Assembly (NCBI RefSeq): GCF_964199755.1 | Contig: NC_133914.1 | Location: forward strand, 62,001-126,000 | Reading direction: 5' to 3' | Length of the DNA: 64,000 nucleotides | From: Larus michahellis | Lineage: Eukaryota; Chordata; Aves; Charadriiformes; Laridae | Shown here: positions 1-64,000 of the stretch, piece by piece | Layout of the letters: the number at the start of each line of letters is the position of its first letter | Position numbering within the stretch: position 1 is the stretch's first letter | The notes under the pieces: generated by a model | Told to the model about the DNA's origin: nothing | The model's database searches: none | What the model saw: the letters and a program-made list of their open reading frames with translations, nothing else | Program-made: the position numbers and the translations under genes

Positions 1-363
1 CATCTGTACAAGATCTACAGTAACAGCAGAGAGAAGGTCAAGAGCTAAGATTTTATGAACATACACGAGGAGAGCACAAAGCCTCAGGACTTGATGCACT
101 TGCCAAAGGATCAATGAGCAGACGGGCCACTGGTCCAACCTGTCCCAGAGGGTCCAGGTGGGACTTTGGGCCCAGCAGGTACCAGATCACAAGGAAAGAG
201 TCCCATGACACCCAGTGTCCACTCAGACACGTGGGTTCCTGACAGCTCCAGTCACAGACAGGCCGGCCCTCATACTGCATTGTGAGGGGAGAGCCTACTG
301 GGAGCAACATAAATAATACCAGTGGGATAGAGGGGCAAAATATTAATTAAAACCATTTTATAA
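1..363. other. Sequence downstream of ELOA, no gene seen
   Basis: This stretch lies beyond the likely ELOA cleavage site. I see no conserved reading frame, RNA gene or repeat in it. Short open frames here have no recognisable protein signature. Confidence 0.5.
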
Positions 364-705
364 TTTATTAAGAGGTTAAATAGTAAATAGTCTCTAGATC
401 TTCCACTCTCAGCAGGTGCCAAGACTTCACATTTTCTTGTGTCGAGAGATTCTGTACACTCTTCTTTTGATGGATGACAAAGCTAGAAACAGGATGTTAA
501 GGGTGGGGCAAAAGAGGAGGGCTTGACATTGAGAAAGGGACCAGAATAAAAGATAAAATACTGTGCTGTCATCTTGTGCAGATCAAAGCTTCTCCCAGCA
601 GCCGCAGCCTCCAAAGAGTCCAAATAAAAGGGCTGTTTGGGGACCTTCTCCCCCTGCAGTGCCACTTGCCCCCGAGAGGGAAAGTCCCAGGTCTGCACTG
701 CAAAC
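364..705 (-). other. ELOA: ELOA 3'UTR with candidate poly(A) signal
   Basis: An AATAAA hexamer on the minus strand (364-369) lies about 340 nt past the ELOA stop codon. It is the first canonical hexamer downstream, so cleavage is inferred roughly 15-25 nt further on. No transcript evidence was available. Confidence 0.55.
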
Positions 706-3700
706 TTATCTTCGAGAGAACCTGTTTTTGAAAGCTTTGATAGTCTTTGCCATCATGGGTGCAATTTCTGCAACAGAAAAAGAAAAAAGAAAATCAATTA
801 AAAACCCCTCATGTGAAAGCAGCAGCCACTGACTAGAGGAGCAGAGAGCAATTCCAAGCCGCAGCCCTGGCAAAGCAGAAGCAAGCCAGGTGTAAGCATG
901 TGCTCTCTGGTCACAGCCTATCGTATTCTCAGGTCACAGACCAGGGAGAGCCCACTCAGCTTTCTGCACGGCAAGAACACAGATCTCTGGTGAAACTCTC
1001 CCTGCTTCCTTCCCAAGGGAGGTGCAGGACAATTTCGTGGTTCCCAACAGCTGGACAGACACAGGACAGCAGGAGGGAAAAGGCAGGGTTCCTGCCTCAC
1101 CCATACCATTAGGACAGGCTGAGACAGTCGGCACTGAGCAGGCAGCTGGATCGGCTGTTTCCCTCTGCTTTTTCTTGTGTGAGGACTTTGAACAGCCTTT
1201 AGCCTCTCCTTAGGGAGAGGAGAGAGGCTGCCAACATCACCCCTCCTGCAGAGACAGGATTTCTCTTGCAGCAGAAACAGCAGATTCAGGCGTTTGCAAA
1301 GGAGGAGCTCTAGGAGACGAGACAGATGTTCTGCAGTTTGTACTTACTCTTCACCGGTGGTTTCCTGGGGTCACAGGAGGAGAAGGTGCTAGCTGAAGAT
1401 GGGACAGAGTGGGCACTGCTGGTGCTGGGCCCATCATAGGACTGCTCCTCACTCACACGAGCGTGGCTTTTGCTGGATGTATATAGGACTGGTTTTATTC
1501 TGAAACACAGACGGGACAGACTCTGCATCAACATTTCATGAAAATTGCATCACCATTTCAGGAAAGGATTCACTGTGGTTTGATCCAATTCTTCAGATAG
1601 AAGCCACATTTGTTAACAGCAGCATGGCTGAGACCACATGGAACCATCAGTGACCAGGATCTCCATGATTCCCAGCAAGACAGAGGCTATTACAGTTAAA
1701 AGTTTCCCTGTAAGAGGACCTCCCGGACACACGGTATCTGATCCTGCCAGGACACAGAGCTTCACAGGGAACTGGCAGGAGTCCAAAGGAAAAGAGGCCC
1801 TGAACAGCAAGCCCTCCTGAGAAACACTCACTTGGTCTTCTCTGGCAGAAGAGCTCCTCCAGTTCCAAACTTCTCTTGCCTCCTTCGTACGTCCCGAGGG
1901 GGCTTTGCTGCAGAGTTCACAAATGCCATTTTGGCAACTCGACCTGTAGGAGACCAAAAGGAAACATTGCTTAGATCCAGCTTATGATAAAGGAGGCTCC
2001 TCGGTGCTTGTCTTATTACAGCAAGGTCCAACTACCTCTCCCCAGTCCATCCATTTCAAAGCTCAGGCAACGGCCTCCTCCCTAAGGCTTGCAGTCAATA
2101 CATGAGTTGTGAGAAATCACACTGATCAGGTCAGCAGTTCTCATTACTCTCGCCAAAAGAGCGGGAATGCTTCTCCCCACCCCAGTGTTCTTCAACCCCA
2201 GCACAGAGAAGCCACTCAAGCAGAAGAGGAGGTGCCTCTGCAGCCCTACACATTCTTGCTGTAAAATACTGCTGTGGCTAGTTTGCATCAACAGCACTAC
2301 GCATGAAGTCTAGAGCCTGGTAAGCCAAGAAGCAGAGGCCACCACATAAAGAACAGAATGTCAAGCAACTCCTAAATTGGACTAGATTTAAACCAGCCAC
2401 TCCAGAAGTCCTTCCCCACACAAAGATGTCCCCGAGGCAGCATTCCCAGACCCCTCTCTCATCATTCAGCCCTACCTTACCTTTGGGTTTGTTGGCGTGA
2501 GCTGAGCCAATGTTCCGTGCTAACATGAGCAGCCGCTGCTCTCGTGCGTCGTGAAGGCGAAGGTACATCTCCCGCCAGGACTCAAATTCTTCTGGCTTCT
2601 CGTTCTTGAAGTCTCGGAGACAGTGGTTGTGCCATAGTTGATCCGTATCCTCAACGAGGACCTGAAACAAACCCACGCGTAAGCTGGGATCCCCCCTGAC
2701 ACCGTCATTTCTCTCTCTCTCCCTCAGCACCGCCTAGCACCAGTGGCACTAGAATACCACCGAGGGCAAGGCAGCTTTGGGACCAACTTGCAGCAAGAGA
2801 GGGGCAGACGGCAACTGCAGGAACTCAGGACTAGCAAAGGCCAACTCTTGTTCTAAAGAGCACTGTTCTTGACTATTCAGGTATTGCAGGTGAGGCCAGA
2901 ATGTTACTCCCACGTGTCACCAGCCCTTCCCCAGGCCCAGAAACTCACATGATTACATTCTTCAATGCGATACAACTGCTCTGGGGTGCATCTCTCCAAT
3001 ACTGGCTCCAGCACTGAGAAAGGGACACCGCCAACTTCATAGATCGCTAGAGAGAAGCGAAATGCAGAGTATTTTTCCTGCTCCTTCTACACCAAGGAAA
3101 GGCCTTGACTCCTTGAATGCAGTGGAAAGCACCGCAGTGCTACACACCACTACACAAGACGAGGGGAAGGAGAAAGGAACCGTAGGTGCCATAGCTCTAG
3201 TGAGTCATCAGGCACCAGTCTCTACAAGCGAAGCAGCGCCTGCACAAGGCTCCATTTACCACTATTTCCAGTCCTTGAGCCCTCCCTGAAAGCATGCTAG
3301 CTGCCGATGCTGCAGCACCTGAGCTTTCAGGGAGATCTGCCCCATATTAGTTAGATTGCCTTGCGACAAGGGGGCAACTAACCATTCACATGCTCCCAGC
3401 CCAATGCTGCTGGGATAGATAAAAAACAAAGTACCAAGACGGCAGTATATCTGCATGGCAACGTTGACTTTAAGACAGATGAGGAAGGGTACTTACAGTC
3501 AATGTTGTTACTGAGGACTCGGATACACTGCTGATACAGAGACATCATCTTTGGGAGGTAGGCAGTTTTAGAGCCTGAATACACCTGCATCTTTGAATTC
3601 AACCGACGGCCTGTGAAGCCTGCTTCACTCTCTTCAACTGGTGAGGACACTGCTGTAAAGTGAAAGACTTGGAGTAAGAAGGGAATAGAGGAAAGAAGAG

Positions 3701-6700
3701 CCCAGCCTCAGGAATGGCACAGGAGACACAAATCAGAGTCCCCCACAAGCAACCTAAAGGGCCGAGGCTTCTCCAAGAGACCCACAACCTAGTTTGGGAA
3801 GGGCAAGTCCAAAGCCCAAGCCTCCAACAGGGTCAGCAAGGATCTTCCTCATTTCTGCTACAGCACGTGGGAGAGAAGCCACCGCTTGTCTGAAGCCCAG
3901 GCTCTGGGCATCACAGGCAGGACGCCAGACCACAACAGAAAGACTTGAACCCAGCCACCATCCCCTCCCTCCCACAAACAGTGGCTGCAGCCCATTTCAG
4001 ACCTATTTGCCTGCCCAACACACCTTTCCTTTTCGTCTGGGAGTAGGTGATGGACTCGATCGAAGGAAGAGGACGGTAGTTGGCCTGGATTGGCGGCAGT
4101 GGGATGTCTGGTAACGTTGGGACCACATCTAAAAGTATCTGGAAGGAGACAATGTGCATGGAAGTAAGATGAGAAAGTTACATCCTGCCAGCGTACAAAC
4201 AGTGCTGAACTGCATTTTGTTTGATATTTTGAAGAAGCTGCTCAACGCTGATCAGCTCACACCAGGAAATAGCCTCAGCGAGAGCCTGCCCTTCTGCCAC
4301 ATTACTGTGGCTCTGTCTAAGCTTTCAATATAAAGCCAAAATTTGGGATCAGAATCACTCAGCTCCCTCCAGTAAGAGCCATCCACGTCTCTAACCTACA
4401 AGGTTCAGCGCTGAAGGCCTCCAGCAAGAACCCAAGGCAAATTAACAATGCAAAGAACTCATTTACTCAAACACTCATTTACTCCTTCTGCCTCTTGTCC
4501 TCCTCCTCACCTCTTACAAAAAGCTCTGCAGTGGTGGTGGAGAGAGAAACCTCCCAAACTGGGGGAAATCTGAAACTTGGATATGAGGCACTTATTAGAA
4601 TGCATGGCAAAGCAGGATTTTAAAAGGCTGCTAAGATTATAAAAAACATTTTTTAAGGAGCAAAGTGCTTCAAAGTTGAGGAAAAAGATTCAGCAGTCAA
4701 AGTTTTACATATTAGCCCCTATTTAGACACAACACCCTGGCACACATGTGGCAATCAATATATAGAGAAACAGTGCTCGTTTTTCAAGCTTTCACAAAAG
4801 GTCTGTCTTCTCAAATAAGTTGCATTTTAACACCAATTCTCCCTTTTCTCACCCATTTCTGGAGTCCAACAGATTTAGTTAACAAAACTGCAGTACAGAT
4901 ACAGTAAAAAAAGGTACGCTTTAGAGACACATAAATACTCGATAGGAGAGATATGTGAACCTTACTAGCAGGTGGAGATGCACTGCCTATTAAGCTGGAT
5001 TCTAAATTGACTCACATCTAAAGATATTCTGCGTGATAACATGTCATGTCCATGTCCAATATGTCCATGTCATGTCCAATATGCTTTCATACACATATTA
5101 GCCGAAGGTGTTCTCTTTTACCAGTTTTGAATAAATTGGGTTTTGTCTATTGCATTTCTTCCCCCACCACGCCCCCACTTTTCCAGCAGACTTACACTTG
5201 AACAGCACAAAGAGACGCCTGCAGCACAGGCCATGTGAAACACACAGTGTCTCCCAGCAGGAACCAGGAGTCACAGACCTAGATACCAGTGAGACACAGC
5301 AAGCGCAGCCTGATGCGGAACACAGCCAGCACCTCCAAGGGGAAAACCAAGAAGCCCCAGATCGCAGAGGACCGAGAGCAGTTGATCCCACCTTCTTGGT
5401 TCACCTTCAGAACCTTACCCTCTTTGGTTTAGGAGCCTCTGGTGGTTCCTTCTCTGCCTTTTTCTCACTTGTTCGCTTGTGGCTTAGACTCTTCTGACTC
5501 GAGCTTGAGCTGTTGGTACTGGCTTTGGATCCATTCTGTTTGCTGTGCCCTTGGTCTTTCTCCCCAGCTGACACAGACGGTTTGACCGCTTTCTTTTTCT
5601 TTTTCTGGGGCTGGTCATAGCTGAGGTAGGACTCAAAGGACATTGTAGGTTGTTCAAATTCATCCTCTGCTTCCCCCTCCCCAAAATTGGAGGAAAAGCC
5701 CATCGATTTTTTCTCCACATCAGAGAACTTGCGCTTCCCCTCTGTAGATTTTGAGCTCCCAGAAGCCCCCTTTTCTTTAATCCTATTGGATGAGTCACTG
5801 TCAGCTTTCCGTTTCTCCCGCTCTGTGCTAGAGGTCTCCAGGCTCGGCTTGGCCTTTTCCACTTTGCCTCTTTCAGAGTCCCGATGTTTTTGCTTCTTAA
5901 CATGGTTGTCCGAAGACTCTTCCACGTGTGGCAACATGTGCGACTTCTCCTTTCTGGAGATGCCACTTTCTCGGTTCTTCTCCCTCTTGGTGCCATCTGA
6001 CATCCTCTGCTTCTCCTTGCTGCTTCCTGCCATGGGGGTTTCTCGGAGCTGCTCTTTAAAAGAGGTCTTGTGCAATCTTTCTGGGCTGAAGGCAGACGTC
6101 CTGTCCTCTCCTCTGCCATCAAGTTGCTGCTTCTTGTGAGAAGGCTTGTGCTCTTTGCTTTGACTCACGTTCCCTTTGTCATAGAACTCACCAGAGTTCC
6201 TCTCTCGGCCTGCCCCCAGCTTCTCCTGAAGACTGTGGCCTTTACTGGCTTTCCGACGAAATACTGTCGGTTCTTCCTGCTCCTCAGAGGCATAAGGGTC
6301 TGTGTACATATCCTGAGGGCTCTCATTTGGCTCAGGTGACACAGCTTGTCCATAGTCTGAGTACTCCTGATCTGAAGAGAGCACTGGGGACGATCTGCCC
6401 CAACCCTTCCCCTCCTGGCTGCTATAGCCATAAGTCTCGTGGGCTCTCTCAGGCCTAGGATACCTTTTGGACTTCTTTTCCCTATGAGCTGGGCTATAGG
6501 ACTGGCTGCAAGATGGCTGGAAGGCTTCTGAATACTCCTGGTCAGGTTCCTCATCCTCTCTGAGGGAGGCTTCTTGATGTCTTTTGCTTGAGCTGCTCCT
6601 CTCATAGTCACGGTCCTCAGAATCTAGGTTATTTCTGAAGAGAACAAAACAAAAAAAAAAGAAAAAAAAAGGAAAGTAGTTAGACTAAAACTTCCCAATA

Positions 6701-9700
6701 TGAATGAAAAAGAGCTCCTGGCCATGGATCTCCTGGATGGGAACCACTTACAGAAGACTAAGGTTGTATTTGGCAGTTTTGTGGCAAGAATACCACTAAT
6801 GCTCTCAGACACAGCAACATTCAGGGATTTAGAAACTGCACTTTCAGTGCAGGAATTCATTAAGCATTTTTATTTGGACTAGAGATTTCACAGTTCACTG
6901 GGAAGTGGAGACAGATGTGCACAGAGACTTCTCCATGCCTACACGCTCCTGGCTGCGTGGTGCCTATGGGAAACATATCTAAATGATCTCATTGCTGCCT
7001 TCAACACAGCTTTGTTACTGCAACATGCTGTCTAGCATTAACTTTCAGTTGCTGTAGGATTTTTGCACATAAAAGCCTTCTTTGAAAGCAAGCCACTTCC
7101 TTTACTTAGGCCTACAAGTTCCTCTCTTCAGCATCATAACATGGGAAGCAAGCAGACTGCATCTCTTGCATTATTGAAGGCACTCTGCTGGCCTCTGCTG
7201 TTGATCTCTTCATCAAACTGCATGTTCTTGAAAATCGGCCCCTACTTTCACGCAAAACTGTGGCCATCAGCAGGCCAACGCTCTGCAGCCAGAGGCAGAA
7301 AGTTTCTGCCAAACCAAGGCAAAAATGCCACGCAGAGTTAGCATGCTTGTCTCACTAGCGTTCCCAGAGCCTTCACTTTTATTACCTTCTTCAGAGAAGC
7401 TTATCACCCCCACTTCAAAAATAGAACATAGTTTACCCATCAAGATCACCAAACAGGTTCACTTACCTCTCTGCCTCTTGGGACACTGGCACCAGCTTCT
7501 TCCACCTGGCTACAAGATTCTTCGCAAAGTCTCCTACCAGCTCGTGTTTCCGTAAGCTGTTCACAGTCTTCCCAACACCCGTCTCCTTCAGGAAAGAGCC
7601 CAGACATGACATCTTAGCAAAACACACAGCATTCTCACCTCTGATGAAATTCCTACAGAGTGAATAAAGTTAACCTGCTGCCTATCCCTGCCACCTAGAA
7701 ATAAACTGCCTCGATCTAACAGCAAAGATATCCCATATAATACATTACATTTTCAGTAGCCATTATAGCATTTACTACAGTTCTGCAAAACAAAGACGAC
7801 TTAACTCTGCCTTAGGCAAATATTAATTATTTATAACAATAACCCAAGTTAGCATTTAACCATGACTGTGGGTAAGTTTGAAGACAGAAATCACTAGTAA
7901 TTGTCAGGATCAGCACTTCTTAATTTTATCTCGATTTTATTAGCATCAGGAACTGCTCCGACTCTGATCTCAGTCAAGCGTGAAGCTTCTGGAAGAAGCG
8001 AGGACGACAAACAGTCCTCCAAGGCTTCTCACTCGCTCTGACACGCTCCGTCCCTGTGCCTTTTTTCCTCTAGAACCGCATTGCAATTGTGCCTGTGACA
8101 CCGGGCTGTAGCAGGTGGCCGAGGCAACAGGCCCCATCCCCGCCCAGGAAAGCAGCGTTGCCGGGGCAAACAGTTATCCTGTGACTTGAGCGACACGAGG
8201 GAAGTGGGAGAGATTTCCCAGCTCTTACCACAAGAACGTCAACTGTGATGGGCAACTCGGAAAGCCTCTTCAGACTTCTCAGCAGCTGCAGAGACAAGAA
8301 GGAAAGTCATACTGAACCACAGACTGTGATTAGAAAGGAAGAAAATACTGCATGGCGTGAGAGCTTGTTAGAAAGATCCGAGTGGCAGATAGCTGCTGTC
8401 TTGCTCCTAATCAAGTTCCTGAGAATCTGAACATGAGAGACAACTGTAAGGAAATTATCACCTCTTTGCCTACAAGGGCCCATCTAAGAATCTTAAAACG
8501 CATTCAATTATTAGTGCTTTCTTCAGAGAGGACTGCAACTTGCCTTTGGCTTAAAGTATCAGGAACAGACACACACAACTCTGTTGCACAGCAAGTGGAA
8601 GAAAGGACTCAGAAGCTTGAGAGTCTCAGAAGCTGGTGCCGAGAATTGCAGCACTTGTTGAGAAAAGGGGGAAAAAGGATATTAAAAGACCTTTCTGAAG
8701 TTCTGCAAGCTAGACACAGAGGGAAGAAAGGTTTCTAGATGCTCTTAAAGATGTAAGAGGGAACCCATATCTCCCCTGCAGAACCTACATTCTGTCAGTG
8801 CTGCTGACAGTCTCTCTCCTTTCAACTACAGTCTGTGCTGAAAAGGCAACTGATCCCTTCCACAACCACTGCTTCTCACCCCACTCTTTTCACTTCTGTT
8901 CACCATATACCAGTGAAAAGTGTTGTTTTACTCCACAAACATGCTGCCAAGCAAGGCCCTGCCAGAGCATACAGCTGCTCCACAGGCCAGGGAGGGAAGA
9001 GGAGCCCTCTCCGACTTGCACCCAGTGAGGGGCTGTGGGTGAAGCGGATGTACTTGTATCTCTGTCACGCAGGTGGTTTGGGGCAGCGCGTCACCAAGAT
9101 GTCTACAGACTTCTTAGTTACAGTGCAGGGCAGCACACATCCAACAACACCGCTGCCCCTCACATTATTTCCCACAGCTCAGCTATAGCACAGACCAGCC
9201 TCGTCAGCGTTCCCATTATTATAGCCCCTATACAGCCCGGGCTTTGTTCAGCACTGCTGTGCTATATGCCATACAAAGGGCTGTCCCTCGTCCAGATCTG
9301 CTCTTTAAAGCATGGTACTCATGCTCAAGTCAGCACTGTCGGCCTAAGCTATTCCAATCGCCCTCAACTTCCACCGTGCAAGGATCAAAGAGGATTGGAG
9401 GTTTCCTTCCTTTTGAAGGAAATAAGTTCTTTTAACCTATTGGAAGAGTGCTATTATTTTCAGAGAGAAAATACTCCTCAACACAGAGACAAGGGTTCAT
9501 CTAGCTTACGCAGAACCACAAGACAGTTTTTGTTCACCAAAAACCACTTTCCCACCTTCATTATATATAGGAATTCATTGCCATGACTGAAGGTTTTGGA
9601 AGAGCAAAACACTGATACCAACAGTAACAGTGTGTTTCAGCGCTCTTGAGACCGGCTGTGGAGGGGGAATGCAATAGCTCTGGCTGTGCTGTAACCACAG

Positions 9701-12700
9701 CTAACCGGGTCTGCAAGCCCTCTGTCCCGGCAACTCCAGGCTCACATTAATGCAGAGTCTACCCCGGGATTCACGGGGTCTGGGGCAGGTAACATGCTCC
9801 ACCACCTACCTCAATCAACGGGGAAACAAAACGGGGGAAAAAGAGAATTGAGCTAAAAATGCCAACATCCTCTCAGTTTCTAGAACCACTGTTACTTCAC
9901 CAGCACTGCAGCTCAAGAAGGCCACTGGCAAGCGCAGTCATTGACTAGAAGCAGCAGAGGTAGAGACACAGACCACCTCTTCTGCCTCCCCTCCCACTGC
10001 CACGGCAAGGCATGCCAGAGCTCTCAGGTCAGGATCCCACCGGGAATGCCAAGATCCTTCAGGCATTGATAATGCAGGGGCTGGGACTAGTGTGCGTGAA
10101 AGCACTGTTTGGGAGAGGGCAGGAAGGGAGGGGAAGAAGGATGGATCTTGTACTGGACAGAAAAAGAGTAAAACAGGGTAATATTAAAACAACGGCGTCT
10201 CTGTTAGCTGATTACCTTCCCAGAGAGACTATTTCGCAGCTTACAAATCCCACCGTGAGAGTAAGAACCAAGGGAAAACTCATTAGCCTGTCCTTAAAGC
10301 CTCCCAATCATTTTCGAGCTACACCCCACTGGAGCATCTTCAACAGCTCTTTTTCCTCTTTTGTTATTTGTTGCCTTCAGGGCTGAATTCCAAGAAGAAA
10401 AGCCCTATTCTCTGCAGCTCGTCTCAGGATTTTGTATCACCAGGGGAAGCATGGTTTCAGACCAGGGGATCCACACATTTGACCCAAAACATGTCCCACG
10501 GGGAACTGGCTTATTCCACACCCACTGCAGTCCATGGCTGGAAAACTTCACACATCTTAACAAAAAACAAGAGCTGTCTTTTCAAGAGGTCACCAAACAC
10601 ATACCTTTGCCTAAATGTCACTTTACTAAGCTTTGACACCTGCACCTTCTTTAGAAATGCTAACAGTTTGAGGTCAGCAGACTTCCCAACCACGTTGTAA
10701 ATCTCAAAATGATGCTGTCAGGAAACACGGCATTTTTGTTACCTGCCTCATTAGTAATGCACTTATCTGACAATCTAAGACATCTAAACCTGTGCTTATC
10801 AATGCTGTCCACGGGGCACACAGCCTGGCAACATGTGAGTATGAATATATTTGGGAGCTGTGTTTGTACAACACAGCAAAACCACGCTTCATAGAATGGT
10901 TCGCGTTGGAAGGGACCTTAAAGATCGTCTAGTTCCAACCCCCCTGCCATGGGCTGGGACACCTCCCACCAGACCAGGGTGCCCAAAGTCCCGTCCAGCC
11001 TGACCTCGACCACTTCACTTGCAACCTTTGCGGACCGAGACAAGTCTGATGCAGTGAGGCTTAAGAACTGGTACTAATCTGTATTTCCTATGGAAACAAG
11101 CTGATGCCATACTCCCCACTGCCTTCAGCCGAAATCAGCCAAGCAGACTCAAATCTGGCAGCTTAGCGCAGAAACAACTGAGATCCTACAAGTTTGACGA
11201 GAAAAGGGGAATCAGGTAGAAGACAGGAAACACAAGGCTTGTAACTTACTAGACACCAGATGAAATACATACCAGAAAGCTTTTCTAAAACCCCCCAGCG
11301 TAGGGCAGAGTTTCAGTCAATCAGCCACAAAGCATAAAAACTTTGCTTATTTCCAGCTACAATACAGTTTTAAGATGGGTGGATGGTTTTCTTTTTCTAA
11401 AAGAAGTCAGCCAGACTGTTACCACGCTAACAACACACGTTAATATCAAATTACTACAGCACAGCCTGGCCCCATCCTCTCCGTGAAGACGCTCTCCTGT
11501 TCATGTTTTCCTTACCCTCTGTTTTCCTCCAGTCCTGCAGCAGAGTTTGTATCTTCTCTGCTGGAGAAAAAAAGACCGTTTCCAAACCATTACAGGGGTG
11601 TCCATAGTTTCACTCATGCATGTCTGGGCCAGCAGCCCAATTTTCAACCCCAGAAAATATTAATACTTGACACCTTTCAGCAAGGCAATATAGAGTTGTA
11701 CATGACACTGGCCAAATATTTTTCTTTCACATTACTGATAAACATTTCAAAAGGACAAGGCAAGAAAACCAAAGACTGGAAATGGTGCAACATATGGGTA
11801 GCACCCAAAGGTGCTGGGGATTTGTCCTGCTGACAGGGTAAAGCTGTAGCTGCTACAGAACTGTAGTGGAAACAGTTAGAGCAGAAAAGCCAAAAGCCAT
11901 TTTCTGAGATAGGGAGGTGCTCAGAAGATTCACAATCTATCAAGATGATGGAAAGGCAACTAAATTCAAGCCTAGAAACACTAACACTGCCACGGATATT
12001 GTTGAGAAGGTATCAGAAATAGGAAGAGCACATGTCATGGCATCTTTCTGCTGGGGAAGGAGAAAGTTTTAAAGTCACTACCCTAGCTAGGAACAGCCTG
12101 CGAATGCTTCCCACCTCTCCCTCCCCTTGCAAAAACTGCATAGGATGAACAGAGAAAGAAAGGACTGAACATTGCAAGGTTATTGGAGAAGAAGTCAGCC
12201 TGTGCAACCAGTGCCTGACAACTTACGATGACCAAGACGCACAGACAAGAGCTATTGCCCCAAGCTAAGGCAAGGGTCAGGAAATGAGAGCACTAATTCT
12301 CTGTGCGCAGCATGCTGAGCTGGGAAGTCTTGCATGTACTCCCAGCACCATGGAGACCCTGGAATTGACTCTTCAGCTGTCCCTCAGCTCTATTTTGGGC
12401 CCACAGGTTAAACCCTGCTCTGGTCTTGGCTGAGAGGGAGAAAAAAGGAACCAGAGCCCCCACCACTTCTCCCCAGCCAGGCCAGAGCTGGGCACAGGGG
12501 CCTCCCTTTCAGAGGGCCAGCACTTGAACACTTCGGGACCCATCCCTCCTCATGGGCAGTGCATGGTCTTGGAAAATGAGCGGTTCTGTGGGTGTTTGCT
12601 TCAGTTAAACAAAACTAACTGAGTGCAGAGAGGCTGCACATCCCTCACTGCCTCCTCTGAGTGAAGTGAAACATGAAAAAAACACCTGGAAATATAACAG

Positions 12701-13689
12701 ACACTCTCTCTATAAAACATGACAGCCTAGAGAGTGAAATAACAGTACGTGGCGGGCCCACACCTCAGCTCAACCCTCATTCCAAATTTCAGCTGAAAAA
12801 CCAGCTCAGAGCCCTGGTGCCCAGCAGGAGAGTTGCTGCCAGCAACAGGCGCAGCCGAATGTCCCCGAACAGACCCGAGCACCAGCGCAGATCAGCGCAG
12901 TGCGCACATGGCAGCCACTCAGCCACAGCTGCCACGGCCAGCAGATTCAACAGCCACCACGTTCCCTCCTGGAGACGGGTGAGAAGCATCAAGCACCTTC
13001 CCCAAGGCCACAGGGGGAACCCACGCCAGGGGCCGAGTTAAAACTCAGCAACTTCTTACCCCAAACCCAACTCCCCAGCGATCCTGGTGGCCTTGCCACG
13101 GTCCCAGGGCAGGATTGTGCCTGACACCTCCCCGCCCAGGCCCACACCGGGGACTGCGGCTCCTCCACCACGAACACGTCACCAGGGTAAGACTCTTCCG
13201 GCAAGTTCTCCCACTGCCCGCTTGCCTGACTCTCACACCAGACCCCATCGAGGTGACACGGTGGGGCCTCCAGGGGCCTACGAACCCAGGCTGGCAGCAG
13301 CGCGCAGGGTCTCCCACGCTGCTGCCAGCCTGGGCTCATAGGCCCCGGCTGCCCCCGGAAAGCCCCCACCGGGGACAAGCCCCGGGCCTGCCCTGCTGCT
13401 GCGGCTCGGAGCCAGCCTCGCCTCACGGACCGCGGCCCCGGCCGGGCAAGAAACTTCAGGGGAGACCCGGCGGAGACCAGACCAGCCCAGACCAGGCCCG
13501 GCCCGCCCCGGCCCCGCTCCCCTCATAGGGTGGCCCGGGCCCTCCCGACGCCAGGCTCCGCCGCACCGTCCGCATCGGGAAAGGGGGAAGCCCCGGTCGC
13601 CCCGCCACCCCCGTCACCTTCTTGGGCTCCGAGCTGCCCGCCAGCCGCGACTGCAGCTTGCCCACAACTTCCAGCACCGACTCCGCCAT
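706..13689 (-). CDS. ELOA: Elongin A (RNA polymerase II elongation factor)
   Basis: Nuclear elongin A is the active subunit of the elongin (SIII) complex with elongins B and C. It suppresses Pol II pausing and can also act as a CUL5 ubiquitin-ligase adaptor for stalled Pol II. Coding exons (minus strand, 5' to 3'): 13618-13689, 8229-8285, 7467-7585, 5419-6634, 4024-4138, 3497-3652, 2949-3046, 2481-2661, 1832-1943, 1348-1499, 706-767. They sum to 2340 nt (779 aa; human about 772), and all phases agree. Residues 1-85 form the TFIIS N-terminal (LW) domain. A long charged, Ser/Lys-rich, probably disordered region follows, mostly in the large exon. The C-terminal elongin A region has a BC-box [10 protein letters not shown] (about 564-573), then an F-box-like segment. 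The C-terminus [10 protein letters not shown] matches human. The start fits the homologue and CpG promoter. Intron 1 is 5.3 kb. Confidence 0.96.
5051..5083. repeat. Short 20-bp-period tandem repeat in ELOA intron 4
   Basis: The 13-mer catgtccaatatg occurs at 5051-5063 and again at 5071-5083, joined by related catgtc units. It is a local slippage-type duplication inside the intron between the large exon and the next one. No function is implied. Confidence 0.7.
10891..11015 (-). mobile_element. CR1 LINE 3'-end fragment
   Basis: Read on the minus strand, this ends in the CR1 3' signature: a TTCCAAC-type block followed by a terminal ATTCTATG. The plus strand shows catagaatggtt followed by ggaagggacctta. 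Only about 125 bp remain, strongly 5'-truncated as is usual for CR1. It sits inside ELOA intron 1. The inner boundary is approximate. Confidence 0.85.
13273..13346 (-). repeat. Inverted repeat, 30-bp arms, 14-nt loop, in ELOA intron 1
   Basis: The left arm 13273-13302 and right arm 13317-13346 are reverse complements at 28 of 30 positions, separated by 14 nt. The core is cccaggctggcagcagcg and its complement. Both non-matching positions are C.A or A.C on the plus strand, so they become G.U wobbles in RNA made from the minus strand, the ELOA sense strand. In that orientation the stem is fully paired. It lies about 270 nt inside intron 1 within the CpG island. A structured intronic RNA, including a microRNA precursor, is possible but unproven. 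Confidence 0.8.
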
Positions 13690-13960
13690 TTTTACTGCTG
13701 GACAGGCCGCGGCGGCGGAAGCGGCTTCACCGCCCCCTCGCCACACGGCGCTTCGCCGCCGCAGCCGCCATCTTGGATGAGGGCAGGAGGAAACGGAAGC
13801 GGCGCTGACGTTACCCCGCGCGGTGACGGCCATAGCGGATGAGGGCAGAAGTCAGTGGACGCCATTTTGGGGCCGGGCAGCGGCGGCGGGCAGCGCCATC
13901 TTGCGTGCTGGCAAGGCGCTGCCGGGGGGAGTGCGGCCGCCATGGACGTCCCCCACTGGG
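13690..13960 (-). promoter_or_regulatory. ELOA: ELOA CpG-island promoter with three YY1-like sites
   Basis: The sequence just upstream of the ELOA start is extremely GC- and CpG-rich. GCCATCTTG or GCCATTTTG motifs, the core of the YY1 site, occur at 13767-13775, 13861-13869 and 13895-13903, all in the same orientation. I see no TATA box near the start. TSS position is inferred only. Confidence 0.6.
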
Positions 13961-16900
13961 GCAGTGGTGGCATTTCCGGCCCCACTGTGGTCAGGACAGC
14001 CTTTCCTGAGACAAATGTCTCTTCATAACCCTTCCCGTTGCCTCCCAATGGCCAACGGCTCTACCGTGGCTGTTGCAAGTGGGTGTAAAGCAGGTTTATA
14101 GATTCATTTGTGGCCAAAGGCAAATTGAGTGGGGCCGCAGCTGCCCAGGCCGGGGCTCCTCAGGCTTGGGGGCTCGAAACTGCTGCCCCTTCTGCTCACT
14201 CAGGGTAGTGGGGAAGGCATCAGGAGGGCGATTAACCCCCAGCTCTTCCCCAAATGCCCTCGTGAGCCCCTCTGGAGTAGAGCCAGGCCTTTGGTTGCCT
14301 CCTTGTTGCCTCTCCCTTAACAGTGGCCATGCCCAGCCCTTGGTTTACTGCCTCCTCTTGTCGCTGGCTGTGACGATGTACTTGGCCGGAGCAGTGCTAC
14401 CTGAATCCAGCCCTTTCCATGTCTCTCGGGACTCGGCTGAGGGCGACTGTCCTCACATCACCCCAAAAGCCTGCTGTATATGTAGAAGTGATGAGAGCAG
14501 TCAGCTGGCTGGAAGGGGAGAGGAGGGAGGAGGATGTTGCGTGGAGAAAGTTGAGGGTCTCTGTCTCTCAATCTACAGAGCCCTGTGCTGGTCAGAGCTT
14601 CCCCTTGGACTAACTGGCCTTAACAGCAAGGTAAGGAGCAGACCCAGGCGGTAGATGAGTCATGGAGCACCAGGGCTCACCAAGCAGGATTTGAGGAGAC
14701 CTTGCACGGGGCACGGGAACTGCTGAATAATGGAAATAGCGGCATGGGGAGCGACTTTGTTGTTTTCTAATATGGGGCTGGAGGAATTATTGGCAACAAA
14801 ATAGTGCCCAGAGCTGCAGTGTCCAGGTAGTTTTCCAGGCTAGTTCGATGTTTGCTGTGACTCAGACCCTGCTTGAACTCAGGGCTGGGGGCACCGGTAG
14901 GTGAAGGAGAGGGACTCAGTCTGCTTGGTTAGATATTAAAATAAGCCTGCCATAACTTCCTGAAGACACAGTATTAACCAGTATAGGTCCTGCTTTGCTC
15001 TCGTCTCAGTAATATGGTGCAGGGCTGAGATTAGCAGCACTGAAAGGATGTGAGGACAACTATGGTCTTTTAAGAGAAGTTTAAACAGCTAGAAAAAAGC
15101 CCTGTCTTCCCTCCTTTCTGTCTGGGCCCTTTGAAACCTCTTCAAACCATTCCAGCTCCCTAGATTAATCCAGGAGCCAGGATTAATCTGTAAGAAAAAT
15201 ATCCCTTTCAAGTCTCTACAGTGGTATTTCAGTCACAAGCAGCAACGATGTCCCATTTTAAATTAACTGCAGGTAGTAAAGGTTGCCCTGCTTTCCTGCA
15301 GCCAAACACTGGAATAAAATGAACACGTGCTTCAAATTGGAGTCTGTCAAAGGTGCCCAAAGGGAACAGGCAGGATTCCACAGACATCAATATGAGCCCA
15401 AAACTTCTCGTAACTCCATTGTACTTGTATGAAGTGTAAGGCAGTTAGAAGACCTCTGTTTTACCCCAGGACAATTGTCCCCCTTGACTCCTGAGTGGGG
15501 TGGACGGAGGATGGAGAAAGCCAGCTGCATTGCTGGGCTTTCCAGAAGGACGCAAGAAGGCTTTCAGAGATCAGCTTGCCCAAATGTGATGCTGGGCTCC
15601 ATACCAGGCCCGGAGGAGCTGCTGAGCACTGGTGTCATCTCTCTAAAATGGTATCTGGAGCCCCTGAAAAGGGGTTGGCAGTTTTATGGACAGAAACAGT
15701 GGGTTGCTGCAGACACTGTGCTTGTTTCTGTAAAAAAAAGGACAAAATCAAGGCAATCTAGGGAGCAGAAGGAATCGGGCAGATCCTCAGCACAGCCCAG
15801 TGAGAGCTGACACCCAGGTCACTTATTTCACGAGGCTAAACCTCCTGCCCCAGCAGGTTGCAGACCTCGACCTAGCACCCATCCTGCTGGGACCAGTCTC
15901 AGCTTTGGGGCAGCTGGACGGCCACCTCCTTTCAGGACAGTTCCTGCTCCTTTTTGGGTTTGTTCGGCAGCAAGGAGGTTCTTGCAGCATCATATCTCAA
16001 AGAGATATAGGTCTCATCCCTTGAGGGATCTGGATAGAAGGCCTGGAAAAATGTTTTAATTTCCTGGGAAATTCCAATATTTAACTTATATTGTCACTTC
16101 AAAATCAGCTGAAAAGGCGAAACTGCAAATTTTCCTGGGGAATAGATAGACTGAACAAAATGCATGTTTGGAAACATCACAGTGTTGTTGCTCTGGAAGC
16201 GTATATCCCAGTTCCTTTTCCCAAGCCCGAGCTGGGTATCAGAAAGAGTTTCATATCCAAACACACAGAGAGAAGGGCATTTGCATTCTGATTTCAGAAG
16301 GACTGACACCTGCTCCAGGATATGACACGATGATAGATGGTCCTTCGGTGGTGTACATTGGGGTAGGCCCATGAAATGCCACAGTACCAGGGATGGCTCA
16401 AGTGCCTGGGACTTTTCTCCTGAATCCTCTTGGCTTTTGTGCAAAGCCAAAAGAGAGTAGGGTCTGTGGGTGCCTGTGTTGTCCCTGCTCCCTCAGCTCC
16501 TCCCAGCCAGCTGAGCTCAGCCAGGCCGACACTGTTGCTCTTCCCCTCGGGCTCAGCCCTGAATCCTCTTTCCTGGCAGGGACTTTTACTAAACTTTTCC
16601 CTTCTCCATATTTTTGCTGAAGTCTCATAAAGTCCCCCTTCTTCTTTGCCTGGTGCTAAATACGAGCTGATTACTCAGTTCCAAGAAACCTGATCTTTAT
16701 GGCCAAGCATAATAAACAGTACCCAGATATGTGAGACAGCGCAGTAACAGCTATTTCTGGCTGGCAGATTTGTTCCCTCATATATTGGCTGCTCCGAGCT
16801 CCCTCAGAGGATCTGAGGTCACTGCTGCGTTTCAGACTGGAGTTTCAAGCTGGAATTTGGGAACATTCAAAAGATGGATTGTTGTTGTTGATTTTTTTTT

Positions 16901-17486
16901 TCCTCTTTCACCTGCACTCTGAACTGGTCACCCCAAAGGGCAGCTGATACCACTGGTGACCTTGCCATGCCCAAGGGGCTGAGGGGGAAATGAACACCCT
17001 TTTCTATGTGATCCTGCAGCGCTGGGGTTCATCTCCGTGTGGGATCCTCTGTCAGAGCTGCTGGGATTTGATTCACCCCATCTGACGTGCACTTGAGTCA
17101 GGTGAAACATACCCTGCGATTGCCACCTCACTCCGCCTGGAGTCCGTGTCACCCCAGACACCAGAGCTGAGCACAGCCACACACCCCAGGAACCAGTGGG
17201 TGCTCCCAGTTTCCCAAGGCAAGCACTCAAAATCCCCAGTCCTTTTTTAAAACAGCAAAGTTGCTGGTACTGGTTGAGAGTTGAGGATCCCCTCTCGCAG
17301 TCATAGCCCTCAATGCCTTTAACGGAGCTCAGAGGGATACAGGGCAGTTGCCATCCTTCCCTTGGCCTGACCCAAAGAGTATTTGAGTCAGTGGGAGTTT
17401 TTCCTTTGCTTAACTGAAATGTCTTAAAGAGAAAAAGGGCGCCTGTAGTGCTGCTAGAAGGCTTCTCACCTCTTCTTTCTCACCAG
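13961..17486. other. Intergenic interval between ELOA and the KLHL gene
   Basis: About 3.5 kb lies between two divergently arranged genes. I recognise no conserved coding exon, RNA gene or repeat. It must contain the KLHL promoter and any upstream non-coding exon, since the KLHL coding exon starts with a splice acceptor, but I could not place either. Confidence 0.5.
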
Positions 17487-17508
17487 GTCCCATTCTGATC
17501 CTACCAAG
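17487..17508 (+). other. 5'UTR segment of the first KLHL coding exon
   Basis: A pyrimidine-rich tract ending in CACCAG (AG at 17485-17486) precedes 22 nt of leader and then an ATG in strong context (CCAAGATGG). This implies at least one upstream non-coding exon, as I recall for KLHL31. Confidence 0.65.
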
Positions 17509-20500
17509 ATGGCATCCAAAAAGAAAACCCCCAAGAAGCCCAAGGTGAATAAAGAGGATGCATCCGTCACCGCAGTGATGGTGGAAGATGCTTTGCTAGA
17601 TGTCAAAGCCCTCAATCACTTGAATAGTTTATACGATAGTGGGTCCAACGGCTTGCCCTGCACGGCCACAGAGGTTGAAGCGCCGGACCATGGAGCCAGC
17701 CTTCTGGAGGGGATGAACCAGATGCGCCAGAAGCGGTTCCTCTGTGATCTCATCATTGCCACCAAAACGAAGTCCTTCGAGGTGCATAAACTCGTCCTGG
17801 CTTCCTGCAGTGAGTACTTTCACCACCTGCTGCAGAGAGACCCTCCACTGCACCAAGTGGAGCTCCACAACGTGTCCCCACTGGGCCTGACCACCGTCAT
17901 CACATACGCCTACATGGGGAAGCTGAGCCTCTCGCTGTACACCATTGGCAGCACCATCACTGCGGCCACCCAGCTGCAGGTGCCGGCGCTGCTGAACATG
18001 TGCAGCGACTTCCTCGTTCGGGAGATGGCCGTGGAGAACTGCGTATATATCGCCAACATCTCAGACACCTATGGCCTCAACCAGGTGAAAGACGCCACAT
18101 GGAAATTCATCCGGGAAAATTTCCTGGAGTTCTCCAAGACTGACCAGTTCATGAAACTCCCCTTCGATCAGATCAATGAGCTGCTGATGGATGATGGCCT
18201 GCAGATACCCAGTGAGGTTGCAGCCTTCCAGATTGCTGTCAAGTGGCTGGAGTTTGACCCAAAACGGGTCCGGTATGCTGCTGACCTCCTGAGCAACATT
18301 CGATTCGGCACAATCTCAGCTCCGGACTTGGTCAATCATGTGCAACCTGTGCCACACATGATGCAAGACCCGCAGTGCCACAGGCTCCTTGTGGATGCTA
18401 TGAATTACCACCTGCTCCCCCACCAGCAAAACAGCCTTCAATCTCGGAGAACCAGGATACGGGGAGGCCAGAGGGTGCTTGTCACAGTTGGAGGTCGGCC
18501 AGCTTTGACCGAGAATGCTCTTAGCAGGGAGATCAGCTACAGGGATGCAGAGGGAAACTGGAACAAGCTGACGGAGATGCCGGCGAAAAGTTTTAACCAG
18601 TGTGTGGTGGTGATGGATGGATTCATCTACATTGCAGGTGGTGAAGACCAAAATGATGCCAGGAACCAGGCCAAGCATGCTGTCAGCAGCCTGAACAGGT
18701 AAGACAGGCTCCCCCTGGCCACGCAGACCCTGGGGAGGGGTTCAGAGCTGTGCCGTGTCTGCGTGTGCCCCAGCATCCCCCAGGGGGTGAGGGACAAGCG
18801 CGTCAGAAAGGTTCCTCTTTGCTATCAGTAACCTGGAGGTAGGTCTGGCCTCTGGGATAACGCTGCCAGCGAGGGACAAACGCAGCGAGGCCCTGTACAG
18901 GGTGCTGGAGTGCGAGACACGAGACCTGGAAACCACTTCCAGAGATTTGGTTTGCTTGAGCCCAGCCTGGGCTTCCCCGAGGACTTTGGTGCCTGGGCTG
19001 TGCTGCCCACATCCTACAGCAGCGCACAGCACTGGTGCAGGATGAGGGCAGGGCAAGGCCTCTTTGAAACTGTGAGGCTCCTGGAGAAATGGGAGCCCTC
19101 ATGACTTAGCAGTAACCCATTTTGTTACTCTGGGGAGCTCCCCTTTTAGCCTCTGGCTGTTCCTCCAGCCAGTGCTAGCCTCAACCCTGCCTCTGCTTTG
19201 TCTGGATTCATTTTAAGGTAGATTTACTATCTGTAGGATTACCGTTGCCCTTCAGGTTTTCTTCTCTCTGCCTCCGTTTCTCTCTTCATCATTTAAATTA
19301 TGAGTTTTTTTTCCTTAATCCCCATAAATCTGTCACTGGATCGTCAAGGGATTACTATTCAAAGAAAGGAGTAGTAACCATGGCAACCTGACATGAAGTA
19401 TTTTGTTTGCAAACTAAACCTGAACTTCCCGGTTGCTCTGCCACCTGAGGCTCCACATGCAATGTTGTTGGCACTGCTTGAGGCCAGCCTGTCACAGCCC
19501 CTGATCACCACCCCTCAGTTAGGAGCCGTCATTGGGCTCTGTCTCCTGCGTCAAGTGAGGTTTCAGGGACCCACTGGCAGGTCTCCTTTCTATTTCTGGT
19601 CAATATCTTATCTACCTTTCCCAGCCTGGCCTTAGTCCCTGTGGCATCGCTTTGGGGACACAGCAGTTCCAGTTCCCTTTGCCATCTTGTGGGCACACAA
19701 GGAGCCGGCTTCTTATCACATGCCTGGCTTTGGCCTGGCAGGGTGGTCAGGGAAGACCTGTCCCTAGGTCCTCTTCTACCTGCCAGGTTCCAACGTCTTG
19801 GGACAGTGATGGTGCTTGGGAACACCTCAGATTGGCAGCACTTGCCATTTCCGAGCCAGGCTGGAGCTTGTGGTGGCAGGAGCAATGGTGGGCCATCCCA
19901 AGAGTTAAGAGTGGCAACAACACCAGCAGTCACAGATAGGATCCAGTCCCGTGCAGTGCCATCATCTCCATCTGCGCTGCCTGTCCAGATGCTTTTTTAC
20001 TGCTGGAGAAGACAGAGAGGCTCTTCCAGAGCATGAGTTGTCTCCTCCAAAGGTAGATGTTTGGCAGGCCCCTCTTCTCCCCATGGCTCTGATGCTAGTC
20101 CTGGATAGACAGACCTGCCCTTCATCCCCCAGGTACGACCCACGCTTCAACACCTGGCTGCACCTGGCCAGCATGCAGCACAGGAGGACACACTTCAGCC
20201 TCAGCGCCTGCAACGGGCTACTCTACGCTGTCGGAGGGCAAAATGCCGAGGGCGCATTGGCATCTGTCGAGTGCTACATCCCCACCACCAACAGCTGGCA
20301 GAGCAAGGCAAGCCTGGAGACGCCCCGCTGCTGCCATGCCACCACCATCATCGATGGCAAGCTCCTGGTCACTGGTGGCTACATCAGCCATGCCTATTCC
20401 CGCACCGTGTGCTGCTATGAGCCCAGCACTGACACCTGGAGGGAGCAGGCAAGGCTCGGCACCCCCCGGGGCTGGCACTGCGCGGCCACTGTGGCCAACT

Positions 20501-20865
20501 GAGTGTATGTGCTGGGTGGGAGCCAGCTGGGTCCCCAGGGTGAGCGGGTGGACGTGATGCCTGTGGAGTGCTACAGCCCACTCACAGGGCAGTGGAGTTA
20601 CATGGCACACGTGCCCACAGGGGTCAGCACGGCCGGGGTGGCTCTGCTGGAGGGGCGCTTGTGCCTGGTGGGTGGCTGGAATGAGAGTGGGAAGAGGTAT
20701 CAGAAATGTGTGCAGTGCTACAATCCTGATCTCAACGAGTGGGCCAAGGATGAGAACCTCCCTGAGGCCACTGTGGGTGTCTCGTGCTGCACCACCATCC
20801 TCCCACGCTCCCGGAGCTCCAGGTCCCGGGCCAGCTCTGCGGCCTCGGCAGCAGCCAGCACGTAA
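17509..20865 (+). CDS. KLHL31-like BTB-BACK-kelch protein, with one in-frame stop
   Basis: BTB-BACK-kelch proteins usually serve as CUL3 ubiquitin-ligase substrate adaptors; KLHL31 itself acts in striated muscle. Exon 1 is 17509-18698 and exon 2 is 20133-20865, joined by AG|GTAAGA and CCCCAG. The Lys-rich start [12 protein letters not shown] parallels KLHL31. BTB is at about 69-170 ([14 protein letters not shown]), BACK at about 178-280, and kelch repeats run from about 325 to the end. An in-frame TGA at codon 520 (20500-20502) replaces an Arg in KLHL31 (DRVYVMGG), giving a 519-aa product without the last kelch blades. The same frame continues open and conserved for 120 more codons to TAA; without the TGA the product would be 640 residues (human KLHL31 about 634). 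It may be a recent nonsense allele, an early pseudogene or a sequence error. It looks like a KLHL31 paralogue rather than KLHL31; KLHL43 is a possible name I cannot confirm. Confidence 0.88.
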
Positions 20866-23686
20866 AGAGCCCTGGGTGCCACATGGCTTATGCCAGCAGC
20901 TGGGGAAGGAGACAGAGCTGAGGAGTGTGGGGTAGCTGGATGGGGAGGCACGCTGATGTCTGGAGTCACTGACAAGTCTCAAACGCTCTTGTTCCATCAT
21001 GGCAAGTTTTGGGCTCTAGGAAAGTGTATTCTGCGCTGCGTGCACCTCCATCCCTCAGTTTAAGCAGAGATTGCTCAAAGCGGGGCAAACACTGAAGCAA
21101 GCAGGACAGAAGAGCTTTTCTCCTCAGCCTGCAGTACAGTATTGCACTGTGGACTGCAAAAAATGGAAAAAAAAAAAAAGAAGGAAAAAACCCCAGAATA
21201 ATGTAGGAGAAATTCTACTGTAGGAATAGCATCGTGAGACACTTTCAAAACACAAGTATTGGTATTAGGTACAAGAAACTGACAGGTCTAGAACAGACCC
21301 TGTTGCTCGTGTAGCATTTGTTCAAGGGAAAGGCATTTAATATTTACTCACTGAAGCTAGATACTTTCAGACCAGGAATAATGTGATTCTTGATAGCAAG
21401 GAAGAGAACTATTGGAGCAACTGACCAAGATCTCTTGCTCTCCCTCTAGTTCAAGCAGAAGGAATCAGGGAAGCGCCTAAGGATGCTATGAGTCTCCAGA
21501 TTTCAGAGGCAAATGGTGCCCTGAAAATAAGTATCAGCTGGAACAGAAGCCCTTCACATCCAAACCAAGGAGCTCTCATAGATATATTCCTAGCCAGGTT
21601 CTGTTACTCACACCATCAAGCTGACAGCTTGGTTTTGAACTCAATTCAGTGCTTCCCCATTACTGTAAAAGCAGTGTCTGACCTGTAAAAGGAGAAATGA
21701 TTAGGAAACTTGAGTTTCCAGGGGCAAGCACTTGCTCACTGCCCAGGGTCCCTCCCTGTCACTGCATTTGAGTGAGACAGGAGACAGTTACCAGTCTTTA
21801 TTAAAACCCTGGCTGCCCTTTCAGAGGGCACAGGGACTGCAGACTCCCCCTTAGAGCACTGCAGAGCAGACCCGGGCTTTTGGGCTGAATGCATCAGGAC
21901 AAACCACACCACAAAACTCCAAACCCTGCCCTGGCAGATCCAAGATACAGTGAGGACCTGTGATGAGCAGGAGGCAAGAGAAGGTGGTGGTTATTTCCTC
22001 ATCTCCAGCCCATGGCCATTACCAGACATCACACGATAGTCACAAGCTGAGGCCAGCATCTCCTGGTAACAGATCCTGTTACTGGAGCACATTTACACGT
22101 GATCTTAGATGGGCTCATCACCTGCATCTCAGGCCACGGCAGCTACGAGCTGCCAAGCATCTAAGCAAGCACTCTCGGTTTTCTTCTAGTCTTTTTTGCA
22201 CAACACAGTGAAATTGCACTCAGGAAGACCCTGAGCCCCTCGAGGGAAACCCAACATGCCATGAAGATGCCAAGAGCTTCAGCAAAGCAGGCTGGTTTTC
22301 ACTTCCTTTCACAACTCAGCAAAACTGAGCAGCTTGCAGTAGTTAAGAGTTCACATAAAGGTATTGATTTTTCTCCCAGAATTCACTATCTCAGTTAGGA
22401 GTTCACATCAAGCATAAAGCTATACCAAAGCAGAACATCGTTTCTGTTCAAATTCTACTTTCCTCTGTGCATTTTAGCACACGCAATACATGCTGCCCTG
22501 TGCATTTTGGAGTGGGCTCCATCCTGAACAGCACTGGCAACCTCCCCTGATTTACAATTCCAACCTGCTTGACAAGGGAACGGTGTATGAGACAACACTG
22601 CACAATCACTAATGGAGCATGTACAGATTTGGATGAAAGTGAGTTTGTTCCTTGATTTTTTTATTATATTTTTTTACTGTAAGATGCAGGAGAGGATGGA
22701 ACACTAGAGGCAGAGGTGTTGCTGAACTCCACTTTTGTGAGCCGTGTTCTCCCACAAAGAATTTTCTCTTTTTAACAATAAACACCATTCTTCTGCAGGG
22801 CAAAACTGTCTGGCTGTGTAATTACAACAGGGTAAATTCACACTCCTGAAACCTTTTAAACAAACCAGTCAAGATTCATCCTCTACATTCTAAGCACATC
22901 CAATATAATTGCTTCAGGATTTGCACAGACTTTTAGAGCACCCCACAATCTGTGGCGTAGAAACAACTCTAACAGCTGCAGGTACAGGTTCTCGAGGTCA
23001 CTCACACCACCCAGGGAAGTAGCATGGATCAGGGGTTTCTGCTGGCTCATCTCAGCCCTTGCCTGTGGCACCAGGTTTGAATCTCAGCTCAGGAACCTCA
23101 CCAGTACCCCAGCACCAGACCCTCATCCCCTTCCAACCAGTCCTGTCACACTTGCTTCAACAAAGAACCCTCAGCCACATTTTGGCTTTATGTCTCTGCT
23201 TTATTAAGGGGATATGCTCACCGTTTCCTTTGAACTCACACTTGCACTAGTTCCTAGAGTAAAGGAATTTCTTCTAATTATTCAGAATCCCTCATTCATC
23301 AAAGAGCAGGCTGCCCTTAAGACTGCAGGTTGGTCTGTGGAGGATCAGAACCAGCAGCTGACTGACTTAATTCCCTTCAGGAAATTCTGCTTCACAACTC
23401 CAGTGGCTAAAAAGCATGTATTTTTTTTTCTTCTTTCTATGCCCACCTGCAAACTCTCATAAAACTTCCACACATTATTTGTACACTTGGACAGTACAGA
23501 AGTGGAGACTGGATCCATGTAAATCCACCACCCGCTCCTCAAGAACACCACATTCTCTTCAAGTGCACAACATCAGTCCTTGTCCTTCTGCTGCCTTTCG
23601 AGCGTGACCGACCCTTGTTCCCAGCAGCTTCCCAGGTCAGGAGGAGCCCCCACAAAATTCACAACAGAAGTCAGGGGTTAGAAAAT
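20866..23686. other. KLHL 3' flank and spacer before convergent RPL11
   Basis: This interval presumably starts with the KLHL 3'UTR. Plus-strand candidate poly(A) hexamers are ATTAAA at 21800-21805 and AATAAA at 22777-22782; I cannot choose between them. I see no further coding exon, RNA gene or repeat. Confidence 0.45.
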
Positions 23687-23716
23687 TTTATTTGCTTTTT
23701 TGGTAACAGGAACTGC
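23687..23716 (-). other. RPL11: RPL11 3'UTR with poly(A) signal
   Basis: A minus-strand AATAAA (23687-23692) lies 25-30 nt after the stop codon. This gives the very short 3'UTR typical of ribosomal protein genes. Confidence 0.8.
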
Positions 23717-27182
<3,466 letters not shown>

Positions 27183-27340
27183 GACGGAGGCGGGGAAGAG
27201 ACCAGCCGGCCGCCGCCGCGGGGTCTTATGGGAGGGCGCGGCGCGAGCGGCGGCGCCCCCTGGCGGCCGGAGGGCGGAGGGGAGCGGCGGCCGGTTGCCG
27301 GGGCAACCGCGGACGGGCGGCCGCCATTTTGTGCCCCGGG
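27183..27340 (-). promoter_or_regulatory. RPL11: RPL11 promoter with 5'TOP initiator and YY1-like site
   Basis: On the minus strand a pyrimidine run beginning CTCTTCC (27200 downwards) lies 18 nt before the ATG. It matches the position and sequence of the 5'TOP start of mammalian RPL11 mRNA as I remember it. TOP leaders make translation mTOR/LARP1-dependent. A GCCATTTTG motif on the plus strand (27323-27331) is a YY1-type site. The region is a dense CpG island. Confidence 0.7.
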
Positions 27341-28741
27341 CCCGTAGGGACGGCGATGCGTGGGGGCCGCCGGCCCTGCTCACCCTTACGCCCTGCCCCG
27401 CAGCCAGGTCCCGGCCTGCACCACCGTGTGCTGCTGCCTCTGCCGCGGGGCCCGCTCCGAACAGCGCTGGGGCAGATGCTGGCGGAGGGGGCTGGGGTCC
27501 TGCCTGGAGCCCTGCCTGCTGCGGAGGCCAGGGGGGATGAACCGCAGTGGTTTTGCTGGGAGACGCTGCACCAGGTGGCGTTGGCGCATCTCCACTGCCA
27601 AGCGGCAATGGGTGTAGCTTACTGGATTTTCTCCTGTCCCTACACCCCCGAGTTCCTTGAACCAGACCTGGAAACATATTTCAATTTCAACTTCACTTAT
27701 TCAGCGAAGTGTTTGTGGGTTTCAGATCTGTGCCTCGGATCTGGATCCTCTTTTTGCATCATTTTGACTTAGTCTGGAGGAAGGGTTCAAGGCCAGGCTG
27801 GACGGGGCATTCAGTAACCTGGTCTAGTGGGAAGTGTCCCTGCCCATGGCAGGGGGTTGGAACTGGATGATCTTTAAGGTCCTTTCCAACCCAAATGATT
27901 CTGTGATTCTATAAAGGGAGGATTCGCAGCCCACGCCCCCGGGAGCAGAGCATAATACAGCTTCTTCAGGAAGGGGGGCAAGCCAAATTCACACCCTTTT
28001 TTGCATCCAAACATCTCCTTCAGTGGCCACGTCCTGAGCTGAATACTTGCGATGAGTCTCTCACTCTGTAAGGATGACACTGGCTTATCCCCTTCCCCGC
28101 CTCCCAGGGACCGTGCTCAGGGCTGCCAGGTTGAACTCTGTAATGCCCTCACTTATTTTTTGCTCCAGTTGCTTCTAAAAGGGGATGAAGGATGAATGAA
28201 CAATCAGCTTGTCTCATTAACAAGAGAAAAAAAGTGTTAGGAGTCCCTGGGCAGAGGGCATGAGAAGCCAGTAGTTAAGAAGTAACATTACGCTACTATT
28301 TCGTTATTGATTTACTTCACCTAAGAACAGCTTTGCTGGAAATAGCCACAGGCTCCTTACAGAGCTCAGCTGACAGCCAGCTTTACCAGGTCTCTGTGGT
28401 TGCCATTTAGGATCTGTCCATGCTGCAGCGTTCCTTCTTGCGGGCAAAGGCTGAAGGCAGGGTTAAATGCACAGCAGGCAATGTGGGTCACTGCCTCCCC
28501 AGGGCAGTAGATTGGGATCAGAAGGTGGACAGAGCAGGGTCAAGGTGACGGGCACTTCAAGAGTCAGAGTGCAGGCAGGGCTGCGTAGCTTGAGCCATCA
28601 CCCGAGGATGCTGCCAGGGCCCCAGGAGCAGGCAGGAACACACGGCTGAGCTTTGCTGCACAGGCAAGGGTAGTACAGGGGGCTCCTGCCCGACCCCATT
28701 TGCAGCCCATTCCCTTGTGTACCTTCCCATGCTCGTGGCTC
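27341..28741. other. Spacer between RPL11 promoter and SLC17 3' end
   Basis: About 1.4 kb starts in the RPL11 CpG island and contains one CR1 fragment (annotated separately). Its right part must include the 3'UTR of the SLC17-like gene; I found no canonical minus-strand AATAAA or ATTAAA here. A GC-rich 147-codon plus-strand frame at 27329-27772 has no protein signature and is not called. Confidence 0.5.
27783..27914 (+). mobile_element. CR1 LINE 3'-end fragment
   Basis: The sequence runs through the CR1 3' consensus: a ttcaaggccaggctggac block, ggcagggggttggaactg, gatgatctttaaggtcc, and a terminal attctgtgattct. It is about 130 bp and 5'-truncated. It sits between RPL11 and the SLC17-like gene. 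Divergence from consensus appears modest by eye. Confidence 0.92.
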
Positions 28742-31700
28742 TCATTGCACAGCAGTGTCCTCTGTAGCCCAGTCTTGGATGGTCCCGCTGCCAAAGGCTA
28801 GGTAGAAGATCAGCCCAAACAGGTTGAGGGCTGCAGATACAAAGAAGGCATTCCTCCAGCCAGTCTGGGGATCCTGGGGGACCAAGAACAGATCACAATG
28901 GTATCACCCTTCCTTTTATCTCCATGTAGTGATTGCCCAACTACTGCCACCCCGTTCACTGGCATTAAACTCATCTCCATCCTCTGCTTGCTACTAATAC
29001 CAACAACAGAAGAGCTTTGCTCAACTCAAGGCATATGCCAGACTGCCTCTTGTTGGAGATGTATTTCCTGCCTTGGCATTTTTGGAAACACTGTGTACTG
29101 TGCCGAATTCAGGAAGCTTTCCTGCCTGGCACAGAGCTTCCCCCTCACCCCACTCCCTCAACCCTCTCCCCATCTCTAAGTACATCCAGATGGGGGCCAT
29201 GTGGAGCTCTTCCTGCTTTCTGAGTCATCCCCGTGTCCTCAAAATGGGCTGGAGCTCTGTTTGAATGGGTGCTACATCACATGTGCTCGTTGGGAGAGAA
29301 GGTTGGCCTGGAGTAATTTTTTGATTCAGTGCAAAGAAAGGAATCCATTTCTGAGAGGAGATCTGTGTTTTCTTCCAGGGATGTGCTTGTGGTTTCTGGC
29401 CCCAAAGTACCTGGCCAACGAGAAGTCCAACTGCAGAAGGAGCAATAATTCCTGCAGCTATGCCAAAGGCATTTGTGATTCCCAGCAGGAACCCTGCATA
29501 TCTGGGGAGAGGAAGCAAAGATTTCCTGAGTGAGGCAGAGAGGAAACTGTCACAAGAAGGGAAAGGAGTAGGTGCTGCCAGTCCCTTTCCTCATCTGCAT
29601 GAATACCGCCTGTCGTGGTAAGCAACACTAGGATTTTCCCTGCAGGACTGTGGGGATTTTAAGCTTTTATTTTACTCCTTAGCTTGTACTGCCACCAGCT
29701 ACAGAAGGGAAGGGAAGGGAGAGTAGGAGTTGCAGAAGTCTTGGGGGACTGGGAACAGGAAGGATGCAGAGCCAGGGAGGGCACAGAGGTCAGACCCACT
29801 TACCTGGGGGCTATATCGATGTGGTTAATATTGATGCCTGCCCCTGTCATGCTGATTACTGTCAAGGCCAGTGTTAGAAGGACCACAACAACCGTGGAAC
29901 AGCAGCCAATGTACGGCACAGCCACCAGGAAGATGGCTGGGAGCAGCATCCCTTGGGATGAAAAGGGGATGTGTTTTACCACAGGCCACACAAGCGTGTT
30001 GGAAAGGCTGGATGGCAGATGAAAGCTTGTCCTTACCAAGTGCTGAGAAGAGCTTCCTGACGGCTGCTGTGCCAAGCACTCGCCTGGCCAGGAGGAAATC
30101 AGCCAGCAGCCCAGCCAGGATGTGCCCCAGCCCATTCCCAACATAAGGCAAGGAGGAGAGAAGCCCATTCTGCAGAGCAGAGAACGAGACATTGTCATGT
30201 CCATGGCACAAAGCAACAGTGCCAAGAGCTCCAAGACTGTGGCTGCCTTGGTCCCAGAGCCACCACCCTTCAGGAAGAGATATCGCTGGGGATCCTCCAT
30301 GTTCCCAGCCTACAGAGGGACCAAATCCCATCGCTGTTGCAGGGACCAGCCTTAGCTGGAGGGCAGCACTCACCTCTCTGAGGTCAAAGTGGAGGATGTT
30401 GCTCAAGAACGTGGGCATGGAGGTCAGCAGCAAGTAGAACATCCAGTCTGTGCAGAAGCAGGCAACGGTGATTGCCCAAAGAGGCAGTGATTTAGCCATG
30501 GCCACAAGTGGGAGGGAGCAGCCATGAGAGCTGCCCTGGAAGGAATAAAACATCAGTTAGTGACACTGTTCCTGTCTCCCATCCCCTGGGCAGAGTGTCC
30601 AGGCTTTCCTCGGCCTCTCCATCTGCTGCTGCAAAGACTGGGACTAGCCCTGGCCACTGCATAAGGAGCCCAGCTGAACTGCCTCAGAGCAATCCCTTTG
30701 CTATGGTGTCTGCAGTGTGCTCAGTTGCGGGTAAAAGGTTTGTGTGTACCTGGTGAGCCAGAGATGACATGATGTACTCCTGCTCCCTGGCACTAATCCA
30801 TGGGTGATGTGCAGGGTCCTCGTACACGAGGAGGAACCAGCAGAAGCACCAGGCACAGCCAACGCCACCTGCAAGGAGTGGGGATCTCAGTGCCAGCTCC
30901 TCTTACTGCAGCAGAGCTGAGAGCCTGTGAGATGGAGGCTGGTGCTAGCAAAATGATGAATGCAGGAAGATGGAAAGGGAGAACTCCCCTTAACCCGTTG
31001 CTCACAGTGGAAGGGGCTAGGTTGATGGCATGAAAGGTTCAGCAAAGGCACATTCCCTAATAGTATCCCAGCAAAATGGCTTCATCCTGGCCTGGCAGGT
31101 GAGAGGGAAGCCCAGAGCTCTGTGTGGGACCAGTAAGGACAGAGCTAGTCCCGCGGGGCTCTGATGGGGAGCCTCTGGGAGCTCTGCCAGCAAATGGTCT
31201 GCAGAGAGACATGATGGGCTATTACTCACCAAAGATATAGAAGACAAAAGGCCACCCCAGACTCTGGCAGATGATCCCAGCCAGGAAGAGAGCAAAGAAA
31301 GTCCCAAAAGTGCATCCTAGGGATCAGAAACCATAAGAGTCATTTTAATGGGACTTTGGTACCCAAGTACCTTTGTGTGACCAGCAGCGAGTGGGACAGA
31401 CCTACAGCCTCCAGCCTGGTTCACAATGGGAAAATGTGGTGGTGCAAATGAAGCGCCTGTGCAAACAAGCACTTTTGTATCCACGTTTGCTCCCTTCGGT
31501 GTCTGGATTCCCTCTTCTGCCTCAGGCTGACCTGAGCCAAGGAGACAGAGAAGACACAGGATGGGAGGAGGAGAGGCGGAAAAGCTGAATGCTGCTAGCA
31601 CTTCTTTGCCGAGGACCCACAGCCTTGAACTTGAGGCTGCTATGAGGACTGGCTTGGACAGAAGGGGGTGAGGGGAGGTCCTGCACTTACTGAGTCAGTG

Positions 31701-32977
31701 ATAGGTAAAAGGCCCCGTGTCTTACCAGCATCAGCGATGTTCACGAGCCTGCTGCGTTCCAGCGGAGGGGCCCACTTTGCCCAGAGTGTGTACTGAGCTG
31801 GAAATATCACTCCCTGCAATGATAACAGGGAGCGTGGAGGGAAGGAACATGGGGAGCACAACCATGGCCGACCAGAGCAAGTTCAGTAGCCTGGCAGTGC
31901 CTGGAGCCACAACTGACCTCAGCCAAGCCCAGCAGCACCTGCAGCCCAATGAGGAAGCTCAAGCCGAGCTCTGCTGCTGGTGGCACGAGGAGGGTGAGCA
32001 CGGAGGAGAGCAGGAGCCCACTGCCCAGGATGGGTTTTCCCCCAAACAGCCCTGAGCAGTACCCGCCCAGCACCTGCGTGAGGCCGTAGCCATAGAAGAA
32101 GGAGCTGAGGACGATTCCTTGAGTCTCAGCACTCCAGTTGTACACAGGGGCCTGGAGGAGACAGAACATGTCTATCAGACAGAGATCTCTCTTTTCCAGG
32201 CACAGACTCCTCCAGAAGGGGAGAAGCAACCAGGAAACACAGCCCAGAGGACAACAAACCAAGCTGGCTGCTCCTTCACCTCCTGGTCCTCAAGGCTTTT
32301 CTCTGCTGCTTCCGGCTCTGTCCTTATGCAAAAGCAAGAGCAGACTGAGCCCGGGAAGCATCTTTCAGTTATCTGCATCTGCTTTCCACTTACATCCTGA
32401 GCAAATCCTGGGTAGGAGCCATGGGGAGCGCTGCCGGACCAGCCGTGGGGGTGGCTGCTGTTGGTCATGGCGACGATGGTGATGCTGAGGCTGACCCGCA
32501 GTGCGTACGCCACAAAGAGAGAGACATGCAGGGCTAGGGCCAGGCCAGAGCGAGCGGAGCAGAGCCCTGCGGAGGGGGAGAGCCCACAAATCAGGGCTGG
32601 TTGGAGAGGCCGTGGGTTAGCTCTCACCCCCTCCTACAGATCCCTGTTGCCAGGCGATCACCTTACTGCAGCAACGAATGGCTCTTCCCAGGTACCCTCC
32701 AGACATCTACTGCTCCTTTGCAGCGGTGGCAGTTTGTGTCTCCAGAAGGAGAATGGAGGGGCAGGAAGGCAAGGAGACTTGCCCAAGGGTGGAGGGGACA
32801 TATAGAAGCCTGAAGCGTCTGGCTCCCAGTCTGTGCTGAGGCAGCACTTCAGCTCGCTCCTCCCCAGGGAGCGGATTTACCTGTGCGAGAGGAGAGATGC
32901 TGGGCAAGCAGAGGGGCTTCATCCTGCTTTGCCTCCGGCCTGTCCCCTGCCTGCGTGTTGTCCACGTGGCACTGCAT
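28742..32977 (-). CDS. SLC17-family anion transporter, sialin-like
   Basis: SLC17 proteins are 12-helix MFS carriers of organic anions (sialin, VGLUTs, NPTs). Exons (minus strand): 32881-32977, 32394-32566, 31918-32151, 31726-31813, 31230-31316, 30750-30868, 30374-30535, 30037-30169, 29804-29951, 29411-29501, 28742-28873. They total 1464 nt, 487 aa (human SLC17A5 about 495), with consistent phases. Family signatures: YALRVSLS in TM1, [30 protein letters not shown] after TM4, [12 protein letters not shown], and [17 protein letters not shown]. The N-terminus has an acidic dileucine motif (DEAPLLAQ) like the lysosomal sorting signal of sialin (DRTPLLPG). The start at 32977 leaves about 40 residues before TM1, as in sialin; an in-frame ATG at 33097 is an alternative. 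Oddity: the TM4 Arg of sialin and VGLUTs is Gln161. As I recall, avian SLC17A5 lies elsewhere, so this is probably a paralogue; substrate unknown. Confidence 0.92.
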
Positions 32978-33682
32978 CCTCTCCTGCCTGTAATGCTGCT
33001 GCCTGCTGCTTCTCCTCAAGAAAATGGCCAGCCCTGTTGGGAAGGGAATCGCAAATGTCAACAAACATGGGAGCGGGCGGGCAGTGATCCCTGGCATTTC
33101 CTCCCAACGCCATTACTGGCACAGCAAGAGCGGAGCAGGCTGCTGGTCGCACCACCAGTGCAAGCGTTTTGTGAGCACAGTGATTTACAGCAGCCTCAAA
33201 CCTCCCCGGGACAGCCTTATTTGCACCCGTGGTTTATAACTCCCAATCACGACAGCCTGGCAGGGCAGCGGGGTCTCTTGCACCCCGGGGTGCTTCCGCA
33301 GACACCCCAGGGGTAGGCGCTGCCCTCCCTTGGCTAGTGCCAAGGGAGCCTCCTTCCCCGCCCCGTCCCGTTCCCCCCAGGGTGGCTCACGTACGGGGAG
33401 AGGTGTCTCCTCCAGCCCAGAGGGGACCGGCGGGGACGCGCGTTTCCTTGCTCCGCGCCCCAGGGCGGGGATTTGGGATTTCGGGGACCTGGGTGTGGAA
33501 GGGAGGAACGCTGGGGCTCGAACCGGCAGTCCAGGGTGAGCCCCCACGGGGCCACGCCCCGCCGCCTCTAGGCCACGCCCCTTACGGCGAGCTCCGCCCT
33601 CCACCACAGACCCCGCCCCCCACCGCGGGTCCCGCCCCCGCCGCCTGGCCCGTGCGGCGCGCGCGTCATGTGCCCAGTCAAG
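32978..33682. promoter_or_regulatory. Shared head-to-head promoter region, SLC17-like and PPT1
   Basis: The two genes diverge with about 700 bp between start codons. The right half (from about 33290) is a CpG island with GGGGCGGG/CCCCGCCC-type Sp1-like boxes just upstream of PPT1; the left half is less GC-rich. Co-regulation of two lysosome-linked genes is plausible from the arrangement but is inference only. Confidence 0.5.
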
Positions 33683-38156
<4,474 letters not shown>

Positions 38157-38815
38157 AGCTAAGGGGAGGCATGCTGAGAGAGCACTGGGGAGGGTCTACC
38201 ACTGTAGTTAATGCAGCTGCTACTGTGCAACAGCACTTTCTGCGTACAAGCCTGTGGGGATCTGGGGAAGGGGAAGAAGAGGGGGATTTAGCTCAGCAGC
38301 GCCACAGTGTGCAGAGGCGGCACCTCTAACACTGCAGTAAGAGACCGGGATTTGTTTGGATGTAATGACGCTCCAATACGGCTGGACTGAGCCTTGCACT
38401 AACTTTGAAACACTCGATCCTGCACAGGCCCTGGTAAGTCTACTTCAGTTGTCGGGGCTGGGGCTGTGCTAGTCACTTGGTGATGGCAAAACGATTTGCT
38501 GTGCGAGAGGTTTGTTTTCTCTCTTGCCTGTTCCTCGCAGGATGCAATGGCAGTATTAACCAAAATGACTAGTGTTAAGAATGTTGATCTCTTAAGGGGA
38601 TCAGCAAGTAGGCTTACATGGCTGTATGCAGAGGAAAGATATTACACGTCCTTCAAGATGGGGGGAAAGGGGCCAAATTTAGGGGTTTCTGCTTAAAAAG
38701 GAGGGTTTTGAATTAAGCGAGTATTAACAGCTTGAACAGTTTTCAACTAATGGCTTGTTTTATGGACTTTTGTACAGCAACTGAAATCAATAAAGAACTT
38801 TAAACAACTAAAATA
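38157..38815 (+). other. PPT1: PPT1 3'UTR with poly(A) signal
   Basis: AATAAA at 38789-38794, followed by a second AATAAA-containing stretch near 38813, ends a 3'UTR of about 640 nt. The downstream sequence runs into the convergent CAP1 3'UTR within about 200 bp. Confidence 0.75.
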
Positions 38816-39008
38816 AAAGAGTGAGATTTGACAACTACTGACAAATTAATTCAAGGGGAGTTGAGGAAAGCCTGTTCTTTCTCGTGGGGAAAGTATTCAG
38901 AGCAGCCTAGGCAGGGTTAGGCAGCAAAGGTCATCTTGTCCTACCTGAGTTCATGTGTGCCCCGAAAGAGTAAACAAGAGCCTCTGTAATGAGCAAGTTG
39001 GCATTAAC

Positions 39009-40313
39009 TTTATTCTATCTTCTGTATAATTTTAAGTACATAAGAAAGGTTTTTTCACAAGCCTCAGGAGAAGACGAGTACAAGTCACAGGACAGTCTCA
39101 AAATAAAAAAATTGCATATTTTTTTGTAAGTTTTGTCCTAGAGAAAAAGAACATTGACACTTTACAGAGGAAATGCATTTAAGATATGCTTATGCCACCC
39201 GAGGCATTGGAAAAATGAAGATCAAAGCACGTGCAGCTCCCTTTATGGGTCAGTACAGTACTGTGTCTTAGATCCATCGTTCTGCTCCAGGGCCCTGGAA
39301 CAGAGGCTACAAGCTTCCACCAAAGTAAAGAGCCAAGCAACGGGGAAAGGGGAGGCTGAGAGGATTCACTTTATGGGGACTGATTGTGGATGAGGAAGAG
39401 AGTGAGGAACGAACTTGATCCAACTTGGGTATTTACAATACTGCACTACTGACCCTGGAATGAAGGAGACCCTTCCTCTGCAGAAGGGAACAGGTTCAGA
39501 AGAACTGTCCTGGAAGACTGAACCTGAGTTCAGCTGCTCAGAGAAGGAAGCCCTGGGGCAAAGATTCCCTTGCGAGGGTGGAGGGCCATGGGAGTAAGAG
39601 GTGCTCAGCTCCAAGCTACCCGCCAGACTGCGGCGGCTGGGGGGGCCTAACCGCAGTTACTCCACTGCAGCCTTCTCGTGGCACTGGTTAACATAAAACC
39701 TCCTGTCATGGCACAATCAGAAATACACTGAGCTAGTAGGAATGATGGAAGAGAAATCAGGGTGGAATGCTACGGCCCAAGTCCTCAACCTTTGGTCCAA
39801 CAAAGCCATTCCCATGTTCTGTAATGCCACCAACTAGTACATAGAGCTGGAATTAGCAGCTTCCAGGACCTTGAGCCATCTGCCGCAGCAACTGGGTACT
39901 CAGGACCCCGACATAAACCATTATTTGTTCAAAAGGGGACAACATTCCTCTCTCACATGAACAGTTTGCTTAAAGGCAATACAAAAACAAACCCGAACAA
40001 CACTCTGAAAGCCAACTGCCAGTACTGGCTGTGAAGTTCACCAAAAATCTGACTTGATCAATTGGTGCAGTTAGATCGAACAAGGGGAGAAAAAAATACA
40101 CCTTCCTGCTAATAGATGTGGACGATAACTGACCCGCCACCTACACAAAACCCCAGCCAGAGGTATTTCAGTGACAGCAGGTAGCTGTGTCTCTCGGGTA
40201 GAAGAGAAGCAGTTTGAGAGCAGAAAGGTACAAGAAATCTAAGAGAATCATCTGAAAGCAGATTTGTCCCACAGCAGGGCCAGGGGAGGGCGTGAGCCTT
40301 GGAGCTTTTCTGC
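39009..40313 (-). other. CAP1: CAP1 3'UTR with poly(A) signal
   Basis: A minus-strand AATAAA (39009-39014) lies about 1.3 kb beyond the CAP1 stop, compatible with the roughly 1 kb UTR of mammalian CAP1. No conserved reading frame occurs inside. The exact cleavage site is inferred. Confidence 0.7.
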
Positions 40314-43300
40314 TTAACCAGCAATTTCTGTCACAGTGGTAACCAACTTCTGACCGTTCCACACTGTCTTGAACTGTTCTGGGACAGGGAATTCAGTCTG
40401 GAGGGCAAAAATAGAAATTTGTTGTCAAAAAACAGTTTATGACTGAGACCAGTAACTACTCCCACCGCTTTAGGCATTTCTTTTCTTAGATACACGCTAT
40501 GCCCCCTCCTGTATCACAAACAGTGCCTGTTCTGCTCCTGAAGAAGAAATTCTCACAAAACAGCAAGTGTCTTACTGTAGAGACAAACAACTTGATCTGC
40601 TGGTTTTAGCAGCTGATCATCATTCACAACCTCCAAGTCTAGAGTCTAGAATTGTCCTTCCAGCCCTCACTGTAACTGTGACATCCCCTGCAGGGCTCAA
40701 AATACGAAACCTGCCGTGCATTACCCCGACCCCAGGTAGACCACAGTGACTTCAAAACTTGACACTTACAAAGTCACCACCCTCTGTGGGAATAAGGACA
40801 TTCATCTCTGATGACTTGGCACTGACGATTTCACAGTCTAGGGAGTTCTTGCTCAGATACACGTGGCAACCGTCTGTCTTGTTGATGGAAATCGTTGGCA
40901 CTTTACCCATTACCTAGCAGGGTGGTCAAAGCAGCAGTTAAGAGGAGCATTAGCTTGAACTGGGCAATCACAACATTTTTCTTCTGCGTTTGCATTCAAG
41001 GCAAGAGGTGTGACTCCAGCCCCCATGCTGGATTCAAGTACTCCCACCTTTGGCAAAAATCCAACGTTATTTCTTGTTTTGATCTCTTTAGAACAAAACT
41101 ACAGTGAATGCTGGGCAAATTGACCATCCCAAATCAGATACCAAACTGGAATTGGAGTAGATTCTACTGCTGGCCTCCTCACAGAAACTAATTTTTTATC
41201 TAGAGCCCTGAAGCTGATCTTCAGTGAGGCAAATTTCAGCCCTTTCCCAAGGGCTGGGCAGAGCAGTAGGACAGATGGCGTTTCAGGAGTGTTCTCCACA
41301 GGTGCACATTCCTGTTCTGGAAATACAGAACTCAAAGAAGCAGATACTACAGACACCCTGTTGTACAGTGCAGCAGTCACACTCCAGACAGAGAACAGGT
41401 CGCAGACACTCACCTGAACTTTAACGTCCCTGCTGTTTATGATCTCTACGATGCCCACCACGTCATCGAACACCAGCCCTAGCTTCTTACAGTTATCTGC
41501 AAAGAAAAGACAGAGTAGCTCACAGAAAGGTTTTGGAGATTCAGCCTTCTGCAAACAGACCAGCGTGCAGAAGCAGTTTTCAGGGTTTCTCCACTTACCG
41601 AGGGTGATGGAATTGATCTTGCCTTTGATTTGGAGCGTACTATTTGTGCACTTGAAAACATATGCTACCTGCTTCAACTCTGTGTCACTGATTACCAGGT
41701 TACTGGCATTCTCCTGGTTTTCCTGAAAAGGCAGGGAAAACACACTTTATTTTTGGAATGCAGACCAATTAATCCATGTGAACAGCAGGGTAGTGCTGTC
41801 CCTCTAAAAGCAAACTGCTTTCTTACAAGAAAGGTCTTCAGGAGACCCTCCTTCCCTGCTGCGAAGCTCCCATCCCTCCAACCCACTCATGCCGACGCTA
41901 GGCACTCACCACTCTCCACTTTTTGCCCTCTAATTCTAGCAACGCAGGTGCCTTTGGAGAGGTTTTTGGGGAGGGATTATTAGCATTACAGGATGGTTTG
42001 GGAGCAGTGAAAGGTTTGGGTCCACTTCTCACAGGACCCCCTTGGTTCTTCAATGCTGGATTCTTGTGGGTCTTCATGTCATCTGAAACATGTCTTAAGC
42101 CTGCAAGAGAAGTCAAACCTGAGCTCCAGCTCCAAGAATGCAGCTTCACAAACACCAGGTATCAGTGATCACAGCAATCATCATGGTAACATTTTTCAAA
42201 ATACAAATAAATTATTGCAACTGGGCCTAAGTTAAGCCCAAGCACAAGTGACAGCAAGTGAAAGAGAGAGCAAGGAACGGTTGACACAATATTGACAAGA
42301 ACACAAGATGTACTGCAGAACCAGAAGGTGCCAGCTCTTCCACTCTGCAGCTGGAAAAAGCCCCAAGCTAAGCACCTCACTTTTGTTTCACATGTGTCTT
42401 GATACACTCACCAAGTAACACACAAAAGGGATATCACAGAATGGTAGGGGTTGGAATGGACCTCTGGAGATCATCCCGTCCAACCCCCTGCCAGAGCAGG
42501 GTCACCCAGAGCAGGTGGCACAGGAACGCGTCCAGGCGGGGTTGGGATGTCTCCAGAGACGGAGACTCCACCACCTCTCTGGGCAGCCTGTGCCAGGGCT
42601 CTGCCACCCTCAAAGCAAAGAAGTTCCTTCTCATGTTTAGGTGGAACTTCCTATGTTCAAGTTTGTGCCCATTGCCTCTTGTCCTGTTGCCGGGCACCAT
42701 TGAAAAGAGCCTGGCCCCATCCTCCTGATACCCACCCTTTAAGTATTTATAAGCGTTGATAAGGTCCCCCCTCAGTCATCTTTCTTCCAGACTGAAGAGA
42801 CCCAAATCCCTCGGCCTTTCTTCCTAAGAGAGCTGTTCCAGTCCCTCATCATCTTGGTAGGCCTTTGTTGTCCCCTCTCCAGCAGTTCCCTGTCCTTCTT
42901 GAACCGGAGAGCCCAGCAATGGACACAGCACTCCAGATATGGCCTCCCCAGGGCAGAGCAGAGGGGGAGGATGACCTCCCTCCACCTGCTGGCCACGCTC
43001 TTCTTGATGCACCCCAGGATGCCATTGGCCTTTTTGGCCACAAGGGCACATTGCTGGCTCATGGTCATCCCATTGTCCACCAGGACTCCCAGCTCTCTCT
43101 CCACAGAGCTGCTCTCCAGCAGGTCACCCCCAACCTGTCCTGGTGCATGGGGTTATTCCTCCCCAGGGGCAGCACCCTGCACTTGCCCTTGTTGAATTTC
43201 ATAAGGTTCCTCTCTGCCCAACTCTCCAACCTGTCCAGGTCTCTCTGTATGGTGGCACAGCCTTCTGCTGCGTCAGCCACCTGCCTCAGCTTTGTGTCAT

Positions 43301-46300
43301 GAGCAAACTTGCTAAGGGTGCACTGCATCCCTTCATCCAGGTCACTGATGAATATATTGAAGAGGACTGGACCCAGTACCGACCCCTGGGGAACACCACT
43401 CGTCACTGACCTCCAACTGGACTCTGTGCTCTGTCACGACCCTCTGAGCTCTGTCTTTCAACCAGTTTTCAATCCACCCCGCTGTCCATTCATCTAACCC
43501 ACACTTTCTAAGCTTCCTTAAGAGGATGCTGTGGGAGACTGTGTCAAATGCCTTGCTGAAGTCAAGGTAGACAACATTCACTGCCCTCCCCTCATCTATC
43601 CATCCAGTCATTCCATCATAGAAGGCCATCAGATTAGTCAGACATGATTTCCCCTTGGTGAATCCATGTTGAGTACTTCTGATAGCTTTCTTTTCCTCCA
43701 CATGCCTTGAGATGACGCCCAGAAGGAGCTGTTTCATCATCTTTCCAGGGATGGAGGTGAGGCTGATGTGAATAGGTGCAAAATTGCACCTCGTGTACGT
43801 GAGACACACAGGCAACCAAAAGGCTCCCTCTCTCTCTTCCAGCTAGAGATTAATTTCTTGCTACACCTGACAGATGAGGCTGAGAATTCTAGCTCGGATG
43901 TGCTCCCTTTGTCCCTGTGAACTGCCTCAGGGCTGCTTCGGGCTCCCAGCCTCATCCTCAGGCCTTTTGTTACTGCAAGCACACTTTCTAAGCAGGTGTA
44001 TCGAGGGACGGCAGCAAAACAAGGATTTGCAGCACAACAGCACTCCCGCTCGCGGCTGCCCCCTGCTTCACTACCTATTTCCACGTACCGGAGGTGATGC
44101 CTTCTCCCCGATTGATCTGGGCGAAGAGCGCGGAGCGGGAGGCAGAGTCATCTGTACTGGAGCTTGTAGGGGCAGGAGCAGGTGGGGGAGGAGGGCCTGG
44201 TGGGGGAGGTGCAGCCCCGGCTTGGGGAGCGGATGGTGATTTAGACCCTTCTGTTGCTACAGGACCCTGTAAGAGGCCAGCAAGAGGAAAGGCAATTGCA
44301 CAAGCTCCATATCTGCTGCAATAATCATGCAACGGTCATCTAAGAAGCTTCTGCAGATGTAGCCAGCACTCACCGTTTTGCTCCAAGTCAGCCCTGTGGT
44401 GTGATACTCTTTGATATAGGCCTGCAGCTCTGTCCAGATACTCAGATAAGCTTTCACCCAGTCCACGTGCTTTTTATCTCTGAGGACACAAGGAGATCAT
44501 GAGGAGTGAGCAGGTGCATTTGCCATTAAAACGCAAGAACTACAAACAGTTCTTTACATCTCTCCACCTCTCAGCCTACAAGCAAGATGCAGCTGGACCA
44601 GCACAGTGGCCTCGCACCTCCAGCACCACATTCTAGCTTCAGCATTAATCTGGCACCTGCAGGCAGAAGGGCACAGGCCTGCTCTGCGCTGTTACCCATT
44701 TTAATTGAGGAGCCTGGTACTTCCAACAAGACCCATTCCCGAGACACAACTTGCTGCCCTGGCACACAGTTCAGCCACCAGATGATGCTGAGACAAGAGC
44801 AGCAATACACTTGCTACCAGGGATTCCAGCTGCAACATGAATGCAAGGAATCCAGTCCCTAAAGATCAGGAAAGAACAGCTAAGTGAAGCTTTATAACTA
44901 CACCCTGCCTTTAAAAGGAAGACTGAATTAAAGACCAAGGCGACCGTGGTTAGATACTGGAACAGTCCCTACACACCCTGTTTGCTGCATTCAATGACAC
45001 CTTTACGAGATAAGGTGAACTTACACATCCTTGTACTCCTTGAGGATCCGGTTGGTATAAAACATGGCAGCATCAGTCATTTCCTTCACGTATGGAGCAG
45101 GCTTTGGAGCCTAAAGAAGAAAGAACACATTGGCGTGGAGCAGTTGACCAGGGAACCAGACTTTTCCCAGCAGCCCACAGAAACCACTTCCCACCGGAGT
45201 TCTTACCATGGCCACCCAGCCCAGGGCTGGGATGCTCTCGCTGACTGCTGATAGGTGATTGAAGAGTTTGCTACCACGGTTCTTCTCCCTGAAATTCTGC
45301 ACCACCTGGATTTGCTCTGAAATCGGTTTCAGAAGTGATGAAAATGCATTCTGTGGGACAAGAGGGATGATAACAGTTAAGAACATTAGTACTGCTCTGG
45401 AATGGCTGCACATCTTCACGGGCAGCTCTGCTGAGATGATCGTCACTCAGAGGAAGACTCCAACTGGCACAAGTGACTGCTACAGCTCCCGTCCAGGCTT
45501 GGCCCTCCCTGCAAGCCGAGCTCAGTCCCACAGCCTGGCTCCTCCGGGGCTGAAGTCATAGCTCCCAACTGGATTGGTACTATGGGAGTACGCCAAGAAC
45601 TGTGACTCATGTTCAATCCAAGAGACACTGACAAAGCTTGTTAGTAACGAGGACAGAAATAGCATTTGCCTTTCCTGGATTCTTTTGCTCCAAGACAGTT
45701 TGTCAAATTTTTTCTGTCCTTTATAAACTCTCAGAGAAAGGGGGTGCTAAGCAGGTTTTTGCAGTTTGGGATCTACAGCCTGCGTTACAAGTGGAATCGC
45801 AGCAAGTTCTCAACTCACCCTACCAAGCTGAACTTCAGAATTCAAGTTACTTCTCAAGTCAATCCAAGCCTTTAATATTTGAATGATAAAAATTGTTTCT
45901 GTGTATTGTTCACTTGGAATGGTGACTGAAAGTGCTTAGAAGCCTTCTGAGGTCAAAGCAAAGCAGCCAATAAACAGTTCCAGAGGTGCCTCTTCGGCAA
46001 CTTTTCTTTCCTCTAAAATCAGAAATTCTCCTGCTGGTGGCAGCAGTGAGAGACAAATTTGGGCAAAGCTTGCTTTTCAAAGCCTCTGCATTTCTATCCC
46101 TTCTTCTAAATGAAAACAGAGAGGTTCCAAGGACCAACAGCCAGGCTACGCTTCCAGAAGCTCCAGCCTAGTGCCACTGTCAAGTAACAGGATGTGGAAA
46201 TTCTTCACCACATGCAATTAGAGTTCATACATTTTGCATTTTCAACTGTCTTCTCCAGAACTGACTAGACTCCTGCAAGAAAACCTGCACAAAGACCTGC

Positions 46301-48430
46301 ACTAGATTAAGGTTGTTGTTTGTTCATAATCCTTTATTTAAATAACGTGTCAGTGGAATTTGTAAGCAGATTCTCACACTAGAGGCTATGCAGAGCAGCA
46401 TCCCAGCAAGCCTGGTGAAAGATAAACAACCCTCCAATGCTGAGTCTGGGGGGAAAAGATGCAGATATATTTTGCAGTGAATAGGAAAGTAGCGCAGAAA
46501 TGCAGCTAGCACAATGTAACAGTAGAAGCCATGACTAAGCCAGATAATAACTGCAAAGAGAAGCAAAGTGGGATCCTGTTGCTCAGGAAAAACAGTTCTC
46601 AGCAGGGAAAAGCCAATGCATTCAGGATCAGATCTCAGTCACACATCCTGCTGAGAAGCAGCAGCCTAGGGTAAAGTGTTAAATTACTTGCTAAGGACAA
46701 ATCAATCCTAAAAGCCTAGCTATTATTCAGAGGCCATTCAATAGAGACAAGTGTCTGTTATACTTCAGAAGGAGTTTAATGCCCGAAAGTCTATAAGCAT
46801 CACATAATGAAAAGCGCGTTCTACGCAAATCCCACTGTGGCTCCTGTCTCAGACAAGTTCCTGTCTGCAGGTTGCATCTGAGGGAACAGTGATTGTGCAG
46901 TGCTGGTGCCAGGTGAAACTCGAGACAGAAGCTGTGAGATGACACTCAAGCTGCTCTGACAGCTACAGAAAACTTGTTGCTCTAAAGACTGGAAATTGCC
47001 AGTTCTGCAGCTCTAAGAATCAACCTCCATAATTCTGCCTGGTATTGGGTGACCACTCACAACAGTTCACGCTTTCAGCAAGTGCCTTCTCATAAATGCA
47101 AGTGTCTCCAGTCCTCTCCTGGTTCCTCTTTTGGAGCAACTGTAATGGCCTAGATTCCCCTAGACTCGCGGTCATCCCTGACTCTGAGGCAAGGGCATAA
47201 AAGGTTTCTGATGAGTGGTTTCCCAAACTTACCTCTGCTGGCTGTTGATGTTGAGATGCCATCACCAGAAGAGCCCTCTCACTCATCAAGCCTGCATGAA
47301 CCATCTCAGCCTAAGAACAGAGAGAAACATGAGAGAGCTTCCCTTGTACCCAGCATAACGCTGACAGCCGTTAAAGGTCCCTCCGCCCGCAGTTCCTAGT
47401 CTATAAGAAAGCAGCTGTGCTGATCTCAAAGCATGTATTCTTTTAGACACCCATCCTCAAAGAAAACTTACAAGAGTGTAACAGCTCTTGGGCTTGGTAG
47501 TTTCCAGGTCTCCTAAAGGCATGCACCAAAGTCTGTAAAGAGAGCTAGGCACCTACCTAACTAACAAAGATTTCAAGAAGGACAGTTGATTCATAACATG
47601 TGTAGGTGGCAATCTGCTGGAGGTTATCTGGGCATCTACATCTGTTTTGAATCCTCAGGGATTATAAACATCCTAGAATACGGTGCTAAAGGAATGCAAA
47701 CACTGACAGCAAACTTGGCCCTTAACAGCCCTGAAGGACAAGCAGCATCAAGAATGGAGAAAGAACATAAGTCCTTACATGCTTCTGCACATCCCCACCA
47801 ACTTCTTTGCTGATCTTGATGTATTCAGCTACTGCGCCAGCCAGAAGGGCATCAAAAGCCTGCACGTACTGAGCCACTCCTGCAGAGAAGGAATCAGAAC
47901 AAAGGTATCACCGAGAAGCACTGGGTGGGCTCCTGGGCTGGGAGCACTCACACACATGCACTGCGCTCCTGGGCCACACCTCCCACCCGCTCCACGCTCA
48001 ACCTCCCTCCTGGCTCACATCAACCAAAGGCAGGAGGCTCGGCCCGAAGCACGCAGCTGAACACAGAAGAGGGAAGTGTTGCAGCCACAGGAAGTCCTTA
48101 TCTTAGCAAGATGGTAACCGCAGGCACCTCTGCATTTGCGCAGTATCTGCTGCAAAACTCACTTCCCCTCTGTGCACAGCCAGTTCAGCTAACAGCCCTT
48201 TGCATGCCCTGCATGAGCACTGCTTGCTCTGCAAGAGCTACTGCTGATGTCCGACACCGACACATCACCCAGATGATGCTTCAAGCCCAGATACTCCCAG
48301 GGGGCGATGCTGCTGGAGAGGTGCTTTGGGCCTTACCTTTGGAAGAGCCATCTTCACACATGCCAGGTCTTTGGCACACCATCTCCAGGCGCTCCACAGC
48401 CTTCTCCAACCGTTCAACCAGTCTTTCCAT
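40314..48430 (-). CDS. CAP1: Adenylyl cyclase-associated protein 1
   Basis: CAP1 speeds actin turnover: its N-terminal half helps cofilin sever and depolymerise filaments, and its C-terminal half exchanges ADP for ATP on G-actin. Coding exons (minus strand): 48337-48430, 47779-47879, 47233-47310, 45207-45350, 45025-45110, 44374-44479, 44089-44266, 41910-42100, 41599-41722, 41414-41496, 40770-40913, 40314-40397. They total 1413 nt, 470 aa (human 475), with consistent phases. In order: N-terminal coiled coil ([14 protein letters not shown]), helical folded domain to about 210, proline-rich segment ([14 protein letters not shown]), WH2 region ([15 protein letters not shown]), and the beta-helix CARP domain ending [10 protein letters not shown]. 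The human initiator codon is GCG here, so translation should begin at the next Met ([10 protein letters not shown]), which has a G at -3 and G at +4. The exon extends upstream to an acceptor at 48449, so the first exon is probably non-coding. Confidence 0.96.
42433..43778 (-). mobile_element. CR1 LINE fragment with reverse transcriptase remnants
   Basis: This 5'-truncated CR1 of about 1.35 kb lies in the CAP1 intron between exons 44089-44266 and 41910-42100, in the same orientation as the gene. On the minus strand it starts with [17 protein letters not shown], continues with the RT block [17 protein letters not shown], then [20 protein letters not shown], and ends in the CR1 3' tail (ATTCTGTGATA at 42433). 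The two coding blocks are in different frames, and the catalytic FADD box reads FAHD (43296-43307), so it is inactive. The 5' limit is approximate; no target-site duplication was seen. Confidence 0.95.
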
Positions 48431-48449
48431 ATCTACCGCTGTCCACAAC

Positions 48450-51400
48450 CTGCAGAGACAGAACACAATTATCCTCTGACAGTATGAAACTTGTACACCA
48501 AACACTGAAGAGGGTTTATCAGCTGTCTGGTACAAGCTCTACCAGTTCCAGAAGAATAATTTCTACCTAGCTCTGCACCCTGATGATGGGCAGCAGGGTA
48601 CCCTCGGATTTGGATTACGCAACAGCCATGCACACAGCCACTTTCTATTGCCACAGTCAGTCCTTAATGGCCACATAGTCTTACTCCATCGTAAGGACTT
48701 CTTACACATATAAGGATACTAAAACTCACAACTTCTAACGTTGTATTGACACCACTCGATAAAACAAAGGTCTGCACAGAATCTCACTGCAGTCAGTTCT
48801 TGGCCAAAGTCCCAGCTGTGCCCATATAGCAAATCAAGCACAACTGCTTCGCTGGGAGTTCACACACTTCAGGTTAGAACTAGTGGTTTTGATTCTGCAA
48901 ATGCATCCACAGGGACCTCCCGGAGCCTTGAATTCCTCCAAGGAACATCTATAACTCCAGCATCGCTACAGCACAAAGCGTCAGCCCCCCGGCACACACT
49001 AAGATGAGCTGCTGCACAAGCTAAGAAGGCATAGCTTCTTCTACAACAATGTGCCCCTGTTCATCCTCTTCCTCTACAGGCTTTGTTATCTGAACTGCAG
49101 AATCTACTCTGCAAGCACTGCACAGGAAGGTGATTTAGGCACATAAGTCATTTGAAGCGTCTCATCTGGAAAAGTCTTAAGTGTCATATAAACTTTCCAT
49201 TAATTACTGCTTTGCAGAGACTCTGCACCAAGAAGCAAGACAAGTCACGCTCCAAGCACACTAATGCACAGGGAATGCAGGGAGGGAGTAGCAAATCAGC
49301 AATTGCATTTTTATCTTATCACCATTCATCAGAAGATTTTACAATGTGAATCACAATTATGGCCTGGACACAGCTTCCTTCTGATTGCAACAGCTTGCAA
49401 GAGCTCAAAATCCTGCCTGAAGAACATCCTTCCCAGAGCATTCCCCAGCATTCCCAAAAAGGGAGACAGGGTTTATCCGGCTGCATCGACGAACTGATAC
49501 TAGATCTCTCTCAGAAACTAAACCTGAAGTTCTAATTAGGGTTTTGCTTTTGCTCACAAGACTTCTCAGCCCGGCTCCAAAGTGCATGTTTTCACCCAAT
49601 TTCCAGAGGATGTGGGGCAGATCCAGCATTAGTCACAAGCAGCACTGATGTCACAAGACAAATAAGGCCATTTTCTAGCCCCCTTTCGGCTGCTTGCATC
49701 AGGAGAAGCAGCACTGATGTGGGGGGGGAGGGCAGGGGAGAGGCCACCCCCCTTCCAAGAGGAAGAGAGCGGTTTCCTCCTCTGTGTAAGAGTGAGCCAG
49801 AGGAGATACTGTGCATAAAACCGGACAGCAGTGACTGGATGCCTTCCAGATACAGAAAAGTTCAGAGAGGCTGAAACCCGTGGGCAGCCACCCATATAAT
49901 CAACAGTAATGAATACCTCTTTTTTTATTCTGTACAATGTAGAAATCTTGACCACAGGATCGTCAGTGCTCTGCTGCAGCCCAGGACCATGCATCCAGAA
50001 TGGGGCTCGCGTCTTCAAGCAGAAGTGCAGCCAAGAGCGGGGTTCTGCCTCCCTGGCTCTCAGCACACTAAAAGGGTGGGTTTTTTTCCCCAAAAGAGCC
50101 ACCTGTCAAGGAAACTCTCCTATGCTTCAAGAGTGCAGCAAGACAGACAGCTGTAACGCAGGGGTTTTGGGAAGGACATCAGGGTTTACAGAGCACTGGG
50201 CAGACAAAGCTGCTGTTCTGCACCACTGATCCCCACCACATTCCACGCGAGGCTCTAATCTGATCAGCCCCATTACCGAGTCACAAACTGCATTTCAAAT
50301 CAGGATTACAAACCAGAAAGTCCAGATGGAAAGCTGCTTCTGAACCCCAGCAATAAAACATGCTGTTTGCAAGGAGCATATCCCACCAGTTCTAGATATG
50401 CTGTCAGGATTAATGTCCTTTAACAAGAAAGTGTTCCTTGAGATTCAGATTCCTCCCAGTCTCATGCCGTTTGACGTGTCTTTCCTGGGTCTCAGTGGGT
50501 TTCCCCGACAGAGGCCATGAACTCACAAGTGCTCGATACCAGCTTTGAAAACCCAGTGCTATCTGGCAGATGGTGAAGTTATTTTAATTTCTGTTTAATA
50601 GGCAGCATTAGGACAACCCGTAAGATAACTCACTTGGTAAATTGGCAGCAAAATCAGAACTAAGTGCAGGCAGCACAAAGTCCTAGTGCAGGCACCCATA
50701 ACCACGCAGTCCTAGTGTAGGTACCCATATCTCAGTCGCTCCCCGCTAAAACTATCTTGACTCACCCTTACTATGCTCTTTGCCCTGTGGATGCAGCTCT
50801 TTCTGCCATTTTCATACCTATCCAGAATGAAATAAAAAGATTTAGTTGTAACTAACAACAACAGCCAGAGTCTGCAATCCAGAGCGAACAGTGTTTAGTG
50901 AGGGGAAAAAAAATTAAAAAAAATAAATCACGAAGTGGACCTGCTTGGGCTACATCTAAGCAGTGTTTTGTCTATTAATCACTCTGAATGCAGAATAATT
51001 TGTCATTAAGTGACAAACTGACTTCACAGATCTCAGTAATAAAACAGGATCTCATTTGACTCTTTAAAGACGAAGCCGAGACATACAGATCATTGGAGAG
51101 TCATTTTTGTTGAGCACATCATCCCGTGCTCAGGAGAAACACGAAAGGCTTTCAAGCTACAGCGAGGGTTAGAGTTCTCCATCTGACAGAAGTGGAGTTG
51201 TGATGAAGCTCTCCCTTTTGGGACTATAATGCAGGATTTAAATCTAGGTCTTGTTTAAATTCAATTGAACTTTGATTACCAATGGAGCGGAAGCTATGGA
51301 CTTGCAGCAAGCGCACATTTCACCCTGGGCCAGAAAGTTCATTCATTTTCATAGCACATTTAGTTAATCTATTAACCAGCCTTTATTCCCATCAGAGCTT

Positions 51401-53788
51401 GGGAACATGGTTTTGAACATGCTGTACAGCAAACAAGCTCTCATCTACAACAAGACTGTTTTGATATACTGAGCAGAGCAACAGAGGGAAGGGATTTTAT
51501 TTGTAAAAACACTAGCTATCCCAAAGCCAATCCTGTACAACACCACAGCGAGAGGAGTTTCCTGTTTGGAGAATATCAAGGAGTCGGCACGTCCCAGCCA
51601 AAGGCCGGTCCTCAGAGGAGTTAGCAAGTTTTCATAAAACCAGTATAAATTAAATTCTTCTGGTTGCCTGAGACAGCACACTAACCTGAGTCCTTGCTTA
51701 GACATTCTGGAAGACACAAATGTTAGTTTTATAGCCAAAGCAAGTCAAACCTACGCCTCTGTTCAGATTCAGCTTTTGTGAAGCCCGACAAACTGCTGTC
51801 AGCAACGTGAAATTTGCATCAGCTACTTCCTGTTTCTACAGGCAAAAGGAATAAAGATGGGACAACTAAATTAAGAACATACCACAGTTTATTTCTGAGC
51901 TGACACTGGAATATCTCAGGGGATCAGCTACCAGATGACTCCCAACATTTGTATCATCCAAAAGCCTAAAGAATTTTTTTTTTAAACAGTTCAGCTCATC
52001 GAGTAAGGAACTATTTGAAGCAAGACAGGACTCAAATGCCTGATTTTAGTCAGTTGTCAGGACCAGCCACAAACACAAGACAGCTATTGCTACTCCCAGC
52101 AGCTGCCAAGACAGAGATCTCTGCTGTTTATAGTACAACAATGCTTGTTGACATTGCTCCAGAACCCATGGTGTCTACTGCTGGTATTTCAGATCTACTT
52201 TATTTAGAAAACCAAAAGTGCTTACAAAAAAAAAAATTAAAAAAATATCCATCTGGACCCTATTTAAGCTCTCCCAAATAACAAATCCTACTGAAGTTAT
52301 TAAAAATGTTACTTGGCATTTTTATTCAAGCATTAAGAAACAGTTAAAGTGTCACTTTGCTCCACACTAGAGCAAGCACAAGGACTCCTTGTACATCGCA
52401 ATTATATGAAATTGGAGATTTGCACTTGCCAGACTCCGTTGCTACGCTCCTCTCATTTCCATTCCCCGTCAGGGTGACGAATCCACCAGGGAAGTAACTG
52501 AGGATCTCAGATCTAAGCTAAATTGGATACAGCACCAAACTCCCTATCAGGAATTCAGAGCATCGCATCTTGTCAGCATCCCTCCCGAGCTCTGCCTGCT
52601 CAAGCAGAGGCTGCTTGGCTGAACTTTGTTACATGAATAATAGGGGGTATTTTTGGCTTTCAGAAAGCTCAGCAATATTTCGGGGACACAAGGATGGCCT
52701 CAGGAAGAGAAAGGGAGTACCACAGTTTCTCGAGATCACTGATTCCTGGTCTTTCGGCAATGTGCATCTACAGCCCAGGTCTTGGGGAATTCCAGAACCC
52801 GACGTGCAAAATCCTGTCACCTGCTGCATGAAATGCCCGTATCGTTGTTTTTTTTTTAATTTCACTATCACAAAATCCAAAGCAATCAATTACATATTTA
52901 TTCCACCTTAATCGCCACCAAAATGCAAGAGAGGTCAGCAATAGGCTAAAGCCAAGAGCCACCCGCAGCCCATGGAGACAGAGAGAGTACCTGTCTGTCA
53001 GAAGCACAAACTACTGAAATATCCTCGCTTTAGGCTGCGATACATCAGTCCTATGGCGGCGAAAGCTGGATATGTCACCTGGGCACACACCCCTCCCTCC
53101 GTGAGTCACCCAGGCGCTGCCAGCCCCGGGGACCTGCCGGCCCCTCCATTCGCCACATCACGGGGGAGAGGCGGCTCTGGACAGAAAGCCGCCAGCAGAT
53201 CCCGATCCCCTCCTTTTCCAGGGGACGGAGCCACAGCGGGCAGGATCTGACGCCTCTCGCCGGGGCTGTGGAGGCAAGTACCGGCCCCCAGCCCGCTCCT
53301 CCACCGACACGACGTACGAGATGGACGGCGGCGGACCAGACCCCAGTAATTTGTGTCCCGCGGGCAGAACTCGGGCGCAGAGACACACACCCCCAGCCGG
53401 GCCCCCGCCCCAAGAAGCGCCTCCGCTCCCCGCAGGAAGCCCCAGTGGGCGGTGGCGGTCCCCAGTAACAGCCGCGTCGGGGAGTTTTCACCGTTCCGTG
53501 ACTAAATTAACCCGAAACCTCCACGTTTAAAAGATTTTCCCCTAGCAGCCGGGCAGAAGCCACTCTGCCTCCCTGCGCCCGCCCAGCGCTGTCCTGGCAG
53601 GCGGACGGAGCCCCCCCCACATCCCGGGCGGGGCCGACCCCTCACCGGCACCCCCCGGCCAGCCTCGAGGCCCGGCGCGGCCGCTGCCCCTCGGGAGCCT
53701 CCTCCCGCCGATACCGGCTCTGGGGCAGAGCGCGCAGCCCCGGCCGGAAGCCCGTCCCCCCCACTTCGCCCCCGGCCCCGGCACTCAC
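48450..53788 (-). other. CAP1 intron 1 (5'UTR intron)
   Basis: This 5.3 kb interval separates the first coding exon from the CpG-island exon. I see no other gene, RNA or transposon. It holds one small tandem duplication near 50.7 kb. A proximal alternative promoter cannot be excluded. Confidence 0.55.
50679..50729. repeat. Two-copy 29-bp tandem duplication in CAP1 intron 1
   Basis: A 22-nt segment starting agtcctagtg at 50679-50700 recurs at 50708-50729 with two differences, both transitions. It is a recent-looking local duplication with no evident function. Confidence 0.8.
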
Positions 53789-53935
53789 CTCCCCGCCGCT
53801 CCCGCTCCGCCGCCGCCCGGCGCCGCCCAGCACCCGCCGCTTCCGGCCCCCGCCCCGCGCGCCGGAAGTGCGCACGGCACTGCGCGGCGCCGGCGGGGGA
53901 GGAGCTTCGGTCAAACACCGCCCTGCGATTGGCGG
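53789..53935 (-). promoter_or_regulatory. CAP1: CAP1 CpG-island promoter and probable non-coding exon 1
   Basis: A strong donor (GGGAG|GTGAGT on the minus strand) ends an exon at 53789, inside a CpG-dense block running from about 53100 to 54050. No ATG that stays in frame with CAP1 is required, since the next exon carries the start. The TSS is inferred to lie between about 53830 and 53935. Confidence 0.6.
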
Positions 53936-54000
53936 ATGGGGTTAGGGGCGTGGTCGAAGAGGGCGAGGGGTGGGGTTGGAAGGGCGGGGTCTCGCCTGGG

Positions 54001-54330
54001 GGCGGGGACACGGAGGGGCTGGGGGCGGGGCGAGAGGCGGGATGGGGCCCTCCCCTCCGGGACCCCCGGAAAAGGGCTGGTGGGGCTCCGGGGTTCCTAC
54101 AGAGGGGCTGGGGGGACTTCGGGGTCCCCAAGGTCCCCACAGAGGGGCTGGGGCGGTAGCCGGGACCCCCCCAGGGCAGGTCTCGAGGAGGGCTGCAGAC
54201 CCCCCCGGGAGGGGCTGGTGGGACATTGGGGTCCTCAGAAGGTCCAGGACCCCCTGAGAGGGGTTGGGGGTGTTTTGGGATGCTGGGAGGAAGCGGGAAC
54301 CGCCGGGAGAGGGGTTAGGCTGGAGGCTAG
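54001..54330 (+). repeat. Degenerate G-rich minisatellite upstream of CAP1
   Basis: The motif gaggggctggg and close variants recurs near 54013, 54101, 54141, 54209, 54256 and 54307, set in G-rich spacers of about 40-90 bp. Many G runs of three to six follow closely, so the plus strand has high G-quadruplex potential. It begins just behind the CAP1 CpG island. Confidence 0.65.
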
Positions 54331-57300
54331 GGCCCTAGAGATGTGGCTGGGGGGTGCACCCTCGACCCCCAAGGTGGGGCTAGATGGGATAAGACCACTC
54401 TCCTGTGGAGAGGAATCGCTCCGGCCTTGCAGGGGCAGAACTTGGCTGGGGAGGGGGGCGGCCTGGGCTGGGGCTAAGAGGAGACGGAAGGGTGACATCA
54501 GGTCCTCTGGAATTGCAAATGGCTGTGTTGAGGGGGCTGAGGTCAAGGCCCCTCCGAGCTGCATGTAGTGGGTGTGGAATGGGAGAAGGGTCCCACTGGG
54601 GAACTACTGGCAATTGAAACAGTTACACCCTCACAGAGGGTAAATCCTGGGGGGCTCTGGGCCCCTGGGCCTCAGGGCCAGCGGTGGTTGTCATTGCTGG
54701 CTCTGTGTGGCAAAGACGGTTATACTTTTGGTATACTTTTTGGCTCATCCCAAACAGGAAACAATTCCTACAGGGCTCCTGTACTTCCCTGGGTACGCAG
54801 CACTTTGGAGCCTTGTCCTCACAGACCCTCTTTGACCCAAGGGTCTCAAAGCACTTGTCAGAGAGTGGATAAATATTGTTGTCCCAGATTTGTTGCTGGA
54901 GAGTCCGAGAACAGGGCAGTCAAGGGAAAAATAACTCGGAGCCAGGAAGAGGCCCCTGGAGTCAAGATGGGATTGTTCTCACAGAGGGCTCCGCTGCCTG
55001 CTTTTACCATTAAGGGAGAACTTGTTCTAAAAAGGTGTTTGCTGCTGCGGTTAGAGGAAGAGCAATTGTCCCTGCCTGCTGTGAGGGACCTGTAGCTTTG
55101 CTCTGCATCTTCGGGTCATAGCAGCCCTGGGGAGGGAGTTAAAGCTGTCCTGGGAGCTGGGGGTCTGTGCAGACAAACAAACACAGCGTCTGTACCGGTG
55201 AGGGCTGGGACATGTTGACAGGATGGGAAGGAGGAGAAAACTCAGTGAGGTCGGCTGACTTTACCACTGCTTCCTGCCCTCTGCTCCACTACCATAGATG
55301 GTCACGTCTGCCGCAGCACGGGCTGGAAGCGGGGCCCGTCCACTGATGAGCTCCCGAGCTGAGATCCGGGCTCCATCTGTGGGATCCCAGCCGGAACAGG
55401 AGGAATCGGCCAAAGGCTAGGAGCGGGATCGCTGGGAGCGTGGCTCTGCTGACATCTAGTGAGGTTGTCTCCTCTGGCTGCTTCATGCTCCCTGCAAGCT
55501 GGGGAGGCGTTCAAAAGCCTTTGAGGGGTTGATTTTTCTGAACAGCCAGTGGATAGGAGTTGTGTGTCTTCTCGGTGAAGATGCAGCTCACCGCTATCCC
55601 CCCTCCCCTCCGTACAGCCCCCCCAGCTCTCAGCTGCTGCCCTGGCAAAGCACACGGAGCCAAGTGTGACCTGCACCACCACATTGTCCTTCCTATAGAG
55701 GAAACAAGCAGCTCCCTGCAGTCACCAATGCCATTTGCCTGGATTTCTGTTTTTCTTGCCTCATTTTCCATCCTGCCAACACCTGATCTGCCTCTTGCAG
55801 CCATCTCCATCATGATCAGACACTTTAGGATCAATTGACATGATGCAAAATAGAAAATAAGATACAACCACCTCTTTTCCATGCAGCCAATGACTTATAT
55901 TTTATAGCATCCTATCGTGGTCAGAGCAGCGAAGGACCAGCCACGTCCTGCCTCACTGGTGTGAGGGCAGCAGAGATCCTGGTGGGCAGCACAGGCAGGA
56001 GCTGTCCTCGGGGGCTACATCTGTGAGGAGGAAGCGAGACTGGGTAGGGGAACTTGAAATAACCGGAGACCAGGGAGAGGAAGAGCGCTGCTTGCTGGGG
56101 ATATTGCAGTCCAGCCCCAGGCTGGTGTGTTTGCTTCTGGGGTGGGTCCGTTCAACTGAGTGTGGTTCCTGAAGGAACAAAGATCAAGTTCCTGGTAAGG
56201 CTGGGTCCCAGAAGAGCTGTGTGTTTACAGAAGGACTGTAAACCAGGTCAGTGCTCTGTGGGGGATCCTGGTGCCCGTAAACCATGCCAGCCTGTGCCCA
56301 TCACTGTCCTGTCTCCAGGGAAAAGTTTACAGCTTCCCCATGCTGCTGCCAGGTTGTTGATGCCTTGTTCCCCCTTTCCTCAAAGCATTGTGGGGATATT
56401 TGCTCCTTTTTTTTAGCCATGAAATGGCTGAAATACCTTTGTGTCCCCTAGATGGTGCCTTTTGGCTTGTTGCAGCCGAAGGAGAGCACTTGTCCCTGCT
56501 TTGTTGTGGTGTGAGGGGGCCACTGGTCCGAGCTCCAGCCTTGTGGTGCTCAGTCACCTCCAAGTCCTCCAGAGGAGCAGACAGAGTCCTGGCAGAGGCT
56601 AAGGCAGTCCTGTGCTTTCAGATTTCCCTGAGCCATCTCTTGTTAAGGCTAAGCCTGAGTGATGGCCTGCACATGGCATTTCATTTCCCACCAAAGCAAT
56701 CTAAAGTTTAATTCCTGGGAAAATGGATTATTTTTTATTGGGTAGCAGGGAACAGTCTTGCTGCCCCATCAGTTTCTGGCCACATACTGGCTGCTTACAT
56801 CCTTGGAAACAGTGGTTTTGCAAAATATTAACTAAAGCCCACCAAAACAGGTCGGTAGCCTTCAATCTCTATTTGCAGATAAAGTAAGTGACCTGAGCTG
56901 GATGGCACAGACAAGGTGACCCCTGGGGACAGCTATACCCAGGAATACCTCTGCGCAGCTGGCCCTGGGTTAACTCTGCCTTCCCTAGCTGGTGACAGAG
57001 CCCAGCCTGGTCAGTGTGCCAGGGAGGTGGACCTGCTCGCCCTGACCTGCTGGCCAGCACCTCTGTCCCGAGCACAGCCCTGCTCTGGCAATCCTGCTTC
57101 TCCCCAGAGCTTCCCAGGCTGAGCTGATTTCCACCTGGATCTGTTCCCTGATCCAGCACCCCAGAGACCGTACCAGCACAGTGGGGTGGCTGTGCTGTCA
57201 GATACCCCTTTTCATGGAAGCCCATGCTTGGCTCAGCTTGACGTGTCCATGAAACCAGCCCAGAAACCCCTTGATTTCTGCTGCAGCGTGGGGCACAAAG

Positions 57301-60300
57301 GTCCCTCCATCCCAGGGGCCCACGGAAAACCGTCCACACCAGTTGCAGTTTGAAAGTTTCATAAATCTCTTCCTGCTGTGAGATAAACCTGGGGCTCTTT
57401 GCCCTTTCCCTGTGGATAAGGAAGGGGGTTATTCCTCACCCTCTGCAAGGAGCAACTTTTCACACTTCCACTTATCCCCGTAGGGTGAACAGGGACACCC
57501 TGAGGACTGTCCCGCTGCCTCTGTCTGCCTTGTCCGGGGAGCTGGGGGGACCTGCCTCTTGGCAAAGCTACCCGTGGTGACAAACAAAGGATGCAAATGC
57601 AAGTCCAATTTTGCAGGTTCATGTGCCGCCCTTTGGAGGACACAACTGATGTTTGCTTGATTTCGTTCCCTTCAGTCACCTACCAGGATGAGTGCCCTCC
57701 CAGGACAGCCCAGACCCCCCGTTGAGGTCTGGCTTTGCCCCAGTCCAGACCCCCTGTTGAGGTCTGGCTTTGCGCCCTCACCTCCCAGCCCCCTCTCTCC
57801 CTTCCCCCTGGCACATCCAGCCCTGATGGCATGTCACTGGCTCACCTCGGTGCTGCCCTGTGGCATTTCCTCCTGAAATGCCCCTCTGAGAGCTCTGCAA
57901 GAGCAGCAGAGCTGCCCACCAGTCTGGGCTCAGCCATGAGCACTGGGTGCTGGCACCCATCAGGTTTCCCCAGGGCTCAAGGTGAGCCTTGCAGCTTGAC
58001 CCGAGGCCCTGGGAAGGGTATGGGGTGCACTAATGTACTCTGGTGAGTATGAGTGGAGAGAGGGGTGCCCACAGCAGCCTGCCCTCCCCACTGAGCAAGA
58101 CCTGAGTGCTGGGATATGGGCCTGCACCCCTGCCAGGCTCTTTCTACAAAGCCCACTGCTCACATGCACCTTCACCAATGTATAATGAAAGGCTCTTTCC
58201 CTTGTGAACAAAAGGGACCAGACAACCTGGTTCCCTAAGCAGGACAGAAACCCTCTGCTCCCTTCCAGCATGGCCAGCAGTGTCCCCCAACTCAGGTGAA
58301 GGCTCCCTAAGCACCTAGCACCAGACAGGTAACTCCCTACCCCTTAGAGCCCCTCAACTGGGAATCAGGGCTGAATCCCAGCGCCCACATATGGTTTCTG
58401 GGCTGCACAACCCCAGCCCATATGCTATTACAGGCATCAGCTCAGCAGGTGCTGAGCACACAGCTGACACCCTGCATTTTCTATATTCTGGCTTTGATTT
58501 CACAGGGCCAGTGCTGCCCGTACATCAGCCCCAACGCCTCTCTGCTCCAGCCGGCATGGAGGACGCAGCAGCAATATAACTCCAGCTCTGCAGGGGAACA
58601 CTTCCCAGATGCTTGGGCACATTTGCTTCATCATCAAGGTTAGCGTGGATTAAGCCGTAGCACAGCTGCTGCTGGAGGCCAGCTGTAGGTGCAGGCAGCA
58701 TCTCCCCCTGCAATTCTGGCTGGGAAGACTTCCCATGCCAGAGAGGATTTCTTCATGCTTGCAGCAAAAGCCTTCTGTAATCACAACTGAAGCAAGACAT
58801 GGTCTCTGCTTTAAGGCTGGAGTTTTGCCCAGGGCTCAGTGCTATCACCTCCCATGGTCATCCACCGCCACCCCCCCCCCAGCATCTATTTTCTTAAAAG
58901 CCTCAAATAGAAGAGGTGTGCTTAGCTAGGAATGTCTGGGCCCCGGTTCAAGCTCAGTGTGCTTTTAGTCTCTTGAGTTGACTGCAAAAAAACTGAACAG
59001 AGACTCCTCACAAATGCCACAGAGCCAAGAAAGAGGAGGCAAAGAATAAAATGTCCTCGATTTCTGGTGAAACTCTTTGAAAAGAAAAGCTAGCAGCAAT
59101 CTTTCAAACCCTTGGAGACAGCAGCACTGCCCACGCCCCTCAGAGGCAGCCAGGTCATAGCAATGGCCAGGGTTACTCCTCGCACACCCAGCCAGGAGCA
59201 GGGCAGGGGTCAGTACCTCTGCAACAACCTCAAGCTCTGTGCTTGTGGAGCACTGCCACCCTCCTCCACCTCTTGTGGAGGGTGCAGATGGCACCCACCT
59301 GCCCTGCCACTGGCTTTGTCCCGCCCTTGTTCCTTTCACTGCAAACTCTGGCCCTGTGGGAGCAGGAAGCTCCCAGGCCAAGGCTAATACTGCTTCTTGC
59401 CCTCTGCTCAGCACAAAGCCAGCTCCCAGCCTCCTTGCGTCATCCCTTTTGCTTCTTTCCATGACCCTGCCATAGTGGCAGAGTGGGGCCCAGTCAAGCA
59501 TTCCCAGCTACGGTCTAATCCCTCTGGTTATTTTTAAAACTCCATCCTCATTCCAGTCCTTTGTACCCAGCTGTGGAACAAAGGATGAGCCATCCTTCCC
59601 CCGAGCCCCACTGCGCAGAGGGGCCACTCTCGGCTCAGCCACTGACCCTACAAATTTCTTGGTGTGACAAATGTGCTGAACAAAAGGCAACAGCCCTATC
59701 CCCTAGCACAGGGGCCGTGAGGACAGAGCAGCAGAGCCAGCACAATCCACTCACACTGGGGATTTGCCCTGGCTGTATGGGTGTCTGCTTCATCTCTGGT
59801 GCATCCTCTCCCTGTGCTTACTCCAGCCTGCTTTCCACTCTCTGCGTTACACTTGTCACAGATGTGCAGTGCTCCTGCTGAGCGGGGAGGGCAGAGCTCT
59901 CCTTGTTTCTGCTGCAGAGAGGGGAATGTGAGAGCAAGGTATAAATATCCACGAAGATTAGCGCTTGCACAGCGCTCTGCCCTGGGAGAAAGTGTTGGGT
60001 GTCACCCACAGCCCGCATTCCCTTTCTCTCCACTCCCCAGCTGCTTCTCCTGTTTCCAGCCCTGGGTTCACAATCTTCGCAGCCAGCACTTTCATTTCAT
60101 TCCTCCCTCCACCCCCATTCCCTCTTGAAAGAGAGAAAATAATAGAGCCTTTGTTGGTTGCTGCGGTGCAGGCACCGAGCAAGGAGCCGCACAGGGGTAA
60201 GGGGCTGCTGGGCACGGCCGCCTGCCAGGATTACGGCATTCCTGCGCCTTCGGCTCAGAAGTCAATCCTGTGCCCTGTGGCATGTAAAGGGACCCTGGGC

Positions 60301-60359
60301 TTGCTGACATCCACAGAAAAAGCAGCCAAATGAAAAAAATCCTCCACACCCACACTGCT
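54331..60359. other. Intergenic interval between CAP1 and MFSD2A
   Basis: About 6 kb was examined in both strands. No conserved exon, RNA gene or interspersed repeat was recognised. The left third is GC-rich; a 35-bp tandem duplication lies at 57.7 kb. The MFSD2A poly(A) site may lie in the right part, as I found no canonical hexamer close to its stop codon. Confidence 0.5.
57710..57777. repeat. Two-copy 35-bp tandem duplication
   Basis: A segment containing gttgaggtctggctttgc occurs at 57710-57741 and again at 57745-57777 with very few differences, each preceded by ccagaccccc. It lies in the CAP1-MFSD2A intergenic interval. Its function is unknown; near identity suggests a recent origin. 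Confidence 0.85.
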
Positions 60360-60948
60360 GACTTCCCCCACTTTTATGTAAATTAATATTAATAGGTCCT
60401 TGAGTTCGGTTTCTGTACAGATATATACAAATAGGAAATAGTTTCATATTTACATCATTAAGTTAATTAGGCTCTATAAAAAAAGAACAGCTTTCCAAAT
60501 TAGTGTCATATGTACAGACAGCAGAGGTGAGCTCACGTCCTTGGCGCGGTCACATTGACAGTGTAATGTACACTAACCATTACCCCGGGTCCCACAGGCG
60601 ATCGGCCCCACGCAGGCTGGGCACAGACGGGCAGCAGGCACAAGTGCTAATGAGCAAAAGGATCCCGCTCCGGGCTCTTCTGGTCTCCGGGACCCGGCAG
60701 GGAATAGTGCTTGTTTCTCATGAGGCATACAAGTACCACAGGGTCAATTCGTGTAATGTACACTACCAGCGCTCTGTGGATCCCATGGAAGGCACAAGAC
60801 CGGCACAGATCTTGTGTTCAAGTCGGTGGATGCTCTGCACAGGCACTCCTCAATGGCACACACCTACAGCGGCACGAGGCTGGTCCAGCCCTGGAAGGGC
60901 CAAGTCCTTCGGAGAGCCCCGGTGTGAGCGGATGGACCCAGCCCCGGG
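60360..60948 (-). other. MFSD2A: MFSD2A 3'UTR (proximal part) with a repeated 15-mer
   Basis: Immediately after the stop codon the sequence is non-coding. On the mRNA strand tagtgtacattacac occurs twice, at 60751-60765 and 60561-60575. Each copy contains TGTACATT, one base from a Pumilio-type UGUANAUA element. An AT-rich block follows at about 60365-60490. The 3' end of the UTR was not located. Confidence 0.5.
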
Positions 60949-63900
60949 TCACACGATGCTGGCCAGTTCTGTGTTGTCTGACTCTGAGCTGCTGTTGCTC
61001 TCCTCCCTGCAGGCAAAGGGTTGGGGATGAGGCATCGAGTGAGCCACATAGCAAGACCTGCCTCCAAGCAGACCTCTGCCTTGGAGCATAGGAGCCTCTG
61101 AAGGGTTTGAGAGGGACGTCACCATCTTACACAGTCCCCAAACGAGTTTTCTTTAGCAACTGGGGCGGGTTCCCTGTTGATCTCAAATGCTTCACGCCAT
61201 CTCTTTGGAAGTCAGAATTGGGAAAATAAGCCAGCCCTTCCCTCACCTCACCACCCACGAGTTCTGGAGGATTCCTGGACAAGTCACAGTGTGTCCCAAC
61301 CCGTCTGGGCCTGATCCTGCCCCCACACCCTCCACTGGCTTGCTATCTGCATAGCACAAGCTGACGCTCACCTTAAGTCCTGTAGGGCTTTCTTGTTTTT
61401 CCTCCGCTTCTCCTCGTCAATGGGGTACAGCTTGAACAGGAGCAGGCCCAGCAGGATCAGCCCCACAGGCACAGCCGACACCAGCATCTTCAGGGTGAAG
61501 TTCACCTCGCTGGGCTGTGAGCAGCCTCGAGTCTGGTACCCTGCAAAGCTGCAGACAGAAAGGGACCTTCAGGCAAAGAAAACTGAGTTTCTAGGAGGCA
61601 AACCTGTCCCTGAAGGGAGAGGTTCAGGGCCACAACTGGATTTAGACACCACCCCCCCACCCCCCACCCCCCCGCCTTCCCCCCACCCCTCAGCTCCCAT
61701 GCAAGAACTTACTCTAAGCTGAGCGTGGAAATGCCCAGGGAGACCCCAGAGGTGAACTTGGTGAAGAAGACATAGAAGGAGAAGAAGATGGCTTCATGGC
61801 CATGAGATTCAGGGTGCTGCAGCTTGAAGTCATCTATGACGTCTGGGAGCATGGACCTGTGCAAAAAGTGGAATGGTGAACACTAGGGCAGAGCCAACAA
61901 AGCATGTCCCCTCCCTACTGAGATTTCCATTCAAGAGCCCCATCTTGGGGTGAAAACACTGCAAAAAGGCCTCCCAAGGATTTCTAACCACTCCGGCAAG
62001 CCCTGGAAGCACCTTGCCCAGTTCTCAGGCTGCAGTGCCAAGAGCACCAGGACCTCGCACTCACCAGGGCAGGAGGAAAGCAGCTGCAACACTGATCCCA
62101 GCTGCAACTGCCACGATGTAGGTGACGATGAGGTTACTGTCCAGGACAGCCACCATGATGAGGAAGGGTATGGCAGACTAGATAGGGGGCAGAAAACAGG
62201 TTGTGTCAGCAGTGCCTGATCCAGACCCCTTGGCCTTTCCCCTTCCCTCCCGTGCATGCCAGCCCTCCAACCACAGGAACAGCCAGGGAAGCAGCAGTGC
62301 AGCCTTCCTCCCAGAGCCCCGCAGTGGCCATTTCTGCTGGCCTTGGCCACATCCATGACAGCACATATAACAGGATGAGGGACAGGCACCAAAATCAGCA
62401 GTAGCCCTTGCCCAGCTCCAGGCCCTCTTGGGGGGACACAGCTCTGCTCACCCCGTGTGGGAAACACCATCCTCATGTGAGCCTCTGTGCTCACGGGGAC
62501 CCACTCACCGAGATGCCTATGTAGACAGCAGTCTTCTTCCCAAAGCGGGTAAGGAACCACTGCCAGAAGGGAATGGTCAAGGTGGCCGAGAGCTAAAAAA
62601 AGGGGGTTGTGGTGTCACTTGCTGGTCAGGCTCTTATCTGGGGTAAGAGCCCTTCCCAGCAAGGAGCAGCTCCTGGACACCACCTCCCCCATCACATTTC
62701 CAGCTTTTTCTAGCACCTCTGATTTCCACACGCTCCTGGGGCTGGCACACAGCCACACTGCCTACTCCTACCCTCACCCCATCCCTCAGCTGCCTACGCT
62801 CCCAGGACTGAGAGCTTGCAATTGGAGCAGATACGTGGGGCCATCTCCTCCCCACTGCACAGCACCCTGGTACCCAGCACCACTGTCCTCAGTGCACTTG
62901 GCAGATGCCAGCACACCTGCCCAAACACAGGGAGGACCCGACTCAATCCTCAGCGGTGGGAAGGGACCTGATCTTCTCACCACTGCCTGTGCAAAGCATG
63001 ACCAAAAGCCAGGCTCTGTGGGGACCTTGGCACCTTGGACCTCTCTGCCCCGTCAAACAGGGAGGGTGGGAAGGGTTCCCAGGGATGAGGGAAGCTGGAA
63101 AGGGCTCTCAAAGAGCTGTTTTGCTCCATCTTCCTGGCAGTAAACACTGAGATCCTTTTCTTGAGGTGGGGGGGAAGGGAGATAAGTGGCAGGATTTGGA
63201 CAAAAGGCCCCCATGGCTCCTGGTCTCCCCCGTCTCTGACTGCCTTCACATGGGAACAAAGGCCTCGCTGTTCCTGCCAACTCACCCGGCCTTTGCAGGA
63301 CATTTGGCAGCTCCTTCTCCCTTCCCTTCTCTCAGGGGACCTTCGGTCACTGTCCCCACGGTGCACTATTGCAGCCCCATAGCAGCCCTCCCCTCAGACT
63401 ACGGAGCACCCATCCCATGCCAGCTCCTAGGGAGGACATGGGAGGATCCCATAGTGTGTGTCCCACCACAGTCCCAGCCCTGAGGAGCTCCAGGATGGGG
63501 CTGTACGCACCATGATGGCCAGGAGGATGTTCTGGAACTCGTTGCGGAAGCCCAGGGTGTAGGTGCAGAAGAGGGCAAAGTTGCCCTCCAGCAGCTGCAG
63601 AGGAGGCAGACAGTGGTTAGTGGGGGACAGGCACCCCAGCCACCCGGAGGCACGCACTCCTCCTCGCCAGGCTGCACTCAAAGCACGAGCAGGGGAAGAA
63701 AGCAGCCATTCACCGACCCATCCAAGGGCACAAGGCCACATCCTTCTCTGCCTGGGGCAGCTCTGGCTCATTGAGCTGCCGCTTCACATGCTCCCATCCC
63801 ACTGGGATCCTATTTGGGCCCTACACTGCTCATCCCCCAGCCATCTCCAAGCTGCGCTGCTGCTGCTGTTCCCTCTCCGCCATCCTCCAAGCCTAGCTGT

Positions 63901-64000
63901 GCTTACCATGAAGGCCAGCGAGGTGAAGAGGAAGCCAGCAATGAGCTTGATGTAGGCACCATGGTTCATCACCAGCTTCAGCCCCTGGAAGAAGGAGACA
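60949..64000 (-). CDS. MFSD2A: MFSD2A, sodium-dependent lysophosphatidylcholine symporter (3' part)
   Basis: MFSD2A is an MFS carrier that moves LPC-linked omega-3 lipids such as DHA across endothelium of the brain and retina and limits transcytosis at the blood-brain barrier. Visible exons (minus strand, 5' to 3'): 63907 to the window edge, 63511-63594, 62509-62592, 62065-62177, 61713-61856, 61372-61548, 60949-61006. They encode about 250 C-terminal residues. Landmarks: [90 protein letters not shown], and the tail DNTELASIV (human DSTELASIL). The 5' part lies beyond the window. In the outermost exon, codons before GLKLVMNHG (SFFQ, like human AYFR) also resemble a pyrimidine tract plus CAG, so the exon could instead begin at 63984. 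Confidence 0.96.
61648..61690 (-). repeat. G-rich tract (sense strand) in a short MFSD2A intron
   Basis: The plus strand has repeated runs of six or seven C, interrupted by single A or G. On the MFSD2A sense strand this becomes at least four G runs, a G-quadruplex-type sequence. It lies inside an intron of only 164 nt (61549-61712), about 25-65 nt after the donor. Confidence 0.8.

Follow-up and report, generated by a model that had tools for sequence, protein, structure and literature searches.

A probable recent nonsense mutation in an old duplicate of KLHL31 in Larus michahellis

The KLHL-type gene and its neighbours

The window analysed here is a stretch of 64,000 nucleotides from Larus michahellis (contig NC_133914.1; G000:C23:62001-126000), to which all positions refer. 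On its plus strand lies a KLHL-type gene whose two coding exons, when spliced, yield 641 codons, the last of which is TAA. Coding exon A (17509..18698) begins with the ATG at 17509 and encodes an N-terminal tail, a BTB domain (residues 69-171; Pfam E=3.6e-21), a BACK domain (residues 178-279; E=3.6e-25) and the start of the kelch domain. It is followed by a GT-AG intron (18699..20132) and by coding exon B, the first part of which (20133..20499) carries the kelch domain up to the end of repeat 4 (Pfam Kelch_1, E=5.4e-30 on 20134-20499). An in-frame TGA follows at 20500..20502, then 120 open codons (20503..20862) that encode kelch repeats 5 and 6 and a Ser-rich tail, and finally the TAA at 20863..20865, presumably the original stop codon. 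BTB, BACK and Kelch_1 all score above the Pfam cut-offs when the TGA is entered as X. The splice sites (GTAAGA donor, CCCCCAG acceptor), the start codon and the final stop codon look normal.

Upstream of the start codon, a pyrimidine-rich tract (17465-17486) ends in CAG, 22 bases 5' of the ATG; tract and CAG suggest that another exon, a non-coding one, lies farther 5'. When 13900-17508 was scanned for promoter motifs, 11 E-boxes were found and no match to MEF2, CArG or TATA motifs.

The neighbouring genes in the window are those for Elongin-A (minus strand), RPL11, a transporter of the major facilitator superfamily (MFS), PPT1 and CAP1. The transporter, whose exons lie on the minus strand at 28800-32633 between RPL11 and PPT1, has an MFS_1 score exactly at the Pfam cut-off, and we take it to resemble SLC17; we know of no MFS transporter gene between RPL11 and PPT1 in humans. 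Retroelement pieces, presumably CR1-like, are found at 10845-11073, 27770-27920 and 42400-43842, and one of them matches a reverse transcriptase (E=1.3e-11).

The stop codon and the open frame behind it

An earlier note on this DNA had reported the TGA as codon 520 of an otherwise intact kelch domain and the frame behind it as open and still kelch for 120 codons. Both observations are confirmed by the spliced two-exon translation and by the profile searches. Six GG doublets of the repeat type occur, at residues 328, 377, 431, 478, 525 and 577, and an extra GG at residue 319 does not belong to a repeat. The TGA lies five residues ahead of the GG of repeat 5 and thus at the border of repeats 4 and 5, such that the encoded product retains only four of the six kelch repeats.

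Of 20,000 Markov sequences matched in make-up, 4.8% stayed open over this length, and 0.3% of 20,000 did so when the composition of the 3' flank was used. In DNA this rich in GC, an open frame alone says little. The post-stop stretch taken alone, however, matches Pfam Kelch_1 with E=1.1e-10, and it is therefore old coding sequence, beyond what chance would provide. An open frame arising by chance after the TGA was rejected on the basis of this match.

The residue lost at codon 520 had been given as the arginine of KLHL31. Arginine indeed occupies this column in two of the four other KLHL proteins of the same genome that were aligned, namely the paralog on contig C3 (described below) and one further protein; the remaining two do not cover the column. 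The best match among solved structures, KLHL22 (E=1.7e-84), has lysine there, and KLHL31 is absent among the best 60 of 199 such matches. The C3 paralog uses AGG for its arginine and other one-step routes to TGA exist, which leaves CGA as a candidate for the ancestral codon.

A second gene of the KLHL31 type

The gene had been taken for KLHL31 itself, an assignment that has to be corrected. In a search of the 616 contigs of the 1.4 Gb assembly, the table of kelch profile matches contained one set, on contig C3, with a spacing equal to that of the window gene. This locus (L009) holds an intact gene of 634 residues with an intron at the same position. When the protein of exon A was used as query (105 of 190 candidates scored, 104 matches listed, 616 contigs), C23 itself matched with 100% identity, C3 with 68% and the next match by score with 35%; none of the other matches listed exceeded 36%, and a match of 100% was found once among the candidates scored. 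The KLHL31 subfamily therefore comprises two genes in this genome, within the reach of a search for which exon A served as the protein query. Collections of viral contigs, genome contigs and phages contained no relative of exon A.

The window gene is closer to the C3 gene than to the other KLHL genes listed and shares its intron, which assigns it to the KLHL31 subfamily. As the orthologue of KLHL31, however, the C3 gene is the closer match: its identity to the human KLHL31 protein amounts to 85.3% (541/634), versus 67.6% (428/633) for the window gene. The C3 gene was named KLHL31 because of this identity and because chicken KLHL31 is located on chromosome 3. Against this name, motifs of GCLC and LRRC1, the usual neighbours of KLHL31, were not found in the six stretches of C3 flank that were scanned, so that these neighbours do not confirm the C3 locus.

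The neighbourhood of the C3 gene bears on the origin of the pair. About 19-29 kb upstream of KLHL31, C3 contains a multi-exon Elongin-A-like gene on the minus strand (L012:1151-3589 and L015:2850-8502), recognised by its matches to the Elongin-A exons of the window, which follow the same order on both C3 fragments. The matches comprise 57% identity over 42 residues (7e-13), 73% over 22 (9e-6), 70% over 56 (8.1e-23), 60% over 48 (1.4e-17), 58% over 62 (2.5e-22), 67% over 30 (4.7e-11) and 58% over 26 (2.9e-6). In a control, the same queries were run on eight further kelch loci, each about 3 kb long, and gave 16 matches, all of which came from the repeat at 10.85-11.07 kb. The first exon of both Elongin-A-type genes carries the Med26/TFIIS bundle of Pfam; the central reading frame of the C3 gene had no Pfam match. 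The arrangement of Elongin-A on the minus strand followed by a KLHL31-type gene on the plus strand thus occurs twice, in the window and on C3. Because the two KLHL31-type genes are each preceded by an Elongin-A-type gene of like orientation, the window gene can be regarded as an old duplicate that arose from a duplicated block. For the Elongin-A/KLHL31 pair a large block duplication would be the source, and the window gene is probably a 2R ohnolog. An origin as a retrocopy was rejected, as the intron has been kept and the Elongin-A neighbour is paralogous. Judged by these comparisons of sequence and gene order, the window gene is an old KLHL31 duplicate and not KLHL31 itself; we assume that this duplicate was lost in mammals.

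Constraint before and after the stop codon

Apart from the TGA no lesion is visible in the gene, in line with the earlier note: there is one stop in 641 codons, no frameshift, and the splice sites are normal. An alignment with the C3 paralog is free of frameshifts; its gaps are three short in-frame ones, confined to the N-terminal tail. Identity to the paralog is 68.0% in BTB/BACK and 72.2% in the kelch part ahead of the stop; behind the stop it is 72.2% for residues 521-617 and 65.0% for all 120 residues, the lower value being due to the looser C-terminal tail. Values of dN relative to C3 are 0.206 before the stop and 0.201 after it (residues 521-617), with a 95% interval of the difference of -0.098 to 0.098, so wide that millions of years of neutral drift behind the stop could escape notice; over all 120 post-stop residues dN is 0.265. 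dS between the two genes is saturated or nearly so. Three KLHL proteins from the same genome served as outgroups in relative-rate tests; only one of them, L018, covers the stop column, with arginine. The unique changes in the window gene and the C3 gene numbered 28:31, 21:13 and 15:16 (chi-square 0.15, 1.88 and 0.03), and none of the three tests was significant. According to the best reading of these data, the window gene would have been under normal constraint until the stop arose.

The lack of any further lesion can be converted into an upper bound on the age of the stop. At the rates assumed (kappa 4, a CpG factor of 1, 6 or 10, an indel ratio of 0.05-0.15 and 2e-9 substitutions per site per year), neutral divergence amounts to no more than 1.0-2.4% (95% bound), or about 5-12 million years, provided that the entire gene was freed from selection. 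The bound widens to 5-12%, or 27-60 million years (CpG factor 6), when release is assumed for the 120 post-stop codons alone. The proposal that the change is recent holds within these limits. An old pseudogene was rejected, given the single stop, the lack of a frameshift and the lack of significant acceleration in all three relative-rate tests.

The looser bound concerns an alternative in which the stop codon is part of a functional gene. The regular product of this lineage would then be a BTB-BACK protein of 519 residues that has four kelch repeats and serves, for example, as a dominant-negative partner of KLHL31 through its BTB domain. In favour of such a product, both BTB and BACK are complete, the stop coincides with the border of repeats 4 and 5, and its position in the last coding exon may spare the mRNA from nonsense-mediated decay (NMD). 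Yet residues 521-617 are no more diverged than the repeats ahead of the stop, which is unexpected after a long time without selection. As the bound for the post-stop part still permits divergence of 5-12%, there is room for a truncation that is functional and young, but on balance we consider a functional truncation improbable. Its most specific form, in which the stop is a young change of function and the duplicate pairs with KLHL31 and CUL3, binds no substrate and tunes KLHL31 in muscle, is a speculation to which we give very little credence.

Possible recoding of the UGA

The constrained appearance of the post-stop part would also be accounted for if a full-length protein were still made, with the UGA read as selenocysteine, passed by leaky termination or altered by A-to-I editing. 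A weak inverted arm of 20 nt (75%) that begins 22 bases downstream of the TGA, and whose partner lies in exon A, could be cited in favour of such recoding. The C3 paralog, however, has a plain arginine codon at this position, and none of the three matches obtained in 20400-23800 with E up to 5 was a SECIS element, by which a selenoprotein gene would be recognised; no Rfam family reached its gathering score in the window. The context of the stop is UGA GUG and thus differs from UGA CUA, the consensus given for readthrough by leaky termination (PMC4359377). RNA folding around the stop is ordinary (z=-0.58, with 59 of 200 shuffled sequences folding as well), and of the 15 inverted repeat pairs in 17400-24000 the longest (36 nt at 72%) is at least 640 bases away from the stop. 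Readthrough, which the earlier note had listed among the possibilities, thus gains no support from the missing SECIS element, the missing UGA CUA context or the unremarkable fold. Selenocysteine, a leaky context and an editing hairpin were each rejected on these grounds, with the weakness of the inverted arms as a further reason, and recoding as a whole appears very unlikely.

A probable recent nonsense mutation

The TGA could also be an assembly or base-calling error, in which case a sense codon and an intact gene would be present in the individual. Such an error predicts the undamaged remainder and the normal evolutionary pace equally well. The lesion, however, is a single clean substitution and not a homopolymer indel, and the assembly has contigs of up to 132 Mb. 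At the error rates of modern assemblies, a false stop of the substitution type is expected less often in a given gene than a genuine nonsense allele that segregates. An error is thus unlikely, albeit less so than the alternatives discussed above.

Based on these observations, we consider it probable that the TGA is real and arose recently, by a nonsense mutation in an old duplicate of KLHL31, with the allele either segregating in the species or newly fixed. The ancestral codon would have been one for arginine; the simplest route to TGA starts from CGA at a CpG. A stop codon in the last coding exon usually avoids exon-junction NMD, and because the TGA is so located the mRNA probably escapes this decay. 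The resulting product, 519 residues long, would comprise BTB, BACK and only four of the six kelch repeats; it would be either made or degraded. The kelch propeller is a closed ring, so that an incomplete propeller would be expected not to bind substrate; an AlphaFold model of exon B, calculated with the TGA read as W, was too poor to use (mean pLDDT 35.1). The intact KLHL31 on C3 presumably covers the main role and would buffer the loss of the window gene. The window gene is thus most likely a null allele or has only just become a pseudogene, an event of an ordinary kind.

The initial interpretation thus stands with regard to the TGA, the intact remainder, the arginine in relatives and, within the limits given, the recency of the change, but not with regard to the identity of the gene as KLHL31 or to readthrough; an ancestral CGA and an unfolded propeller, also proposed there, are conjectures. 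If the allele is real, a duplicate has been caught at the first step of its loss while its intact partner is present in the same genome, and the cost of losing a second KLHL31 would be measurable in natural populations. That the genome has kept two KLHL31 genes, both preceded by an Elongin-A-type gene, may be of use in placing the klhl43 gene of fish and in clarifying the history of the family.

Comparison with known systems

KLHL31 is the closest known relative. The window gene has the same domain order and the same coding intron position as the intact C3 gene, is 65-72% identical to it over residues 61-640 and shares with it a C-terminal SRASS motif. It differs in its location on another chromosome, in its length of 640 codons (TGA counted) versus 634, and in the TGA. 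Expression in skeletal muscle and heart and a link to myogenesis, in embryos of chicken and zebrafish among others, have been reported for KLHL31 (PMC4067060). A tree of the KLHL family unites KLHL31 and KLHL22 in one clade (PMC10146909). Among the titles listed in the literature search none concerned a KLHL31 duplicate, and the search found no paper on a klhl31-like gene or an avian kelch-like pseudogene.

A second comparison is offered by klhl43, a heart-expressed KLHL gene of ray-finned fish. According to a study on the carp group, it probably originated within the ray-finned fish once their lineage had separated from that of tetrapods, and its transcripts are present from the heart-beating stages on, together with those of klhl31 (PMC10179623). 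As a mere lead, it could be that klhl43 and the window gene are the same old duplicate. With regard to its lesion, the window gene resembles unitary pseudogenes and segregating nonsense alleles, which likewise display one stop in a frame that is otherwise intact while a paralog is present.
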